This document shows positions 1 to 64,000 of a DNA stretch of 64,000 bases, piece by piece. Source of the stretch: Candidatus Hydrogenedentota bacterium (GTDB lineage Bacteria > Hydrogenedentota > Hydrogenedentia > Hydrogenedentales > JAGMZX01). The position numbers were made by a program, and so were the translations under genes. The notes below the pieces were generated by a model. It was not told the origin of the DNA and did not search any database. It saw only the letters and a list, made by a program, of their open reading frames with translations. The stretch's first letter is position 1. Each line of letters starts with the position of its first letter. The stretch spans positions 19,602 to 83,601 of the forward strand of contig JAKQEQ010000049.1 of the NCBI GenBank assembly GCA_029556545.1, read 5' to 3'.

Positions 1-2943
1 CTCGAGCGTCGCTTCCCGCTCTTCTCCTTCGGCGAAGCGCGCGGCCTCCATCGAAACAATGAGTTGCCCGCTCGGGGTCCGCTGCCACGTTATCCCGGTC
101 CCGTCTCCAGACAACGTGAATTCGAGGCGCGACGCCGCCTCCCGGGCCACTTCCGGGGGCTGAGGGGAAATGCTGACGTAGGCCATGGGCTTGTCGGGTG
201 TCAGGTCCACGCGCGCCGGATACACCTCGACGTAATCGACGGTGGCCGGCCCCGCCAGAAGCACCTTGATCTCCCCTACGGACCGCCCCTGAAAACGGGC
301 CTCGATGACGGCTTCCTTGGCTTCTCCTTCCGCGAGACGCACCAGCGGCCCGAGGAGCACCTCGAGTTGGCGCGGACCTTTCCGATTCACAACCACTTCA
401 TACGTGTTCGATTGAAACCGCAGCGCGTCGAGGGCCTGCGCGGACAGGTCAGGCGGCGCCACGTCAAACTCGATTTCCGCGTGACGATCCGCATTCGTCA
501 GGCGCAACGCGCCCGAAAGAAACACCACTTTCGGCAGGCTTGAAAACGGCGCGAGCGTTACGGCGAGTTGCCCGACCACGCCGCCGCTGTACCACGCGGT
601 GACCGTGCGCGTTTTCGGCTCTTCGCCCTCGATGACCGCCGAGTCGCGCAGCGCCACGGCAATCTCCTGCGGGGCCTTGCGCGTGACGGCGAGTTCGTAG
701 CCGTCGGCCCGGAAGCTGATGGCTTCGAGCACCTCGGGCGGCACGCCCGCCGGGTCCACGTCGAACCGCACGTCCGCGCGCCGCACTTCATTACTCAGAC
801 GCACGGCGCCGCCAAGGAAGAAAACCCGAGGGGTGTACGCCATGGCAAGCAACTCGACGCGCAGCGCGCCCACCTGGCGCCCGCAGCACCACGCCGTGAG
901 CATTTGCGATTCGCGCGCCAGACCCGTCAAGCGCACGCCGGGCTTCAGCGCGACTTCGAGCACATTCCGGCTGATACGATTGAGTACGAGCCGCGCATCG
1001 GCGCTCTGGAATTTCAACTCGGAAAATACCGTCTCGGGAAGCGACTCCGGCGTGGTCTCGAAATAGACTTCCGCCGAGGGGTCCGCGTTGGTCAACAACA
1101 CGCCGTCCGACGCGAACTCGATCTTGTCCAGCACGCAGGCCGGCGCCACGTGGACCGGCAGTTCGGCCACGACAACGTCGCGGATTGTGGCGCGGAGATG
1201 GGCGTCAATAGCCGCCTCATTCCGGGCGCCCGCGTCAAGGGACACCCGCATCGTCGTATCGCTGTCCCGCACCACCTGCACCGGCGCATCGCCGGGCACG
1301 ATCTGAAACGAGACGTTCACGCTGGAGACCGGCTGCCCCGCGGCGGACCGCACCTCGAAGGAAACGCGTTCACTCGGTTGCCCGGCGCCGATGTGCACCG
1401 ACGCCGGGGTAAAGGAGAATTGCAGCAACTCGACCGGATTGCGCAGACGCACGGGCAATACGCCCAACTCGAGGTCATAATCCTCGAGGCGGGCGATCAC
1501 TTTGTGGACCGATTCCTCCCCGAACGGCACATCAAAGGAGGACGTCTTGATGTACACGGCACCGTCGCGCGGCCACGCCGACACGGGACCGCTCGCGTAC
1601 CATGAAACGCCCTCGAGGCGCGCGCTTGGCGGCGACGCCTCGAAGGGCACTTCAGCGAAGTCCTGGACCGGATCAAGCACCACTTCCGCCACGGAGAAAA
1701 CCAGGCGGCGTGGCACATCGGGCGGCAATACTCGTGACGCGCTCTCGACGCCCTGTTGTACCTGTGAACTAACAGGTGCCGTGGCTATGGGGCGCGACTC
1801 GACGTCACGCGGGACGGGAGCGGGCGGCTGCGCGACCTCGCGGGGCGGTTCCGGTTCCGTCGACCTCGCCTCCGGAGGGGGCGTGGGGACGGTCTGCACG
1901 GGCGCGTCATGCAGGGGCTGCGGCCCGGCGTATCGCCACCACAGCCCCCCGGCCACTATCACGATGGCCGCTGCGAGCGCGAGTCCGAAGAGCGCCCGGC
2001 GCGACAGGGGCTGGGAAACCCACGGTGCGGCGACCGGCGTCGGGGTCCGTTGCGGAGACGGCGTAATCACGTCGGTGAGGTGGTCCTGCCCGGACGGCGA
2101 GCTTGTTCTTATGCCTTCCAGATGGACGCGGATGTCCTCGCACACCGCGTCCGCGTTGTCGTATCGGTCTTCGGGCCGTTTCGCCGTCATGCGATACACG
2201 ATGCTGCAGACCTGCGGCGGCACATCCGCGCTGATCTCTTGCAACGAGGGCAGCGGCAGCTCGACGATCTGCCGCATGAGCGCCAGCGGCGTATCCGCGC
2301 CGTAAGGAGTCCGCCCGCTGAGCATCTCGAACAGGACAATCCCCAGTGAGTAAATGTCCGATCGTTGGTCCGGCTTGAGCCCCTCGCACTGTTCCGGCGA
2401 CATGTAACGCGGTGTGCCCAGGACCGCGCCTTCCGCCGTCAGTTGGGTCGCGCTGTGGATGCCCCGGGCGAGGCCGAAGTCCATGACCTTCACACGACCG
2501 AACTCGTCGATCATAATGTTGTCCGGCTTGATGTCGCGATGGACCATGCCGACGCGGTGGGCGGCTTTCAGCGCATCCGCGGCCTGGAGCGTGATTTCAA
2601 GCGCGCGCCCCACCGACAAGCGCCCGGCTTCCCGGATGAGCGTTGTCAGGGTCTTGCCCTTGATGTACTCCATGGCGATGTAGCGCACGTCCTCGTGCTT
2701 ACCGACGGCGTAAATCGAAACGATGTTCGGATGGCTCAGGCTGGCGGCAAAACGGGCCTCGCGCTCGAAGCGCTTCGCGAAGGAGATGTCCGCCGAGATA
2801 TTCGAGGGCAGGACTTTCAGCGCTACAGTGCGTTGCAGGGAGCGCTCGTGCGCCTCGTACACGACACCCATCCCCCCGCGACCAACCTCGCGGAGGACCT
2901 CATAATCGCCCACGACTTTGCCCACCAAAGGCTCGTCCGGCAT
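1..2943 (-). CDS. Membrane Ser/Thr protein kinase with repeat-rich C-terminal region (partial, runs off left edge)
   Basis: The open frame covers 981 codons and has no stop before base 1, so the C-terminus lies outside the window. Start ATG at 2943 follows an AAGGGA-like site. The N-terminal 270 or so residues are a Hanks-type kinase: glycine loop GRGGMGVVYEA, VALKVLP lysine, HRDIKPDN near residue 133, DFGLARG and MSPEQ. A hydrophobic helix LFGLALAAAIVIVAGG lies near residues 317-335. After a Pro-rich linker the outer part contains about four related units of roughly 95 residues, each with a segment like VFFLGGAVRLSN or VVFLSGALRLTN, then FDV and RFxxxxYE. The domain order is that of PknB-type sensors, with the repeats presumably sensing something outside the cytoplasm. 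It lies on the same strand as the ubiquitin/Pup-like cluster but 413 bases away, so a functional link is only inferred. Confidence 0.9.
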   Translation of the reverse strand, partial: MPDEPLVGKVVGDYEVLREVGRGGMGVVYEAHERSLQRTVALKVLPSNISADISFAKRFEREARFAASLSHPNIVSIYAVGKHEDVRYIAMEYIKGKTLTTLIREAGRLSVGRALEITLQAADALKAAHRVGMVHRDIKPDNIMIDEFGRVKVMDFGLARGIHSATQLTAEGAVLGTPRYMSPEQCEGLKPDQRSDIYSLGIVLFEMLSGRTPYGADTPLALMRQIVELPLPSLQEISADVPPQVCSIVYRMTAKRPEDRYDNADAVCEDIRVHLEGIRTSSPSGQDHLTDVITPSPQRTPTPVAAPWVSQPLSRRALFGLALAAAIVIVAGGLWWRYAGPQPLHDAPVQTVPTPPPEARSTEPEPPREVAQPPAPVPRDVESRPIATAPVSSQVQQGVESASRVLPPDVPRRLVFSVAEVVLDPVQDFAEVPFEASPPSARLEGVSWYASGPVSAWPRDGAVYIKTSSFDVPFGEESVHKVIARLEDYDLELGVLPVRLRNPVELLQFSFTPASVHIGAGQPSERVSFEVRSAAGQPVSSVNVSFQIVPGDAPVQVVRDSDTTMRVSLDAGARNEAAIDAHLRATIRDVVVAELPVHVAPACVLDKIEFASDGVLLTNADPSAEVYFETTPESLPETVFSELKFQSADARLVLNRISRNVLEVALKPGVRLTGLARESQMLTAWCCGRQVGALRVELLAMAYTPRVFFLGGAVRLSNEVRRADVRFDVDPAGVPPEVLEAISFRADGYELAVTRKAPQEIAVALRDSAVIEGEEPKTRTVTAWYSGGVVGQLAVTLAPFSSLPKVVFLSGALRLTNADRHAEIEFDVAPPDLSAQALDALRFQSNTYEVVVNRKGPRQLEVLLGPLVRLAEGEAKEAVIEARFQGRSVGEIKVLLAGPATVDYVEVYPARVDLTPDKPMAYVSISPQPPEVAREAASRLEFTLSGDGTGITWQRTPSGQLIVSMEAARFAEGEEREATLE

Positions 2944-3356
2944 TACAGCGATCCCTTACGACAACACCCGCCCCAGCAAGAACATAACACCGTCTTTCTC
3001 CCGGAGTAAAGCGAAGACCACAATATACAGCCGCCTGATGGGTCGGCACACCGCATATGGAGGTCTTCGCGGAGTCCATCAACACGCGACCCACGGCGCC
3101 TCATCGCCCCTCGCTCGATACAATACCACCGGACTCCAATGGAGTTTCCGGTTTTCGGCATAGATCTTCAATCTCCGGCAGAGATGGAGGTAACTTGTCC
3201 TGAACGCGGCATGGGCGTCCCGCCCCTGAACTCATATCAAGGACAAGACGCCCGTATTACGCGAAGCAATCCGACGCCGGCCCGGCGCGCACACCGAGGC
3301 GCGTCCCGCGCATGACTCAGAGCCCGTGCATTTTTGCTGCTCCGGTCATGGTCCCC
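2944..3356. other. Intergenic gap between the kinase and the Clp-like ATPase
   Basis: No convincing gene is seen in this 413-base gap. It holds a short palindrome GGGCG-TCC-CGCCC (3213-3225), with a second GACGCCC at 3247-3253 that could pair with GGGCGTC at 3213, and an imperfect palindrome around 3129-3149 (GGACTCCA/TGGAGTTTCC). No clear promoter with good -35 and -10 elements was found for the kinase. The gap makes co-transcription with the upstream cluster uncertain. Confidence 0.5.
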
Positions 3357-4547
3357 TCAACTTTCCTCGTCCTGCGCGGGTTCGCGCACGTATGCGCGCC
3401 GGGCGGCAAAATAGAGGTCTTCGAGTCCCACCACCGCCACCCCCTGAAGCGCAGCGCGGGCGGCGGCGGCGTCAAGCAGGGTGACCGCGCTGCCGGGAGG
3501 GCTGCCCGCCGTATCCGGGAGGGTTTCCGCGGCGGCGGCGGCTCCTTGCGCCAGATGCTCGTCAATTGTCACGGCGTGATGCGCCGCGATGGCGGGAACA
3601 TGGGCGGCGACCATAGCGGCGGTCGCATCGCGGGGCGGCGCCTCGAGTGTCACGACATGAACACGCCGGCGCAGGGGCGCTTCCAGAAAGAGCGGCAGGT
3701 GCCGCGGCAGGAGCGTCCCAAGGATCGGAATGCCGCGGTCCAGCGCGTTCGCGAGGATCAGCGGCCCATGCCGCATGTCGCACACGGCGAGTTCCGCGTG
3801 CTCGAGCGCGAGAACCCGACGCGGCTGCCCCTGCATTTCCTGCAGCAGTGCACCGAGCAGGTTCTCGCGCTCGCCTTCGAGCACCACACCGGAGAATAAC
3901 CGTTCCAGATTCACGGCGAGAAGCGCGAACTCGGGGTCCCGCTCCGTGAGCATGCGCGCCACGCCGTGCAGCAGGTTCGTCTTGCCCGCGCCCGACTCGC
4001 CCGTCACGAGCGCGAAGCGCGATTCACCCCACCGCCTGACGCACGACGCCGCTTCGATCACGGCTTCGTCGCGGGCGACGCACGGCCACGCCGTTCCCTC
4101 GCGCGCGCGTGCCGCAAGGTCGTCCGCGATCCCCGCCAGCAGTCCGGCGCCGTCGGCGTCGCGCAGCGCGGGCGGCGCGGGCGCATGCAACACCGGTTCG
4201 CGCCCCTGCGAACCGAGAAGGTCCAGGACGCGCTCCATGGCCCGGTCCCGGGCGCGGGTTCCGCTCGGTTCGAAAAACAGGGCCTTCCAACCGCCCGCGT
4301 CCCAGCCGCGCGCGAAAAGCCGTTGGATTTCGGGGTTGCCCCCCGTGTAGGCAAGGTCGGCGTCCACGAGCACAAGGACTGCCTCCTTCTGCGGCACGAG
4401 TTTCAGGAGCAGGTTCGTTCGGGACTTCGAGAAGTGGTCCGCATGGACGGGGACGCCCCGCAGCAGGGTGGCGTCCCGATCGCTTATGTCGATCGCCACC
4501 TGGAGCCGTTCCAGGCGCTTGGCAAGACGAGCGGTGAACGGTTGCAT
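3357..4547 (-). CDS. Clp-D1-like AAA+ ATPase with degenerate Walker B
   Basis: 396 residues. The first 140 residues are unrecognised. From about residue 160 the sequence follows the first AAA+ module of ClpA/ClpB: a CVARDEAVIEA segment (compare the Clp IGRDEEI motif), Walker A GESGAGKT, a conserved-looking NLERLFSG region, then VLALEHAELA in the place of the Clp Walker B LFIDELH, and a sensor-like GIPILGTLLPRHL. The Walker B aspartate position is Glu and the catalytic glutamate position is His, so hydrolysis may be weak or lost. There is no second AAA module, no N-terminal Clp repeat and no ClpP loop visible. Start ATG follows GAGGGG by 8 bases and lies 14 bases after the PafA/Dop-like gene, so it belongs to the same operon. 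A role as unfoldase adaptor or ATP sensor is inference. Confidence 0.7.
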   Translation of the reverse strand: MQPFTARLAKRLERLQVAIDISDRDATLLRGVPVHADHFSKSRTNLLLKLVPQKEAVLVLVDADLAYTGGNPEIQRLFARGWDAGGWKALFFEPSGTRARDRAMERVLDLLGSQGREPVLHAPAPPALRDADGAGLLAGIADDLAARAREGTAWPCVARDEAVIEAASCVRRWGESRFALVTGESGAGKTNLLHGVARMLTERDPEFALLAVNLERLFSGVVLEGERENLLGALLQEMQGQPRRVLALEHAELAVCDMRHGPLILANALDRGIPILGTLLPRHLPLFLEAPLRRRVHVVTLEAPPRDATAAMVAAHVPAIAAHHAVTIDEHLAQGAAAAAETLPDTAGSPPGSAVTLLDAAAARAALQGVAVVGLEDLYFAARRAYVREPAQDEES

Positions 4548-4561
4548 GGGAAGGCCCCTCC

Positions 4562-6442
4562 TCAGGCCACGCAGTCCGGCGCACGTTCCATGTTACGCGT
4601 CCGCCAGACGTAGCGGCTTTGGTCCGCAGTCACGCGGACCACTTCGCAGCCCGCGCTGTCGAGGCCGACGACGCGCAGTATCGTCGCCCGCTGACCGACA
4701 AACTGATCCATGTCCGCGTTCCAGTTCTGATTTCCGTCGACCGATTCGTGGCGTCCGAGAATGATGGGATCCCCCACACTGAAGCGCCCCGGTTGCTCGC
4801 CTGGAGCCGGTCGTCTTCCCTCGCGCCGTATGAGAGACTCGAAGGACGGGGGCATGCCGAATTGCGCCGCCGCCATGACACGAAGCCGCTCATCGTCGCT
4901 CTTCCATTCCTCGCGGGTGGTCAGCGGGTCCGACAGATCAAGCCACTCCCCCGTACGCGCATTGAAGATACCGCTCCAATCCGCGTTCGAACCGCGGTTG
5001 CCCGCCAGTTCCTTGATCCACTTGCCGCGCAACGCGGCGCGGGTCGTCGCCGGCGGCGTCGTCATGGCCTCGTCCACGCGGTCCACGCCGGGCGCATGAT
5101 GTTCAAGCAGGCCGGCACGGTCCATCTCGGCGAAGATGCCGCCCTCGCCAAGTCGCCCGAAGCAGGTATCGGCCTCGAAGAGCCGCAGCCGGAGGTCGAG
5201 GAATGCATCCAGATCGTCCCACGTGAGGTCGTGCCGACGCAGGACGGGCGTCAACCGCCTGACGCGCGGGGCGGCGGGGCTGTCGCCCGTAAGCGCGTCC
5301 TGGAGCGTGATGCTTATTGGGGTCTCGGGCTTCCGGCGCTGCAACACGGCGCCGACCTGTTGTACGACATTGGACCAGACCGCGATCTGGTCCCAGGTCA
5401 GCCCCTGTCGCCGCGCCATCTCCGTGTAGATCGCGTACTTGATTGCCCAGTCCAGTTTCGTGGCGGCGGCGGCCGCGCCCCCTTCCTCAAGCAGGTCCAG
5501 CACGGCTCGCCACCTGCCGCAGAGGGCTTCGGCCCACTCCGGCATGAACGGTTCGCCGATGGCCATCTCCGCCAGATGCAGGTAGTGCCGCTGGATGTCG
5601 AGCGCGCGCACGGACCGACCGGTCTCGGTCTCCGCCGTGGCCCGGCGACAGGTCGGGTCATTGGCGAAGTCGCGCATGGCTTCGAGCGGCGCCCGCAGGC
5701 GCATGCCTTCGCCGGGGCGAAGCCCGGCGTCGACCATGGCCAGCACGAGGGCGGTGGTCCCGTGGCGCAGCACGGCGGCTTCCTCGGAATGGAGGCTTTC
5801 GCCGCAGTACAGGTGCAGCCGATGCCCCGACCGCGCGAGCGGCTCGTCTTTCGTGTGGAAGATGCCCCGTGCGTTGGTCGAGTGATAGGAGACCACGTGA
5901 CACAAGTGCGCGACCCGGGGCGACAGCGTGAAGTTGGCCCCGAGCGAGAGGTTGCTGAAGCCGCCGCCGCCGGTGTAGATCAGGCGCGACGCGAGGTGGG
6001 AGACGAGTTCGTTGGGCAGACGATCGGGGTTGCTGGTGTACCTGTAGCTGCCATGACAGCCCCATGTCGCCTGCGACACCCCGACGTCGTAGCCGATGTT
6101 GTTGCGGTACACATGAGCCGCCGCGACGGTCGGGTTCTCGCGTCGCAACTCCTCGGCCAGCCCGACCAGGATGCGGTCCGCCGCGAGTTGCCAACGCACG
6201 ACGTCCCAGGGGCTGGTCACTTCGGGACTCGCGATCTCAGGATGGCCGCCGCAATCGATGTAGAAGCGGCTGCCGTTCTCCACAAACATGCCGCCCGGGC
6301 CCGCGCCCGGCAGGTAGCGCAGGGTTCGCTCCGCCGCGTGATACAGCATACCCATGGCATCGCTCTGATCGACGCGCGCGCCGTCCTGGTAGAAGGCCGA
6401 GAGCATGTATTCCGTCTCGACCCCCATCACGGTTTCGGCCAC
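4562..6442 (-). CDS. PafA/Dop-family (Pup ligase/deamidase) protein A
   Basis: 626 residues, starting at GTG 6442 two bases after the stop of the Pup-like gene; the GAGGAG site lies inside the last codons of that gene, which suggests translational coupling. It has the family signature near the N-terminus, MGVETEY (residues 6-12, with the ATP/Mg-binding glutamates E9 and E11), then FVENGSRFYIDCGGHPE (53-69), matching the NGxRxYxD..HPE block in which the Asp (D63) is catalytic in PafA and Dop, then RNNIGYDVG and GGGGFSNLSLGANF. Known members bind ATP and either deamidate the C-terminal Gln of Pup or join Pup to lysines. Length is above the usual 450-500 of actinobacterial PafA/Dop because of a C-terminal extension. 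I cannot tell from sequence whether this copy is the ligase or the deamidase. Confidence 0.88.
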   Translation of the reverse strand: MAETVMGVETEYMLSAFYQDGARVDQSDAMGMLYHAAERTLRYLPGAGPGGMFVENGSRFYIDCGGHPEIASPEVTSPWDVVRWQLAADRILVGLAEELRRENPTVAAAHVYRNNIGYDVGVSQATWGCHGSYRYTSNPDRLPNELVSHLASRLIYTGGGGFSNLSLGANFTLSPRVAHLCHVVSYHSTNARGIFHTKDEPLARSGHRLHLYCGESLHSEEAAVLRHGTTALVLAMVDAGLRPGEGMRLRAPLEAMRDFANDPTCRRATAETETGRSVRALDIQRHYLHLAEMAIGEPFMPEWAEALCGRWRAVLDLLEEGGAAAAATKLDWAIKYAIYTEMARRQGLTWDQIAVWSNVVQQVGAVLQRRKPETPISITLQDALTGDSPAAPRVRRLTPVLRRHDLTWDDLDAFLDLRLRLFEADTCFGRLGEGGIFAEMDRAGLLEHHAPGVDRVDEAMTTPPATTRAALRGKWIKELAGNRGSNADWSGIFNARTGEWLDLSDPLTTREEWKSDDERLRVMAAAQFGMPPSFESLIRREGRRPAPGEQPGRFSVGDPIILGRHESVDGNQNWNADMDQFVGQRATILRVVGLDSAGCEVVRVTADQSRYVWRTRNMERAPDCVA

Positions 6443-6444
6443 GA

Positions 6445-6645
6445 CTACTGCGCTCCTCTCTGCACGTTCGCGTTCAAGAAGGCCTGACAGTTGCCAGACA
6501 GGGCGCGCGCCGCCAAGTCGCCGCCGCGCGCGGCAATGGTTTCCGCGCGGCGTGTCATGCCCTCGAGCCGTCCACCGCCGCTTTCATCATCGGCGCCGGG
6601 CGCGCCGGCCGCAGGGGCGTCATGGGGTCTCTCTCGTAACAACAT
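6445..6645 (-). CDS. Small Pup/UBact-like protein modifier
   Basis: 66 codons, ATG at 6645 preceded by a perfect AGGAGG with a 7-base spacer, which makes translation likely although the frame is too short for normal gene calling. The product is Gly/Ala/Asp-rich and polar in its first half (ADDESGGGRLEG), with a helix-prone second half, and ends FLNANVQRGAQ. M. tuberculosis Pup is also a short disordered protein and ends YVQKGGQ, so the VQ-basic-G-x-Q end is a close match; UBact proteins of other phyla are a second comparison. The final Gln would need deamidation before ligation, which fits the two PafA/Dop-family enzymes that flank the gene on both sides. Codon positions were read directly on the reverse strand. 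The longer frame extending upstream to 6972 enters a hexamer repeat and the neighbouring gene and is not believed. Confidence 0.75.
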   Translation of the reverse strand: MLLRERPHDAPAAGAPGADDESGGGRLEGMTRRAETIAARGGDLAARALSGNCQAFLNANVQRGAQ

Positions 6646-6667
6646 TCTTCGTCCTCCTGTTCGTATT

Positions 6668-6730
6668 GCGGCCACAAGGCCGCCCTCAGTTCTTACTCGT
6701 ACTCGTACTCGTACTCGCACTCGCACTCGA
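6668..6730. repeat. Hairpin plus hexamer microsatellite in the leader of the Pup-like gene
   Basis: Six hexamers of the form ACTCG(T/C/A) run from 6695 to 6730 on the plus strand (ACTCGT three times, ACTCGC twice, ACTCGA once). Next to it GCGGCC-ACAA-GGCCGC (6668-6683) is a perfect 6-bp hairpin. Both lie in the 110-base gap between protein B and the Pup-like gene, just upstream of its AGGAGG. They could form an mRNA processing or translation-control element, or be neutral slippage. Confidence 0.6.
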
Positions 6731-6755
6731 CGCTCGCACCGCGGACCGACTCCGC

Positions 6756-8513
6756 TCAGTCCGTGGCGACCACGGCGCTCGTCGCCGACGCGTAGCTCCT
6801 TCCGCTCGTTGTCGGCGGCGTCGCCAGCGCCTCCAGAATCAACTCGTTGTCGCCGACGGCAAACAACCGCTCCATCGCCGCACGGGTAAAGCCGAGCGGG
6901 TTGGCGAGATAGATTGTCTGCCGCGAGATTCCCGATCTCCCCACACGTCCCCACACCACCAGCCGGTCCCAATCGACCGAATCGATGTCATCAGGGTCCA
7001 GCGTGCGCAGCAGCATGGCGCGCGTCCAGGCGCGCGTATCCTCGGGCGGCGCCTGGACCAGGCGCGCGATGTGCGCCTCTTCGACGATCCGCTCGACCAG
7101 TCCCTCCTGCTCATAGGCCCAATACAGGCCCTCGGCTTCGTCGAGACTCGAGTACAGTTGGTCGAGATAGCGCAGTTCGGGCGACTCCCACGTGAGACCA
7201 GGGTGGCGATCCAGCGCGCCGCGGAGAATCTCGCGCTTGAGCACCCAGTCCAGCCGCCCCGCCAACGTTTCCCAGTCGCCCCGCTCGAGCCGCTCGAGCG
7301 TGTCAGCCCAAAGCGCGAAAATTTCACCGGCCCGCGGCACCGTGGCCTCGCAATCGCCGGACGCGACAAAGGGCGCGGCCTCCTCGAGGAAGAGGCGCTG
7401 GAGCTCGACGGCCGTTACGACGCGGCCGTCGGCGAGGCGCGCGCGCGCCTTGAGCGTCGGGTCGTGGCTGTAGAGCAGCCCCGCCTCGACCGGATCGTCG
7501 AGCATCAGGCGCCCCTTGGTCCTGCCCGCCTCGAGCATCGCGAGAACGATCTGCAACACGCCGATCTTCAGGAGGCATGCCGTGTGGGTGAGATTACTGT
7601 CATAGAAAATACAGTGGAGGCGGCGATAGCGCGGGGCCTCCTCCTCGTCGCGGCGGTAGCTCCACCCGCCGCACAGCGCCTCGTCGCGGGAGTTCACCAG
7701 AGGCCGCTGCACGGTAGTGGCGATGCCCGTGAGCGCCTCCATGAAGTCCATACGCTGACTCAGTTGGTACGCGACCGGCGGCGCGCCGTTCTCGCTGCCC
7801 ACCTTGCCCTGGCCAGTAAAGACGATGCTCGATACCTGGTACGCGGCGAGATAGAGCATGGGATACAACTTGCGGTGGAATATGTCCTCCCAAAGTTTTT
7901 CGGTCAACAGCACGTTGACGTGGCTGCCGTACGAGTTACCCCGGCCGTCGCTGTTGTTCGCCAGCACGACGACGCGCTGCCCTTCCGGAAGCCTCGCGTT
8001 CGCCCGTCGCATCGCGCCGCGCGCGACGCGCAGCATGGCGTGCCACGCCGCCACCCAGTCATGGGCGTTCGTCACCTCGGGCAGGCAAATTTCCAGGTGT
8101 CCTAGATCAATATAACAGCATCCACCGTTCTCCGCCAAGAAGCGCCGTCCCCAGTCCTGCGGGTCAAACGCGCTATATCCGGTGGAATACGAGTACCCGT
8201 AGTCCGCGCCCGCGTTGCCGCCCCAGTTGCCGTAACCGGAACTGAAACCACCGCCGCCGTACCCTGCCGAGACCGATTGCCCGCCCCGCGCGCGCGCCGC
8301 GCGGCACGCTTCGCATTGGCACGCGGATCGCCCGGCAGAGCGCGGCAAGCCTTGGATTTCGCGCAGGAGCGCGTGCGCGGCCTCGCCGCCCGTGCCTTGG
8401 GAACGTTCGAGTCCCTGGATGAAATTGCCGAGTTCGATATCGCCGCCGCACAATTTGACGACGCGCCGCGGCGTCTTCCCGGCGCCTCCTCCGGTGCTCT
8501 TCTGCATTCTCAT
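6756..8513 (-). CDS. PafA/Dop-family (Pup ligase/deamidase) protein B with Gly/Tyr-rich insert
   Basis: 585 residues, ATG at 8513 after AAGGGA. The family signature is altered at the N-terminus to CGGDIELGNF (22-31, glutamate E27 kept). The NGxxxYxD block is NGGCCYIDLGHLE (129-141), keeping the catalytic Asp (D136) and LPE. ANNSDGRGNSYGSHVN matches the NNTDGxGxSYGTHEN block typical of Dop and PafA, better kept here than in protein A. Between the first two blocks there is an unusual insert: a CQCEAC cysteine cluster (65-70) and a Gly/Tyr/Ser-rich low-complexity stretch (about 81-113). The pairing of two very different family members around a Pup-like gene mirrors the actinobacterial Dop-Pup-PafA order. 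Which one deamidates and which ligates is not decided. Confidence 0.87.
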   Translation of the reverse strand: MRMQKSTGGGAGKTPRRVVKLCGGDIELGNFIQGLERSQGTGGEAAHALLREIQGLPRSAGRSACQCEACRAARARGGQSVSAGYGGGGFSSGYGNWGGNAGADYGYSYSTGYSAFDPQDWGRRFLAENGGCCYIDLGHLEICLPEVTNAHDWVAAWHAMLRVARGAMRRANARLPEGQRVVVLANNSDGRGNSYGSHVNVLLTEKLWEDIFHRKLYPMLYLAAYQVSSIVFTGQGKVGSENGAPPVAYQLSQRMDFMEALTGIATTVQRPLVNSRDEALCGGWSYRRDEEEAPRYRRLHCIFYDSNLTHTACLLKIGVLQIVLAMLEAGRTKGRLMLDDPVEAGLLYSHDPTLKARARLADGRVVTAVELQRLFLEEAAPFVASGDCEATVPRAGEIFALWADTLERLERGDWETLAGRLDWVLKREILRGALDRHPGLTWESPELRYLDQLYSSLDEAEGLYWAYEQEGLVERIVEEAHIARLVQAPPEDTRAWTRAMLLRTLDPDDIDSVDWDRLVVWGRVGRSGISRQTIYLANPLGFTRAAMERLFAVGDNELILEALATPPTTSGRSYASATSAVVATD

Positions 8514-8534
8514 GACGATCCCTTCTTCTTCTGC

Positions 8535-8622
8535 GTTCGTAGTCCAGCCTTCAGGCTGTCTTGTTCGTAGTGCAGCCTTTAGGCTGTCCTAAGCGCAGAC
8601 TAAAGCCCGTACTACGAACTGT
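8535..8622. repeat. REP-like element in the ATPase-to-ligase gap
   Basis: Two near-identical units occur in tandem on the plus strand, TCGTAGTCCAGCCTTCAGGC starting near 8537 and TCGTAGTGCAGCCTTTAGGC starting near 8567, each followed by TGTC. A partly complementary GACTAAAGCCCGTACTACGA follows near 8598-8617, so the region can fold back. This looks like a dispersed intergenic palindrome rather than a gene and fills most of the 111-base gap between the ARC ATPase stop and protein B. Confidence 0.65.
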
Positions 8623-8624
8623 GT

Positions 8625-10283
8625 TTACGCCACATTCAAGTACCGCCTCGGCCGCACCACGCGCGGCGTAATCGGCTCGACGCTCACGACCTGCACGTCC
8701 TGGGGCAAGTCCGGCACATAGGAACGAATGTTCTGCGGCGTGAGCGTCGTGCGGAGTTGTTCGAGCGCTTCCGCAACGGCATTCTCGACGTCCTCGACGG
8801 TGATTCCCGATGCTCCGGTCGCAATCTCGCGGCGGCAGGCGCTGCGCCGCGCGGTGCGGCAGACCTGCTCGAAGACGCGCCCGCTCGCAAGTTCCCGCGC
8901 GCGGATGGTGCGGGTCTGGCTGTCGGCAAGACGAATCTTGCACACCGCGTTGTCGCCGTTCGGCGCGTAGAAACGGGAGACCGCCACATCAATCACGTCT
9001 TCCCGCGTTCCCGCGGCGTCGTGACCGTTGACCGCATAGGGAAGCGACTCGGGCAGGTGCACGCCGAAGATGGCGCGCCCGGCGTCGAGGTCCGGCGGCG
9101 GCACGTAGATTTGCAGGTCGGAAAGGCGCTGCATGAGCGCCGGGTCCAGCAAGTCCTTGCGGTTCGTCGCCGCCACGATGATGCCCGGAAGCCGCCCGTT
9201 AAAGCCGTCAAGCCCCTCGAGCCAGCAACTCGTCACGTCGTCGCGCCACTTGTTCAAGCTGTCCCCCCGGACGCGCCCCATGCTCTCGGCGTCGTCGAAG
9301 AAGGCCACCCAGTCCTCCTCGCGCCGCAGCATGTCAATCAAGCGCCGGATGTTCTGCTGGGTTTCGCCCACGTATGCGCTGAGGTAGTCGCTGGGCTGGA
9401 TGTGGGCGAACTTGAAGCGGCGGCCGAGCAGCCGCGAGCATTCCGCGGCGATGAAGCGCGCGGTGGTCGTTTTCCCGCAGCCGGGCGGTCCCCAGAAAAG
9501 GATCGAGCTTCCGAGTTCGAGGCGGTACTTGGCGGCCACGTCCGGCTTCTCGTACCTCCCGAGAATGAGGAGGTGGATATCCTCCAGCATGGCGTCCAGG
9601 CCGCCGATCTGTTCCCGCCTGATATCGGGCGCCTCTTCGAGGAAGATGCGGCGCGGCTCCTTGCGTTCAAGCCGCTCATAGACAAACCACGTGTTGTGGT
9701 CCCAACGCACCAAGTCGCCCGGCTCGAGCACCGTATCCAACAGCGCGCCGGCCCGGTGCAACACGACCTCCTCGTCCCGCCAGCGGACCACGACACGCGC
9801 CGCGTCGATGTTTCGCTCGAACGACGCGATCTCGCCGCAGGGCGGCGGTCCCAGCGCCGACCGTTCCAGTACGACATTCAGGTCATGCGCCAGCAGCACC
9901 TCGCCGCCGATGTCCGCGGGCGAGAGTTCAACCTCGTTAGCGATGGCCACGACGCGCCGGGCGGAACCGTGCGCGACGACCGCGCGGGTCCCTTCGCGCG
10001 TCTCGATATGCCCGAGGAAGACCGCCGGGTGCCACGGCGGCGCCAGCGCCTCGCGCTTCAGTTCCTCGAGCGTCCCCGCGAGTTCGCGGTTCACGCCGTG
10101 AAGTTCCGTCACGGTGGCGCCGAGTGTCTGAAGCCGGTCGAGCATATACCGATCGAGCAGTTCCGCCTTACGCGGCGCGGTCGCGCGGAACTGGTTCATC
10201 AGCATGAGCTTCTCATCGATGCCCGGCGCCCTTTCGCCCACGGCCCCGATCATTTCGAGAAAACTCTGGTCTGGTATCGACAT
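8625..10283 (-). CDS. Mpa/ARC-type proteasomal AAA+ ATPase
   Basis: 552 residues, ATG at 10283 after AGGAGG with an 8-base spacer. Layout matches Mpa/ARC: an N-terminal helical, coiled-coil-like part (about 35-80), interdomain OB-like region (about 85-205), then one AAA module with Walker A GPPGCGKTT (265-273), pore-loop-like AYVGETQQN (303-311), Walker B AFFDDAES (327-334) and AATNRKDLLDPAL. In Mpa/ARC the ring threads pupylated proteins into the 20S core. Two differences are visible: the catalytic glutamate of Walker B is Asp (FFDD rather than FFDE), and the C-terminus is RYLNVA rather than the QYL end used for 20S docking. No 20S subunit gene is present in the window, so the partner protease is unknown or encoded elsewhere. 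It sits between the JAMM gene and the Pup block. Confidence 0.9.
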   Translation of the reverse strand: MSIPDQSFLEMIGAVGERAPGIDEKLMLMNQFRATAPRKAELLDRYMLDRLQTLGATVTELHGVNRELAGTLEELKREALAPPWHPAVFLGHIETREGTRAVVAHGSARRVVAIANEVELSPADIGGEVLLAHDLNVVLERSALGPPPCGEIASFERNIDAARVVVRWRDEEVVLHRAGALLDTVLEPGDLVRWDHNTWFVYERLERKEPRRIFLEEAPDIRREQIGGLDAMLEDIHLLILGRYEKPDVAAKYRLELGSSILFWGPPGCGKTTTARFIAAECSRLLGRRFKFAHIQPSDYLSAYVGETQQNIRRLIDMLRREEDWVAFFDDAESMGRVRGDSLNKWRDDVTSCWLEGLDGFNGRLPGIIVAATNRKDLLDPALMQRLSDLQIYVPPPDLDAGRAIFGVHLPESLPYAVNGHDAAGTREDVIDVAVSRFYAPNGDNAVCKIRLADSQTRTIRARELASGRVFEQVCRTARRSACRREIATGASGITVEDVENAVAEALEQLRTTLTPQNIRSYVPDLPQDVQVVSVEPITPRVVRPRRYLNVA

Positions 10284-10295
10284 AGTTGCGTCCTC

Positions 10296-11351
10296 CTATG
10301 ACGAGGCTTCGCCTCGTCCGCCATCTGCCCGCAGCATGTGAAAACCACGCTGCAAAATCCGCGTACGCCGCCACCCGTAGAGGTCGAAGCGCAAGCCTCG
10401 TTGCCCGTCCGTGACGACCAGCGCGACGCTGTAAGCGTGCGGGAACAACGTCGCGTGAACTTGCTGGTCCGCCGCGCTGAAGAAGCATTCTAGGGAACAG
10501 GTCGCGCGCTTCTCCGGCGGGCAGTCCTTGCACCACTCCTTCGCCGGGTGCGAGTGGTACCACCCGAGGGGCGTCTCGGAACCGCCGCGCAGTCGGATCG
10601 CGTCCCGCGCGGCGGCCCAGGTTTCCCCGGTAAACGTAAGCGAGGCGCTGTCCGCCTGGACATGTTCCGCGGGCAATTGCGCCGTCACCTCGGCGAATAA
10701 CTCGCCCGCGTCCGCGTCGCGGCAGAGCCGCCCAATGAGCATGCCGCCCGTCTCGCACGGTCCGGCGTCTCGCACGAGCGCCGCAATCCGTTCCAGCATC
10801 GAGGCGGGGAAGAACACCGGGAAGTCGTCGGTCGTGTCGGGCCCGCAGACCATGGACCGCGCGAGGTACGGATCGAGCGCGCTTGCATGGACCGGCAACG
10901 GGTCGCCCGCCTCGCGGATGCGCACAGAACCGTCGTCGCTCGGCCCGCCGCAGCCATTCTTCTCGTGCGCAAGCACGCCGTACTGGAACGTATCGCCCTC
11001 CTTCAGCACCCCCCGCGCCACCAACTGCACCGAAGCCGCCTCGGCCAGCTTGCGGAAGTAGGTGATTGGCACAATCACGCCGCCGTCCGCGTCCGGATCG
11101 GGGCCGGCCGCGACGTTCTCCAGCGCCACCTTCACGCCCGCCACGTGCGGCCGGCCCGACTTCGTATCCCAGATAGGCTGGACAACACCGTCGCTGTGAA
11201 AGGCGTCCGGCGACAACCGGCCCCGGCGCAGCGCGGTAAGCCGCGCGTCCTCGTAGGCGGGGCCCCAATCCGGCTCGACCGCGGCTTCGCCAAGGCGGTC
11301 GCCGTCCTCCTTGTAGAGCGTCAGGATGAAGCTGTAAGAGCTTTCAACCAT
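10296..11351 (-). CDS. JAMM/MPN+ metalloisopeptidase with N-terminal domain and cysteine insert
   Basis: 351 residues from ATG 11351, chosen because AGAGGG lies 7 bases upstream; a GTG at 11369 would add six residues. The C-terminal half is a JAB/MPN domain with a complete JAMM set: E200 in CETGGMLIG, H266 and H268 in GWYHSHP, and D295 in FFSAAD. Such enzymes use zinc to cut isopeptide bonds after Ub-like tails or to trim Ubl precursors. Between the HSHP and the SAAD there is an insertion with four cysteines (C274, C277, C285, C289; CKDC ... CSLEC) that could bind a second zinc. The first 160 or so residues are a separate unrecognised domain. The gene ends in a perfect 8-bp hairpin (10300-10318) and lies 12 bases before the ARC ATPase. 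It is the likely deconjugase of the Ubl encoded just upstream. Confidence 0.9.
   Translation of the reverse strand: MVESSYSFILTLYKEDGDRLGEAAVEPDWGPAYEDARLTALRRGRLSPDAFHSDGVVQPIWDTKSGRPHVAGVKVALENVAAGPDPDADGGVIVPITYFRKLAEAASVQLVARGVLKEGDTFQYGVLAHEKNGCGGPSDDGSVRIREAGDPLPVHASALDPYLARSMVCGPDTTDDFPVFFPASMLERIAALVRDAGPCETGGMLIGRLCRDADAGELFAEVTAQLPAEHVQADSASLTFTGETWAAARDAIRLRGGSETPLGWYHSHPAKEWCKDCPPEKRATCSLECFFSAADQQVHATLFPHAYSVALVVTDGQRGLRFDLYGWRRTRILQRGFHMLRADGGRGEASS
10300..10318. repeat. Perfect hairpin at the JAMM/ATPase junction
   Basis: GACGAGGC-TTC-GCCTCGTC is an 8-bp perfect inverted repeat with a 3-base loop. It covers the last codons of the JAMM gene and lies just upstream of the AGGAGG of the ATPase gene, so it could adjust relative expression. 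There is no T-tract, so it is not a typical terminator. Confidence 0.6.
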
Positions 11352-11370
11352 ATTCAACCCTCTCTTCACA

Positions 11371-11387
11371 GCGGGCGCGTCGCCCGC
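11371..11387. repeat. Perfect hairpin in the Ubl/JAMM gap
   Basis: GCGGGCG-CGT-CGCCCGC is a 7-bp perfect inverted repeat lying in the 41-base gap between the Ubl stop and the JAMM start. It belongs to a GGGCG-N3-CGCCC palindrome family also seen at 3213-3225 and 40245-40263. Confidence 0.6.
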
Positions 11388-11392
11388 GATCC

Positions 11393-11665
11393 TCAGCCCG
11401 CCGCGATATCCCTCTGGATTGTTAGAGCATCGTTTGGTTCGAGCACGTCGCCGACGATCTCGCTGTTGTGCAAATGTCGGCCTTCGCGATCGAGGCGGGC
11501 GGTCCAGACTGTTTCCTCGCCATCCCCGGGATTCGCCGGGAGATGGAGCCGGTCAAGAATCCGGCCAAAGGCCTCGCCCCACGAGGCTTCAAGCGGAAGT
11601 TCAGTCACGTAACTCCGCTGGCCGGTCATGTCTCTGACCCGCACGCTCACAGTTTCTGCTGCCAT
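11393..11665 (-). CDS. Ubiquitin-like beta-grasp protein (Ubl)
   Basis: 90 residues, ATG at 11665 preceded by AGGAGGTGA, a full match to the anti-Shine-Dalgarno, with a 7-base spacer from AGGAGG. The sequence has the ubiquitin-type strand-helix-strand layout: VSVRVRDMTG, strand YVTELPLEA, helix WGEAFGRILDRLHL, then TVWTARLDREGRHLHNSE, a glycine-containing VGDVLEPNDALTIQ close to the ubiquitin LxDxxIQxxSTLHL region, and the tail RDIAAG ending in a single Gly. A C-terminal glycine is what an E1 would adenylate; no extra residues follow, so no processing is needed in principle. Its start overlaps the upstream gene by 19 bases. The gene neighbours (E1, E2, RING, JAMM) make the role as conjugated modifier likely; sequence alone would not. 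Confidence 0.8.
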   Translation of the reverse strand: MAAETVSVRVRDMTGQRSYVTELPLEASWGEAFGRILDRLHLPANPGDGEETVWTARLDREGRHLHNSEIVGDVLEPNDALTIQRDIAAG

Positions 11666-12573
11666 GAAATCACCTCCTCTCGGACCCGGTTCGAACCCCG
11701 CGCCTGTCCGGCCTCCGGGGACCATCCCCGACGGCGCAGAAAGGCGCTTGCGACGCGCGGACTGCTCAAGGCGAGTAGAGGCCCGCCGCACAAGCCCGCG
11801 GCCACCGTCAATGCTTCGAGCACGCGCCCCAACAGGAAACTCTGCGGCCGATCCTCCCACTGGTGCTCGAATCCGACCCCCTCGTCCGTCGTCACCGGGC
11901 GCACCAGACGGACCAGCCCCGAAGCCGCCAGCAGCAGACTGCCGGCGGCGGCGCGACACGCGGGGTCGACGCCCTCGGGCGCATGGAAGCGCCACTGCGC
12001 GCGCGGCGGGGAGCCGCACGTCAGCAGCACGCGCTCGGAACAGCGAGCGCGCCCCACCTCGACCGCCACGTCGCCCGTGGCGCGGGGCGCGCTCTGCCAT
12101 CCTGCTTCGGCGCAGAGTTTGGCCCAGTCGATTGTTTCCGCGTCGCCTTCAAGCGGCGCCGCGCAGGACACTGCCGCCCCCTGTTCGTGCCATGCCTGGC
12201 GTATGCCCTCAAGCGCGCGCGCCACCGGAGATCGCAGGTCCACTCCGCGCGTCAGCGGGATTTCCGCGAACAACCTGGGCTGGCCGCCGTCGCCGATGCC
12301 GAAGCGCACCCCACCCCGCAACGTTGCGTTGCGCTCGATCAACGCCAGCGCCCCCTCGGGGCTGTCCTCCAGAAGTTTGTGTATGGCTTCCGAGCACGGC
12401 GCCCGCAACAGAAGCCAGTCCGGTTGCAGGCGCGCCCCGCCGCGGACCATCACGCCGTTCTTCGTTGTGAACGCGAACGCGTCCGCACCACACGGCTCGA
12501 TGCCCGCGCCGGCCTCCTCGAAGGCGTCGCGCACTGCCTTCAACCACGGATTCGCGGAAGTTGTTGTTATCAT
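11647..12573 (-). CDS. Unrecognised protein of the Ubl operon
   Basis: 308 residues from ATG 12573, which follows AGGTGAG with a good spacer; a GTG at 12582 would add three residues. I do not recognise a family. The sequence has a predicted alpha/beta make-up with repeated two-domain feel: an N-terminal half with AFAFTTKNGVMVRGGARLQ and WLLLRAPCSE resembling a bacterial secretion-chaperone-like or YbjN-like fold, and a second half with QWRFHAPEGVDPACR and FLLGRVLEAL. Eight or so cysteines are scattered without a zinc pattern. It lies between the E2-like and Ubl genes with 9-base spacing and a 19-base overlap, so it is a core member of the operon; adaptor or Ubl-binding protein is a guess. Confidence 0.75.
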   Translation of the reverse strand: MITTTSANPWLKAVRDAFEEAGAGIEPCGADAFAFTTKNGVMVRGGARLQPDWLLLRAPCSEAIHKLLEDSPEGALALIERNATLRGGVRFGIGDGGQPRLFAEIPLTRGVDLRSPVARALEGIRQAWHEQGAAVSCAAPLEGDAETIDWAKLCAEAGWQSAPRATGDVAVEVGRARCSERVLLTCGSPPRAQWRFHAPEGVDPACRAAAGSLLLAASGLVRLVRPVTTDEGVGFEHQWEDRPQSFLLGRVLEALTVAAGLCGGPLLALSSPRVASAFLRRRGWSPEAGQARGSNRVREEVISWQQKL

Positions 12574-12582
12574 GGCGCTCAC

Positions 12583-13101
12583 CTATGATGCCTCCGCCGC
12601 ACGCACGTTCACCGCGACGCGCCGCCGCTTGAGGGGCCGCTTGTCAACCGGAAGCCGATCGAGGCATCGCCGCCCCCATGCCGCGGCCTCGTGGTTGAGC
12701 GCGTCGCCCCAGTTGACCTTCTGATAGGTCCAGATATCATAACACTGGTACAGTATATCAACTAGCTGTGTCCCTTCGCCGAGGCGACCCGGGCAGATGA
12801 AGGGCGCCCTAATTTGCGGGTGCCAGGCGTGGGGCGGGCACAACCAGGTGAGTACTTCGAAGGGCGTGCAGCGCTGCAGATAATCGTCCGGAAACCATAT
12901 GCCGACGTCGCAGAACGGCGCCTCCCCGATCTCCCCCGTCACCGGGTCACGCACGAGGCCGCGCGCGTGAAAACGCGCAATATACTTCCGCACGGGGTCT
13001 CCGGCAAACGGCTTGAGTTCAAGAATGTCGCTCTGGTCCGCGAGTTCCATTGCCGCGACCAAGTTGCGTTCGAGAAACGATCTCGTCTGATAGTCCAACA
13101 T
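12583..13101 (-). CDS. E2-like (UBC-fold) conjugating protein
   Basis: 172 residues. The ATG at 13101 overlaps the E1-like stop as TGATG, and GGAGGAAGG lies 4-12 bases upstream; a GTG at 13116 would add five residues. The middle part follows the E2 fold: a strand FCDVGIWFPDDY, PFEVLTWLCPPHAWHPQI, then APFICPG, matching the E2 HPN(I)...ICLDI block in which the Cys (C103 here) forms the thioester with the modifier. VDILYQCYDIWTYQKVNW follows where E2 proteins have the helix after the active site, and the Trp is in the expected region. The C-terminus is very basic. Its order between E1-like and Ubl genes supports the call. The canonical E2 Asn before the Cys is not obvious. Confidence 0.82.
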   Translation of the reverse strand: MLDYQTRSFLERNLVAAMELADQSDILELKPFAGDPVRKYIARFHARGLVRDPVTGEIGEAPFCDVGIWFPDDYLQRCTPFEVLTWLCPPHAWHPQIRAPFICPGRLGEGTQLVDILYQCYDIWTYQKVNWGDALNHEAAAWGRRCLDRLPVDKRPLKRRRVAVNVRAAEAS

Positions 13102-14237
13102 CAGACCTTCCTCCACGGCGCGTGCGCGAAGCCGTTACACGCCAGTTGCAGGTGGACCGGACTCCGGTCCGGCGCGGACACCGTAAACACGTCGCCGGGG
13201 CGCAGGCCGAGTTGCGCGAGACTGCGGCGCCGCTCGGCGGCGCTGAGTTCGGTCAGCACGAGTTGATCGACGAGGTCGAAGCCCGCGGCGATATTGCGTT
13301 CGCCGCACAACCGGCACAGGCGCTGCCGCGCCGTGAGGCGGTCCGCGAGTCGCAGCGGGATCGCTATACGGCCACAGCCGTTCGCGCAAGTCAGCGCCCG
13401 CGTGAACCGCCGATGTTCGAGGGACAAGGCGCTTGGCTCGCGGGACAGCGCCGCTTCCGCGAACACGTCGCCAAGGGCCACATCCTCGGGGCGCACGTCC
13501 AGGATGCGGATATCCCACCGCTGATGATCAAAGCGGCACGCGGGATTCCGCGTGAAGCGCGTCACTGTGCAGGTCTGATTCCGAAGATCGAACATCGCTT
13601 GGCGGCTGACGGCCGGCGCTTTCAGGCCCGTCCCTAACAATGCGCTCACCTCAATGGCCTGGAGGCCGGCCGCCAGCGCGCCGAGCGCGGAAGGCGCATT
13701 CGTCGCGGCAGTCGCCGCGGTACTGCCATCGCAGTGGTATTCCTTGGCCAGGTTCCGGTAGTGGCCCTCGTGCCACGCACATTCCAGGCACGGCGCGTCG
13801 TCGCCGGACAGGTACACACTGACCCGCGCCAACAAGTCAGGGCCGTCCACGGCAACGTCGACCAGCGGCAACCCGAGCCGCCACGCCACCTGGTTCATGT
13901 AGAGGCGCGCACCACGGGAATCGACACAAGAGACGAGTATCCCGCCTCGCAACCAGCCCCAGGGCACGTCCTCGATCCGGCCGACGAAGGCCGCGGTCGC
14001 GCGAACGCCGAACCGGCGCAACCAACGCGCTTGTACGGCCGCCTTCGGCTTGCCGACATCGCACGGCAAGATCCGCTGTGAAACGAGGTTCTTGGCTTCG
14101 TAGGAATCGTAATCCACGAACAACACGGGGCCGGCCCCCGGGATACTGGGGATCAATGCGGCGAACGGGCTGCCGGTATTGCCGCAGCCGACCACGATGA
14201 GCGGCGCATTGGCGTCTATGACGACTGTGTCAGACAT
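13101..14237 (-). CDS. ThiF/E1-like activating enzyme
   Basis: 378 residues from ATG 14237, which overlaps the upstream stop by 8 bases (ATGTCTGA); a longer upstream frame is of poor composition. Rossmann adenylation domain: VVGCGNTGS (15-23), acidic strand end FVDYD with the E1-type AKNLVSQR (48-55), GKPKA (62-66) and VSCVDSRGARLYMN (102-115, the Asp and Arg/Asn of E1 proteins). CLEC (150-153) and later pairs CANGC and CRLC are likely zinc ligands. C169 before a GLQAIE helix is placed like the catalytic Cys of ThiF/MoeB proteins. It should adenylate the C-terminal Gly of the Ubl (11393-11665) and pass it to the E2-like protein. The C-terminal 100 or so residues after the Rossmann domain carry extra Cys pairs and are not assigned. 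Confidence 0.9.
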   Translation of the reverse strand: MSDTVVIDANAPLIVVGCGNTGSPFAALIPSIPGAGPVLFVDYDSYEAKNLVSQRILPCDVGKPKAAVQARWLRRFGVRATAAFVGRIEDVPWGWLRGGILVSCVDSRGARLYMNQVAWRLGLPLVDVAVDGPDLLARVSVYLSGDDAPCLECAWHEGHYRNLAKEYHCDGSTAATAATNAPSALGALAAGLQAIEVSALLGTGLKAPAVSRQAMFDLRNQTCTVTRFTRNPACRFDHQRWDIRILDVRPEDVALGDVFAEAALSREPSALSLEHRRFTRALTCANGCGRIAIPLRLADRLTARQRLCRLCGERNIAAGFDLVDQLVLTELSAAERRRSLAQLGLRPGDVFTVSAPDRSPVHLQLACNGFAHAPWRKV

Positions 14238-14808
14238 GGCGGTAGAGTTCCTCGGGCGTCCACACGAACGTCCCGTCCAACGCCGGAAGCGGCTGGCGGC
14301 AGCTCTTACAGGTGGGGGCGATCGTGTAGCAGGGCAGCGGCCGATCTGGATCGTCCGGCATGTCGTGGTACCAGGCGCCACACCGGCTGCAACGCCGGAC
14401 CTGTTGGCCAGGCAGAAGTTCCAGAAGACAACAGGGGCAGGTCACTTGCCGCCCGAGGTCCGGCATGACCTCGGATTGCGATAGCCGCTCGGTCGAGAAG
14501 AACGCGCGCACGCCGCCCGGCAGCCGGATTTCGTCACGATCGGCGAGCAAGTGAATGCCAAGGCGAATCGCTTCGCCATTCACACGCACGGCTGGGTCCC
14601 CGGTCAGGATCGCCCAGTGACCCTCGCCGTCCTGGTCGCATGGCATCAACGTGGTCGCTCCCTGCAGCGCGTCCGCCTCTTCAATCGGGCGCAGGGCCAC
14701 CGCGCCGTCGTCCATTTCGATCAGGCCGGCCATCACCTGATCAAGGCTGAGGGGTTCCCAGACGCGCTTCGCGTCTTCATTCTTGACTTGCCGCCACAAT
14801 TGCGCCAT
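14230..14808 (-). CDS. RING-like/FHA-like protein, E3 candidate
   Basis: 192 residues from ATG 14808; the frame continues upstream to 14877 but with no site as good. Residues about 60-110 (WAILTGDPAVRVNGEAIRL ... ADRDEIRL) look like the core of an FHA domain. Residues 124-170 contain eight metal ligands in treble-clef spacing: C124-x2-C127, C140-x2-C143, H148 in WYH, C160, C167-x2-C170. This is the pattern of prokaryotic RING families, which are known from operons with E1, E2, Ubl and JAMM genes. It is the first gene of the run and overlaps the E1-like gene by 8 bases. Working as an E3 or as a substrate adaptor that reads phosphothreonine through the FHA part is inference; the Ser/Thr kinase at the end of the cluster would be a natural partner. 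Confidence 0.78.
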   Translation of the reverse strand: MAQLWRQVKNEDAKRVWEPLSLDQVMAGLIEMDDGAVALRPIEEADALQGATTLMPCDQDGEGHWAILTGDPAVRVNGEAIRLGIHLLADRDEIRLPGGVRAFFSTERLSQSEVMPDLGRQVTCPCCLLELLPGQQVRRCSRCGAWYHDMPDDPDRPLPCYTIAPTCKSCRQPLPALDGTFVWTPEELYRHV

Positions 14809-14877
14809 GATGCCGCCGCCTCGCCGTTCGAAACTTTCGACTGACTGTCGAGCGCGCTTTGCGCCCTTCCAACGCAT

Positions 14878-15072
14878 TGATTATCCGATCTCAGGAATGG
14901 GGATGCGGCGATCTCGCGAGTGTTACAGTCCGTGGGCGTTCATATTGAGCAGGATAGACGGGGGTAACACGGTTGGGGTGGGCGGCGGTGTTACACGGGC
15001 GTTACAATCGCGATACGTGGTGTTACAGCGTATTCGGGGATTCGCAGCGGTCCGCGTTTGTCGGCGTTGGGC
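14878..15072 (-). promoter_or_regulatory. Leader of the Ubl/Pup operon with phased GTTACA boxes
   Basis: Four GTTACA copies on the plus strand begin at 14922, 14990, 15001 and 15022, and an inverted GTAAC lies at 14964-14968. Three of the boxes are 11 and 21 bases apart, close to whole helical turns, so a protein could bind them on one face. A weak -10-like GATAAT (minus strand, about 14879-14885) is present without a good -35. The boxes are not found as a cluster elsewhere in what I read. An operator for the cluster is plausible but unproven. Confidence 0.5.
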
Positions 15073-16302
15073 TCACATCCGATCGAAGCTTGGAATGTCC
15101 AGTTGTTCGCCGTCTTTGAAGCTTGATTGATGCGCCACGATGCCGGGCACACAGAACGCCAACGACTCATATAGATCGATAGCCGGCTCACGGTCCTCGA
15201 CAAGCGCGTCGATGAATTCGGCGGTAATGAACGCGTGCGACCGGCCATGCCCTTTGTCGTATCGCATCTTCTCCGGGACCTCCCGCCAGTAATCGGGCAG
15301 CGCGGCGACGCTTGCGCCGTCGTCGTACTTCATGGCGAATGGCTGGCCGGCGGGCCCCTCCATATATAACGCCGCCCTACTGCCCAGCCATTGCGCCCGC
15401 TCGCCGTGGGCGTGGATGTTCCACGCCACGTTGCAACGGAACGGATGCCCCTTGTCGGTCAGGAACATGGCCATGCCGTTGGTGAACGGGTTGTTGTACA
15501 CGTTGTCCTGAAACGCGGGCTCGACGGTCTCCCGCAGCCCGACGCACGAGACCTTCGTGAGCCGCTCGCCCGTCACACCGACGAGAAACGCCGTCGAATG
15601 CGTCGGATACAGCATCGGCGGGAAGCCGTAGCGCCACGTCTTTTTTCCGTCGTGCCACGACAGCGCGTCCCGCCCGTAGCCGATGAGCGGATGGTAGTAT
15701 TCGCCTTCGCTGTAGACCATTTCGCCGAAATCGCCGCGCGCGAAGAGCCGCCGCGCCGTGATGGTTTCCCAGCGGTAGTAGCTCGTCTCCGCGTTCATGT
15801 ACTTGAGCCCGGTGCGCTCCTTGACCTCCTTCATCATCGCCGCCTCCTCGAGGGTCATACACGCGGGGCACGCGCTGATCACGTGCTTGCCGTGATCCAT
15901 GCACAGTTTCACGTGCCGCGCGTGGTCCGGCGCGGGCGTGAATACGGCCACGGCGTCTATTTTCGGATCGAGCACGAGCTTTTCGAGGGACTCATAGGCC
16001 TTCTCGCACTCGTAGCGGCCCTGCAACTGCGCGCGACGGTCCGGGATCAGGTCGCTCACCGCCTCGACAATACAATTCGGGTGTTCGTGCCAGTGAAAAG
16101 ACAGGCCGAAGCGCCCGCCCACGACCCCGATGCGGACCTTCTTGTCCGCGCGCGACGTCCATTCCGGCAGCGCCAGTTCCTCCAGCGATTGCGCCGCAAG
16201 CGCGCCCGCCGCCAGTAACGCCGCCCCGGACGCCAGAAACCCGCGCCGGTCCATCGTCCCCGAGAATGCGCTCCCGATGCCGCGAGCCTGTTCCTTCTTC
16301 AT
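15073..16302 (-). CDS. Tat-exported Gfo/Idh/MocA-family oxidoreductase
   Basis: 409 residues. The N-terminus has MDRRGFLASGAALLAAGALAA, a Tat-like signal, so the enzyme probably acts in the periplasm. VRIGVVGGRFGLS is the NAD(P)-binding Rossmann start, DAVAVFTPAPDHARHV and GKHVISACPACMT are the usual family blocks (the last in the place of EKP, with CPA rather than EKP, so the family lysine is missing). The start at 16302 has GGGGAC 8 bases upstream; a shorter start at 16254 directly at MDRRGF is also possible. Substrate unknown; sugar or polyol derivative is likely from the family. It is divergent from the acyltransferase at 16476. Confidence 0.85.
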   Translation of the reverse strand: MKKEQARGIGSAFSGTMDRRGFLASGAALLAAGALAAQSLEELALPEWTSRADKKVRIGVVGGRFGLSFHWHEHPNCIVEAVSDLIPDRRAQLQGRYECEKAYESLEKLVLDPKIDAVAVFTPAPDHARHVKLCMDHGKHVISACPACMTLEEAAMMKEVKERTGLKYMNAETSYYRWETITARRLFARGDFGEMVYSEGEYYHPLIGYGRDALSWHDGKKTWRYGFPPMLYPTHSTAFLVGVTGERLTKVSCVGLRETVEPAFQDNVYNNPFTNGMAMFLTDKGHPFRCNVAWNIHAHGERAQWLGSRAALYMEGPAGQPFAMKYDDGASVAALPDYWREVPEKMRYDKGHGRSHAFITAEFIDALVEDREPAIDLYESLAFCVPGIVAHQSSFKDGEQLDIPSFDRM

Positions 16303-16475
16303 TTACGTGTCCCCTTTGCCGGTTCCCAGTGTTTTCCGCGCAGTCCATCGCCGCAACGGTCTGCGCGACGGCCCATTCTCCCGCATCCACGCGGCGATTG
16401 CAACGGCGGGCGGGGCGCGCGCGCTTGATCCGCGCGCCGTTGCCGTCGATACTTGGAGCCACTGGAGGAATTTGC

Positions 16476-17600
16476 ATGCCCGCACAGGAAACCGCAGCGA
16501 AGGAAGCCGCCGCCGCGCCGGAGCGCGTCATGTCCGTGGACGCGCTGCGCGGCTTTGACATGTTCTGGATCATCGGCGGCCAGGGGCTCGTCGTTTCGTT
16601 TCTGCGATTGTTCATGGACCCGCTGCACCCCGTGCTCGATGAGCAACTCAAGCACGCGGCGTGGGAAGGCTTCACCGCGTGGGACCTGATCATGCCGCTG
16701 TTCCTCTTTATCGTCGGCACGTCCATGGCATTCTCGTTCGATCGGCGCGTGCGGGAGGGGCAGAGCCTCAAACACATTTATCTCAAGATACTCCGGCGCT
16801 TCGTGTTGCTTTGGGTTTTCGGCATGATGGTGCAGGGCAACCTCCTCGAGTTCGATCTGAGCAAGCTGCATGTGTTCAGCAACACGCTCCAGGCGATTGC
16901 GGTCGGCTATCTGATCGCGGCGGTGGCGCTGCTGCACCTGCCGCTCGCGGCGCAAGTCGCCGTAGCAGGCGCGCTACTCGGGGTGTACTGGCTTCTGATG
17001 ATGTTCGTCCCGACCCCCGGCCACGGCGGCCCCGTGCTCGAACCGAAGGCGAATCTCGCGCTCTATATCGACGAACTGATCCTCGGCCGCTTCCGCGACG
17101 GCACGACCTACACGTGGATCCTCAGCAGCCTCGGTTTCACGGCCACGACGCTGCTCGGCGTGTTCGCCGGTCGCATCCTCAAGGCGCAATGGAACGCCGT
17201 GCTCAGGTTGCTTGCCCTCGTCGCGATGGGCGGCGCGTGCCTCGCCGGCGGCTGGTACTGGAGCTGCCACTTCCCGATCATCAAGCACGTATGGTCAAGC
17301 ACGATGGTGCTCTGGGCGGCGGGACTGAGCTGTTTGCTGCTGGCGTTCTTCTATCTTGTCATCGACGTGATCAAGTTCCGCATCTGGGCGGTCCCGTTCG
17401 TCGTCATCGGCATGAACGCCATCGCGGCCTACGTCGGCGCGCACGTGTTGCCCATCGACGCCATCGGCACGGCGCTTGCCGGGGGCCTTGCGAAGCATTT
17501 CCTCGGCTTCGGCGCGTTCCTTCTTGCCGTTGTCAACTTCGCCGTCGTCTGGTTTGTCCTCTATTACATGTACCGGAACAAGACGTTCCTGAAGGTGTAA
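16476..17600 (+). CDS. Integral membrane acyltransferase-like protein (DUF5009/heparan-glucosaminide N-acetyltransferase type)
   Basis: 374 residues from ATG 16476, with GGAGGA 6 bases upstream. Nine or ten hydrophobic helices follow the motif MSVDALRGFDMFWII, which with WDLIMPLFLFIVG is the signature of the family that includes the eukaryotic heparan-alpha-glucosaminide N-acetyltransferase and bacterial DUF1624/DUF5009 proteins. Such proteins are thought to move acetyl groups across the membrane to sugars. The bacterial substrate is not known. The product gene is alone on the plus strand, 73 bases before the next gene. Confidence 0.88.
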   Translation: MPAQETAAKEAAAAPERVMSVDALRGFDMFWIIGGQGLVVSFLRLFMDPLHPVLDEQLKHAAWEGFTAWDLIMPLFLFIVGTSMAFSFDRRVREGQSLKHIYLKILRRFVLLWVFGMMVQGNLLEFDLSKLHVFSNTLQAIAVGYLIAAVALLHLPLAAQVAVAGALLGVYWLLMMFVPTPGHGGPVLEPKANLALYIDELILGRFRDGTTYTWILSSLGFTATTLLGVFAGRILKAQWNAVLRLLALVAMGGACLAGGWYWSCHFPIIKHVWSSTMVLWAAGLSCLLLAFFYLVIDVIKFRIWAVPFVVIGMNAIAAYVGAHVLPIDAIGTALAGGLAKHFLGFGAFLLAVVNFAVVWFVLYYMYRNKTFLKV

Positions 17601-17673
17601 TCGCAGGAGCGGGAAGACACGGTAACGGCGTGCAAGACCGGCCGAAAAACGCCGGTGAGTGAGGAGTGCTGTC

Positions 17674-18891
17674 ATGAATGTGGACTGGGCCGCGGTTGCG
17701 GCGATCGAGGAGCAATTGGACGGCGCGCTGCGCGAGCGCATCGCGCAGGCGGCGGACGCCGTCGTCGCGGCCAAGGAACGCGGCGGGCGGGTCGTCGTCG
17801 TGACGGGCAGCGGCCCGAACCTGCACGAGGGCGTGACCACGCTGCTGGCCGAACTGATGCGCGCGGGCGTCGTGGACGGCGTGGCCACGAGCTCGGCGGT
17901 CGTCGCCCACGAGATGGGCGGCGCGCTTGATAAGGTGAAGCGGTGCGACGGGGCCGCGCTGGGCGTGCCCGAGCACCTGCTGCCCCTGGGCGGCGAATTC
18001 GAACTCACGGAAATGGATGACGCCGTGCTCCGCGAGATTGCGGCGGATATCCCGGTTGATTTCGAGTTGATCGAGCGCCTGAAACGGGCCACGGGCAAGA
18101 CCATCATCAAGGCGGCGGGTAATCTCGGCTATCCCGTGGGCCTGTGGATCGAACACGTCGCGCGCGAAGTCCTCGAAATGGCGCGGCGGCGGGGCGCGTC
18201 CTTCGAGGAAATCGCCGGGCTCGGCGCGGACCCGCGCACCATGATCGGCATCGGCGTCGAAAAGGGCCTGCCCGTCCTCGTGACCATCCCGCAATTGGTT
18301 GGCGGCGGCGCGGTCGGCCTGTGCGTCGGCGACAGCCTCAGCATCACCGAGCGGGCGGAACGACTGGCCCGCATGCTCGACGGCGCGAACGTGATCATCG
18401 AGTCCGGCCTCGCCCTGGCGCAGGAAGTGCACGACGGCCCCTTCGAGTGTTTCACGGGCCACGGCCTGTGGTCCGGCTGGCAGGGCGGATACTCATACCG
18501 CCTCGAGGGCAAGACCCTCGTGCGCATCGACCTCGACCCCGCGCTCGACGCCGTCTGGAACGCCCAACGCGAGGGCGGCGCGGTCCAGCGGGCCATCGCC
18601 GACGGCCAACCGAAAACCAAACTCTTCAAGGTCCCCTTCCGCATGGAGATGTCCGGGTTCGCGCGGCACCCCGGCAGCATCCCGATAGTCGCGGACTTGG
18701 GCGTTGTCTGGCCCGTGATCGCGCGCCGCATCGCCGAGCGTCTGCGCATCGACCTGGAATTCGTGTCGTATCCGCAGCAGACGCCCGAGGGCCAGGCCAT
18801 GCGCGAATGGATTGCCCGCGAGATTCGCCCCTTTTCGCACGCGAAGATGCTCGATGCGGCGGCGGCCTACGGTGAGGCGGAGTTCGGTTGA
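17674..18891 (+). CDS. Unrecognised cytosolic enzyme with Rossmann-like start
   Basis: 405 residues from ATG 17674 with GAGGAG 7 bases upstream; a GTG at 17659 is less likely. RVVVVTGSGPNLHEG near residue 45 opens a Rossmann-like fold, followed by LAELMRAGVVDGVATSSAVV and a short run HEMGGALD. This stretch has a distant likeness to LOR/SDH-type (TIGR00300) and deoxyhypusine-synthase-like sequences, where a ligand is bound near such a loop. The catalytic lysine region of deoxyhypusine synthase is not seen. Later there is GLPVLVTIPQLVGGGAVG and ECFTGHGLWSGWQGG. I do not assign a function. The gene is followed by a UUCG hairpin and comM. Confidence 0.8.
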   Translation: MNVDWAAVAAIEEQLDGALRERIAQAADAVVAAKERGGRVVVVTGSGPNLHEGVTTLLAELMRAGVVDGVATSSAVVAHEMGGALDKVKRCDGAALGVPEHLLPLGGEFELTEMDDAVLREIAADIPVDFELIERLKRATGKTIIKAAGNLGYPVGLWIEHVAREVLEMARRRGASFEEIAGLGADPRTMIGIGVEKGLPVLVTIPQLVGGGAVGLCVGDSLSITERAERLARMLDGANVIIESGLALAQEVHDGPFECFTGHGLWSGWQGGYSYRLEGKTLVRIDLDPALDAVWNAQREGGAVQRAIADGQPKTKLFKVPFRMEMSGFARHPGSIPIVADLGVVWPVIARRIAERLRIDLEFVSYPQQTPEGQAMREWIAREIRPFSHAKMLDAAAAYGEAEFG

Positions 18892-18938
18892 CACCGCCGT
18901 GGGCGCTTGACCACAATGCGCCCGTCGACGTTTGCTGT

Positions 18939-18954
18939 ACAAGCTTCGGCTTGT
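18939..18954. repeat. UUCG-loop hairpin between 17674 gene and comM
   Basis: ACAAGC-TTCG-GCTTGT is a perfect 6-bp inverted repeat with a stable tetraloop. No T-tract follows, so it is a structured spacer or dispersed palindrome more than a terminator. Confidence 0.55.
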
Positions 18955-18986
18955 CCCAACAGTGTCTGGGGAGGATACCCCATAGC

Positions 18987-20528
18987 ATGCTCGCCCGAGT
19001 GCAATCGTGCGCGGTTTTCGGGATCGACGCCTATCCGCTGGCTGTCGAGGTGGATGCGGTCCCCGGCCAATGGAGGATCGAGGTCGTCGGCCTGCCCGAC
19101 ACCGCCGTAAAGGAGAGCCGCGACCGCGTCTGGTCGGCCATTCGCAACTCGGGCTTTCACGGCCCGCGCGGGCGCGTGCTGGTCAACCTTGCGCCCGCGG
19201 ACATGCGCAAGGAGGGCAGCGCACTCGACTTGCCCATCGCCATCGGCATTCTCGCCGCGACCGAACAACTCGCGGGCGAGCGGCTGGCCGATTACATGCT
19301 CGTGGGTGAATTGGCGCTGGACGGCTCGGTGCGGCCCGTGGCCGGCGCGCTGGCGATGGCCATCGCCGCGAAGGAGCACAAGCGGCGCGGTATTCTGCTG
19401 CCCATCGAGAACGCGGAGGAGGCGGGCGTCGTCCGCGGCGTGGATATCCTGCCCGTCAACACGCTGCGCGAGGCGGCGGATTTCCTGAGCGGTAAGACCG
19501 ATATGCGGCCGTTTCAGACGGACGTGGCCAGCGTCTTCGCCGCCGCGCGCGGCACGTATCCCGATCTGACCGAGGTCAAGGGCCAGGCCCACGTGAAGCG
19601 CGCGCTGACCGTCGCGGCGGCGGGCGGGCACAACCTGCTCATGCAGGGGCCGCCCGGCACGGGCAAGACCATGCTGGCGTCGCGTCTGCCGGGCATCCTT
19701 CCCGACTTGACCTTCGAGGAGGCCCTCGAGACGACGCGCATCTTCAGCGTCGCCGGGCGTCTCGACGGCCGGCGCGCGCTCATCGTACAGCGCCCGTTCC
19801 GCAGCCCGCACCACACCGCGACCACGGTGTCCATCGCGGGCGGCGGCGCGGGGCAGCAACCCATGCCGGGCGAGGTCAGCCTCGCGCATAACGGCGTGCT
19901 CTTCCTCGACGAGTTCCCCGAGTTCAACCGGGCGGCCCTCGAGGTGCTGCGCCAGCCGCTCGAAGAGGGGCTGGTCCACATCCGCCGCGCCAACTACGCG
20001 GTCACCTACCCGAGCCGCTTCATGCTCGTCGCGGCGATGAATCCGTGCCCCTGCGGCTGCCTGGGCGACCCACACCGTTCGTGCCGGTGCAGCCCCGGCG
20101 CCATCGAGCGCTACGTGGGCCGCATCTCGGGGCCGCTGCTCGACCGCATCGACATCCACGTAGACGTGCCCGCCCTCTCCTTCGACCAACTCCTCGATCA
20201 CCGGCCCAGCGGCGCGAGCACCGCCGAAGTGCGCGCCGTCGTCCAGGCCGCCCGCGAACGCCAGCGCGCCCGGTACAAGGGGCGCTTCACGTGCAACGCC
20301 CACCTCGACAGCAAGGCCGTGCGTCAGCATTGCGCGCTGACCGACAGCGCACGACGCCTGCTCGAGAGCGCCCTCGAACAATTCGGCCTCAGCGCCCGCG
20401 GCTACGACAAGGTGCTCCGCGTCGCCCGCACCCTCGCCGACCTCGACAATGCCGAGACCATCGGCGACAACCACATCGGCGAAGCGGTCCAGTACCGCCC
20501 GAAGGAACAGGCGCACGTCCCGACGTGA
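18987..20528 (+). CDS. comM: ComM/YifB-type Mg-chelatase-like AAA+ ATPase
   Basis: 513 residues from ATG 18987 (a longer frame upstream begins in the hairpin region). The N-terminal Lon-protease-S5-like domain MLARVQSCAVFGIDAYPLAVEVD is followed by a AAA module with Walker A GPPGTGKTM, LAHNGVLFLDEFPEF Walker B, and the C-terminal Mg_chelatase_C block NPCPCGCLGD ... CSPGAIERYVGRISGPLLDRIDIHVDVPALS. ComM is a branch-migration helicase that helps integrate DNA during natural transformation. No other competence genes are close. Confidence 0.95.
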   Translation: MLARVQSCAVFGIDAYPLAVEVDAVPGQWRIEVVGLPDTAVKESRDRVWSAIRNSGFHGPRGRVLVNLAPADMRKEGSALDLPIAIGILAATEQLAGERLADYMLVGELALDGSVRPVAGALAMAIAAKEHKRRGILLPIENAEEAGVVRGVDILPVNTLREAADFLSGKTDMRPFQTDVASVFAAARGTYPDLTEVKGQAHVKRALTVAAAGGHNLLMQGPPGTGKTMLASRLPGILPDLTFEEALETTRIFSVAGRLDGRRALIVQRPFRSPHHTATTVSIAGGGAGQQPMPGEVSLAHNGVLFLDEFPEFNRAALEVLRQPLEEGLVHIRRANYAVTYPSRFMLVAAMNPCPCGCLGDPHRSCRCSPGAIERYVGRISGPLLDRIDIHVDVPALSFDQLLDHRPSGASTAEVRAVVQAARERQRARYKGRFTCNAHLDSKAVRQHCALTDSARRLLESALEQFGLSARGYDKVLRVARTLADLDNAETIGDNHIGEAVQYRPKEQAHVPT

Positions 20529-20544
20529 GGGCGGACACGATGGC

Positions 20545-21438
20545 TCACGGCGCGGGGATGCGGAAGATGTTGCTCTGGGTCGGGCTGGCCTCGCGCGTGA
20601 AATAGATGTGGCCGTCGCTGGACCAGCACGGCTGCCGCTCGTTGGCGGGAGTGGAGGTTACCTGCCGCACCTGGCCGCCGTCCACGTTCATGACCCAGAT
20701 GTCGAAATTGCCGGTGCGCGCCGAGGCGAATGCGATCTGTTTGCCGTCCGGCGACCAGCACGGGCTCTCGTCGTCTTTCGGGTCGTTGGTCAACTGGGTT
20801 TGCAGGCCGCCATCCGCGTTCATGACCCAGATATCTTTATTCTTCGTCCTGCGCGACACGAACAACACCTTCGTTCCATCCGGCGAGAAGCGCGGTTCGT
20901 CGCCCTCGGTGAGCAGACGCGGCGTATTCGCCTGCGACACGCTGTCGGCAACCACGATATTCATGTTCTCTTTGAATTGAATGCGTTTGTACGGCGCCGT
21001 GGCGAAGAGTAAGCCGCCGCCTTTCGGCCCATAAGACGGCCACTCCTCCACGTCGGTCCGGTCCGTGATCTGGAGGAAGCCCGAACTGCCGTCGCTCGCC
21101 ATTTCGTAGAGGTCGCCGTGGCCGGTGCGCCGCGACGAGAAGATGATCTTCTTTCCGTCGGGCGACCAACTCGGGCCGTGATCGTCCTTGGCGCTCTGGG
21201 TGAGCTGGACAACGCCCGCCTCGCCGAAGGTGACGACGTAAATGCAGAAGTCGCCCGTCCGGTTCGATGCGAAGGCGAGCCGCTTGCCGTCGGGCGACAC
21301 CACCGGGTCTACGTCCCGCTTGTCGCTGAAAGTGACTTGCACGGCGTTGTCCTGGGCCGCCGCCGCCAGACCCAGCAGCAGCGCCAGCGCCGTGATACAA
21401 CAGATCCTGAGGTCCCTGCGAATTCCATAGCCGTTCAT
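20545..21438 (-). CDS. Exported TolB/DPP-like beta-propeller protein
   Basis: 297 residues, ATG 21438 with GGAGAAGGGGC upstream. A signal peptide ICCITALALLLGLAAAAQ is followed by six WSPDGK/VSPDGKR-type PD40 repeats (for example SPDGKRLAFASNRTG, WSPDGKKIIFSSRRTG, WSPDGKQIAFASARTG), as in TolB and in the N-terminal propellers of oligopeptidases. No catalytic domain and no Tol-Pal genes are nearby. Likely periplasmic, binding role. The promoter at 21475-21503 reads into it. Confidence 0.85.
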   Translation of the reverse strand: MNGYGIRRDLRICCITALALLLGLAAAAQDNAVQVTFSDKRDVDPVVSPDGKRLAFASNRTGDFCIYVVTFGEAGVVQLTQSAKDDHGPSWSPDGKKIIFSSRRTGHGDLYEMASDGSSGFLQITDRTDVEEWPSYGPKGGGLLFATAPYKRIQFKENMNIVVADSVSQANTPRLLTEGDEPRFSPDGTKVLFVSRRTKNKDIWVMNADGGLQTQLTNDPKDDESPCWSPDGKQIAFASARTGNFDIWVMNVDGGQVRQVTSTPANERQPCWSSDGHIYFTREASPTQSNIFRIPAP

Positions 21439-21474
21439 GCCCCTTCTCCTTTGCGGTTGCAGTTTCGAGGATTC

Positions 21475-21503
21475 AGCCTAGCGACGCGGGCCGCGCCAGT
21501 CAA
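21475..21503 (-). promoter_or_regulatory. Sigma-70-like promoter for the TolB-like gene
   Basis: On the minus strand TTGACT (21503-21498), 17 bases, TAGGCT (21480-21475). Start point would be near 21468, about 30 bases before the ATG at 21438. Confidence 0.5.
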
Positions 21504-21540
21504 GGAAGTTCTTTGCAATGCACTATCCCAGCGGCTCCCT

Positions 21541-21605
21541 CGGTCTGACCCGTCCGACCTGTCTGACCCGTCCGACCTGTCCGACCCGTCCGACCTGTCC
21601 GACCG
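21541..21605. repeat. Decamer repeat tract CYGACCYGTC
   Basis: Six to seven imperfect copies of TCYGACCYGT (CTGACCCGTCCGACCTGT and variants) stand head to tail just upstream of the TolB-like gene and downstream of the TolC fusion. A related stretch in reverse orientation occurs at 44737-44775. Confidence 0.6.
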
Positions 21606-21625
21606 AAACTCTTTTGGGTCGCGGT

Positions 21626-24106
21626 TCAGGGGGCCTCTGAGGCGAAGTACGCCTGGATGCGTTCCCGCAGGGCCGCGCGATCCTCGTCCTCGGCGAGAAA
21701 GCCGAAATACGCGATGGCGCGGTCCAGTTCCATGAGGTCGGTAAAGAACTGATAGATGGACCCGGCCGCGGCCAGGTCGGCGGTGAGTCCGGCGTTCTGC
21801 GCGTCGAGCAGTTCGATGACCGGGGCCGTGCCGCGCGCGTAGTTGTCGCTTACAAGCTCCAGGTTCTTATGAGCCGCTTCCATGCGCGCCCGCGCGTGGT
21901 CGATATTGGTGTAGGACGCTCCGGCCTGGTGCGCAGCGACGCGGATGCGCTCCTCGATCTTTTCCTGAACCGCGGCGCGTTGGATCCGTAGCTCCTCAAG
22001 TTTTTTGTCCGCCTGGAGCCGTTCCGCCTTGCGTGCGCCGCCGGCGTAAAGCGGCAAGGACGCATTTAACCCAAAGGTCCAGTCCGTGTCTTCTTCCGCC
22101 GCGGGCATGAACAAAGCGGCGAGGCCGCCGGACCCCGCGCCTTCACCGCCGAAAGCAAGGTTACGCTTCGCCTCCGCCTGCAAGCCGACGGTGGGTACGT
22201 AATACGCCCGCTTTGTGGCTGTAACGAAGCGTTCCTGCGCCGCGATGCCCTCGTCCAGTTGCGCCAGTTCGGGAGCGCGGCCGACCCCCTCGCGGACCAT
22301 GAAATCACGGAACAAGGCGAAACTCCGGGGCGTATCCAGATACCGCGCGGCGAAATCGCGCGCGGGAAGCAGCAATTCGTCGTCGATGCCGATTTCCTGG
22401 GTCGTGAATCCTTCTTCTTGCGGTAGATTAAGGATACGGTTGAGGTCGATCTCAGCGGCCTCGCGCCGGGCGGTTGCGTTCATGACCTCGCTGCGCGCGC
22501 CGGCGAGTTCGCTCTCCCAACGGTAGACCTCGCCAAGGCCCGCCGTGCCGATGGTCTGGCGGGCTTTCGCAAGTTCGAGGTGCGTGCGGGTCAGCCGCAG
22601 GTTGTTCTTCTGGATGCGCTCGAAGGTCTTCGCGCGCAACACGTTTAGATACGCCACCGCCGCCAGTTGCGTAACGTCCAGTTCCAAGCCCGCGTATTCG
22701 CGGCGCAGGGCCTCCTGCAACCGCTTCGATATTTCGAGGTGCGCGTGCGCCTTGTCGTCGTAGAGCAACTGCCGCAGCGTCACCGACGCGCTCCAGCTTC
22801 GCTCCGGCTGGTACGGCGTCGCCAGGTCCTGGTCGATCACCACGGCCATCGTCGAGGCGTCGAAGTGCGGTTTCAGATTCGCCCGCGCCGCGGCGATGTT
22901 CCAGGCGCCGCCCTCGACCGCGCGTTGCTTCACGGCCAGGTCGAGGTTCGCCGCAAGCGCCGCCTCGACGGCGCTACGCAGCGTGAATTCGCGCGCCGCT
23001 TGGTCCGGTTCCTCGTACAGGAGATTCGCCTCGGCAAGCACGGCGAAGGTCGGCTGATAGCCGACGGCGCGGGCGGTCGCCATGTTCAGCGTGAGCCGCT
23101 CGCCGTCGGGGAACGCGACGGGGAGGCGCTCCGGCGGTTCGCCGTCCAGGATGCGCTGGGCGTACAGGGCGACCCGCCGTGCGAGGCGCGTCTGGTCCGC
23201 CTCGCGCCGCAACGACGCCAAGACGCCGCGCGCGACCTCGGCCTCACCCATGAGCGAGAAGCTCGGCAGCTTGCGCGCGATCAGCCCGCGGGCCAACGCA
23301 TCGAATTCGGCATCTGGCAAACGCAGCAGCGGTCCGACGTAAACCGCCTCGGCGTCTGGCGGCAGCGCAGCCAGGGTTTCCGATGCCGTGGCACCCGCTG
23401 GAATGGCCGTGATTTCGAGCCCGAGGCCCGCCGTTGCCTTCAGGGCGTTTTCTGGAATCGCCGGTATGCCTTCGAGCAGCTCTCGTCCCGCCAGGACGGC
23501 CAACTTCGTGAAGGGGACCAATTCTAGGAATGCCTCGATATCTCGCCGCAACGGCGCCGGGCTGGTGATGTACACGAGATTGCGCACGCCGCTCGCGCCG
23601 TCGCGCCGCGGCGCGCCCAGGACCTCACTGTCCACCACGTGCGCGGCGATGACCGGCTTCGGGAGCGGACCGCGCAGCACCGCGTTGGCCGAGGCCATGA
23701 GGCCGACCGTAATCACCATGTCCACGGCGGGCTCGCGCAGGAGGCGGCTCATCGCGGCGTCCACGCCCGGCATGGTCCAGTCGCCTTCGAGCATATGGAC
23801 ATCCGGAAAGCGGACCTCGAATCTCCCGCGCAACAGTTCTTCCATCTCGCGCTGGAACGCTTCGCGCGCGCCCGCGCGCTCGAGGGGACCGTCCGATACG
23901 AAGCCGATGGTCACGGGCCGCGGCTCCCGCACCCACGCCGGTAGGGGGGGGATGTCCTCCAATCCCACGAGGGCCGTGTCCAACTCCTTGACGGACGTGG
24001 TGTTGGAAGGGGCCTCGACAAGCGGCTGGGCAGCGGCGAAGATACCCCACACCATCAGACACACCACGCATGAGCAGGTCGAAGCCGGCTTTGGAGCGCG
24101 AATCAT
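21626..24106 (-). CDS. Fusion of ABC-type substrate-binding domain and TolC outer-membrane efflux domain
   Basis: 826 residues from ATG 24106, with GGAGGA 7 bases upstream; ATG 24121 would add five residues. Signal-like CVVCLMVWGIFAAAQP. Residues about 45-330 (VTIGFVSDGPLERAGAREAF ... PVIAAHVVD ... AVYVGPLLRLPD) match ABC_sub_bind proteins; the rest is a TolC/OEP: AVEAALAANLDLAVKQRAVEGG, ARANLKPHFD, RQLLYDDKAHAHLEISK, a second half with RQTIGTAGLGEVYRWESELAGARSE, YVPTVGLQAEAKRN, FGLNASLPLYAGGARKAE and a coiled part VQEKIEERIRVAAHQAGASYTNI. The fused layout puts a periplasmic ligand-binding module on an outer-membrane channel. No inner-membrane pump gene is next to it. It may act with a transporter encoded elsewhere. 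Confidence 0.88.
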   Translation of the reverse strand: MIRAPKPASTCSCVVCLMVWGIFAAAQPLVEAPSNTTSVKELDTALVGLEDIPPLPAWVREPRPVTIGFVSDGPLERAGAREAFQREMEELLRGRFEVRFPDVHMLEGDWTMPGVDAAMSRLLREPAVDMVITVGLMASANAVLRGPLPKPVIAAHVVDSEVLGAPRRDGASGVRNLVYITSPAPLRRDIEAFLELVPFTKLAVLAGRELLEGIPAIPENALKATAGLGLEITAIPAGATASETLAALPPDAEAVYVGPLLRLPDAEFDALARGLIARKLPSFSLMGEAEVARGVLASLRREADQTRLARRVALYAQRILDGEPPERLPVAFPDGERLTLNMATARAVGYQPTFAVLAEANLLYEEPDQAAREFTLRSAVEAALAANLDLAVKQRAVEGGAWNIAAARANLKPHFDASTMAVVIDQDLATPYQPERSWSASVTLRQLLYDDKAHAHLEISKRLQEALRREYAGLELDVTQLAAVAYLNVLRAKTFERIQKNNLRLTRTHLELAKARQTIGTAGLGEVYRWESELAGARSEVMNATARREAAEIDLNRILNLPQEEGFTTQEIGIDDELLLPARDFAARYLDTPRSFALFRDFMVREGVGRAPELAQLDEGIAAQERFVTATKRAYYVPTVGLQAEAKRNLAFGGEGAGSGGLAALFMPAAEEDTDWTFGLNASLPLYAGGARKAERLQADKKLEELRIQRAAVQEKIEERIRVAAHQAGASYTNIDHARARMEAAHKNLELVSDNYARGTAPVIELLDAQNAGLTADLAAAGSIYQFFTDLMELDRAIAYFGFLAEDEDRAALRERIQAYFASEAP

Positions 24107-24213
24107 GCTACCGTCCTCCATCGTGTGATTGCCCCTCCTCGCTCCCTCAACGCTTGCGCAGCCCGTCAAGACCCCGCAACGGTCCCCAGGAAGAGCGCCG
24201 CACATTCGAGGTA

Positions 24214-24242
24214 TTATTATAAAGGCGTCTTTTTGTGTGCAA
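24214..24242 (-). promoter_or_regulatory. Sigma-70-like promoter for the TolC fusion gene
   Basis: On the minus strand TTGCAC (24242-24237), 17 bases, TAATAA (24219-24214). Expected start near 24207, giving a leader of about 100 bases. Confidence 0.5.
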
Positions 24243-24336
24243 ACCGCGGACGACGTGACCGCCGAGAAACCGAATCGGCGAGATCGCGTGTCCAATGCGC
24301 GGCGAAGCGCAAAGCCCGCAAGGGAGGGTCTGAACC

Positions 24337-25644
24337 ATGCACCGCGTCTTGTTCCTACTGACAGCGGGTCTTGTCCTGGCGTTCGTCGCGTCGGCGGAGC
24401 CGCTCACGTTGAGCCGGAAGACCGCGGTCTTTCAGCACGATATGGAGGAGCGCTTTCTGCTCGACGGGCAGGCGCTCTGCAAGCTGAAGCTGCCGACGCC
24501 GGATCGGGAGTTTACGGCCTATAACATGCCGGACAACGCCTACATGACGGGCATGTACGTGGGCGCGCTCTCGATGAAGTACGCCGTGACCGGCGCCGAA
24601 GAGGACCGCGCGGCGGCGGGGCGCTCGCTCCAAGCGCTGCACCTGCTCTGCACGGTGAGCGGCAAGCAGGGGTTGTTGGCGCGCGCGGCCTGGCCCGTGG
24701 ACCGGCCCCTGGACGACGACGGGGAATGGCGCGTCTCCGCCGATGGCAAGTACAAGTGGCGCGGCGACGTGAGCACCGATCAGATGGACGGCGTCTTCTA
24801 CGGCCTTTCGATGGCGTTCGACCTGATGGCCGATGCAGAGGACAAGGCGTTGATCGCGGCGGACGCGGCGGCGCTGGCGGGCCATGTGCTCGACAACGAC
24901 CTGCGAATCGTCGACGTGAACGGCAAGACTACGGCCTGGGGCAAGTACTATCCGCAATACGCGCGGGTGCTCGAGCCGATGAACGCGCTCCTGCTGCTGC
25001 AATTGCTGAAGGTCGCGCACCACGTCACGGGCGAGGCGCGCTTTGCGGAAGCTTACCGGAAGTGGGCCATAGACGAGGGATACGCCAGGACGGCGCTGCG
25101 GGCGCGCAGGTTGCGCAATCCGAACTTCCGCGGCGCGGTCAATCACTCGGACGACGTGCTCCTGTTCCTCGCTTACGAGCCTTTGCTCCGTCTCGAAACG
25201 GACCCTGAACTGCGCGCGACACTCCTGGACAGCTTCCGCCGATCCTGGGAAGGCACGGAGCGTTTCCCCGGCATGAAGCCCGAGGCCAATCCGCTCTATG
25301 CCTTCCTCGCCGCGAAATATCTCGATGACGCCTCGCAGGTGGAGGCAAGCGTGGACACGTTACGCTGGTTCCCCCTCGACATGAAATGGAATCGCGACAC
25401 CATTGCCCGTTATGAAGCGCAATTCGGTTTCACTTTCGACCCGGCGGTGCGCAGCCCCGAGCCCGCGCCGAAAGCGCCGCTTCCCATCGACCGCCGGGAG
25501 AAGTCGTGGTCCGCCTGGGTGCAGGACCCGTACAACAGCCCCGGAGACCGCGCGACGGACAGCCCGATGGTGTACAACGGCCACGACTATCTGATCGGTT
25601 ACTGGATGGGCCGGTATTACGGCTATATCGGGGCAGAGGACTGA
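24337..25644 (+). CDS. Exported protein with (alpha/alpha) toroid-like fold, function unknown
   Basis: 435 residues, signal peptide LLTAGLVLAFVASAEP. The body is helical with a repeated hairpin character (MTGMYVGALSMKYAVTG, STDQMDGVFYGLSMAFDLM, ARVLEPMNALLLLQLLKVAHH, HSDDVLLFLAYEPLLRL), as in glycoside hydrolases or lyases with an (alpha/alpha)6 barrel. The acid residues that would act are not identified. The gene is divergent from the TolC fusion and convergent with the YfhO-like gene. Confidence 0.75.
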   Translation: MHRVLFLLTAGLVLAFVASAEPLTLSRKTAVFQHDMEERFLLDGQALCKLKLPTPDREFTAYNMPDNAYMTGMYVGALSMKYAVTGAEEDRAAAGRSLQALHLLCTVSGKQGLLARAAWPVDRPLDDDGEWRVSADGKYKWRGDVSTDQMDGVFYGLSMAFDLMADAEDKALIAADAAALAGHVLDNDLRIVDVNGKTTAWGKYYPQYARVLEPMNALLLLQLLKVAHHVTGEARFAEAYRKWAIDEGYARTALRARRLRNPNFRGAVNHSDDVLLFLAYEPLLRLETDPELRATLLDSFRRSWEGTERFPGMKPEANPLYAFLAAKYLDDASQVEASVDTLRWFPLDMKWNRDTIARYEAQFGFTFDPAVRSPEPAPKAPLPIDRREKSWSAWVQDPYNSPGDRATDSPMVYNGHDYLIGYWMGRYYGYIGAED

Positions 25645-25652
25645 GCGCGGCC

Positions 25653-27881
25653 TTAGCGCGCCCGGACACGGCGCAGGAACGCCGCAACGCCCGCCACGAT
25701 GAGCCCCGCGAGCATGAGGAAACTGATCGTCAATCCAACAGTGACCGATCGTGGCTCATACGTAAACACAACACGATGTTGTCCCGCCGGGACCGCCGCG
25801 CCGCGAAACAGCCCGTTCGCGCGCAAGATGGGCTGGGGTTCTCCGTCGCGGACCGCGCGCCAGCCGGGCGCAAAGGAGTCCGCCAGCACAAGGATGCCGT
25901 CCGCGGGCGCATCCACGTGAACGACGACGTGTTCCGGCGTGATCGTTTCGACAGCGCAGGGGACCAGGGTCTCGCTCGGGGCGGCGGGCGGGGCGGTCTG
26001 AGGCATGATGCCCTCGATGACGCACGCGGCGCGCGGATCGAATTGCGGGTCCGCGAGCGCTGCGAGGGCCGCGTCAAAGTTCGGGGCCGCGCGGTAAGCG
26101 GGAACCCAGAACGCGCGCGGCAACGCGCTGTCATTTTGGAATACGACGTGATCGTTAACCCGAACCGGCGGCCCGAGGCGCACCGTGCCCTCCGGCCACG
26201 GCGATTCCGTGAAGGGGCTGTCCGCAGCGACCGCCAGGCTGCCGACGGCCATGAGATTCACGGCGTCGGGATACGCGGCATCGGGCGCGATTCCGAGGCG
26301 GCTGCGCGGCCCGGTCTCCGCAACCGCGGCCAAGCCGCGCCACCACCGGGCCTGCTCGCGCGTCAACGGCCAGAACACGCCGCCGGCAAGCGGCGCGTCC
26401 GCGAGGAACCCAGCGTTCGGCGATAGTGCCGTATCGATCGGGGAAGTCGCCACGTGAATGCGCGCTTCCGGCGCCGCAGCGCGCACTACAGCTAGCGTGT
26501 CCGGCAAGGTTTCGTGAGGGGGCGTCCCGAAGGGATGGGTGAACCGGTTGCCGTTGGCGGCGGCGAGATCCACGGCTTGAACAAGCGAGAGGAACGCCGT
26601 GAGCCCGGCGACTAGCGTTCGCGCGCGCGGCGCTGCGAGCAACGCGACGAGCACGAGCGTCAGCAACGCAACGCGGCCCACAGCGGGGGGCGTCCCGATT
26701 ACGACAAGGCCAATGATGAGCGCCGCGGCGGCAGCGATGGGCCCCCAGAAGCGCGGCGAACGCATGTCGCGACCAACGGAAAACAGGGCGTCGACGCCGA
26801 TGCCCGCGAGCACCGACACGCTGAACGCGAGGGGCAGAAAACACGCGCGCAACGCGGTCTGACCCGTGGCGGCGGCCGCGAGACACAATGCCGCCGCGAT
26901 GCTGAAGTAGACGGTGCCGGTGCGCGCGCCGGGATGAAAGAACGCGGCGGGCAGTACGAGCAGCGCCGCCATGCCGAAATACCCACGCCGGGGCAGGTAG
27001 TCGGGCGCGGCGGAAACGGTCTGCGCCAGCAACGCGGCTAGTCCGCCGGGCGCCTGCCCGGCAAGATCGACATGGGTCAACGTTTGCAGCGGCGCGTCGA
27101 GACCGGCCAGCCAGCCAAGCGTTGGCGCCCATTGTACGGCGGCAAGGCCGAACGCGACAGCCGCGCCCAGCGCGAGCCGAAGCAGTGCGCGCGAAACGGC
27201 GGATGCTTTCGCCGAGCCGCCAAATGCGAGCAGCACGGCATAGGGCGCGGTCAGCAACAGGAACGCGATGGCTGCCGCTGGTGAACCGCAGAGGAACAGG
27301 AGCGCCAGCGTGATGCCGGGCACGGCGGCGCTCGCCGCATTCGATCGCGGCGGGAAGACGGTGACCGCCCAGAAGAGCCATGGGGCGCAGGCCATCGCGT
27401 TCGCGAGTTCGGGCCGCGACATGGCGGCGGCGGCCGCGCCCGAAAAAGCATAGGTCACGCCCGTGAACAGGGCGCTCATATCGCGCAGTCCGAGTGACCG
27501 CGCGAAGAGGGCGCATCCAAGACCCATCAGTGCAAGACACAGCGCGGCGTGCCAAGCCATCGCCGTCGGCGTGGGCAAAAGAAGGAACACCACATTGAAC
27601 GGGTGGAACAGGCCGGTGGCGGGGTTCGCGAGGAAGGGCGCGCCGCAGAACTGCGCATCGGTCCACAGCGGGAGTTGACCCTGCCGCAGCCGCCCGAACC
27701 CATACTGAAACACGGGCAGGACGCGCTGGTAGAGGTCCGCGTTTTCGAGGGCCTCGCGCGCGCCGTGCTCGGGCCGCTCGACGGCCCGCCAGTAGACCGG
27801 CGCGGCGAGCAGGAACAGCACCGCCGTGAAGAGCACCGGCCAGAACGGGCCGCGATTCCGCGCGCCGGGCAGCGTGGTCAC
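25653..27881 (-). CDS. YfhO-like multi-pass membrane protein
   Basis: 742 residues from GTG 27881, overlapping the upstream oxidoreductase stop as GTGA. About 12 hydrophobic helices, then a periplasmic part, then a C-terminal helix and basic end RRVRAR. Motifs VYWRAVERPEHGAREALENADL, GRLRQGQLPLWTDAQFCGAPF, a glycine-rich extracytoplasmic run, and near the end ADGILVLADSFAPGWRAV and EPRSVTVGLTISFLM match the YfhO/DUF6056 glycosyl-transfer-associated membrane proteins. These probably move sugar groups for cell-surface glycans. Confidence 0.85.
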   Translation of the reverse strand: MTTLPGARNRGPFWPVLFTAVLFLLAAPVYWRAVERPEHGAREALENADLYQRVLPVFQYGFGRLRQGQLPLWTDAQFCGAPFLANPATGLFHPFNVVFLLLPTPTAMAWHAALCLALMGLGCALFARSLGLRDMSALFTGVTYAFSGAAAAAMSRPELANAMACAPWLFWAVTVFPPRSNAASAAVPGITLALLFLCGSPAAAIAFLLLTAPYAVLLAFGGSAKASAVSRALLRLALGAAVAFGLAAVQWAPTLGWLAGLDAPLQTLTHVDLAGQAPGGLAALLAQTVSAAPDYLPRRGYFGMAALLVLPAAFFHPGARTGTVYFSIAAALCLAAAATGQTALRACFLPLAFSVSVLAGIGVDALFSVGRDMRSPRFWGPIAAAAALIIGLVVIGTPPAVGRVALLTLVLVALLAAPRARTLVAGLTAFLSLVQAVDLAAANGNRFTHPFGTPPHETLPDTLAVVRAAAPEARIHVATSPIDTALSPNAGFLADAPLAGGVFWPLTREQARWWRGLAAVAETGPRSRLGIAPDAAYPDAVNLMAVGSLAVAADSPFTESPWPEGTVRLGPPVRVNDHVVFQNDSALPRAFWVPAYRAAPNFDAALAALADPQFDPRAACVIEGIMPQTAPPAAPSETLVPCAVETITPEHVVVHVDAPADGILVLADSFAPGWRAVRDGEPQPILRANGLFRGAAVPAGQHRVVFTYEPRSVTVGLTISFLMLAGLIVAGVAAFLRRVRAR

Positions 27882-28873
27882 GCCAGCAACTCGCGTACCG
27901 TGACCCAGCGGCGCTCCTTGGCGGCGCGCACCATGGCATGCGTCGCGGCCAGGCTGTTCAGGTTGTCCCGCCCGCTGGTTTCCGGCTCGGTGTTCGCGGT
28001 CAGGGCGCGCGCAAACGCTTCGAGCAGCCACGCCTGATGCGCGGGCTCGAACTTGACCAGCGGGACCGCGCGGCGGCTGCCGGGTTTATCGGAGAAGAAG
28101 ACCTGCTCGCCTTCGAGCATGAGCGCGCCTTTCGAGCCATCGAAGCGCCAGTCCGCGTTCCAGGTGGTTTCCCAACCGCCGCTGACCCAACTCGCGCAGT
28201 AATTCGCCGTCGCGCCGTTCTCGCACCGCCATTGGGCCATGACCGTCGCATCGCCCTTATACCAGCTCCACGGCGCGCCGACACTGGCCGCCTGCACCGA
28301 GGCAATGTCCGTGCCGAGGACGCCCCGGAGCATATCCACGTGGTGGATGCTCATGTCGAGGATGAGCGGATAGGGCATCTCCTCGCGGTAGCCGCCGAAA
28401 TGCGGGCCCTTGTGGAAGCGAATCTCGACGTAACCCACGTCGCCGAGGCGGCCCTTCTCGATGAAGCGCTTAATCGTTTGCGTCACGGGCTGGTAGCGGT
28501 AATTCTGTGCGACCATGAGCGTGCGCTTTGCCTGTTTCGCCCGCGCCACGAGGTCCTTCGCGTCCTTCACAGTCGGCGCGAGCGGCTTCTCGCAGAGCAC
28601 GTGCAGGCCACGCCTGAACGCTTCGGCGCAGACCTGCCGCCGGAACCGCTGGGGCGTGACATCGAGCAGCGCCTCCGCCTCGACCACCGCGATGGCTTCG
28701 CGATAGTCGGTGAAGCAGCGGTCGCGCGGCATGCCGTGGCGCGCGGCCGCCGCGATCAGGTTCGCCTCGTTGGTATCGACGTAGGCCACGCCCGCCCACG
28801 CGGAGGACGCCGCGACCACGTCGGTCCATTCGCGGCCCATGCCGCCCACCCCGACCTGAATGATGCGCTTCAT
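27878..28873 (-). CDS. Gfo/Idh/MocA-family oxidoreductase
   Basis: 331 residues from ATG 28873, with GGAG 9 bases upstream. MKRIIQVGVGGMGREWTDVV is the Rossmann start, LDVTPQRFRRQV and GLHVLCEKPLAPTVKD carry the EKP catalytic motif, SIHHVDMLRGVLG is the family His/Asp block. Probably NAD-dependent sugar or inositol dehydrogenase. The GTGA overlap with the YfhO-like gene suggests a shared transcript. Confidence 0.9.
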   Translation of the reverse strand: MKRIIQVGVGGMGREWTDVVAASSAWAGVAYVDTNEANLIAAAARHGMPRDRCFTDYREAIAVVEAEALLDVTPQRFRRQVCAEAFRRGLHVLCEKPLAPTVKDAKDLVARAKQAKRTLMVAQNYRYQPVTQTIKRFIEKGRLGDVGYVEIRFHKGPHFGGYREEMPYPLILDMSIHHVDMLRGVLGTDIASVQAASVGAPWSWYKGDATVMAQWRCENGATANYCASWVSGGWETTWNADWRFDGSKGALMLEGEQVFFSDKPGSRRAVPLVKFEPAHQAWLLEAFARALTANTEPETSGRDNLNSLAATHAMVRAAKERRWVTVRELLA

Positions 28874-28910
28874 GATCGTGCTCCGGTTGTCGCGTAAGGG
28901 ACCGCTCCCC

Positions 28911-30113
28911 CTACACATCCGCCTCGGTAAATTGCGCCAGGATGCGCTTCGCCGCGGATAGTTTGTGGACCTCGTCCGGGCCGTCGTAGATGCGCCCGGC
29001 GCGTTCGTTTCGGAAGAACAGCGCCAGCGGCGTGTAATCGGTCGTGCCGAGGCCGCCGTGCACCTGAATCGCGCGGTCGATGACCCGCATCATCGTGTTC
29101 GCGGCGTGGAACTTGATGAGCGAAATCTCGACCCGCGCCTCCTTCGGACCACACTGGTCAATGCACCACGCCGCGTGCAGTACGGCGAGCCGCGCGGCGT
29201 TGATCTCGGCGCGGCTTTCCGCGATCCACGCGCGGACAATCTGCTGGTCCGCGAGCGTGTGATCGGGCGTCACGCGGCGTTGCAGCGCGTAACGGCACAT
29301 GAGTTCGAAACTGCGCTCGCACACGCCCATCCAACGCATGCAATGATGGATGCGTCCGGGTCCGAGCCGGTCCTGCGCGATGAGAAAGCCCGCGCCGTCC
29401 GGGCCGAGGATGTTGTCCACGGGCACGCGCACGTTCTCGTAGCGAATGCGCGAATGACTGGCCCAATCCTCGCCGCGCCACCCCATCGAGGGCGTGTTTT
29501 CCTCGATACACACGCCGGGCGTATCGATGGGCACGAGAATCTGGCTTGCGCGCAGGTGCTTCGGCGCGTCCGGGTTCGTAATCGCCATCACGATGGCGAA
29601 AGACGCGCCGTCCGCGCCCGTGCTGAACCACTTCGTGCCGTTGATGACCCACTCGTTGCCGTCGCGGACCGCCGTGGTGCCCATCCAGACGGGGTTCGAG
29701 CCGGGGTAGTCCGGCTCCGTCATCGAGAAGCAACTGCGGATGTCCCCCGCGAGCAGCGGCGTCAGGAACCGCTCCTTTTGCTCGTCGGTCCCGTACTTGA
29801 TCAGAATCTCCATGTTGCCGGCGTCGGGCGCCTGGCAATTGAAGGTGTAATGCCCCAAAGGCGAGCGCCCGAGTTCCGCGCTCACGAGGCCGTGTTCGAG
29901 CGTGCTCAGGCCCATACCGCCGTATTCCTTATGGATTTGCGGCAGCCACAGCCCTTCTTGCTTTACTTTCGCGCGCTTCTCCCGCAGCGCGTCCAAGACG
30001 ACCCGGAACCCCTGGGTGAGATAGTCGCGTTCGAGGGGAATGAGTTCCTCGTCCACAAACGCGCGCACACGACGAGTCACCTGCTGCATTCGGTCGGAAA
30101 TACTGAAATCCAT
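28911..30113 (-). CDS. Acyl-CoA dehydrogenase
   Basis: 400 residues from ATG 30113, with GGGAGG 7 bases upstream. MDFSISDRMQQVTRRVRAFVDEELIP, then LAGDIRSCFSMTEPDYPGSN (flavin and substrate loop), VINGTKWFSTGADGA, LIPxDTPGV-type LVPIDTPGVCIEE, AIQVHGGLGTTDYTPLALFFRNERAGRIYDGPDEVHKL close to the usual IYEGTxEI end. The catalytic base region RIYDGPDEVHK keeps Asp in place of Glu and should be checked against family members. FAD-dependent oxidation of an acyl-CoA. Confidence 0.93.
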   Translation of the reverse strand: MDFSISDRMQQVTRRVRAFVDEELIPLERDYLTQGFRVVLDALREKRAKVKQEGLWLPQIHKEYGGMGLSTLEHGLVSAELGRSPLGHYTFNCQAPDAGNMEILIKYGTDEQKERFLTPLLAGDIRSCFSMTEPDYPGSNPVWMGTTAVRDGNEWVINGTKWFSTGADGASFAIVMAITNPDAPKHLRASQILVPIDTPGVCIEENTPSMGWRGEDWASHSRIRYENVRVPVDNILGPDGAGFLIAQDRLGPGRIHHCMRWMGVCERSFELMCRYALQRRVTPDHTLADQQIVRAWIAESRAEINAARLAVLHAAWCIDQCGPKEARVEISLIKFHAANTMMRVIDRAIQVHGGLGTTDYTPLALFFRNERAGRIYDGPDEVHKLSAAKRILAQFTEADV

Positions 30114-30239
30114 CTCCCGGCCTCCCGTTACTGCGTTCGACGGAAAGAGTACACCACGGGGCGGGGCCGGTGAAAGCCGCAGACAGCGGAACATACCGCG
30201 TCTACTGCTCAGGCGGTAGGACGTGGCGTGCGGCGGGAA

Positions 30240-30857
30240 CTACAGGTGACAGTGGGCAAGGCCGCGCTTTTCGAGGTACTGCTGGTGGTATTCCTCGGCG
30301 CGCCAGAACGTTGCCGCAGGCTGAATCTCCGTGGCGATGGGCCGCGCGTGCTTGCCGGAGCGATCGAGGGCATCCTTGGAAGCCCGCGCCGCGGCTTCCT
30401 GCTCGGGCGTGTGGAAGAAGACGACCGAGCGGTATTGGGTACCGAAATCCGGGCCTTGCCGGTTCACCTGGGTCGGATCATGGCAGGTCCAGAACACGTC
30501 GAGCAGTGCGTCGTAGGAAACCTTGTCCGGGTCGTACACGACCTCGACCACCTCCGCATGCCCGGTCCGGTCCGTGCACACGTCCTTGTAGGTGGGGCTT
30601 TCGAGCGCGCCGCCCATGTAGCCCACGGACGTGGCCGTCACGCCGTCAATGCGCCGAAATGCCGCCTCGACGCCCCAGAAACACCCCGCTCCGAAGGTGG
30701 CTTGCTCCATGATTCGCTCCTCGCCGGGTTGCGGAGCGTCCTCCTCGCGCGCGGCGGTTTCAGCGGTGGGCGCCCCCGATACGGGACCGCCGCAACCGGC
30801 CGTTACGCACCACGCCGCGCCGCCGAACAGCATCGTCAGGAAAACACGCCGCGACAT
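30240..30857 (-). CDS. msrA: Peptide methionine sulfoxide reductase A, lipoprotein form
   Basis: 205 residues from ATG 30857, with a lipoprotein or Tat-like signal [21 protein letters not shown] (lipobox TAGC). Catalytic GCFWGVE, then [42 protein letters not shown] and [17 protein letters not shown] are all MsrA signatures. It reduces methionine-S-sulfoxide, here on the cell envelope side. The stop is followed by a short gap to the acyl-CoA dehydrogenase. Confidence 0.95.
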
Positions 30858-30954
30858 CTCGATATCCCTGCCTTTGGCCGCGCCCCGACGCAGCTCGCGC
30901 CGGGGAACGCCTCGCGGTATAGGCAACACGCGGCAGGCGGGGATTATTGCGGCG

Positions 30955-32178
30955 CTACTCGGCTTCCACCACGAGGTCCGGGTTCTCCGGTCCGAAGTGC
31001 TTCAGCATGACGAGCGGGTCCGCCTTGCTCGGGTTGCTGATAACGACGCCCGCTTTCGCGGCCGCCTCGGACACGAAATACTCGTCCTGGGTCAGTTGGC
31101 CGTAGCGGATCAACGCGGGCGATTCGATGTCCCATACGCCCAGCTTGCCGTGGCCTTGCATGCAGATGAGCCCGTAGGCCGCGCCGTCCTTGATGGTCAC
31201 GGTGCCGCCCGGCAGGACCGTGAGTTCCTTCGCGCTGAACGCGGCGGACTTGTAGCAAATCCAGTTGTCGATGTAGCCCTCGGCCTTCATCTGCTCGATG
31301 GGCTTCACCGGTTTCGGGCGCATAAAGTGTTTCTTGGCGAAGTTCGGATCGACGTTCAGTTCCCAGTCGATGACCTCGACCAGGTAGTCGAAGTCGCCCT
31401 TCTTGTCCGGGGGCGTGTCTTTCCAGAGCAGTTCCTCGGGCACGATCGAATCGCCCGTGAGCGACTGATACATGGCGAAGACATCCGACGCCTTCTGCGG
31501 CTCGTAGGTGCAGAGGCTGCCCGGCGCGTGGAGCACGCCGGGGGGCACGTCCCAGCCCGTGCCCGGTTCGAGCCGATACGCCGCCGACAGATTGGTCAGC
31601 TTGTTGTCGCCCTTGACATAATCCATGAGTGCCTGGCGCACCTGCTCCTTCGTCACACCGGGCTGGAGCCCGAAGAACGTGTACGGGAAATCGCCGCCGT
31701 GGTTGTTCACCTGCGGCGGGAAGTAATACGCCTCCGGTTTGCCGAGTTGCTTCACCCGCGCGGCGTGCGCGTCGTCATGGTGGATGTGGTGCGGCAGCGC
31801 GCCCTTGTTGTCGAAGAACTTCGAGTACATCGGCCAGCGGCCATGCTCGTTCCAGATGCGGTCGCCGATCAATGCGCCCTTGAGATCCGCCACGGCGTCC
31901 CGCAGCAATACCCGCTCCGTCTTGCCGCCGTCCTCGAAGACAATGAAGCTGAGTCCTTCATTCGGGCTGGTGAGCGGGCCGTTGTCCGCGGGCGTGGTCG
32001 AAGAGAACCACCGCTCGTCGATGCCGCCGCGCACGCCGCCCATCGCGTAGTAGTCGTCCGGGTGCAGCTTGATGCGCCGGCCCGGCACGCAAAACGAGCG
32101 CGGCACCCACGTGGGCGCGAGCCGCACGATCCCTTTGCCTTGTTCCAGTGCCTTTTCGGCCAATGCTTTCGTGGACAT
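30955..32178 (-). CDS. Cupin-type sugar-phosphate isomerase-like protein
   Basis: 407 residues, ATG 32178 with GGAAGCAAGG upstream. Two cupin-like parts: HHIHHDDAH (metal site) and later [30 protein letters not shown]. The layout resembles class I mannose-6-phosphate isomerase and its relatives, though the standard ManA QPHWGHN block is not seen. It lies 21 bases after a Gfo/Idh gene and in one operon with a sugar isomerase, so it likely handles the same sugar. Confidence 0.75.
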
Positions 32179-32199
32179 CCTTGCTTCCTTTCGATTCGA

Positions 32200-33336
32200 T
32201 TAGGCGCCGACGGCCTGCCACGTCCCGGATTTCGCCGATTTCAGGACCGCGTCGCAAACATACTGCGTTTCGAGCGCGCCGCGGAAGGTGGGCTGCGCCG
32301 GTTCGCCGGTTTCGAGCCCCTTGATAAAGTCCGCGACACCGTGAATGAACGAGTGTTCGTATCCGATTTGCAGTCCGGGGACCCACCACTTGTCCATGTA
32401 GGGCATGTCCGAGTCGGAGACATGCACCGAACGCCAGCCGCGCACGATCGAGTCGTCGCGGTGGTCGAAGTAGTTGAGGCGATGCAGGTCGTGCAGGTCC
32501 CACTGGATGCTGGCGTGCTCGCCGTTGATTTCGAACGTATATAGCGCTTTGTGGCCGCGGGCGTAACGGGTGGACTCGAACGTGGCCAGCGATCCGTTGT
32601 TGAACCGGGCGAGGAACGCGCAGGCGTCGTCGATGGTCACCGGCTCGACCTTGCCCGTCAGGTTGTGTTGGCGCTCCTTCACGAAAATCTCCGTCATGGC
32701 GGTGACGCTGCTGATGGGGCCGTTCAGCCACAGCGCGGTGTCGATGCAATGCGCGAGCAGGTCGCCCGTGACGCCGGCGCCGGCCGCCGCGGCGTCGAGC
32801 CGCCAGAGGCCCGTGCCGCCTTGGGGCAGATCCGCGGAGATGGTCCAGTCCTGAAGAAAGACTGCGCGGTAGTGGAAGATGCGGCCCAGACGCCCTTGGT
32901 CGATGAGCAGCTTCGCGAGCGTCACGGCGGGCACGCGCCGGTAGTTGTACCAGACCATGTTCGCCACGCCCGCCTTCTCGACGGCCTCGACCATTTCGAG
33001 GCCCTCGGCGGGATTCATGGAGAGCGGCTTCTCGCAGAGCACCATCTTGCCCGCCTGCGCCGCCGCGATGGCGATGTCGTGGTGATAGTTGTTCGGCGTG
33101 CAGATATCGATTGCGTCGATATCCTTGCGCTCGACCAGCTTACGCCAGTCGGTCTCGACGCCCTCGTAGCCCCAGTTGTCCGCGAACGCCTGTATCTTGT
33201 CCTTGCTGCGCGCGCAGGCGGCCTTCAACACAGGCTCGTACGACAAGTCGAAGAACTTGCCCGCCTGGCGATAGGCGTTCGAGTGCGCCCGCCCCATGAA
33301 CCCGTAGCCGATTAAGCCAACGTTAAGTTCTTTCAT
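32200..33336 (-). CDS. Gfo/Idh/MocA-family oxidoreductase
   Basis: 378 residues. [20 protein letters not shown] Rossmann start, [20 protein letters not shown] and [13 protein letters not shown] with the EKP motif, [21 protein letters not shown] with the family His/Asp. It should oxidise or epimerise a sugar via an NAD-bound intermediate. ATG 33336 follows weak AGAATC; the gene lies after the interrupted HEPN gene and before the cupin gene. Confidence 0.93.
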
Positions 33337-33379
33337 AATGCTGATTCTCCCACTTCCTGCATTGAAGAGACAGTGCCTT

Positions 33380-33757
33380 TCAGAGACCTAGTGTCAACCT
33401 GCTTGCGGCGCGAATGCGCCGACAACGGTTCCGCGCATCTCGGGCGGTTTCTTGGTCGGCTGAGTCGCCCGGATATCGAAAACTGACGGCAAATTCGGAC
33501 AAGAAAGCCAAATCTTCTCGATGAATCTCTCATATAGGCAACTTCGCAAGCACCAAATCAAGAAGTGCGGCTAGATCATGTGTTTTGGGGAGAGTGACTC
33601 CCATTTCGTGGAGCATTGCCTTCAGGTATTTCTCCGCACACTGTTGCGCATGGAAACAAGCTCCGTCATAGTTCGGATTCTTCCGTGCATGTGATTCACG
33701 TTCCACGGTCCAATAGTCCGCTTCCGCTTTCTGAATCCACGCAAGAGTTATCGGCGT
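33380..33757 (-). pseudogene. HEPN-domain toxin-like gene with in-frame TGA
   Basis: From ATG 33757 the frame reads MTPITLAWIQKAEADYW and FHAQQCAEKYLKAMLHEMG, the HEPN (MNT-linked) pattern, then KTHDLAALLDLVLAKLPI and a TGA at 33530-33532. In the same frame the reading continues EIHREDLAFLSEFAVSFRY, PGDSADQETARDARN and [12 protein letters not shown] to a TGA at 33380-33382. The continuation has the RYPG...A...A...I...LGL end of full HEPN proteins, so the 126-codon frame is complete except for one stop. It may be a pseudogene, a read error or a recoded codon. A GTG/ATG start at 33823 is the annotation of the shorter frame; ATG 33757 fits HEPN relatives better. Confidence 0.8.
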
Positions 33758-34070
33758 CATACAGCACGATGCCCGTTTGCACCACTTCCCGCACGAAATC
33801 GTCGCCCATCTCGAGCCGCTCACGTACTTTCTCCGGACTGCGCACGAGGATGTCGGCGGGAAACGGCGGCCTCACTTCAAGGCGAATCTGCACGGATTTT
33901 TCCCACGGCTTCCCTTCGTGCGGCATGATGACCAGCAAGTCGACGTCCGAGTCCGGTGTCGCCTTGCCGCACGCATATGATCCGAAGAGGACAACCCGTT
34001 CCGGCTGGAAGCGCCGTCCGATTTCACCGGCAACCCGGCGTATGTCCCGCATTCGTGTCATCTCACCCAT
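33696..34070 (-). CDS. MNT-type minimal nucleotidyltransferase (antitoxin-like)
   Basis: 124 residues. GSYACGKATPDSDVDLLV (residues about 30-47) is the GSx10DxD nucleotidyltransferase signature. In MNT/HEPN pairs this protein AMPylates or otherwise blocks the HEPN ribonuclease. Its start overlaps the sugar isomerase stop by 8 bases and its last 20 codons overlap the HEPN frame by 60 bases, a longer overlap than usual for such pairs, so the original MNT stop may have been lost. Confidence 0.88.
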   Translation of the reverse strand: MGEMTRMRDIRRVAGEIGRRFQPERVVLFGSYACGKATPDSDVDLLVIMPHEGKPWEKSVQIRLEVRPPFPADILVRSPEKVRERLEMGDDFVREVVQTGIVLYDADNSCVDSESGSGLLDRGT

Positions 34071-34959
34071 ACTTCTTGTTCAATTCATCGACCGCTTTCT
34101 TGCAGCGCTCGGTGACGGCCCAGGCGTCGGGCCAGAAGCACAGGTCCACGGTCCACCAGTCGTGCTTGATGCCTGACGCGACGAGTTCCGGCACGAGTTC
34201 GTCGAAATCGAGGATGCCCTCGCCGAAGGGCGCATGTGTGCTGGTTTCGTCGTCGTGGAGCGTGCCGTCCGAGTCGATGAGGTGGATATGGTTAATCTTG
34301 CCGCGCAGTTTCCGCGCGAGTTCGAGCGCGCCGCCGGGCAGCGTCTCTTTCTTGCCGGGCTGCCGCGCGCCGACGGCGGCAACCATATGGGCGTGGCACG
34401 TGTCGAACATGATGCCGAAGTTGTCGTCGTTCACCTCGTCAACGATACGCAGGATGTCCGACGGCTTGTTGAAGGCAAAGCCCGGCTCGAACTCCCACGT
34501 GACGTACACGCCCTGGTCCGCGGCCTCGTCCGCGCAGCGCTGCCAGGTCTCGACGACCCGCTTGCGAGCCGTTGCCTCGTCCACCTGCTCGAAGATGGTC
34601 GGCGGCTGCACGGCGTCGACGCGGATGCCCGGAATCCCGAGGTCGACGCAGAACTCGAGGTTCTTGCGGAACTCGTTGAGGTATGGCGTCGTGTCCTCCG
34701 TGTCGATCAAGCGCTGACTCCACAGGTTCGCGGCCATGCCGGAGAAGGCGAGTCCCGCGTCGGCTACGCCCTGCCTGCACGCGGCCCGCTGTTCCTTGTC
34801 CGGCATGATGTCCGGGTTCGGGTGGATGCCGAAGCCTCCCAGTTCGACGCCGTCAAACTTGAGCGCCTGCAACTGCCGCAGGATTTCCTCCCACGGGACC
34901 GGGTTGTCCGCATACGGACCAATCGAGAATGCCCACGTACCAATCGAGATTCTTTTCAT
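34063..34959 (-). CDS. Sugar phosphate isomerase/epimerase (xylose-isomerase-like TIM barrel)
   Basis: 298 residues from ATG 34959. ISIGTWAFSIG, FDGVELGGFG, GMAANLW, VTWEFEPGFAFNKPSD and HIHLIDSDGTLHDDE carry the Glu, His, Asp and Glu metal ligands of the AP-endonuclease/xylose-isomerase-like family. It probably interconverts a keto and aldo sugar acted on by the two dehydrogenases of this operon. First gene of the operon, promoter at 35019-35047. Confidence 0.9.
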   Translation of the reverse strand: MKRISIGTWAFSIGPYADNPVPWEEILRQLQALKFDGVELGGFGIHPNPDIMPDKEQRAACRQGVADAGLAFSGMAANLWSQRLIDTEDTTPYLNEFRKNLEFCVDLGIPGIRVDAVQPPTIFEQVDEATARKRVVETWQRCADEAADQGVYVTWEFEPGFAFNKPSDILRIVDEVNDDNFGIMFDTCHAHMVAAVGARQPGKKETLPGGALELARKLRGKINHIHLIDSDGTLHDDETSTHAPFGEGILDFDELVPELVASGIKHDWWTVDLCFWPDAWAVTERCKKAVDELNKKYG

Positions 34960-35018
34960 GGCTCTTACTCGCTTTCTTGGGTTCCCCATTGTCAATCCGG
35001 CCCATCGGCCGAGACCTT

Positions 35019-35047
35019 ATACTAGCAGATGCCGCCCCGGGATGGAA
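35019..35047 (-). promoter_or_regulatory. Sigma-70-like promoter for the sugar isomerase operon
   Basis: On the minus strand TTCCAT (35047-35042), 17 bases, TAGTAT (35024-35019). The -35 is weak. Expected start near 35012, 50 bases before ATG 34959. Confidence 0.4.
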
Positions 35048-35098
35048 TGTTTCTGTCACGCTGAAGCCGCCCAAAGGTTCGCGTCGGGGATTCCCCCG

Positions 35099-35839
35099 CT
35101 ACGATATCTCGTCGCGGCGATCACGCGGCGTCTCGTTCGATGCGGAACGTGCGCGCCTGGCGGGCTTTCGCGGCGCGCGGACGGCGGTTCGCGGCGCCTC
35201 GTCGCCGTTGCCGTCGCCAGACGGGCCGGCGGATTCGGGTTGCGCGCCTTCGGCCGTCCGCGACAACGGCGCATCGGCGTCCCCCAGCGCCTCCCGGCCA
35301 TTGCCGCACAGGCCCACGATGCGCGCGGCGAGTTCGGCGGCGCGCAGTTGCGTGGCGTCGTCGCCGTGAAGCAGTTTTTCAAGGACAACGCTTTTCACGA
35401 GGTCCGCGTTCAGCGTCTGCTCGGGAACGGGCTGGTCATTGTAATGGCGCGGCAACGCGGGGGCGCCGTGCAGGGCCGCGATGCATTCGTTGCGCGCGGC
35501 GTGCACGTGCGCGTTGTCGGGATAGTCATGGAGCAAGGCGTCCAGCAGCACGAGGGCTTCGGCATATCGGTGCGCATTATAGAGATCGACCGCGGCGGCG
35601 AACTTGCGCCATGATTCCTCGCGGGGCTCGCTGACGCGCCGCGCCACGGCGCGGTGGCGCCCAAGCAGCCCGCTGCCCGGTCGTCTCGCGGGATCGGGCG
35701 TGTGGCCCGGGCCTCGGGTATTCTGGGCGGTGATGCGCACTTCCGCGCCGCAACTGGGGCACAATCCGACCCTGCCCATCGCGGACGCGGGCACGAGCAT
35801 CTCTTGACCGCAAGCACAGGTAAGGGACAACTTCTCCAC
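35099..35839 (-). CDS. Zinc-ribbon protein with TPR-like region
   Basis: 246 residues from GTG 35839 with GGAGC upstream. N-terminal CACGQEMLVP and GLCPSCGAEV give one zinc ribbon of the type C-x1-C...C-x2-C. Residues 75-115 (WRKFAAAVDLYNAHRYAEAL) look like a tetratricopeptide unit. The tail after residue 190 is low-complexity and charged. No function assigned; it follows the large acidic coiled-coil gene on the same strand. Confidence 0.7.
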   Translation of the reverse strand: MEKLSLTCACGQEMLVPASAMGRVGLCPSCGAEVRITAQNTRGPGHTPDPARRPGSGLLGRHRAVARRVSEPREESWRKFAAAVDLYNAHRYAEALVLLDALLHDYPDNAHVHAARNECIAALHGAPALPRHYNDQPVPEQTLNADLVKSVVLEKLLHGDDATQLRAAELAARIVGLCGNGREALGDADAPLSRTAEGAQPESAGPSGDGNGDEAPRTAVRAPRKPARRARSASNETPRDRRDEIS

Positions 35840-35872
35840 GGGTTTGCTCCAGTGCGAGCGCGCGGCTGCCGC

Positions 35873-37411
35873 TTATGATCCCGGCCCCATGAAGCGCAGG
35901 AGAGCATCGACCATCGCGTCTTTGCCGCTCTTCTTCTCCGCGTCCGACGGCGGTTGGCCCTCCTCCCGGGGTTGTTCCGACGCCTCCGCATCATCGTGAG
36001 ACGGCGCGCGACCGCCCCAGAGCCCGAGGGCTTCCGCCATGCTTTCGCGGCCAGTTTGGCGCCGGGGTTTCGCTTCCGGCGGCGGTTCGACCGACGGCGC
36101 ACTCGGCGGCGGCTCCTCCTCCGCCACTTCCTTACCCCAGTCCTCAAGGGCTTCGGCCAAGGAAGCCTCGTCGCGTTCGATTTCAAGCGACGGCGCGCTC
36201 GGCGTCTCCGCTTCCGCCTCGCCTTCTTCCTCGCCGGGAAGACGCGCCCCGACATCGGCTTCGGCCGTGGGCGACGGCGCGGCTTCTTCCGTCTCGGCCA
36301 CGGCGATGGCTTCAGACTCTTGCATTCCCCACTCTTCGAGGGCGGCCGCCAGTTCGTCAGCAACCTCCGCTTCCTCGACGACAGGAGCGGATTCCAGGGG
36401 CGCGATTGGTGACTCATCGAGACGGGGGCCGATCTCGAGACCGTGTTCCGCTTCCGCTTCGACCGCTTCCTCCTCGACAACCGCCGCCTCCTCAACCGCC
36501 TCTTCCTCGACGGCGATCGGCTGTTCGAGGCGGTCGAGCGCCCACGGGGGCGGCTCGTGCGCGAGGGCTTCAGGCTCGACGAACTTGTCCAGCAGTCCCG
36601 CCTGGGTCTGGGCCTGCTGTACCCGTCCCTCGAGGGCGCGAATACGCGCCTCAGCCCGGATTTGGGCGGCCCGCGCCTCAGCGAGTTCCTCGGTCAGCTT
36701 CTTCACCTGTCGCGCGTTGTAGGCGGCCCGGGCCTCGGCGGCCTCGATGGCCAATCGCGTCGAGGACAGTTGCGCGGCCATCTGGCTGTCGGCAAGGTCC
36801 TCCGGCATTAGCGCGGCTCTCGACACGCCAGGCGATTGCTTGAATTCGCCCTCGGCGTCGCTCGTGCGCAGTTCCGCTTCCATCAGCCAGGTCTCGAACG
36901 CGGCGAATTCGGCCGTGGGTTTCTTCGCCGCCGCCGCGGGCGGCGCAAAGATGCCCAAGTCATGCAGCCCGGCCTCGGGAGCAGGGGCGGACGCGGGTGC
37001 GGCCTGATACGCCTCAGCCTGACGCAAGCGTGACTCTGCTTCCCGTAGCCGCGTCTCGAGCGCGGCGCGGACCTCTCGTTGCTCGAGCAGTTCCGCGCGC
37101 AACCGATCGAGTTCCCCGATCACGTTCGTAACCGCGGGGCGGGCGGGCTTGGCGGGCGGTGCGGGCGGCGTTTTCGCGACCGGCGCGCTCGTCGCACGGG
37201 TGGCAACGGGCGGCGCCGGTTCCGGCGGTTTCTTGACGGACTTGGGGCGCCGGTCCGCTTTCTTGGCGGCGGCCCCTTTCGCCGTGGCTGTCTCCGCGGC
37301 CGCTTTGCCGCTTGCCGCCCGCTTCACCTTCTTCTTCTCTTTCTTCTTTCCCGGACGTTTATTGGCCGCGACCGGATGCAGACCGCCCAGGAGTTCGTCG
37401 AATTCGCGCAT
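35873..37411 (-). CDS. Large acidic coiled-coil protein with repeated A-L-x2-WG motif
   Basis: 512 residues from ATG 37411 with GAGGAC upstream; a start at 37447 would add twelve. The N-terminal part is basic and Lys-rich (KKKEKKKVKRAASGKAAAE), then a Pro/Ala linker, then long coiled-coil stretches LDRLRAELLEQREVRAALET and RLAIEAAEARAAYNARQVKK, and a strongly acidic region. At the C-terminal half a short motif recurs: DELAAALEEWG, ASLAEALEDWG, ESMAEALGLWG and DAMVDALLRFMG at the very end. The order suggests a filament or scaffold protein with a repeated docking peptide. Unrecognised family. Confidence 0.75.
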   Translation of the reverse strand: MREFDELLGGLHPVAANKRPGKKKEKKKVKRAASGKAAAETATAKGAAAKKADRRPKSVKKPPEPAPPVATRATSAPVAKTPPAPPAKPARPAVTNVIGELDRLRAELLEQREVRAALETRLREAESRLRQAEAYQAAPASAPAPEAGLHDLGIFAPPAAAAKKPTAEFAAFETWLMEAELRTSDAEGEFKQSPGVSRAALMPEDLADSQMAAQLSSTRLAIEAAEARAAYNARQVKKLTEELAEARAAQIRAEARIRALEGRVQQAQTQAGLLDKFVEPEALAHEPPPWALDRLEQPIAVEEEAVEEAAVVEEEAVEAEAEHGLEIGPRLDESPIAPLESAPVVEEAEVADELAAALEEWGMQESEAIAVAETEEAAPSPTAEADVGARLPGEEEGEAEAETPSAPSLEIERDEASLAEALEDWGKEVAEEEPPPSAPSVEPPPEAKPRRQTGRESMAEALGLWGGRAPSHDDAEASEQPREEGQPPSDAEKKSGKDAMVDALLRFMGPGS

Positions 37412-37740
37412 CGCCTCGTCCTCGATTCTCGCCGTGTTCCCGCGCATGTTCCGGAAGCCGGCGCGCGCATGGTTTCGGTAGCGCCGCGGCGGCCAACCCC
37501 GATCTCGGGGCGCGTTCCCTCGCAGGCAGTGTAGCACAATGCCCCGCGCAATGATAAGCGCCGATTTGCCGTTTCGTGGCGCCGGAGGTCGAGCCGGCAA
37601 GACGCGGTATCGCAATCGTGCGACAAATTCTTTGATTTTTTCGTAAGAACTTGCTAAATTACGCGATTCCCAAAGGGTCGATCCGGACGGCGCCCGGCGT
37701 GTTGCCGGCGCGCGTTTTCTATTCTGAAAGGAGCATAGTC
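37412..37740. other. Intergenic gap with promoter of the arginine operon
   Basis: 329 bases between the divergent coiled-coil and FmdB genes. It holds the promoter at 37632-37660 and otherwise nothing recognised. AT-rich towards the FmdB side. Confidence 0.6.
37632..37660 (+). promoter_or_regulatory. Sigma-70-like promoter for the FmdB-arg operon
   Basis: TTGATT (37632-37637), 17 bases, TAAATT (37655-37660). Start would be near 37667, about 75 bases before the TTG start codon. Confidence 0.55.
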
Positions 37741-38070
37741 TTGCCTACGTATTCGTATTCGTGCAAGAAGTGCGGACACGAGTTCGACGTGTTTCACGGG
37801 ATCAAGGAGACGCCGCGCGTCAAGTGCGCCGCGTGCGGCAGCGCCCGCTGCGAACGGTTGATCGGAACCGGCGCGGGCATCATCTTCAGGGGCGGCGGCT
37901 TTTACGAGACGGATTTCAAACAGAAGAAAGGCGCGCCGCCATCCGAGGCGGGCGCGAAAGCCGAAGGCGGCGACGGCAAGAAGACCGGCGACAGGGCGGC
38001 GTCCGAGAAGGCCGCCACGAAGAAGGAATCCTCGAAGCACGGGAAATCGACCACCGCCGCGAAGGACTGA
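37741..38070 (+). CDS. FmdB-family zinc ribbon protein
   Basis: 109 residues starting with TTG 37741 (LPTYSYSCKKCGHEF in the frame; relatives start MPTYxYxC), with GGAG 8 bases upstream. CKKCG and CAACGS form the zinc ribbon of the FmdB family. The tail after residue 60 is Lys/Glu-rich and low-complexity. FmdB proteins are named for a regulator of formamidase, but their role is unclear. It precedes argD in the same transcript. Confidence 0.85.
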   Translation: MPTYSYSCKKCGHEFDVFHGIKETPRVKCAACGSARCERLIGTGAGIIFRGGGFYETDFKQKKGAPPSEAGAKAEGGDGKKTGDRAASEKAATKKESSKHGKSTTAAKD

Positions 38071-38143
38071 GCCGGGCGGGGGGGAATACGCATACGCGGC
38101 GGTCAAGACATACGGGCGGCAGGCGCCCGGGGAGAAGTTGACC

Positions 38144-39337
38144 ATGAATACCGATGAGATTAAAGCCCTCAACGACCAGTACGTTATCAACACCTACGGG
38201 GCGCGGAAACTTGCGCTCACGCGCGGCGAGGGCGTCACGCTTTGGGATGCGGACGGCAAGGAGTACCTGGATTGCTTCGCCGGGATCGCCGTCACGAACC
38301 TCGGGCACTGCCACCCCGCGGTCACGGAGGCCATTTGCGAGCAGGCGCGCAAGCTGGTGCACGTGTCGAATCTCTACTACATCGAGCCGCAGGTGCGGCT
38401 TGCGGAACTGTTGAGTACGCAATGTTTCGCCACGAAGTGGTTCTTTTGCAACGGCGGCGCGGAGGCCAATGAGGCGGCCATCAAGCTGGCGCGGCGTTAT
38501 TGGGCGCAGAAGGGGACGCCGCGCGGCACAATCGTGACGGCGGAGCAGTCGTTTCACGGCCGCACACTCGCCACCATCACGGCCACGGGCCAACCCAAGT
38601 ACCAACAGGGCTTCGAGCCGCTGCCGAAAGGCTTCAAGTACGTACTATTCAACGACGTTGCGGCCCTCGATCAGGCCCTCACGCCCGATGTAGGCGCGGT
38701 CCTCCTCGAACCGCTCCAGGGCGAGGGCGGAGTCCGCGTGCCGGATCCCGAGTATCTGGCGCAAGTGCGGCAACTCTGCGACAGCAAGAACGTGCTGCTC
38801 ATTTTCGACGAGGTGCAGACGGGGATGGGCCGGACCGGGCGCTTCCTCGCGCACCAGCATTACGGCGTTACGCCGGATATCATCACGCTGGCCAAGGGCC
38901 TGGCCAACGGCGTGCCCATCGGCGCGATGGGTTGCACCGACGACGCGGCGAGCGGGTTCAGCCCCGGCATGCACGCTTGCACCTTCGGCGGCAACCCGCT
39001 CAGCGCGGCCGCCGCGCTGGCGACGGTGAGCGTCATTACGGCTCCGGGCTTCCTCGAAAACGCGCGGGCCGTGGGCGAATACTTCTTCCAGCGGCTCCGG
39101 GAAACGGCGACCCAGCATACGGGCATCGCGGAAGTGCGGGGCATGGGACTGATGATCGGCGTCGAGCTCCAGGAGGCGGTCGCGCCGCTTGTGGACAAGC
39201 TGCTCGAGGCCGGCATCATCTGCGGGCCCGCGGGGCCGAAGGTCCTGCGGTTCGTGCCGCCCCTTATCATCGGTGCCGAACATGTGGACCGCGTAATCGC
39301 CGTACTCAGCGCCGCGCTGGGAGAACTGGGATGGTAA
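38144..39337 (+). CDS. argD: Acetylornithine aminotransferase
   Basis: 397 residues from ATG 38144. PLP-dependent class III aminotransferase: YLDCFAGIAVTNLGHCHP, FFCNGGAEANEAAIKLAR, FHGRTLATITATGQ, IFDEVQTGMGRTG, and the PLP-lysine block TLAKGLANGVPIGAMG, followed by HACTFGGNPLS. ArgD converts N-acetylglutamate semialdehyde to N-acetylornithine. Its stop overlaps the argF start by 7 bases (ATGGTAA). Confidence 0.96.
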   Translation: MNTDEIKALNDQYVINTYGARKLALTRGEGVTLWDADGKEYLDCFAGIAVTNLGHCHPAVTEAICEQARKLVHVSNLYYIEPQVRLAELLSTQCFATKWFFCNGGAEANEAAIKLARRYWAQKGTPRGTIVTAEQSFHGRTLATITATGQPKYQQGFEPLPKGFKYVLFNDVAALDQALTPDVGAVLLEPLQGEGGVRVPDPEYLAQVRQLCDSKNVLLIFDEVQTGMGRTGRFLAHQHYGVTPDIITLAKGLANGVPIGAMGCTDDAASGFSPGMHACTFGGNPLSAAAALATVSVITAPGFLENARAVGEYFFQRLRETATQHTGIAEVRGMGLMIGVELQEAVAPLVDKLLEAGIICGPAGPKVLRFVPPLIIGAEHVDRVIAVLSAALGELGW

Positions 39338-40236
39338 CCGATTTTCTATCCTTCGCGGGATTGTCGCCCGACGAAATCACGGCGTTGCTCGACTTGGCGG
39401 ACGAACTCAAGCGGAAACAGCGGCAGGGCGTCGAGCATCACTATCTCAAAGGCAAGACCCTCGCCATGATATTCGAGAAGGCGAGCCTGCGCACGCGGGT
39501 GACTTTCGAGGTGGGCATGTTCCAACTGGGCGGGCTGGCCGTCTTGCTCGAAACGGAACTCGGCAAACGCGAATCCGTGCCTGACGTCGCCCGCAACCTT
39601 GACCGTTGGGTCCAGGGCATCGTCGCGCGCACGTTTCGGCACGACGATGTCGTCACCCTCGCCGCGCACGCGTCCGTGCCGGTAATCAACGCGCTCACGG
39701 ACAAGCTGCACCCGTGCCAGATTCTCGCGGATGTGCAGACGCTCCGGGAGCATAAAGGCCGGAATCTGGCCGGCGTCAAGGTGGCGTTCGTCGGGGACGG
39801 CAACAATGTCTTCAATTCATGGGCCGAATTCGCGCTCCATTTCCCAATCGACCTGCGGCTCGCGTGCCCGCCCGGTTACGAGGGCGACGCCGCGCTGCTG
39901 GCGGCCGTCCGCGATCGCGGCAAGGGCAGCGTCCTCGTGACGCACGACCCGGGCGAAGGGGTCAAAGGCGTCGACGTCGTGTATACGGACGTGTGGACCA
40001 GCATGGGACAGGAGGGCGAGGCCGCCGAGCGAAACGCCGCGTTCGCGCCGTATCAGGTGAATGCGAACCTCATGGCGCTCGCTGATCCCGACGCCATCTT
40101 CATGCACTGCCTCCCCGCGAAACGGGGGCTCGAAGTAACCGACGACGTTATCGACGGGCCGCGGTCCGTCGTGTTCGACGAGGCCGAGAACCGCATGCAC
40201 ACGCAGAAAGCGGTGCTCGTCACGTTGATGGGATAA
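39331..40236 (+). CDS. argF: Ornithine carbamoyltransferase
   Basis: 301 residues from ATG 39331. EKASLRTRVTFEVGMFQLGG matches the STRTR carbamoyl-phosphate loop (here SLRTR), HPCQILAD binds carbamoyl phosphate, DGNNVFNSW, DVVYTDVWTSMGQE and FMHCLPAKRGLEV carry the ornithine-binding SMG loop and HCLP motif. It makes citrulline. Followed by two hairpins before argG. Confidence 0.96.
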   Translation: MVTDFLSFAGLSPDEITALLDLADELKRKQRQGVEHHYLKGKTLAMIFEKASLRTRVTFEVGMFQLGGLAVLLETELGKRESVPDVARNLDRWVQGIVARTFRHDDVVTLAAHASVPVINALTDKLHPCQILADVQTLREHKGRNLAGVKVAFVGDGNNVFNSWAEFALHFPIDLRLACPPGYEGDAALLAAVRDRGKGSVLVTHDPGEGVKGVDVVYTDVWTSMGQEGEAAERNAAFAPYQVNANLMALADPDAIFMHCLPAKRGLEVTDDVIDGPRSVVFDEAENRMHTQKAVLVTLMG

Positions 40237-40244
40237 TACCGCGG

Positions 40245-40291
40245 CACGGGCGTCTCGCCCGTGAGTGAAAGACTGTGAGCAGGATGCTCAC
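40245..40291. repeat. Two perfect hairpins between argF and argG
   Basis: CACGGGCG-TCT-CGCCCGTG (40245-40263, 8-bp stem) and GTGAGC-AGGAT-GCTCAC (40275-40291, 6-bp stem) stand back to back. Neither is followed by a T-tract. They could stabilise the argDF part of the transcript or belong to a dispersed palindrome family (see 3213 and 11371). Confidence 0.65.
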
Positions 40292-40316
40292 GCCACAACA
40301 AGCGGAGACCTGGACC

Positions 40317-41531
<1,215 letters not shown>

Positions 41532-41533
41532 CG

Positions 41534-41550
41534 CCTCGCGTGACGTGAGG
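41534..41550 (+). terminator. Hairpin after argG
   Basis: CCTCGCG-TGA-CGTGAGG, a 7-bp stem with one G-T pair. No T-tract, so weak as an intrinsic terminator. Confidence 0.3.
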
Positions 41551-41566
41551 TGGGGAAGGCGCGGGC

Positions 41567-41788
41567 TCATAGGGCAAGTGAAATGGCTTCGCTGTAGATT
41601 TCGGCGTAAACGGGGTCGCCATGGGCGATGCGGGATTCAAGGTGCGCCTCGACAGCCTCGCGGATGTTGGCGCACGCTTCTTCCTGGCTTTCGCCCTCGG
41701 CATAGCAGCCTTGCAAGCCCGGACAGAGGGCAATGATACGTCCGTCTTCGTCCTGTTCGTAGACTATGGTGAACCGGTAGTGCTTCAT
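41567..41788 (-). CDS. HicB-like antitoxin-type protein (orphan)
   Basis: 73 residues: YRFTIVYEQDEDGRIIALCPGLQGCYAEGESQEEACANIREAVEAHLE is the HicB N-terminal fold (DUF1902/HicB family), with GDPVYAEIYSEAI behind. No DNA-binding domain is attached. HicA is not seen on either side. In such cases the protein may be a solitary regulator. The gene overlaps no other; REP-like repeats lie upstream. Confidence 0.75.
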   Translation of the reverse strand: MKHYRFTIVYEQDEDGRIIALCPGLQGCYAEGESQEEACANIREAVEAHLESRIAHGDPVYAEIYSEAISLAL

Positions 41789-41849
41789 GGAGTCCTATCC
41801 TTCCCTGCATTCTGTCCGTGAAGCCGTCCAAGGGCGAGCCAACGCGAAC

Positions 41850-42000
41850 CTATACGAGCACGCACGCTGGTTTGACAGTTCCCGCGGATGGGGACACGTC
41901 CCACGCGAAGACGCGCACGTACCAGTCTTCTGCTGATCGGGGACACCTCTCGCGCGAAGACGCGCTCGCTTGTGCCAGTCCCCGTCAGGAACGCGGCGCG
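41850..42000. repeat. Imperfect 45-base repeat with GGGGACAC ends
   Basis: Two copies: one begins GGGGACACGTCCCACGCGAA near 41889 and the other GGGGACACCTCTCGCGCGAA near 41938. Each continues GACGCGC and reaches CCAGTC. The second ends with GTGCCAGTCCCC so GGGGAC and GTCCCC can pair. This is the form of REP-associated elements. No gene lies in this stretch. Confidence 0.5.
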
Positions 42001-42014
42001 CGCCGCAACCAATA

Positions 42015-42983
42015 TCAGCTCCCAATGATGCCTGCAACTCTGGCGACGACGCCGTTGCAGGGGCCCGGGCCGTTTTCGATGTAGCGCAGGAAATCGACAT
42101 GGCCGTCCAGGTACAGGAAATTCGATCCGCCCGGAACGTGGTTGAAGATGTACACATCCGTGCTGAGCAGGTCGCCCATGATCCATATCGTGCTTTGCGC
42201 CTGCGCGGTTGCCGCCGGATTGTTAATGTCCGTGATCATGAAGCGCTCGATGCCTTCCCGGAACCGATATACGGTGTTCCCGCGTCCATTGCCGAGTTGC
42301 GCTCCCCAATTCGATAGATCAATGTCGGAATCCGCCTTTGGAGGGTTATCCGTCATAGTGGGTAGTAACACGTCCAGCAACGTGTAGGCGATTTGGGCGT
42401 TGCCCTGCCCACTCAGGTCCTCGTCAATAAGCACACCGATCGTGGCCAGATTGACGATCGGATCGGTTGGGTCCTGCTGGTCAAACACCCACCCAAGGTA
42501 CATGTAACTCGAATCGATAAACATCAACCCCCGCTGTGCGTCCTCGCAGGGAAGGTGTACTTCCGGCTCACCCGTAACAGGATTGAATGCGTCTGCGGGG
42601 GTGTGCTCCGCGTCCGACGGACACACGATAATGGCCGGATCCGTCAGGTACTCGGGATAGACCGGACGCAGGTCCGGCCCAGCGGCGGCGATAAGATCAT
42701 TCACATCCTCTATGGCCATCGTATCGCAATCAATGGTGTCGCCGATATACGCGAGGATCGGCGGAAACCGCTCGCCGGGGTCTTCGTTCGCGTACATCTT
42801 AAACACAAGCCCCCATTCCTTCAGATTGTTTTGGCAACTGGCCCGACGCGCCGATTCACGGGCGCGCGCCAGCGCCGGGAGCAGAATGGCCGCCAAGATG
42901 CCGATGATGGCAATCACGACCAACAGCTCGATGAGTGTGAAACCCGCGTTACGCCGGATGCCTGGATACGATGAATACATCAT
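42015..42983 (-). CDS. Prepilin-like protein with N-terminal methylation motif and DGHV tail (DUF1559-type)
   Basis: 322 residues. [20 protein letters not shown] (type IV prepilin cleavage site G/F with Glu5), then [19 protein letters not shown] and [15 protein letters not shown], and the C-terminal [12 protein letters not shown] block. This pattern is common in Planctomycetes and related phyla, where many such genes occur per genome. Probably a pseudopilin-type surface or secretion component. The paralog at 52977-53837 shares both ends. Promoter at 43065-43091. Confidence 0.9.
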
Positions 42984-43064
42984 GACTACGTCCTCCTCAT
43001 TGGTGGCGGCGCGCCGCCTTCGCGGCCCGTCGTCGTCCAGGTTTTGACTACATCCGTGAGGGAC

Positions 43065-43091
43065 ATCTTAACTCTAGCGTATTCTTGTCAA
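43065..43091 (-). promoter_or_regulatory. Sigma-70-like promoter for the prepilin-like gene
   Basis: On the minus strand TTGACA (43091-43086), 15 bases, TAAGAT (43070-43065). Perfect -35; the spacer is short. The 19-base tandem repeat lies directly upstream of the -35. Confidence 0.4.
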
Positions 43092-43092
43092 T

Positions 43093-43130
43093 TTAGCAAT
43101 AGGGTTTTCAGTTAGCAATAGGGTTTTCAG
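43093..43130. repeat. Perfect 19-base tandem duplication upstream of the prepilin-like gene
   Basis: TTAGCAATAGGGTTTTCAG occurs twice without a mismatch or gap. It adjoins the -35 of the promoter at 43065-43091, so it could be a regulator site pair. Confidence 0.8.
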
Positions 43131-43602
43131 TCTATCTTCGGGTACTTGCGGGGTGGCGGACCCGGCATTTCCTGGATTTTCTTTTTCCGGCGCGCGCCGC
43201 ACGGAGCAGAAAGTTATCCACAGAATACTCACACCGTCTTGAGTGGATGGTCCCTGCGTTCATGCTGATTCGACTTGTCTTCACAAACTACTGCAATTCA
43301 ACTACTTAGGAGATCCTTTCTTTCGAGGGAACAGGCATGCTCCCTGTCGGACGAACGCCGCGGTTCTGTCCACAATTCACCGCGCTGCATCCTTAGGAGT
43401 GCGGCCATGAGAAGCGGGATACCGGCAGCCCGACATGGCACTGTCAAGAAATATCCGGCGCCCGAAATGCACAAGTCCCCGGCAGGCATCAGGCTAGCGG
43501 GGTCGCGTGCCATGGCGCGGATTTCGCATTTCCTATGAAGCGGTGTGCCCGAGCCCTCGCGTCTGGTAAACTGTTGACGGCTCGTCATGGGAGGGTGTGC
43601 AA

Positions 43603-44148
43603 ATGCGTGTCATCGCCGGTCGCGCGCGCGGGGTGCGCCTCGAGGAACCGGGCGACTTGGCGATCCGGCCCACGCTGGACCGGGTGCGCGAGGCCCTGTT
43701 CAGCATTCTCGGGCCGCGCCTTCCGAGGGCGCATTTCCTGGACTTGTTCGCGGGGACGGGCGCGAACGGCATCGAGGCGATCAGCCGCGGCGCGGCTTCC
43801 GCCACGTTTGTGGACAGTCATCCGCGGGCGGTGGCGCTTATCCGCCGCAATCTCGCGAAAGCGGGTCTGCACACCGATGGCCGCGTGTTGCTGCTGTCCG
43901 TCCCCGAGGAATTGCCCCTGATCCGGCGCGGCGATACGCGCTACGATATCGTCTTTGCCGATCCGCCCCACGCGTTCAACGACTTCGCCGGTCTGCTTGA
44001 CGGGCTCGCGGCCGGGGACCTGCTTGCCGCACAAGGGGTTGTGGTACTCGAACACGACCCGCGCGCCGCGGCGCCCGATGCGGTCGGCGGGTTGTCCCGC
44101 TATCGCATGGCGCGCTACGGACGCACGGCGTTGTCGTTCTTCTCTTGA
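43603..44148 (+). CDS. rsmD: 16S rRNA (guanine-966-N2)-methyltransferase RsmD
   Basis: 181 residues from ATG 43603 with GGAGG 8 bases upstream. MRVIAGRARGVRL, RPTLDRVREALFSIL and FLDLFAGTGANGIEAISRGA form the SAM site, and FADPPH is the DPPY-type catalytic loop (DPPH here). RsmD methylates 16S rRNA in 30S assembly. Confidence 0.93.
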   Translation: MRVIAGRARGVRLEEPGDLAIRPTLDRVREALFSILGPRLPRAHFLDLFAGTGANGIEAISRGAASATFVDSHPRAVALIRRNLAKAGLHTDGRVLLLSVPEELPLIRRGDTRYDIVFADPPHAFNDFAGLLDGLAAGDLLAAQGVVVLEHDPRAAAPDAVGGLSRYRMARYGRTALSFFS

Positions 44149-44180
44149 CCGCGCATATTGTATTCGAGGTCTCCGATGCG

Positions 44181-44274
44181 GCACAATATATGGGGATGGG
44201 GGCCGGTGCGGCGGATGCTGCTCCTGGATGCGTGGATAGGGTGTTGTGTAATGGAAAGACACAACATATAGAGG
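44181..44274 (+). promoter_or_regulatory. Candidate NrdR boxes upstream of nrdR
   Basis: GCACAATATATGGGG (44181-44195) and ACACAACATATAGAGG (44259-44274) resemble the NrdR box ACACWATATATWGTGT. They are about 78 bases apart, wider than the usual pair. GTTGTGT (44243-44249) and ACACAAC (44259-44265) can also pair into a hairpin just before the nrdR start. Confidence 0.45.
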
Positions 44275-44281
44275 GTGAAAT

Positions 44282-44731
44282 ATGCGCTGCCCGTTTTGCA
44301 GTCACAGTCAGGCCCGCGTGGTGGATTCCCGCGCATCAAAAGAGGGCGACGCCATACGTCGCCGGCGCGAGTGTCTCAAGTGCGGGCGGCGATTCACGAC
44401 CTACGAGCGCATCGAGGAAGTAGCGCAGATGGTCATCAAGAAAGACGGCCGCCGCGAGAACTTCGATCGCTGGAAGATGAAGAGCGGCATCCTGAAAGCC
44501 GTCGAGAAGCGTCCCGTCAGCCTCGACCAGGTCGACGCCATGATCGATGAAATCGAGCGGGAGCTGTTCAACTCGACCGAGCACGAAGTAACCACCGCCG
44601 CCGTGGGGGAGGCGGTCATGGCGAAACTGCGCCAGTTGGACGAGGTGGCTTACGTGCGGTTCGCGTCGGTGTATCGGCAGTTCAAGGACCTCAACGAGTT
44701 CATGACGGAACTCAAGGACATGCTGGCGTAG
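44282..44731 (+). CDS. nrdR: Transcriptional repressor NrdR
   Basis: 149 residues. Zinc ribbon [17 protein letters not shown] ... [23 protein letters not shown]-cone [20 protein letters not shown] and [16 protein letters not shown]. It senses ATP/dATP and represses ribonucleotide reductase genes. Candidate boxes lie directly upstream, so autoregulation is possible, and the next gene is an ATP-cone, NrdD-like protein. Confidence 0.96.
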
Positions 44732-44736
44732 TAGCG

Positions 44737-44775
44737 GCCCGTCCGATGGGTCGGACCGGTCGGACGAGTCAGAGG
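44737..44775. repeat. Decamer-like GGTCGGAC repeat
   Basis: GTCCGATGGGTCGGACCGGTCGGACGAGTC is a mirror of the CCGACC decamers at 21541-21605. It lies in the gap after nrdR. Confidence 0.4.
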
Positions 44776-44845
44776 GCTTGTATTCTTTTTTCCCCCTCGG
44801 ATACACTCGCTCGGGGTACGTCTCGGCTTTCAAGCGGAAGCATTC

Positions 44846-47140
44846 ATGAACGACGAGTCTACAGAAGAGTTTTCCGAGCAGGAGGACCGCGCAATCGAGG
44901 GCGCGTTCGACGCGCAACTGCCGTTGCCGATCCCGGCGCTTCGCGGTCCCGAGCCCTTCGCGACTGTTGTCAAGCGGGATGGTCGCGAGGAACCTTTCGA
45001 CAAGCGGAAGATCGCCGACGCCATCTTCAAGGCGGCCCAGGCCATCGGCGGCCAGGACCGCGGCCGCGCGGAGAGTCTGGCGGCGGGCGTGGCAATCTAC
45101 CTCCAGAAGGAGCAGCAGGGCCGGCCACCGACGGTGGACCAGGTCCATGACGCCGTCGAGCGGGTGCTCATCGCGATGGGGCACGCGCGCACGGCGCTAA
45201 CGTACGCGCGCTACCGCGACCGGCGGGCGCGGGTGCGCCGTCTGCGTGAAGGCGATCTGCGCCACCTTATCGGCGAACTCGAGGAGGCGCGCGACGAGCG
45301 CGAGTCCCTTGCCGGGCGCGGGGAAGCGGCGCTGTTTGTCCGCACGAGCGCGGACACACTGGCGACGTGGGACCGGGAACGGATCGTGGCCGCGCTCGAA
45401 CGGGAGACCGGACTCGACCGCGCGATTGCGACGGTTATCGCGCTCGAGGTCGAGGCCCAGATCGACCGCGCGGGGATGCACGCGCTTACCGGCGCGTTGA
45501 TCCGCGAGCTCGTGGACGCGCGGCTGGTCGAGCACGGCCTCCACGAGTATCGCGAACGCCACCGCCGCCTCGGCGTGCCGCTCTATGACGCGGAACGCAT
45601 CCTGCACGGAGCGATCGACGAGGCGGTGATCGCCGAGACGGGTTCGACGGCCATGTCGCCGCCTGTGACCGACCGCGTGCTGGCGCGGGCCGTAAAGAAG
45701 GAGTTCGCGCTGGCGGAGGTCTTTTGCGCGCCCGCGGCGGAAGCGCATCTGCGCGGCGAAATCCACCTGCGTCATCTCGGGCGCGTGGACCGACTGCACG
45801 GTCTCACCCAGCCCCTTGCCTACGTGGCCCGTTTCGGAATCGGCCCCGTGGGCGCCCACGAATTCGCCGCGCCGGCGCGGCACGCGGAAACGCTCCTGGC
45901 GCACATGGTGAAATATCACGAATTGTTGCAAGGCTGTTTTGCCGACGGCGTTGTCTGGGACGCCGTGAACGTGTACTTTGCGCCGTACTTGCACGGGCGG
46001 GACGAGCGCGACATCGGCCAGTTCGCGCAGATGCTCGTCTACGAGCTGGCCTACCTCGCGCTTACTTCCGGCGACGGCGTGCAACCGCCCGAGATCACGA
46101 TACACTGGACCGTGCCGACATCGCTGCGCCAGGAAGAGGCCGTCGGCCCCGGCGGCGCGCCGGCGGGCCGGCCCTATGGCGCCTTCGAGCACACGGCGCA
46201 GCAACTGGCCTGGGCGCTCTTCGACGTGTTGCGGCGCGGCGGCGCGGACGCGGCATCGCTGCCGGGACCCGTGGCGTGCCTTGCCCTGGACACGGCGTTC
46301 TTCAAGGCGCCGGGCCAGGCCGCGTTCCTTCTGCACGCCGCGCGCGTGTCCGCGGACCGTCGCGGCGCGCAGTACCTGTTCATGCGCGAGGATCGGGAAC
46401 CGGCGACCGCTTCGTGGCGGCCGCGCGATGTGAGTCTGCATGAAGTCGTGTTGAACCTGCCGCGCGCGGCTTACGCCGCCGGCGGCGAAACGGCGCTATT
46501 CCCGGAACTGGACCGGCAACTCGACCAGGCGCTTCGGGCGCACGGCGACAAGAAGCGCTTCATCGAGTCGCTGGCGGCCCAACATCCCCGTGGCCCGCTC
46601 GATCTGTTATTCCTCGCGCGGGATGATGTCCCTTATCTGGACCTCGACGAGGGTGTATGCCGCGTGGCTCTCGAGGGCCTCAACGAGTGCGTCCAGTACC
46701 TGCTCCATGAAGAGCCGCACGCGAACGACGAGGCGGCGGCCCTCGCGGAACGTATCCTGCGTCATTTGCGGTCCCGGTGCGCCGACGCGGACGCGCGTAA
46801 CGGACTGCGCGTCGCGCTGACCCAAAACAACGATCCGTCCGTGGGCCGGCGTTTCGCCGCGCTCGATCTCAAGGACTACCCGCGGTCCGCGGTGACGACG
46901 GTCAAGCAGAACGACGCGACGCAGGAATTGCTCTACACGCCGGGCGTGCGCCTGCGGCTCGGGCACGGGCTGAACCCCGTCGAGGCGGCGCGCCGCGAGG
47001 GGTCTTTTCACCAGTATCTCGATGACGGGGCCGTCACCGAAGTGCCGCTGCCCGACACCGACCCCGGTCCCGAATCCGTTGCAGATTGCATCACGAAGAT
47101 TCACCGGCAGACCGCCAATCGGCGGATTGTGTTCTTGTAG
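44846..47140 (+). CDS. NrdD-like protein with ATP cones, no glycyl-radical motif
   Basis: 764 residues. ATP-cone VVKRDGREEPFDKRKIADAI near 41 and a second related cone around 167-260 (VRTSADTLATWDRERIVAAL). Then LARAVKKEFALAEVF and EAHLRGEIHLRHLGRVDR, which follow class III ribonucleotide reductase NrdD, and VVWDAVNVYFAPYLHG for the AWDSVNVFLAPYL block. The C-terminus is HRQTANRRIVFL: the zinc CxxC site and the RVxGY glycyl-radical site of NrdD are absent. It is likely a catalytically dead or regulatory relative. It follows nrdR on the same strand. Confidence 0.85.
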   Translation: MNDESTEEFSEQEDRAIEGAFDAQLPLPIPALRGPEPFATVVKRDGREEPFDKRKIADAIFKAAQAIGGQDRGRAESLAAGVAIYLQKEQQGRPPTVDQVHDAVERVLIAMGHARTALTYARYRDRRARVRRLREGDLRHLIGELEEARDERESLAGRGEAALFVRTSADTLATWDRERIVAALERETGLDRAIATVIALEVEAQIDRAGMHALTGALIRELVDARLVEHGLHEYRERHRRLGVPLYDAERILHGAIDEAVIAETGSTAMSPPVTDRVLARAVKKEFALAEVFCAPAAEAHLRGEIHLRHLGRVDRLHGLTQPLAYVARFGIGPVGAHEFAAPARHAETLLAHMVKYHELLQGCFADGVVWDAVNVYFAPYLHGRDERDIGQFAQMLVYELAYLALTSGDGVQPPEITIHWTVPTSLRQEEAVGPGGAPAGRPYGAFEHTAQQLAWALFDVLRRGGADAASLPGPVACLALDTAFFKAPGQAAFLLHAARVSADRRGAQYLFMREDREPATASWRPRDVSLHEVVLNLPRAAYAAGGETALFPELDRQLDQALRAHGDKKRFIESLAAQHPRGPLDLLFLARDDVPYLDLDEGVCRVALEGLNECVQYLLHEEPHANDEAAALAERILRHLRSRCADADARNGLRVALTQNNDPSVGRRFAALDLKDYPRSAVTTVKQNDATQELLYTPGVRLRLGHGLNPVEAARREGSFHQYLDDGAVTEVPLPDTDPGPESVADCITKIHRQTANRRIVFL

Positions 47141-47301
47141 GGAGAAAGGACCAAAGGAACCCGCGCCGACGAGGAGTGTGAGCACGAGCATGAACAGGAA
47201 AGGGGGGACGCACCATCGCATTGGCGAGAGGACTCCTCACAGGATAGCGTGACTTTCGGTCCCTACCGTCCTTTGAGTCGCTTTGGTTCCTTGCGTCCCT
47301 T

Positions 47302-48249
47302 TCATGAAAGCGCCGCGCTTGGCCCGTCCTCTTTGATGCCGGATTCCGGGGCGGCGGCCATGCCGTTCAGGCGGTCCACCACGGAGAGAACGCCGCCAAT
47401 CTCGTAGTAGTCCACCGTGATGAAATTGGGGAGCCGCCCGGACGCTCTCCAGCACGCGAGCGCCCGATCGAGGAGAATCGATTCCGCGTTGGCGCGTTCC
47501 GCGTTCATCGGCGTCGGAAACGGATTGCTGATGAAGTGGTTGAGGATCATCAGGCCGGCGCTTGCATCGCCGCGGCTGCAATCGCAGTTGAACTCGTCAA
47601 GCGACGTTACGTTCCAGTGTGTATCCCACGCGAATTGCCAGACGTTGTGCAGCCACGGCACACCGCCGGTCCTGCGGTCGGTGAAAACGACCAGCCGCCG
47701 GTTGTTGCTGACCATGTCGCCGAGCAGCGGCCAAGGCGCGCCGGGTGTCTGCGCATGCGCGTAGCGCAGGATACCGCTGTCCGCGAACGCGGTCGCCAGC
47801 GTTTCAGGGGAGACATAGGACTCGAGGATGATCGTCACGACCTCGTTCGGGTGGGAGTCGAGGAACTCGCGGATTTCGACCAGACCGTCGACCAGGCTGA
47901 AGCCGCCCAGTTCGCAGTAGGTGTGGCACAGCATCGCGCGGCCCTGGAACTCGTGCACATCGAGCATCACGGCGCGCACGCCGTCTTCGAGTTGTCTGCG
48001 CAGCCCGCTGATCTGGTTGGGCAAGATGAACCCCGCCCCGTGGCTCGACATCGCGTTGTGCGTGGTGGCGTAAACCGCCTCGTTATAGCGTCGGGCCGCC
48101 AGTGCCGGAACGCCGTTCACGGCAAAGACCGCCTGCGCCTCCGCGGCGTGCGGGCGCGGCGCGTCTTGCGGATCGCGCCACACAAACAGCGACAGCACGG
48201 CCGCAACGAAGGCCGTGCCAACTGCGAGCATTCGTTTGCCGGTGTTCAT
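47302..48249 (-). CDS. Exported PI-PLC-like phosphodiesterase
   Basis: 315 residues. N-terminal helix LAVGTAFVAAVLSLFVW as signal or anchor. PI-PLC X-domain motifs: YATTHNAMSS (first catalytic His), VRAVMLDVHEFQG, MLCHTYCELGGFSLVDGLVEI (second His) and NEVVTIILES. Such proteins cut phosphoinositide or glycerophospho-ester bonds; bacterial substrates vary. The start is followed by an 11-base inverted repeat partner at 48250-48260. Confidence 0.8.
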   Translation of the reverse strand: MNTGKRMLAVGTAFVAAVLSLFVWRDPQDAPRPHAAEAQAVFAVNGVPALAARRYNEAVYATTHNAMSSHGAGFILPNQISGLRRQLEDGVRAVMLDVHEFQGRAMLCHTYCELGGFSLVDGLVEIREFLDSHPNEVVTIILESYVSPETLATAFADSGILRYAHAQTPGAPWPLLGDMVSNNRRLVVFTDRRTGGVPWLHNVWQFAWDTHWNVTSLDEFNCDCSRGDASAGLMILNHFISNPFPTPMNAERANAESILLDRALACWRASGRLPNFITVDYYEIGGVLSVVDRLNGMAAAPESGIKEDGPSAALS

Positions 48250-48311
48250 AACCGCTTTTCACCTCGTGGGTCCATATGCAGGCATTGGACCTACGGGGCC
48301 GAAAAGCGGTT
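48250..48311. repeat. 11-base inverted repeat between the PI-PLC-like gene and ilvD
   Basis: AACCGCTTTTC (48250-48260) and GAAAAGCGGTT (48301-48311) are perfect complements with a 40-base loop. The left arm touches the PI-PLC-like start codon and contains sequence next to its GAGGTG, so it could hide the ribosome site. Confidence 0.5.
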
Positions 48312-48344
48312 TCCCGCGCCTTGTGGCGAAACCGCGCCTCGCCC

Positions 48345-50015
48345 TTACGACAGGACCGCGCCGGTGTTCGCGCTGGTTACGAAGCGCTGGTACCGCTTAA
48401 GCCAGCCCGTCAGTTGCCGCTCCGGCGGCGCGGGCTGCTCGCGGCGTCGCGCGTCAAGTTCGGCGTCGCTCAAGCGCACGTTGAGCGTGCGCGCGGGGAT
48501 ATCGATGTCGATGATGTCGCCGGGGCGCACCAGGGCGATGGGGCCGCCCGCCGCGGCTTCCGGGCTTACGTGGCCAATGCAGGCGCCGCGCGTACCGCCG
48601 GAGAAGCGCCCGTCCGTGATCAGGCTCACGCTCGTGCCGAGGCCCCTGCCCACGATCGCCGAAGTGGGCGACAACATCTCGCGCATGCCGGGGCCGCCCT
48701 TCGGCCCTTCGTAACGAATCACCACGACGTCGCCCGCCTTCACCTTGCCCATAAGGATGCCCTTCATCGCATCCTCTTCACTCTCGAAGATGACCGCGGG
48801 GCCGCTGTGCTTGAGGATCGCCGGGTCGACGCCCGCCGCCTTCACGACGCCGCCCTGCGGCGCGAGGTTGCCGAAAAGCACGGCCAACCCGCCGGTCTCG
48901 CTGTAGGGGTTTTCGAGCGGGTGGATCACTTCCTCATCCAACGTCCGCGCTCCCTTGATGTTCTCGCCTAGGGTCCTCATCGTGACGGTCTTGCTGTCGA
49001 GGTGCAGTGCGCCGGGTTTCTTCGCGAGTTCCGCGAGGATTGCGCTGATGCCGCCGGCCCGGTCCACGTCTTCCATGTGCCAGTTGCTCGACGGCGACAC
49101 CTTGCAGATATTGGGCACGCGCGCGGCGACTTCGTTTATCCGTTCGAGCGGATAATCGACACCCGCCTCGTGGGCGAGCGCGAGCGTGTGCAGGACGGTG
49201 TTGGTCGAGCCTCCCATCGCCATATCGAGCGCGAAGGCATTGTCGATGGCCTCGGCCGTGACGATGTCGCGCGGGCGCAGGCCGGCCTCGATGAGTTTCA
49301 TGAGTTGCGCGGCGGCCCGCTGCACCAGCGCCCGGCGCTCGGGCGTCTTGGCGAGGATGCTGCCGTTGCCGGGCAGGGCGAGGCCGATGGCCTCACACAG
49401 GCAGTTCATCGAGTTCGCCGTGAACATGCCGGAGCACGAGCCGCAACTCGGGCAGGCGCTGCGCTCGAGGTCCGCCAGTTCCGCCTCGCTCATTTCGCCG
49501 CGGTTATGCGCGCCCACGCCCTCGAACACCGTGATCAAGTCAATCGCCTGGCCATCCTTCGCGCGGCCCGCGGCCATGGGCCCGCCCGAAACGAAGATGG
49601 TGGGGACATTGCAGCGCATCGCCGCCATGAGCATGCCGGGCACAATCTTGTCGCAATTCGGAATGCAGATCATGCCGTCGAACTGGTGCGCGTTGATCAT
49701 CGACTCGACGCAGTCCGCGATCAACTCGCGCGACGGCAGGCTGTAGCGCATCCCGCTATGGCCCATCGCGATTCCGTCGTCCACGCCAATGGTGTTGAAC
49801 TCGAAGGGCACGCCGCCCGCCTCGCGCACCGCCTCCTTGGCGAGTCGCCCGAACTCGTCGAGGTGGACGTGACCCGGCACGATCTCGGTGAAGCTGTTGC
49901 AGATGGCGATGAACGGCTTGTCGAAGTCCTTTTCCGATTGAATCCGGCCCGTGGCCCACAAGAGCGACCGGTGCGGCGCCCGCTCGTAACCGCGCTTGAC
50001 GGCATCACTACGCAT
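48345..50015 (-). CDS. ilvD: Dihydroxy-acid dehydratase
   Basis: 556 residues, ATG 50015 with AAAGGG 7 bases upstream. [28 protein letters not shown] and [20 protein letters not shown] give the Fe-S cysteines, and GGSTNTVLH and [10 protein letters not shown] are family blocks. It makes 2-oxoacids in branched-chain amino acid synthesis. Candidate promoter at 50089-50119. Confidence 0.97.
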
Positions 50016-50088
50016 GACAAACCCTTTCTCTTGTTATTCTTGATGGAGAAACACGCGCAACCCGCCGGTTATGCGTGGCAACAGGCGT

Positions 50089-50119
50089 AGTATACCCCCC
50101 GCGAACCGACAATGCCCAA
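50089..50119 (-). promoter_or_regulatory. Possible promoter for ilvD
   Basis: Minus strand TTGGGC (50119-50114), 19 bases, TATACT (50094-50089). Good -10, weak -35 and a long spacer. Confidence 0.35.
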
Positions 50120-50243
50120 CGGCGGGGGTATATCGTCCGCCTGGTGCAGGACCGCACGCTTCGCGCTCACGTGTACCCTACGTGACCGGGGCGTTGGCGG
50201 CCGCGCGCCTCAGCATCTCGGATATTCGTCTTGCCTGGCCGGT

Positions 50244-51119
50244 TCAGGCCGGCGGCAGAATCCAGATGACTTCCGCGTTGACCTCTCCGGTCACGGTCAG
50301 TTCGCCCTGGATAATCACTTGGACACCGGGCGCAAGCGCGGCCTCTGTGCCCGTGGGCGTATCCGTATCGGTCGCGAGAAAGATGACCGCGCCCGCGTAG
50401 TGCACGAGGACCAATTCAGCACTGGTATCGGGCAGGAGCATCAGGGTATCCGCGGCCTCATCCACGGAATCGATTTGACCTTGGACCTGTACGTTTGCCG
50501 GCTCGACCGAGATTTCCGCGCGGAGTTGCGGCGTCCATACGAACTTGCCGCTGCCCGTCTCGACCAGATGGAGTCCCTGAAGATCGAGCAGGATAAGAGA
50601 ATCCTGACCTTCGGGGATTTCAAATGTGGAAGAAACGAACAGCCGGCCATTTGCGGTCGTCTGGATGTCCGTGATGACGACATCGGGCGCCAGGACGAGC
50701 GTCATGCGCGGGTTTTCGATCGAGAGCCGAATCTTGGTGTAAGTTCCGGCGGGGACATCGGCGGTCGAGATAAGCTGTGAGACGCCGATCAGGTCGCGCA
50801 GATCGATATCGACCGCGCCGCTGAAGAGCACGACCTTGCTCGCCCCATTGTTCCCGTCGCCCTCTTCGCCTTCCTCACCTTCGGGTTCGGAATCGTCTGA
50901 GCGGTCGAGCGAAATCTCCGTCAGCGTAACAACCAGACTTGCAATCGCATCCAGGCTGATGTCACCAAGTTTGGCCGACTCCACTTTGTCGCCGACGTCC
51001 AAACCGCCGGACAACAAGACGGACACATGACCCTTGGGCTGGCACGGGCAACCCGGCAACCCGAGCAGCACAACCGCGGCCAGGGGAAAAAGAACCGCAT
51101 AAACGAACGTGTTTCGCAT
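50244..51119 (-). CDS. DUF4382-type lipoprotein
   Basis: 291 residues from ATG 51119, with GAGGAGA upstream at good spacing. Lipobox LLGLPGC. Body: SLVVTLTEISLDRS, VVLFSGAVDIDLRDL, LISTADVPAGTYTKIRLSIE, the DUF4382 pattern of beta-rich envelope lipoproteins. An acidic insert EPEGEEGEEGDGNN near residue 80. Function unknown. Confidence 0.85.
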   Translation of the reverse strand: MRNTFVYAVLFPLAAVVLLGLPGCPCQPKGHVSVLLSGGLDVGDKVESAKLGDISLDAIASLVVTLTEISLDRSDDSEPEGEEGEEGDGNNGASKVVLFSGAVDIDLRDLIGVSQLISTADVPAGTYTKIRLSIENPRMTLVLAPDVVITDIQTTANGRLFVSSTFEIPEGQDSLILLDLQGLHLVETGSGKFVWTPQLRAEISVEPANVQVQGQIDSVDEAADTLMLLPDTSAELVLVHYAGAVIFLATDTDTPTGTEAALAPGVQVIIQGELTVTGEVNAEVIWILPPA

Positions 51120-51413
51120 GATCATTCTCCTCTCTGTTTCTTCCGCGCGCATTCTCCTTGCGCGCTTCGCGGGACGGATCGGGCGTTCAGCCCGCGTCCC
51201 CGCACCATCGAAACTTCGCAGGAATTCTACCATGTCTTTCGCGCGTGCGCTGGCTGGAGGTCCCATGTCCAGGTCATCCTCCCATGCTCGCGCCAACTGA
51301 TCAGACCATGCAAACACGGCTCCGCGAGCCCCGTCAAAAACTTGACGCCCTGCCCTGGGCTGGACGATGGGCCGCGTGGTCCACTACCCGGTTCAGGCAC
51401 GCCGGGCGGCGCG

Positions 51414-52364
51414 TCAGTGGGCATCCAGTCCGTGGAGCATGCGGACGGCGTGCTCCAGCGAGGCGAGAATCTCGCCCAAGTACTCGTTCACGGCCCGGAC
51501 ACTGCCCGGCAGCGTGTAGACGAGCGTGCGGCCGAGCACGGCGGCCACCGACCGGCTGAGCAACGCGTTCGGTTTCTCCGCGCCGAACTTGAGGCGAATG
51601 TGCTCCATAATTCCCGGGATGGTCTTGTCGGCAAGGGCAGTGACAACGTCGGGCGTGATATCCCGCGGCCCGATGCCGGTTCCGCCGGTTGTAATCACCG
51701 CGTCCGTTTCGGCGTCCCGGGCGCATTCGAGGGCTTCGCGCAGGAGCGCCGCGTCATCCGGCAGCAACAGCATCTCGACGTCGGCTTGCCAAGGCCGCTG
51801 CGCGAAATGGGCCTCGATCAGCGCCTTCGCCCGCGGGCCGCTCTGGTCCGCGTACAGTCCCCGATGCGCACGGTCGCTGAGCGTGATCACGAGGCACTTG
51901 AGCCGTTTCGGCGCAAGGGTCACCGCGTCGCCCGCGCGAACGGGTCCCCCGCGCAGCGCGCGGCAGAAGATGCCCTCCTTTGGCATGACGCACTGGCCGA
52001 CTTCCCGAAAGATCGCACAGCCGTCGCCGTGACACACCTTGCCGATCTGTGTTACTTCGAGTTCGACCGGACCAATGGTCAGGCGGTCGAGCAAGGCCAA
52101 GTGCGGGATGTCGATGCCGCGCGTCGTGATGTTCTCGGCAAAGTCGCCGCATTGAAACTCGCGCCCGGCCTCTTTCGCGAAGCGTTCGATGCTCTCGACG
52201 GCGAGGAGGCTGACGTTCCGCAGCGGCGCACCGGCATGGCCGTCCCCGACCACGCCCTGTTCGTCGATAATGATTTCCGCGACCGGCCGCTTCGAAACGC
52301 CCTTCTCCGTGGAGATGTTTACCGAAACAACGCGCGCGCCATCGTCCGTGGCTCCTGTTTTCAC
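51414..52364 (-). CDS. MOSC-MogA fusion protein
   Basis: 316 residues from GTG 52364. Residues 1-155 are a MOSC domain (VSVNISTEKGVSKRPV, GDGHAGAPLRNVSLL, CGDFAENITTRGID, IGKVCHGDGCAIFREVG with the conserved Cys). Residues 157-316 are a MogA/MoaB domain: CLVITLSDRAHRGLYADQSG, DAVITTGGTGIGPRD. MogA adenylates molybdopterin; MOSC domains carry sulfur or bind sulfurated cofactor. The fusion ties cofactor insertion to sulfuration. Confidence 0.92.
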   Translation of the reverse strand: MKTGATDDGARVVSVNISTEKGVSKRPVAEIIIDEQGVVGDGHAGAPLRNVSLLAVESIERFAKEAGREFQCGDFAENITTRGIDIPHLALLDRLTIGPVELEVTQIGKVCHGDGCAIFREVGQCVMPKEGIFCRALRGGPVRAGDAVTLAPKRLKCLVITLSDRAHRGLYADQSGPRAKALIEAHFAQRPWQADVEMLLLPDDAALLREALECARDAETDAVITTGGTGIGPRDITPDVVTALADKTIPGIMEHIRLKFGAEKPNALLSRSVAAVLGRTLVYTLPGSVRAVNEYLGEILASLEHAVRMLHGLDAH

Positions 52365-52376
52365 GCGACGCGTCCT

Positions 52377-52949
52377 CTAATGGCTCTCGAAATCGACGCA
52401 GCCTTCGGCACACCGAATCTCGATCTGTTCCAGACATTTTACATTACGCCCCACGTACTTGTCGGCGGGGAAGACTATGCGAAAGCGGCCTTCCGTGTTC
52501 GGCAAGGCCTTGGCGTCGGCGTGAAGCGCCACGAGCGCGCGGCGGCCGGTCTCGGCCAAGGTCAGTTCGGTCCACGATGCTATCACCTGGTAGCCGTCCG
52601 TGCCCCGGAACACGGCATACATGTTCTCCTTCCGGTATCCGCTCGCGTTCATGGCCGCGGTGGCTTTTTCAAGAATGTTGGCCAGCCGGACGCCGCTGTA
52701 GTCGAATATGCCGATATAGCCGGCATGCTGGCCGACGCAGATGCACTGCAACTCGGTCACTTGCGGCATCTTGGAGATTTCGTCATAGCTTATGGTGATC
52801 TTCGAACCATCGAGATCGATGATGGTCAGTGCATCCGAGGGCCGCTCCGGACCCGCTCCTACGAACCCCGGCGCGAACAACAGGGCCGCGACGGTCGCGG
52901 CAGTCAGAACAATTGCAGAAACCGAGAATCGAAATCCATGCCTTATCAT
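52377..52949 (-). CDS. Exported molybdopterin-binding-like protein
   Basis: 190 residues. Signal FSVSAIVLTAATVAALLFAPG. YDEISKMPQVTELQCICVGQ, YSGVRLANILEKATAAM, DGYQVIASWTELTLA and FPADKYVGRNVKCLEQIEIR follow the fold of the sulfite-oxidase-type molybdopterin-binding domain, including the Cys at the metal site in ELQCI. Shorter than a full sulfite oxidase. In the same run as moco genes. Confidence 0.75.
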   Translation of the reverse strand: MIRHGFRFSVSAIVLTAATVAALLFAPGFVGAGPERPSDALTIIDLDGSKITISYDEISKMPQVTELQCICVGQHAGYIGIFDYSGVRLANILEKATAAMNASGYRKENMYAVFRGTDGYQVIASWTELTLAETGRRALVALHADAKALPNTEGRFRIVFPADKYVGRNVKCLEQIEIRCAEGCVDFESH

Positions 52950-52976
52950 GTCGTTGCTCCTTGTATGTTTGTTCGG

Positions 52977-53837
<861 letters not shown>

Positions 53838-53873
53838 GGTCGGTACTCCTTTCCGGCGTTACGCCGCGTTACG

Positions 53874-54329
53874 TTACACAAGGTCCTCCTTGGACTTGCC
53901 GATGAGGACGATTTCGCCGATAAGCATCTGCTTGTCGACGGCTTTACACATGTCGTATACCGCCAGAAGCGCGACGGAGACCGCTGTCAGCGCCTCCATC
54001 TCGACCCCTGTGGGGCCCACGCTCGACACCTCGGCGGTGACGGTGACGCCGTCCGCGTCGAGCCGCGCGGACACGCTGATGCCTGAGATCGGCACGATGT
54101 GGCACAACGGGATCAGTTCGGCGGTTCGTTTCGCCGCCTGAATGCCGGCAATCTCGGCGACGGCCAACACGTCGCCCTTCTTCATGTCGTTTTCCACGAT
54201 CAGCGCGACGGTTTCCGGGGCGAGGCGAATCCTGCCCGAGGCGCGCGCCTTGCGCCGTTGGTCGGGCTTATGCCCGACGTCCACCATTCGGGCGCGTCCT
54301 TCGCCGTCCACGTGGGAGAGGGATGCCAT
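53874..54329 (-). CDS. moaC: Cyclic pyranopterin monophosphate synthase accessory enzyme
   Basis: 151 residues from ATG 54329 with GGAGG 6 bases upstream. LSHVDGEGRARMVDVG, KKGDVLAVAEIAGIQAAKRTAEL and the PLCHIVPISG block (Lys and His catalytic), VGPTGVEMEALTAVSVALL. It converts the radical product of MoaA to cPMP. The gene starts in a 3-base contact with the moaA stop. Confidence 0.95.
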   Translation of the reverse strand: MASLSHVDGEGRARMVDVGHKPDQRRKARASGRIRLAPETVALIVENDMKKGDVLAVAEIAGIQAAKRTAELIPLCHIVPISGISVSARLDADGVTVTAEVSSVGPTGVEMEALTAVSVALLAVYDMCKAVDKQMLIGEIVLIGKSKEDLV

Positions 54330-54331
54330 GT

Positions 54332-55129
54332 TCAACCTCCTATGGCGCTTATGGGCGCGCTGCTTCTTTCACCCGAGCGCGGCTTCTCCGCCACGGCCCG
54401 GCGAATGGCCTCCACCGGGCCGAGTTCGCGCACACTAAACACCAAGTCGCTGAAGAGACAGGGCCGGACCATGCCGTCGCAAGACAAGCGCAGCCGGTTG
54501 CAGCGCGGGCAGTCGCCGCCGCGGCCCCCGATAACCTTGGTAAATACCCCGTCGGACAGATTCATCCTGCGGATGTACCGCACCTCGATGCCCCGCGCCG
54601 CGCCGAACGCGGCCACCGCGCGCGCGTCGGGCTCGTCGGGCGATTCACGCACCACACAATTCAACTTGATCGGGTCAAGCCCGGCGTCGCGCGCCGCCTC
54701 GATGCCGGCGAAGACGTCGGCCACGTCGCCGCCCCGGGTGATCGCCGCGTAGCGCGCGGCGTCTAGCGCGTCCAGGCTGATGTTGACCCGACGCAACCCC
54801 GCATCGGCTAGAGGCCGCGCGAAGGCGGCGAGCCGCGTGCCGTTCGTGGTCATGGCCAGATCGTCTATGCCCTCGACGCCGGCCAGCATGGAGACCAGCG
54901 CAACTATGCCGCGGCGCACGAGGGGCTCGCCGCCCGTGATGCGGACTTTCACTACGCCCATGGCGACGGCCGCGCGTGTTACCTCGAGGATTTCCTCGAA
55001 GGAGAGCACGTCCTCGTGGCGCAGGTGAGGCACGCCCTCAGCAGGCATGCAATAGACGCAACGAAGATCGCACTTGTCCGTAACGGAGATGCGTAGGTAA
55101 TCGATTTTGCGGTCAAATCGGTCGAACAC
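54332..55129 (-). CDS. moaA: GTP 3',8-cyclase
   Basis: 265 residues from GTG 55129 (VFDRFDRKIDYLRISVTDKC), with GGGAG about 10 bases upstream; a TTG at 55150 would add seven residues. CDLRCVYC is the radical-SAM cluster, ITGGEPLVRRG and TTNGTRLAAFARPLADAG follow, CPRCNRLRLSCDGMVRPCLF binds the second cluster, and the protein ends SAIGG, the double-Gly needed for catalysis. It is about 60 residues shorter than usual, the loss falling before the second cluster. It overlaps moeA by 17 bases. Confidence 0.93.
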   Translation of the reverse strand: MFDRFDRKIDYLRISVTDKCDLRCVYCMPAEGVPHLRHEDVLSFEEILEVTRAAVAMGVVKVRITGGEPLVRRGIVALVSMLAGVEGIDDLAMTTNGTRLAAFARPLADAGLRRVNISLDALDAARYAAITRGGDVADVFAGIEAARDAGLDPIKLNCVVRESPDEPDARAVAAFGAARGIEVRYIRRMNLSDGVFTKVIGGRGGDCPRCNRLRLSCDGMVRPCLFSDLVFSVRELGPVEAIRRAVAEKPRSGERSSAPISAIGG

Positions 55130-56288
55130 TGACCAAGGCTCCCTTCTCAAATTCAGGCACGCCGCGCGGAATCATCATCAGGGCGTTCGCACAGCCTACC
55201 GCGCCAAGGTGCGCGGGGCCGTGATAGTCGATCGGCGTCACCTCGCCCGACTCGGCGACGGACGCGGGAAACCATCCCTGACGATCGGCTTTCTTGCGGC
55301 GGTACGGCGTCGCCAGCGGCGCGCGGAAAAGGGCGGGCGCGTACTCTCGCCCCATCAACGCATACAGAAAGGGCTTCACCAACAGTTCGCACTGCACGAA
55401 GGTAGACACGGGATTTCCCGGCAGGCCGATGCAGTACGTCGAGGCGCCTACCCCGAAGGTGGTGGGCTTGCCGGGTTTCACAGCGACCGAGTCAAAGAGA
55501 ATGTCGATCCCGTTTTTTCGCAGGGTATCGGGCACGAAGTCGAAGTCGCCCATGGACACGCCGCCGGAAAGCACGACAACGTCGTTCTCCGAGAGAGCGC
55601 GCCTTACAATGGTATCAAGCGCATCCGCCTCGTCCCGCGCAATCCCGTAATATGCAACAATCGCGCCCGCCTCCTCGATGTGGACGCATAGCTGCACGCT
55701 GTTGCTCGTGCGAATCTCGGCGGGGCCGGGTTGCCTGTCCGGTTCGACCAGTTCATCGCCGGTGGCGATGACGCCCACGCGCGGCCGGCGAGCCACCAAC
55801 GGACGGACGCAGCCGACCGATGCCAGCAAGCCGATTTGCTGCGGCCCGATGCGCGTACCCCGGCGCAGCACGATGTCGCCCGTGGTGGTGTCCTCGCCCC
55901 GCACGCAAATGTTGGTGTCGGTGTCGCGCTTTGTGAAATGTACGGCGGACGAGCCCGCGGGTTCCGTGTATTCCACCATGATGACGCAGTCCGCGCCCGG
56001 GGGAACCACGGCCCCGGTCATTATCTTCATGCACTCGCCCGGGCCGATGCCGCCCGCGGGCGGACGACCGGCCTGCACCACCCCAATAACCCGGAGCGGA
56101 CCGGGCAAGTCCGCGCGTCGGCAGGCGTAGCCGTCCATCGCCGCCTTGTCGAAGGGTGGCATATCGATATCCGACGGCACGTCCTCAGCAAGAACCCGGT
56201 TGGCGGCGTCGCGCAACGGCACACGTTCGGGTTCGAGCACTCGCGCATGGTCGAGCACGATACGCAGGGCTTCTTCATAGGTAATCAT
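55113..56288 (-). CDS. moeA: Molybdopterin molybdenumtransferase
   Basis: 391 residues from ATG 56288, overlapping the MobB-like stop as ATGA. MPPFDKAAMDGYACR, VQAGRPPAGGIGPGECMKIMTGA, VLSGGVSMGDFDF, and PVSTFVQCELLVKP are MoeA family blocks. It inserts molybdate or tungstate into adenylated molybdopterin. Confidence 0.96.
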   Translation of the reverse strand: MITYEEALRIVLDHARVLEPERVPLRDAANRVLAEDVPSDIDMPPFDKAAMDGYACRRADLPGPLRVIGVVQAGRPPAGGIGPGECMKIMTGAVVPPGADCVIMVEYTEPAGSSAVHFTKRDTDTNICVRGEDTTTGDIVLRRGTRIGPQQIGLLASVGCVRPLVARRPRVGVIATGDELVEPDRQPGPAEIRTSNSVQLCVHIEEAGAIVAYYGIARDEADALDTIVRRALSENDVVVLSGGVSMGDFDFVPDTLRKNGIDILFDSVAVKPGKPTTFGVGASTYCIGLPGNPVSTFVQCELLVKPFLYALMGREYAPALFRAPLATPYRRKKADRQGWFPASVAESGEVTPIDYHGPAHLGAVGCANALMMIPRGVPEFEKGALVSVRPI

Positions 56289-56890
56289 GGCGCGCTCCGA
56301 TATTGCGTCGATTCCACACGGTCTTCCCCATCCAGGAGCCTCCATTGGCCGTTCTGAACAGCGATGCGTTCCGGCCCGAAGTCGAAGGCGCGCCCGTCGA
56401 AGCGCACGATGCGATCGGCGTGCGCGATTACCTCGCGCGCGGATTGCTTCACGCCCGAAACACCGGCGTGTTGAAACACGAGGAACACGCCGGGGGTCAC
56501 GACGCGGCGCAGGCTGTTCGACTCGCAGATCACCAGCGAGTTGCGACCGACCGCGTCCAGCAACGCGTGCGCGCCCGCCTCGATGTCGGCGTGCAGGACC
56601 CGTAGCCAGAAGACACGGTGCGCGCCGCTGCCCAGAAGCCGCTGCGTGTCTTTTGCCCCGCTTCCGTCCGTTTCCTCCGTGAGCAGGAAATTTCCCTCAA
56701 TCGACGTGCACACACCGCAACCCGCGCCCCCGCGCGGACACGCGCCGCCGCGCTCGCGTATGGCCGTCACCTTCGCCCCGGTAATCGACGCGGCGGCCGC
56801 CAGCCTGCGAATCAGCGCGCACGCGAAGGTCGTTTTCCCGGAATTTCGGTTGGCCGCGCCGATCATCAACATGTGCGGGGCGCAAATCAT
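56285..56890 (-). CDS. MobB-like P-loop protein
   Basis: 201 residues. MIGAANRNSGKTT is a P-loop close to that of MobB (GxxxSGKTT). ERGGACPRGGAGCGVCTSIEG and SLVICESNSL follow. It might assist cofactor delivery or act as a GTP switch. One base after modC and four-base overlap with moeA. Confidence 0.8.
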   Translation of the reverse strand: MICAPHMLMIGAANRNSGKTTFACALIRRLAAAASITGAKVTAIRERGGACPRGGAGCGVCTSIEGNFLLTEETDGSGAKDTQRLLGSGAHRVFWLRVLHADIEAGAHALLDAVGRNSLVICESNSLRRVVTPGVFLVFQHAGVSGVKQSAREVIAHADRIVRFDGRAFDFGPERIAVQNGQWRLLDGEDRVESTQYRSAP

Positions 56891-56891
56891 G

Positions 56892-57953
56892 TCATTCTCC
56901 GATGAACCGGGCGGCCCCGGCCTTGAAGGAAACCCACACCGCCAACCCCTCGCGCAAGCCTATCCGCTCGACCGAACCGGGCGTGACCAGCGCGGCTATT
57001 TCCACGCCCGCGTCAACGTAGACCTCGACGCCGAGCCGCGCGGGCACGATTTCCCGAATGGTTCCCGGGAAACAGTTGCGCGCGCTCGACTCCGGCCTGG
57101 TCAACGACAGCGTGACGTCTTCGCTGCGCACGAGCAGCAACCCCGGGCCGGGCGGCGCGTCGGTAAGCGTGTGGAACGAGAGCCCGTTGCTTACAAAGAG
57201 CGCCTCTCCGGCGCGGTCCTCCGCGGGAGTCTCGAGGCGACCCTCGATGATGTTCCGAATGCCGACGAACCGGGCCACGAATTCCGACCGCGGATGCCGG
57301 AACACCTCGCCAGGCGGGCCGGTCTGGCGAATCGTGCCGTCCTCGATCACGCCCACCTGCGTCGCAAGCGAGAGCGCCTCCTCATAATCATGCGTCACGT
57401 GCAGGATAGTCCGCCCGCCGCGATGGATCGCGCGCAGCAACGCGCGCATCTCGCCGCGCGCGTGCGCGTCGAGCGCGGACAACGGTTCGTCCAGCAGCAG
57501 GCATTGCGGCTGTGTCGCCAACGCCCGCGCGAGGGCGACGCGCTGCGCCTCGCCGCCCGACAGCGTCGCGGGATATCGGCGCAGCAGTTCGCGCGTGCCG
57601 GTCTCCCGCGCCAGTTCCTCGACCCGATCGCGGACCAGCGCGCGCGGCATGCGTCGCGCGTGAAGGCCGTATGCGATGTTCCGGCGCACGGTCAGGTGGG
57701 GGAACAGTGCCCGGTCCTGGTAGACCAGCCCGAAGCCCCTGTGCCGAATACGCGCCCGCGTGATGTCCGCGCCGTGGAGAAGTATCCTGCCTTCGCGCAC
57801 GGGCGCCAGCCCGGCCAACGCTTCGAGCAGGACCGTCTTGCCCGCGCCGGACGCGCCCAGCAGCACGAAGTAGGCGCCGTCCTCCACCGTGAACGATACG
57901 TCACGGAGTGAGAAATCGCCCGCGCGGACGCGGAGGTGTTCAACGCGTAGCAT
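56892..57953 (-). CDS. Molybdate/tungstate ABC transporter ATPase
   Basis: 353 residues. GASGAGKTVLLEALAGL (Walker A), LSGGEAQRVALARAL (signature), LLLDEPLSALD (Walker B), HVTHDYEEAL, then a C-terminal TOBE domain NCFPGTIREIVPARLGVEVYVDAGVEIAALV. Its ATG lies inside the last codons of the permease gene (14-base overlap). ModC or WtpC type. Confidence 0.93.
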   Translation of the reverse strand: MLRVEHLRVRAGDFSLRDVSFTVEDGAYFVLLGASGAGKTVLLEALAGLAPVREGRILLHGADITRARIRHRGFGLVYQDRALFPHLTVRRNIAYGLHARRMPRALVRDRVEELARETGTRELLRRYPATLSGGEAQRVALARALATQPQCLLLDEPLSALDAHARGEMRALLRAIHRGGRTILHVTHDYEEALSLATQVGVIEDGTIRQTGPPGEVFRHPRSEFVARFVGIRNIIEGRLETPAEDRAGEALFVSNGLSFHTLTDAPPGPGLLLVRSEDVTLSLTRPESSARNCFPGTIREIVPARLGVEVYVDAGVEIAALVTPGSVERIGLREGLAVWVSFKAGAARFIGE

Positions 57954-58749
57954 GGTCAGGTCGCCTTGCCAGGAGTCGGATCACAAGGAAGAACACAAGA
58001 CACACGCCCAGGAACAAGGCGGCCACCGGCCGGGCGTACTTGAGGCCGAAAGCGCCGAACCGTTCGTAGATCAGCACGGGCGTCACGATGGGATGGTAGG
58101 CCACGACGGCGACCGCGCCGAATTCGCTCAAACCCCGGGCCCACATCAACACGAGTCCCGAGAGAATCGATCTCCAGGCCAGGGGCACGGATACCGTCGC
58201 GAAGACCCGCGCGGGCGACGCGCCCAAGTTCAACGCCGCCTTCTCGAAGCGCTCGGGAACGGCCGCGAAGCCGTCGCGTGCCGCGTTGATCAAGAAGGGC
58301 AGGCTCACAAACGCCATGGCGGCCATGATGCCGGGCGCGCCGCCCACGAAATGTATCCCGATACGTTCCGCCGCGCCGCCGACCACGCTCTTCGATGATA
58401 CGAACCCGAGAATGGCGATGCCCGCCGCGGAATGGGGCACGACGATGGGCAGGTCGATTATCGCGGAAACGAGGCCCTTGAGCGGGAAACTCCGCCGGGC
58501 CAGGAGATAGGCGAAAGGTATGGCCGCCACGGACAGCAACAAGGTCGCGGCCATCGAGGTCCAGAGGGTGAGCCAGATGCTATCGCGGACCTCGGGATCC
58601 GCGGCGGTCTCCGCCAACGTGGCAAACGGGCTTCCCAGGACCATGCCCGCGAGCGGCGCGATCAGAAACAACAATACCAGTCCGCCGCAGAATGCGAAGA
58701 CCAAGGTCAGAGGTTCCGCGCCGCGTATTGTGTCAATTTGTGAATTCAT
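57940..58749 (-). CDS. Molybdate/tungstate ABC transporter permease
   Basis: 269 residues, six or so helices. The EAA loop ...EKAALNLGASPARVFATVSVPLAWR is clear. ATG 58749 overlaps the binding-protein stop as ATGA. ModB or WtpB type. Confidence 0.93.
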   Translation of the reverse strand: MNSQIDTIRGAEPLTLVFAFCGGLVLLFLIAPLAGMVLGSPFATLAETAADPEVRDSIWLTLWTSMAATLLLSVAAIPFAYLLARRSFPLKGLVSAIIDLPIVVPHSAAGIAILGFVSSKSVVGGAAERIGIHFVGGAPGIMAAMAFVSLPFLINAARDGFAAVPERFEKAALNLGASPARVFATVSVPLAWRSILSGLVLMWARGLSEFGAVAVVAYHPIVTPVLIYERFGAFGLKYARPVAALFLGVCLVFFLVIRLLARRPDHATR

Positions 58750-59702
58750 GGCTTCACCGCGAACCTCTTGAGGGCCTCGGGGATCCGGTCGTAGGAAGCC
58801 GACGGCGACGGCACGACACCGGGCTGCCCGTTGCGTTCGAGTATTGCCAGGCCCTTATCGCGTTCGAGGAGAAACGTGACAAAGGCGATCGCGGCGCGGG
58901 GATTGGGCGCGTTCTTCGGAATGGTCACGCCATAGATCATCGGTTCGCCGTATTGCGTGACGAAGGCGCCCGGCGCATTCCCCGAAATCTCGACGGACAC
59001 CGAACGGTAGTGTGCGGCGAACTCCGGTCGCTTCAGGTTGATTTCGTCGGGCAGGGACAACCACCGCAGGTCGTGCTGTTCGGCCACCGAACGGTATATG
59101 AAGAGATAGTCAATGGCCCCCGTTTCCAGAAGCGCCAGCAGGTCGGTCTCCTTGGGGCGAATAAACCGCCTATCCTTCTCCATGATCCGCTCGGCTAGGC
59201 CCGGGACCCCGTAGTGGCGCGCGGCGAGCTGGGCCGTGAAGATGGTCCGATAGCCGCAAGGGTCGGAGTTCGGATCGGACCGGCCATACATCACGTCCTT
59301 GCGCAGGAGCACCTCGTGCCAGTTGTCCCGCGTGATCTTGCCGGCGAGCGCCGATTCGTCCGTGTACGCGATTACCATTTCGTTTCCCGCGAACTTGATG
59401 CTCCAGTCCGCGTGATCCGGCATGAGCATGTTGTCGATTACGGCGTAGTCGGCGGACACGAGTACGTCGCACGCGCGGCCGAGGTCCGTCAGCTTGCGGG
59501 CGCATTCGCGGCTTCCCGCGGCCTCGCACAGAATCCGCACGGACGGGTGCTCCCGACGGAACGCCTCGGCCACCTCCTTGATCGGGACAGACAGGCTGCC
59601 GGCGTGGAAAATCATCAAGTCGCCCGAGACCGCCTCCGGCCCCATACTGAGCAGGACGGCCCCGGCACAAACCACCGACCGGCTGACAGGCAAGATACTC
59701 AT
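58746..59702 (-). CDS. Tungstate/molybdate-binding protein (WtpA-like)
   Basis: 318 residues from ATG 59702, overlapping the ModE-like stop as ATGA. Signal SVVCAGAVLLSMGPEAVSG, then LMIFHAGSLSVPIKEV (substrate-binding start with the Ser), VLVSADYAVIDNML, RSDPNSDPCGYRT and KETDLLALLETGAIDYLFIYRSVAEQ. The HAGSL plus SDPNSDPCGYR pattern is that of archaeal WtpA, so tungstate is a likely ligand, in keeping with the AOR-like enzyme at the top of the run. Confidence 0.93.
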   Translation of the reverse strand: MSILPVSRSVVCAGAVLLSMGPEAVSGDLMIFHAGSLSVPIKEVAEAFRREHPSVRILCEAAGSRECARKLTDLGRACDVLVSADYAVIDNMLMPDHADWSIKFAGNEMVIAYTDESALAGKITRDNWHEVLLRKDVMYGRSDPNSDPCGYRTIFTAQLAARHYGVPGLAERIMEKDRRFIRPKETDLLALLETGAIDYLFIYRSVAEQHDLRWLSLPDEINLKRPEFAAHYRSVSVEISGNAPGAFVTQYGEPMIYGVTIPKNAPNPRAAIAFVTFLLERDKGLAILERNGQPGVVPSPSASYDRIPEALKRFAVKP

Positions 59703-60073
59703 GTTCCCATCCGCTCTTTCCATCGGGCAAAGGCCCGCTCCGTGTACAGCTTGCACTCGGTGCGGAACCGCGCATATTCCGTTAGCCATTTGCGGCCTGT
59801 GTCGCTGAGGCGGCTCTCGCCGCCTTCCGCGCCGCCGCGCCGCCGTTCAAGAAAAGTCACGCCCAACGCGCGCTCCGCGTCGCGTAAGTCGCCCCAGGCC
59901 TTCCGGTAACTGATGCCCAGCGCGTCCGCGGCGGCCCGGAGCGACCCGGTGCGATGAATCGCGTCGAGCAACCGCCACTTGCCCTCGCCGAAGACGCCTT
60001 TGCCGTCCAAGCTCAGCCACAGCTTGACTCCGACACGGACATCGGCAGGAACCGCGCATCGCGCACCGTCCAT
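59699..60073 (-). CDS. ModE-like DNA-binding regulator (N-terminal domain only)
   Basis: 124 residues from ATG 60073, overlapping the CQLGCF gene as TGATG; an ATG at 60082 would add three residues. GKWRLLDAIHRTGSLRAAADALGISYRKAWGDL is the ModE winged-helix, and FLERRRGGAEGGESRLSDTG follows. The molybdate-binding C-terminal domain is missing, so the metal signal must come from elsewhere. It stands between the CQLGCF gene and the transporter. Confidence 0.87.
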   Translation of the reverse strand: MDGARCAVPADVRVGVKLWLSLDGKGVFGEGKWRLLDAIHRTGSLRAAADALGISYRKAWGDLRDAERALGVTFLERRRGGAEGGESRLSDTGRKWLTEYARFRTECKLYTERAFARWKERMGT

Positions 60074-60261
60074 CAGAAGCATCCCAACTGGCAGCCCGTG
60101 ATTTTCACGTCCTGTTCGTTGCAGACACGCCCGATATCGGAAACCGGGACGGCGAGACGCTTCGCAAGCGCAAACGCCTCCGCGCAGGGCAGCGCGGCCG
60201 CGCCATCCTTGCCCCGCGCCGCGGCGATCACGGCCGCGACCAGTTCCTCCCACGTAGTCAT
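60073..60261 (-). CDS. 62-residue CQLGCF protein linked to AOR
   Basis: A short protein with helical N-terminus (TWEELVAAVIAAARG) and a C-terminus SDIGRVCNEQDVKITGCQLGCF carrying three Cys. Its placement between an AOR-type gene and the ModE-like gene suggests a role with the tungsten enzyme, such as delivery or a redox partner. Family not recalled with certainty. Confidence 0.75.
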   Translation of the reverse strand: MTTWEELVAAVIAAARGKDGAAALPCAEAFALAKRLAVPVSDIGRVCNEQDVKITGCQLGCF

Positions 60262-60311
60262 GGCGGTCTCCCTTCGTTATGTTCGTTGCTGCATATCGCT
60301 CGTCCGGTTGT

Positions 60312-60330
60312 CCCCCGCCGGTATCGGGGG
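60312..60330. repeat. Hairpin between the AOR-like gene and the CQLGCF gene
   Basis: CCCCCG-CCGGTAT-CGGGGG, 6-bp perfect stem. It lies in the 73-base gap and could limit readthrough from the AOR-like gene into the rest of the run. Confidence 0.55.
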
Positions 60331-60334
60331 AACA

Positions 60335-62230
60335 TCAGACGAGGCGCAGGCTCTTCTTCTTGCGCTCCGTGGGCACGCCGGAGGCGTCCCAGCCGCGAAT
60401 CTTGTAGTACTGCTTCTTCATTTTGCCGAGGTGCACGCACGTGCGCGGGTCACCTTCGACCTGCGGCTCGTCTGTAAGCCGTTTGGGCAGGCCGTCGTCC
60501 GCCGCGGTAAGCCCCATGCGAATGTTGAGGAGCCGTTCGAGGTTGAATCCGCGCTCGCCCATATCCTTGAGCGCGCCGACGGTCACCTTCATGCCGGTCA
60601 CGGCGCTGAGGGCCTTCGTATAGGGAAACAGCGGCAGATGAATGGGCAGGAATCTGCCCGGCAGCTTGTTGAGCAGATTCACGGTCGCGCCGGAGTAAGG
60701 CAGCACGGCGTTAACGATGCGCCCGATGAGGCTGTCCTGATGCGAGATCAGCCAGCCCGGGTAAAACGAGAACAGCGGGAAGAGGCAACACCCGGCCGCC
60801 GACACGCCCTCCATCAGATTCTGATTCAGCACGTTCATCGCAGCCTTGGCGCGCGTCGTGTACGGGTTCATGCCCAGTCCGAGTCCCTCCATCAGCACCA
60901 TGTAGCCGGCGTTCAGGTGGCAGCCGCCTCGGTTCGCCGTGGCGTACCCCAAGCCCTGGCCCACCGCGCCGCGCGGCTCGTAGGCCGCGAGTTCAAGTCC
61001 TTTTGCGTGAATGGCGAATTCGCCGCCGCCGAACCGTTGCGCGAGTCGCTTCGTGCCTTCGGCAAGCTGGTCACCGATGCCCCGCCGGTAGGCGATATCT
61101 TCCATGATCTCGGCAAGGCGGTCCGTCTTTCCGAACGCGAGCCCGCAATCCCACAGGCCCTTTTCCTGGAGTTCCATGGCGAAGCCGATGCAGCCCCCGG
61201 TGCTGATCGTGTCCATGCCCAGTTCGTCCAACTGGTAATTCCATTGCATGATGCGTTCGAGGTCGTTGTTCTCGAGATTCGGGCCGAGCAGCCCGAGGGT
61301 CTCGAGCTCGGGGCCCTTCACCCGCTTGCCGTTTACCTCGACCAGTCGCCCACATTTGATAATGCACGTGGTGCAGCCCACGTTCCTGATCAGGTATTTC
61401 TCGGCCAGCGTCTGGCCGGAGAGCATGTCGTAATCCTTGAACTGGCCGTATTTGTAGTTTCGCGTGGCGAGCAGCCGGTGCTGCTGCATGAGACGGAGCA
61501 GGAACCCGGTCCCGTACTTCGGCAAGGCGTCGCCCGTGAGCGGATGTTCCTTCAGCAGCTTGACCCAGCCGCGTACCACCTTCTTCAATCGGTCGCGGTT
61601 GTGCACAGTGGCGCTCTTGGACCCCGTCGCGGTCACGGCCTTGAGGTTCTTCGCGCCCATGACCGCGCCCATACCGGTGCGGCCCGCGGTGCGGTCGCCG
61701 CTGAACACGCAGGCGTAGCGGACCAGATGTTCGCCCGCGGGCCCGATCACGATCTTGCCGCGGCCCTCACCGAGTGCTTCCTGCGTTTCGCCCGTGGTCT
61801 TCCCCCAGAGGTCTCCGGCCTCGTGAAAGACAACGTCTTCTTCCGTTATCTCGATCCAGACCGGCGCTGTCGCCTTGCCCTTGATAACCAGCGCGTCATA
61901 GCCCGCCTTCTTCAGTTTGAGTCCGAAATCGCCGCCGCAGTTCGATGAGGCGCATAGCCCCGTCAACGGCGAGATTGCCGAGATGTTGAACCGGCTCGAC
62001 GACGGCACGGACGTGCCCGTCAGGGGCCCCGTCGATACGACCAGCAGGTTGTCCGGCGCATAGGCGTCCGTGCCCGCCGCGATATTGTCATAGAGTATCT
62101 TGGCGGCCATGATCTTGCCGCCGAGATACAGGGCGCGGTCCGCGTCAATCCATGGATACTCATCCACTTCCCGCGTGGTGAGGTCCACGCGCAGCACCTT
62201 GCCCGCATAACCGCCGTATCGACTACTCAC
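60335..62230 (-). CDS. Aldehyde:ferredoxin oxidoreductase-family enzyme
   Basis: 631 residues from GTG 62230 with GGGAG 7 bases upstream. GGYAGKVLRVDLTTREVDEY and YLGGKIMAAKILYDNI, then STGPLTGTSVPSSSRFNIS, ASSNCGGDFG (pterin-binding part), GDRTAGRTGMGAVMGAKNLKAV, GCTTCIIKCG (C-x2-C-x3-C of the 4Fe-4S site), and a late Cys (AAGCCLF) as the fourth ligand. AOR enzymes use a tungsten-bis-pterin to oxidise aldehydes to acids with ferredoxin. The W/Mo uptake and cofactor genes downstream fit. Confidence 0.94.
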   Translation of the reverse strand: MSSRYGGYAGKVLRVDLTTREVDEYPWIDADRALYLGGKIMAAKILYDNIAAGTDAYAPDNLLVVSTGPLTGTSVPSSSRFNISAISPLTGLCASSNCGGDFGLKLKKAGYDALVIKGKATAPVWIEITEEDVVFHEAGDLWGKTTGETQEALGEGRGKIVIGPAGEHLVRYACVFSGDRTAGRTGMGAVMGAKNLKAVTATGSKSATVHNRDRLKKVVRGWVKLLKEHPLTGDALPKYGTGFLLRLMQQHRLLATRNYKYGQFKDYDMLSGQTLAEKYLIRNVGCTTCIIKCGRLVEVNGKRVKGPELETLGLLGPNLENNDLERIMQWNYQLDELGMDTISTGGCIGFAMELQEKGLWDCGLAFGKTDRLAEIMEDIAYRRGIGDQLAEGTKRLAQRFGGGEFAIHAKGLELAAYEPRGAVGQGLGYATANRGGCHLNAGYMVLMEGLGLGMNPYTTRAKAAMNVLNQNLMEGVSAAGCCLFPLFSFYPGWLISHQDSLIGRIVNAVLPYSGATVNLLNKLPGRFLPIHLPLFPYTKALSAVTGMKVTVGALKDMGERGFNLERLLNIRMGLTAADDGLPKRLTDEPQVEGDPRTCVHLGKMKKQYYKIRGWDASGVPTERKKKSLRLV

Positions 62231-62306
62231 GTTACAGCTCCCGATGCGTCGTCGAATCCGTGCTTCCCCGCGTCCTATGAAAGCGACCCCGCATCCCCGC
62301 CCGCGC

Positions 62307-62335
62307 ACTGTAGCACAATTTTCCGGCCAACCCAA
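62307..62335 (-). promoter_or_regulatory. Candidate promoter for the AOR/molybdenum run
   Basis: Minus strand TTGGGT (62335-62330), 17 bases, TACAGT (62312-62307). Expected start near 62300, 70 bases before the GTG start. Confidence 0.4.
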
Positions 62336-62422
62336 CCTGGACGATCCCGGCGTGGACAAGGGTGTGTCGGAATCCCGGAACGGCTGTAGATACGCGCCGA
62401 TGACGCCTACACGGGCCTTCGC

Positions 62423-63832
62423 TTAGCGTGTTTCCACGTCCGGAAGCGTCTCCAGGATATTGCAGACGTAGTCGTAGGGAGGGACGACGGAAAAGTACGC
62501 CAGACCGAGCCGAACAATGACAAGTTTCCGGGAGGGAATCACGACAATCTTCTGACCTTCAAATCCCGACGCATGGAAGGTGTCGTCGGGCAGGGGAACG
62601 CCCCGGGCTTCGGCCCTGGCGCGTTCTTTGTGGGACGGCAGCCACCAGTGGGCGCCGTATTGGCCTTGCGCGGCGGTCGGCGTGGCGGTTCGCGCGTAGA
62701 CGCACCAACCTTCCGGGAGAATACGATCGCCCCGCCACACGCCGTCATGCATATAGAGCAGACCGAAGCGGGCGAAATCCCGCGCGGTGGCGTGAAGAAA
62801 CGACGAAAACACAAAGGTCCCGGAGGCGTCCGCCTCGACCACCGCGCCGCGCATGCCAATCCTGCCGAAGAGTTCTCGATAGGGCAGGGCATAGTAGGCG
62901 TCATCGCCGTAGGCTTGACGCAGGATCAGCGAGAGGATATTGGTGCTGCCGCTGGCATAGGCCCAGACTGTATCCACGGGGTATTTCAGCGGCATACGTG
63001 CGGCGTATCGCGCGCAATCCGGCGCGAGGAAGAGCATGCTGGTCAGGTCGCTCGGGGGCAGGAAGTCGAATTCCCCAAAGGAAAGTCCGCTGCTCATCCG
63101 CAGCAGCATATCAATGGTGATGGCGGAACGCGGGTCCTGGGCGTCACGCCAGAGCGGCGCCGGAGCATTGATGTCCACCTTGCCTTGGCGGACCGCGATG
63201 CCGTACAGCGCATGCAGGATGCTCTTTGCCATGGACCACGACGGCCAGCGCTGGTCCGGACCGAACCCCGCCGCGTACCGCTCCGCGACGATAACGTCGT
63301 CATATACCACGAGCACGGCGTGCGTGCGCCGCTTGCGCAAGCGGCTGGGCTCATCAAACATCTGGTCCACCACCGCGGCCAAGCGCGCCTCATCTATCCC
63401 TGCCGGCCTCAGTTTTGCGGCGGGGGCATCGCCAACGGGCCAGGGCTGATCGGCCAGATGCGCCAAGTCGGGCATCAGGTCCGGGCGAGCCTGTCGCCGC
63501 AGCGCCTCGATATCGCCGTCGTGCGCGAGCGCCACGCCGAGTCCCTCACGATAGACCGCGGTCTTCTTTCGGCGCGAGAGGGTCCACGCCGTTACCGTCT
63601 TGCCCTCGCGATCAATCGCGTATTTGAGGAAAGGCACAATGCCGAGTTCCTCCGACGCGACGGACTCCGGCGTCCGGCCGGCGATGAATACCCCCGAAGC
63701 CATCAGCTTGGCGCCATAGGCCGCGCCGACATCCGCACTCGCCCACAGAAACCATGCGATCCCGCCCAACCCCGCGAGCAGGACCAATACGACGCCAATC
63801 AACACGAACCGCAGCAACTTCCTTATGCGCAT
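62423..63832 (-). CDS. Membrane-anchored beta-lactamase-like serine hydrolase
   Basis: 469 residues from ATG 63832 with GGAGG upstream. Helix LLRFVLIGVVLVLLAGLGGIAWFLW as anchor. RWPSWSMAKSILHALYG has the SxxK catalytic pair, the later YASGSTNILSLILR is in the place of YxN (YAS here), and HASGFEGQKIVV matches the HxG/KTG-like end. Family of class C beta-lactamase/esterase/peptidase relatives (PF00144). Substrate not known; a cell-wall or peptide target is likely. Confidence 0.88.
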   Translation of the reverse strand: MRIRKLLRFVLIGVVLVLLAGLGGIAWFLWASADVGAAYGAKLMASGVFIAGRTPESVASEELGIVPFLKYAIDREGKTVTAWTLSRRKKTAVYREGLGVALAHDGDIEALRRQARPDLMPDLAHLADQPWPVGDAPAAKLRPAGIDEARLAAVVDQMFDEPSRLRKRRTHAVLVVYDDVIVAERYAAGFGPDQRWPSWSMAKSILHALYGIAVRQGKVDINAPAPLWRDAQDPRSAITIDMLLRMSSGLSFGEFDFLPPSDLTSMLFLAPDCARYAARMPLKYPVDTVWAYASGSTNILSLILRQAYGDDAYYALPYRELFGRIGMRGAVVEADASGTFVFSSFLHATARDFARFGLLYMHDGVWRGDRILPEGWCVYARTATPTAAQGQYGAHWWLPSHKERARAEARGVPLPDDTFHASGFEGQKIVVIPSRKLVIVRLGLAYFSVVPPYDYVCNILETLPDVETR

Positions 63833-64000
63833 CCTGGCGCCCTCCCTCGCGGGCAATAGTAGCCGGGAATTCGCGGTACTTCCACCCGTCGTTGCGGCAG
63901 AACTGGCAATTTGCGAACTCCGGTCGGAGCGCATCAGCGACCTTGCACGGCCATCGGCGTCCGGGTCTCGAGATCGACGGCGACGGGGGGGGGGCGGGCG

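Follow-up and report, generated by a model that had tools for sequence, protein, structure and literature searches.

A bacterial operon joining ubiquitin-type and Pup-type gene sets around one ARC-type ATPase

We analyzed a 64,000-nucleotide stretch of a Candidatus Hydrogenedentota contig, referred to here as the window. Read downward on the minus strand from position 14808 to 3357, it carries eleven consecutive genes, each an open reading frame without internal stops:

14230..14808, minus strand: RING/FHA-like protein, candidate E3 (192 aa; C-terminal zinc module, N-terminal FHA-like beta segment)
13101..14237, minus strand: E1 of the ThiF fold (378 aa; PF00899, 9e-17; extra C-terminal CxxxC/CxxC zinc site)
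12583..13101, minus strand: E2-like protein (172 aa; predicted catalytic Cys in HPQIRAPFIC)
11647..12582, minus strand: U311, predicted tandem type III secretion chaperone/YbjN-like domains (311 aa; AlphaFold2 and Foldseek)
11393..11665, minus strand: Ubl, YukD-like beta-grasp protein (90 aa; ends in AG; no lysine)
10296..11351, minus strand: JAMM metallopeptidase (PF14464, Prok-JAB, 1.4e-6; N-terminal region of ~180 aa and a Cys-rich insert)
8625..10283, minus strand: Mpa/ARC-type AAA+ ATPase (552 aa; TIGR03689 pup_AAA, 8e-64; AAA, 1e-23; PF16450 OB domain, 3e-7)
6756..8513, minus strand: Dop-like depupylase/deamidase (585 aa; PF03136, 4.9e-90; TIGR03688 Dop 277 bits vs. PafA 226)
6445..6645, minus strand: Pup-like modifier (66 aa; ends in VQRGAQ; no lysine; strong Shine-Dalgarno site)
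4562..6442, minus strand: PafA-like Pup ligase (626 aa; PF03136, 1.4e-75; TIGR03686 192 bits vs. Dop 187)
3357..4547, minus strand: single-AAA Clp-D1-like ATPase, an optional part (396 aa; ClpV1, 1.3e-13; ClpB, 2.7e-9)

The eleven-gene operon proposed in the preliminary description was confirmed, with 11 of 11 frames open at the positions first assigned, and its gene identities all held, those of E2 and the RING protein being less firm than the others. Seven junctions are tighter than 15 bases, as had been claimed: the RING/E1, E1/E2, and U311/Ubl pairs overlap, E2 and U311 abut, and the gaps are 12 bases between JAMM and Mpa, 2 between Pup and PafA, and 14 between PafA and the Clp-like gene. 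Wider gaps separate Ubl from JAMM (41 bases, or 23 with a GTG start), Mpa from Dop (111), and Dop from Pup (110). Because the cluster is also present in a second genome of the same genus, G040 (50-75% identity), where it adjoins the same upstream neighbor, a syntenic chromosomal oxidoreductase gene, we ruled out an assembly artefact or chimera. A plasmid origin was likewise rejected; a search of 72,556 plasmids gave only two matches, both distant, low-identity, and actinobacterial.

We then asked how well each product could be assigned. Profile HMMs had been expected to recognize E1, E2, and PafA/Dop; this stood for E1 (PF00899) and PafA/Dop (PF03136), but not for the window copy of E2, which had no Pfam match. 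The window copies of Ubl, Pup, and U311 also lacked a Pfam match, and all four were assigned through their relatives. In E1, the ThiF fold comes with an invariant nucleotide site (GxGNxGS, D44, D108, R113), an invariant CxEC motif, the zinc-site cysteines C286, C290, C310, and C313, and an invariant C171, the candidate catalytic Cys. The Cys following the HP motif of the E2-like protein is invariant in 11 orthologs, three of which gave a weak UQ_con match (best 0.0096). When the E2 profile was compared with the PDB, the only two matches were both E2 enzymes, weak (E 0.38 and 0.70) and with the catalytic register kept, the profile aligning in register to the UBC HPNI...CL segment. The RING protein, whose start at 14808 was picked from a conserved MAxLW, has a C4HC3-like zinc module with ligand order C-C-C-C-H-C-C-C; all eight ligands (C147, C150, C163, C166, H171, C183, C190, and C193, numbered from 14877) are invariant in nine orthologs. 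Eight of these nine matched Prok-RING_1 (PF14446; best 3.7e-6), with the window copy at 0.018 and a score of 15.4, below the 29.1 cut-off. Its N-terminal segment, which has no Pfam match, can be read as FHA-like.

The Ubl model (pLDDT 87) matched ubiquitin, NEDD8, and SUMO in Foldseek with probability 1.00, the terminal AG of this beta-grasp protein is invariant, and 13 of 22 relatives matched PF08817 (YukD; best 1.5e-15). The JAMM protein keeps E206, H272xH274, and S298xxD301 invariant, along with the inserted C280, C283, and C291. On the Pup side, the ATPase combines an AAA+ module with an interdomain OB domain and has Walker A and a pore-loop YVG, its score lying below the TIGR03689 equivalog cut-off. 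The small Pup-like frame lies next to PafA and ends in A-Q, where relatives mostly end in G-Q; an orthologous frame lies after Dop wherever a locus extends over this position, ending in G[GAT][QE] or TGQ (GGQ, GGE, GAQ, or TGQ). Both Pup_ligase enzymes belong to the carboxylate-amine ligase family and retain the active-site Asp and Mg-binding acidic residues, with YID and GVETEY or GGDIELG kept in orthologs: GVETEY and YIDxGxHPE are conserved in PafA, and the Dop YID is retained in every ortholog whose sequence covers that part.

To place U311, we used an AlphaFold2 model (pLDDT 84, pTM 0.82). Foldseek matched it to SycT, YbjN, and SchA with probabilities of 0.99-1.00 and no E value below 0.001, and VIA-align gave Z scores of up to 9.3 for residues 148-275 and up to 7.2 for residues 11-134. 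On this basis, U311 is modelled as a tandem pair of type III secretion chaperone/YbjN-like domains. Arp2/3 subunits had the best Foldseek E values; this assignment was rejected for its low probability and an rmsd of 17, the chaperone matches of each half being far better.

The same gene order, either whole or truncated where a contig stops, was found in more than 10 genomes (G040, G068, G069, G070, G071, G084, G087, G121, G572, G605, and G835) from five phyla: the window's own, Planctomycetota, Acidobacteriota, a deltaproteobacterial phylum, and one further phylum. The predicted linkage of Ubl-E1-E2-RING-JAMM to Mpa-Dop-Pup-PafA was thus borne out in relatives from several phyla, and since the joining is conserved across them, it does not look like a chance neighborhood. 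A very divergent version occurs in Planctomycetota (G337 and G263), and G721 has its RING-E1 pair on a different contig. G391 was excluded from the counts: its Pup-Dop-PafA genes sit on a short contig, its RING match falls inside a long overlapping frame, and the remainder is unlike the operon. The JAMM-Mpa boundary, 12 bases in the window, is tight elsewhere as well, with overlaps of 4, 8, and 11 bases (L069, L016, and L071) and gaps of 23 and 29 (L083 and L072). A strong E2 match was accompanied by Pup ligase genes in 5 of 5 genomes in Planctomycetota and 4 of 4 in Acidobacteriota, against overall backgrounds of 38/392 and 8/297 among the sampled genomes. Trees of E1+E2+JAMM and of Mpa+Dop+PafA had three of eight splits in common and showed no strongly supported conflict, label shuffling giving that level of agreement in 49 of 20,000 trials; the congruence is only modest because most internal branches are weak.

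These data bear on whether the two halves work together. They could be independent pathways that share an operon only for regulation, with Ubl and Pup-ARC acting on different targets. Each half does occur alone in related genomes, as Pup-less Ubl-E1-E2-JAB-RING versions in Planctomycetota and Acidobacteriota (L075-L081 and L085-L088) and as Ubl-less Mpa-Dop-Pup-PafA loci, and we saw no protein in which a Ubl-side domain is fused to a Pup-side one. However, the order has survived very deep divergence, extending even to the G337/G263 type, and JAMM and Mpa often overlap; mere co-regulation would tolerate more shuffling, and we consider independence rather unlikely. By analogy with CBASS Cap2 and its cyclase, the Ubl half might instead regulate the Pup half, Ubl placed on PafA, Dop, or ARC switching pupylation. 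The tight linkage fits such a switch, and bacterial E1-E2 operons are well known to conjugate a tag onto a protein encoded next door (PMC10097602 and PMC11153139). The dedicated RING-like protein and separate Ubl point to broader targets, though, and we judge a regulatory role unlikely.

The preliminary description had also raised a chain in which one tag controls the other; one form of this would be a mixed chain of the two tags. Both ligases are joined in the operon, which would make a compound signal of Pup on Ubl or Ubl on Pup conceivable. Ubl and Pup are, however, lysine-free in both the window and G040, so that lysine linkage is blocked and a mixed chain is disfavored in this genus; we give it almost no credence. 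Against the low lysine background, this absence is only slightly unexpected (P about 0.06 and 0.03). Several other Pups are lysine-free too, and taken more widely, the depletion is weak: Pups hold 8 lysines where 15 were expected, and Ubls 27 against an expected 22.

To examine where tagged proteins might go, we searched eight genomes with PF00227. Each had one match, HslV in the two that were typed, and the single proteasome-family protein looks like HslV throughout; 20S alpha and beta subunits were not found in these drafts, which may be incomplete. The window ATPase ends in RYLNVA, without the terminal GxYx that serves as the 20S docking motif, and most orthologs have an aromatic residue about five positions from the end rather than a penultimate one. 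As the sole proteasome-family match looks like HslV and the docking motif is missing, the system probably does not end in a 20S proteasome. Corynebacterium glutamicum offers a precedent; it lacks proteasome subunits, and its ARC was proposed to unfold pupylated ferritin (PMC8223512).

The reading we prefer, to which we give about even chances, is a composite two-tag, ARC-driven protein-remodelling system. The recurring order, the tight JAMM-Mpa boundary, the co-occurrence of E2 and Pup ligase, the partly congruent trees, the retained catalytic residues, the single proteasome-family match per genome, and the C. glutamicum precedent argue for it, and two tags feeding one unfoldase, as the preliminary description suggested, would fit the evidence. 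E1 would adenylate the C-terminal AG of Ubl and hand it to the E2 cysteine, the RING protein assisting its placement on targets, and JAMM would trim Ubl precursors in species with a tailed Ubl and strip Ubl from targets. In parallel, Dop would deamidate the C-terminal Gln of Pup, PafA would attach Pup to target lysines, and Dop would remove it. The Mpa/ARC ring would pull the Pup tag and unfold or disassemble the tagged protein, whose product would be released instead of degraded on the spot because no 20S core seems available. The tandem chaperone-like protein may hold a disordered tag or an unfolded client. Both tags would probably sit on common targets, side by side or sequentially, not as mixed chains; for example, Ubl might mark or protect while Pup commits to unfolding. 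On the other side, the tags may merely be co-expressed, each half being able to stand alone, and another protease may degrade the products. A more specific version is a two-tag code, in which RING-dependent Ubl conjugation would license or veto pupylation of the same substrate, with ARC and a tandem secretion-chaperone-like adaptor remodelling it without a proteasome. We put this forward tentatively, as somewhat unlikely; if true, two unrelated tagging chemistries would form a single pathway.

Both halves are of kinds already known. Like the actinobacterial Pup-proteasome system, the operon has a Pup with C-terminal Gln/Glu, Dop and PafA paralogs, and an ARC-type ATPase in adjacent genes; unlike it, no 20S genes were found here, the ATPase lacks a terminal GxYx, a ubiquitin-type set is joined, and the proteins fall well short of the equivalog cut-offs. 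Burroughs, Iyer and Aravind reportedly described in 2011 operons of a YukD-like Ubl with E1, E2, JAB, and RING. Those five component types are common to both, but the E1, E2, and Ubl of the composite type belong to a subfamily of their own, and the composite type adds the tandem chaperone-like U311 and, downstream, the Pup-ARC set. Bil, Bub, and CBASS Cap2/Cap3 systems likewise unite E1, E2, and JAMM functions in a single operon, which in some of them also encodes a Ubl; we know of none with Pup, Dop, PafA, or ARC. Against the curated models of Bil, Bub, and CBASS, E1 and JAMM gave nothing beyond partial PADLOC and NCBIfam matches below threshold. An anti-phage defence operon related to Bil, Bub, or 6A is suggested by these matches (to the PADLOC E1-E2 and JAB models and the 6A anti-phage NCBIfam model), but they are weak, the flank is chromosomal and syntenic, and the plasmid search gave just the two distant hits, making defence very improbable. 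C. glutamicum pupylation resembles the operon in having Pup and ARC without a 20S core; to our knowledge, its Pup locus contains no ubiquitin-type genes. Pup-PafA neighborhoods without proteasome subunits occur in planctomycetes and deltaproteobacteria (Rhodopirellula and Plesiocystis; Iyer et al. 2008, PMC2588565), in a paper whose main text does not mention JAB. Unlike those loci, the present operon includes E1, E2, Ubl, and JAMM. Full-text literature searches, whose coverage did not extend to the Burroughs et al. 2011 survey or the UBact papers, found no description of the joined operon.

Ubiquitination and pupylation are viewed as convergent, separate inventions. An operon with both around one unfoldase, in five phyla, offers a natural system for tests of cross-talk, and its recurrence suggests that the two chemistries operate as a single machine in some bacteria, which would do so with no standard proteasome core. 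It also casts doubt on the idea that supplying a 20S proteasome is what Mpa/ARC and Pup are for. Moreover, having all of E1, E2, RING, Ubl, and JAMM in one bacterial set, probably with a motor acting downstream, is relevant to how ubiquitin-type tagging first became coupled to unfoldases.

PafA has a C-terminal extension of ~110 aa, without a significant Pfam match, that was seen only in the window's genus. The Clp-D1-like gene is present in G000, G040, G721, and G605, stands beside Dop-PafA in G045, and was not found in the other complete loci.

The eleven named genes of the composite operon, placed from 14808 down to 3357 on the minus strand in the preliminary description, are open reading frames with no internal stops, and seven of their junctions are, as stated there, overlaps or gaps of under 15 bases. 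Start positions, refined by comparison with relatives, are as follows:

14808, minus strand, RING protein start
14237, minus strand, E1 start
13101, minus strand, E2 start (ATG overlaps the E1 stop)
12582, minus strand, U311 start (311 aa protein between E2 and Ubl)
11665, minus strand, Ubl start
11351, minus strand, JAMM start
10283, minus strand, Mpa/ARC start
8513, minus strand, Dop-like start
6645, minus strand, Pup start
6442, minus strand, PafA-like start
4547, minus strand, Clp-like start

Shine-Dalgarno-like runs lie upstream of several starts, e.g., ATAGGAGGACGCAACTATG at Mpa and ACAGGAGGACGAAGAATG at Pup. In the Dop-like/Pup gap, GAGTGC/GAGTAC units (minus strand) form a short tandem array at window about 6690-6732. 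HMM searches with Pfam and NCBIfam upheld the assignment of E1, JAMM, the Mpa/ARC ATPase, and two PafA/Dop proteins, and identified the Clp-like product as a ClpV/ClpB D1-like ATPase; the Pfam search of the window copies gave no match for E2, Ubl, Pup, or U311. Active-site residues are conserved in Dop, PafA, JAMM, E1, and E2.

The same arrangement recurs in other genomes. A scan of genome contigs for the Dop-like protein found four loci (in an unassigned bacterium, a deltaproteobacterium, a member of Bryobacterales, and a Planctomycetaceae bacterium), each part of a composite operon, and searches with the E2 alignment recovered additional copies. Using profiles built from the recovered copies, we read gene order as far as contigs extend. 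The order RING-E1-E2-U311-Ubl-JAMM-Mpa-Dop-Pup-PafA is present, to contig limits, in the same-genus relative G040 and in genomes G068, G070, G087, G121, G084, G605 (where the Clp-like gene sits between Pup and PafA), and G835. It is divided among contigs in G071, G572, and G069, and a divergent version keeps it in G337 and, over two contigs, in G263. G721 has E2 through the Clp-like gene in order on contig C37; its RING and E1 of the composite family are paired on contig C2 (L184, 7407-9773) with no adjoining E2. G685 carries Mpa-Dop-Pup-PafA at a contig edge. Five phyla are represented: the window's own and those of G071 (Planctomycetaceae), G070 (Bryobacterales), G069 and G835 (Deltaproteobacteria), and G068 (a phylum sampled by 5 genomes). 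Within the window's phylum, E2 occurs in 2 of 68 genomes, the window's and G040; in G045 and G009, Dop and PafA are paired where a contig begins, and neither genome matches E2 (in G045, L150 1-4622 reads Dop-PafA-Clp-like). The G040 locus is flanked by the same oxidoreductase gene as in the window, indicating inheritance in place within the genus.

The two halves are also associated across genomes. Among 392 Planctomycetota genomes, 40 match E2, 38 match Pup_ligase, and 14 match both (Fisher 2.4e-6, ignoring relatedness), with Pup ligases in 5/5 strong-E2 genomes (6.7e-6, likewise); among 297 Acidobacteriota genomes the counts are 11, 8, and 4 (6.7e-5, relatedness ignored), with Pup ligases in 4/4 strong-E2 genomes (2.2e-7, relatedness ignored). 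Concatenated trees of the Ubl half and the Pup half share 3 of 8 splits (at least 3 in 49 of 20,000 shuffles) and none of their disagreements is strongly supported. The comparison is consistent with joint inheritance but resolves little.

Each half is, as the preliminary description held, of a known kind. Operons of YukD-like Ubl, E1, E2, JAB, and RING, component types shared with the composite Ubl half, were reportedly described by Burroughs et al. in 2011. We found no description of the joined operon in the open-access papers searched; linked loci may already have been noted by Burroughs et al. or in the UBact papers. Iyer et al. 2008 (PMC2588565), whose main text does not mention JAB, reported Pup-PafA loci in planctomycetes and deltaproteobacteria that, like the composite operon, have no proteasome genes. 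Separate halves also occur: L143 (G108) 7845-12630 is a stand-alone Mpa-Dop-Pup-PafA locus with no ubiquitin-type genes nearby, and L075-L081 and L085-L088 (Planctomycetota, Acidobacteriota) are Pup-less operons of YukD-like Ubl, E1, JAMM, and E2, the last in several cases some kilobases off the other three.

The putative E2 has an invariant cysteine a little downstream of an HP (or xP) motif in 11 orthologs. Its profile matched only two PDB entries up to E 10, both ubiquitin-conjugating enzymes; the matches are weak (E 0.38, 0.70), with HPN and the catalytic Cys in register in both. The Ubl model (AlphaFold2, 22 relatives, pLDDT 87) is a beta-grasp matching SUMO2, NEDD8, and ubiquitin with probability 1.00, and its relatives match Pfam YukD (best 1.5e-15). 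All composite-type Ubls have a C-terminal AG followed, depending on species, by 0 to 7 residues, and the window species' Ubl already terminates at AG; this variation suggests that JAMM may mature the precursor in some species, not including the window's. JAMM (window 10296-11351) has a Cys-rich CxxC...C insert between HxH and SxxD (residues 275-298) in 6/6 aligned orthologs. In the RING-like protein, all eight zinc ligands are invariant, and 8/9 orthologs match Prok-RING_1; the N-terminal part of the protein reads like FHA, for which Pfam gave no match there.

The Pup ORF, located between Dop and PafA, encodes 66 aa and ends in VQRGAQ; relatives' ORFs at this position end in GGQ, GGE, GAQ, or TGQ, and that of the divergent G337 locus in NRSGQ. 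The Dop-like protein scored higher with the Dop than the PafA model in 4/4 orthologs tested, and the PafA-like protein favored PafA in 5/6, with one tie. Only the window's genome and G040 have an extra PafA-like C-terminal stretch of ~110 aa (NWNADMDQFVGQRATILRVVG; window 4562-4900; L013 16129-18003), without a significant Pfam match. Their Mpa/ARC (window 8625-10283) Walker B motifs, FFDDAES and FFDDCES, respectively, have Asp where most relatives have Glu.

The U311 model (AlphaFold2, 11 orthologs) reached pLDDT 84 and pTM 0.82. For residues 148-275 the structural matches are type III secretion chaperones and YbjN-like proteins, with a top Z of 9.3, and for residues 11-134 they are SycH, SycT, and SycE, with a top Z of 7.2; Foldseek probabilities rise to 1.00, yet every E is at least 0.001. 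From the model, U311 is best described as a putative tandem, pseudo-dimeric chaperone-fold protein. Because this fold commonly binds disordered segments during secretion, our guess is that U311 holds Pup or unfolded clients.

Exactly one proteasome-family match was found in each of eight genomes, HslV in the two typed, and the C-termini of composite-operon ATPases lack the penultimate-tyrosine motif that docks the ATPase on 20S alpha subunits (PMC6466877). Loss of the core subunits with retention of the pupylation enzymes is seen in roughly half of the actinobacteria sequenced (PMC6466877), and for Corynebacterium glutamicum it has been proposed that pupylated ferritin is unfolded by ARC and not degraded (PMC8223512). 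On these grounds, we favor remodeling rather than degradation as the end point.

Ubl and Pup contain no lysine in the window or in G040, an absence that is only mildly unusual against an operon background of 2% lysine. It nevertheless rules out, in this genus, chains of Ubl linked through lysine as well as lysine linkage of either tag to the other. With these linkages excluded, the tags must target other proteins, either in parallel or one after the other, unless attachment uses N-termini or residues other than lysine.
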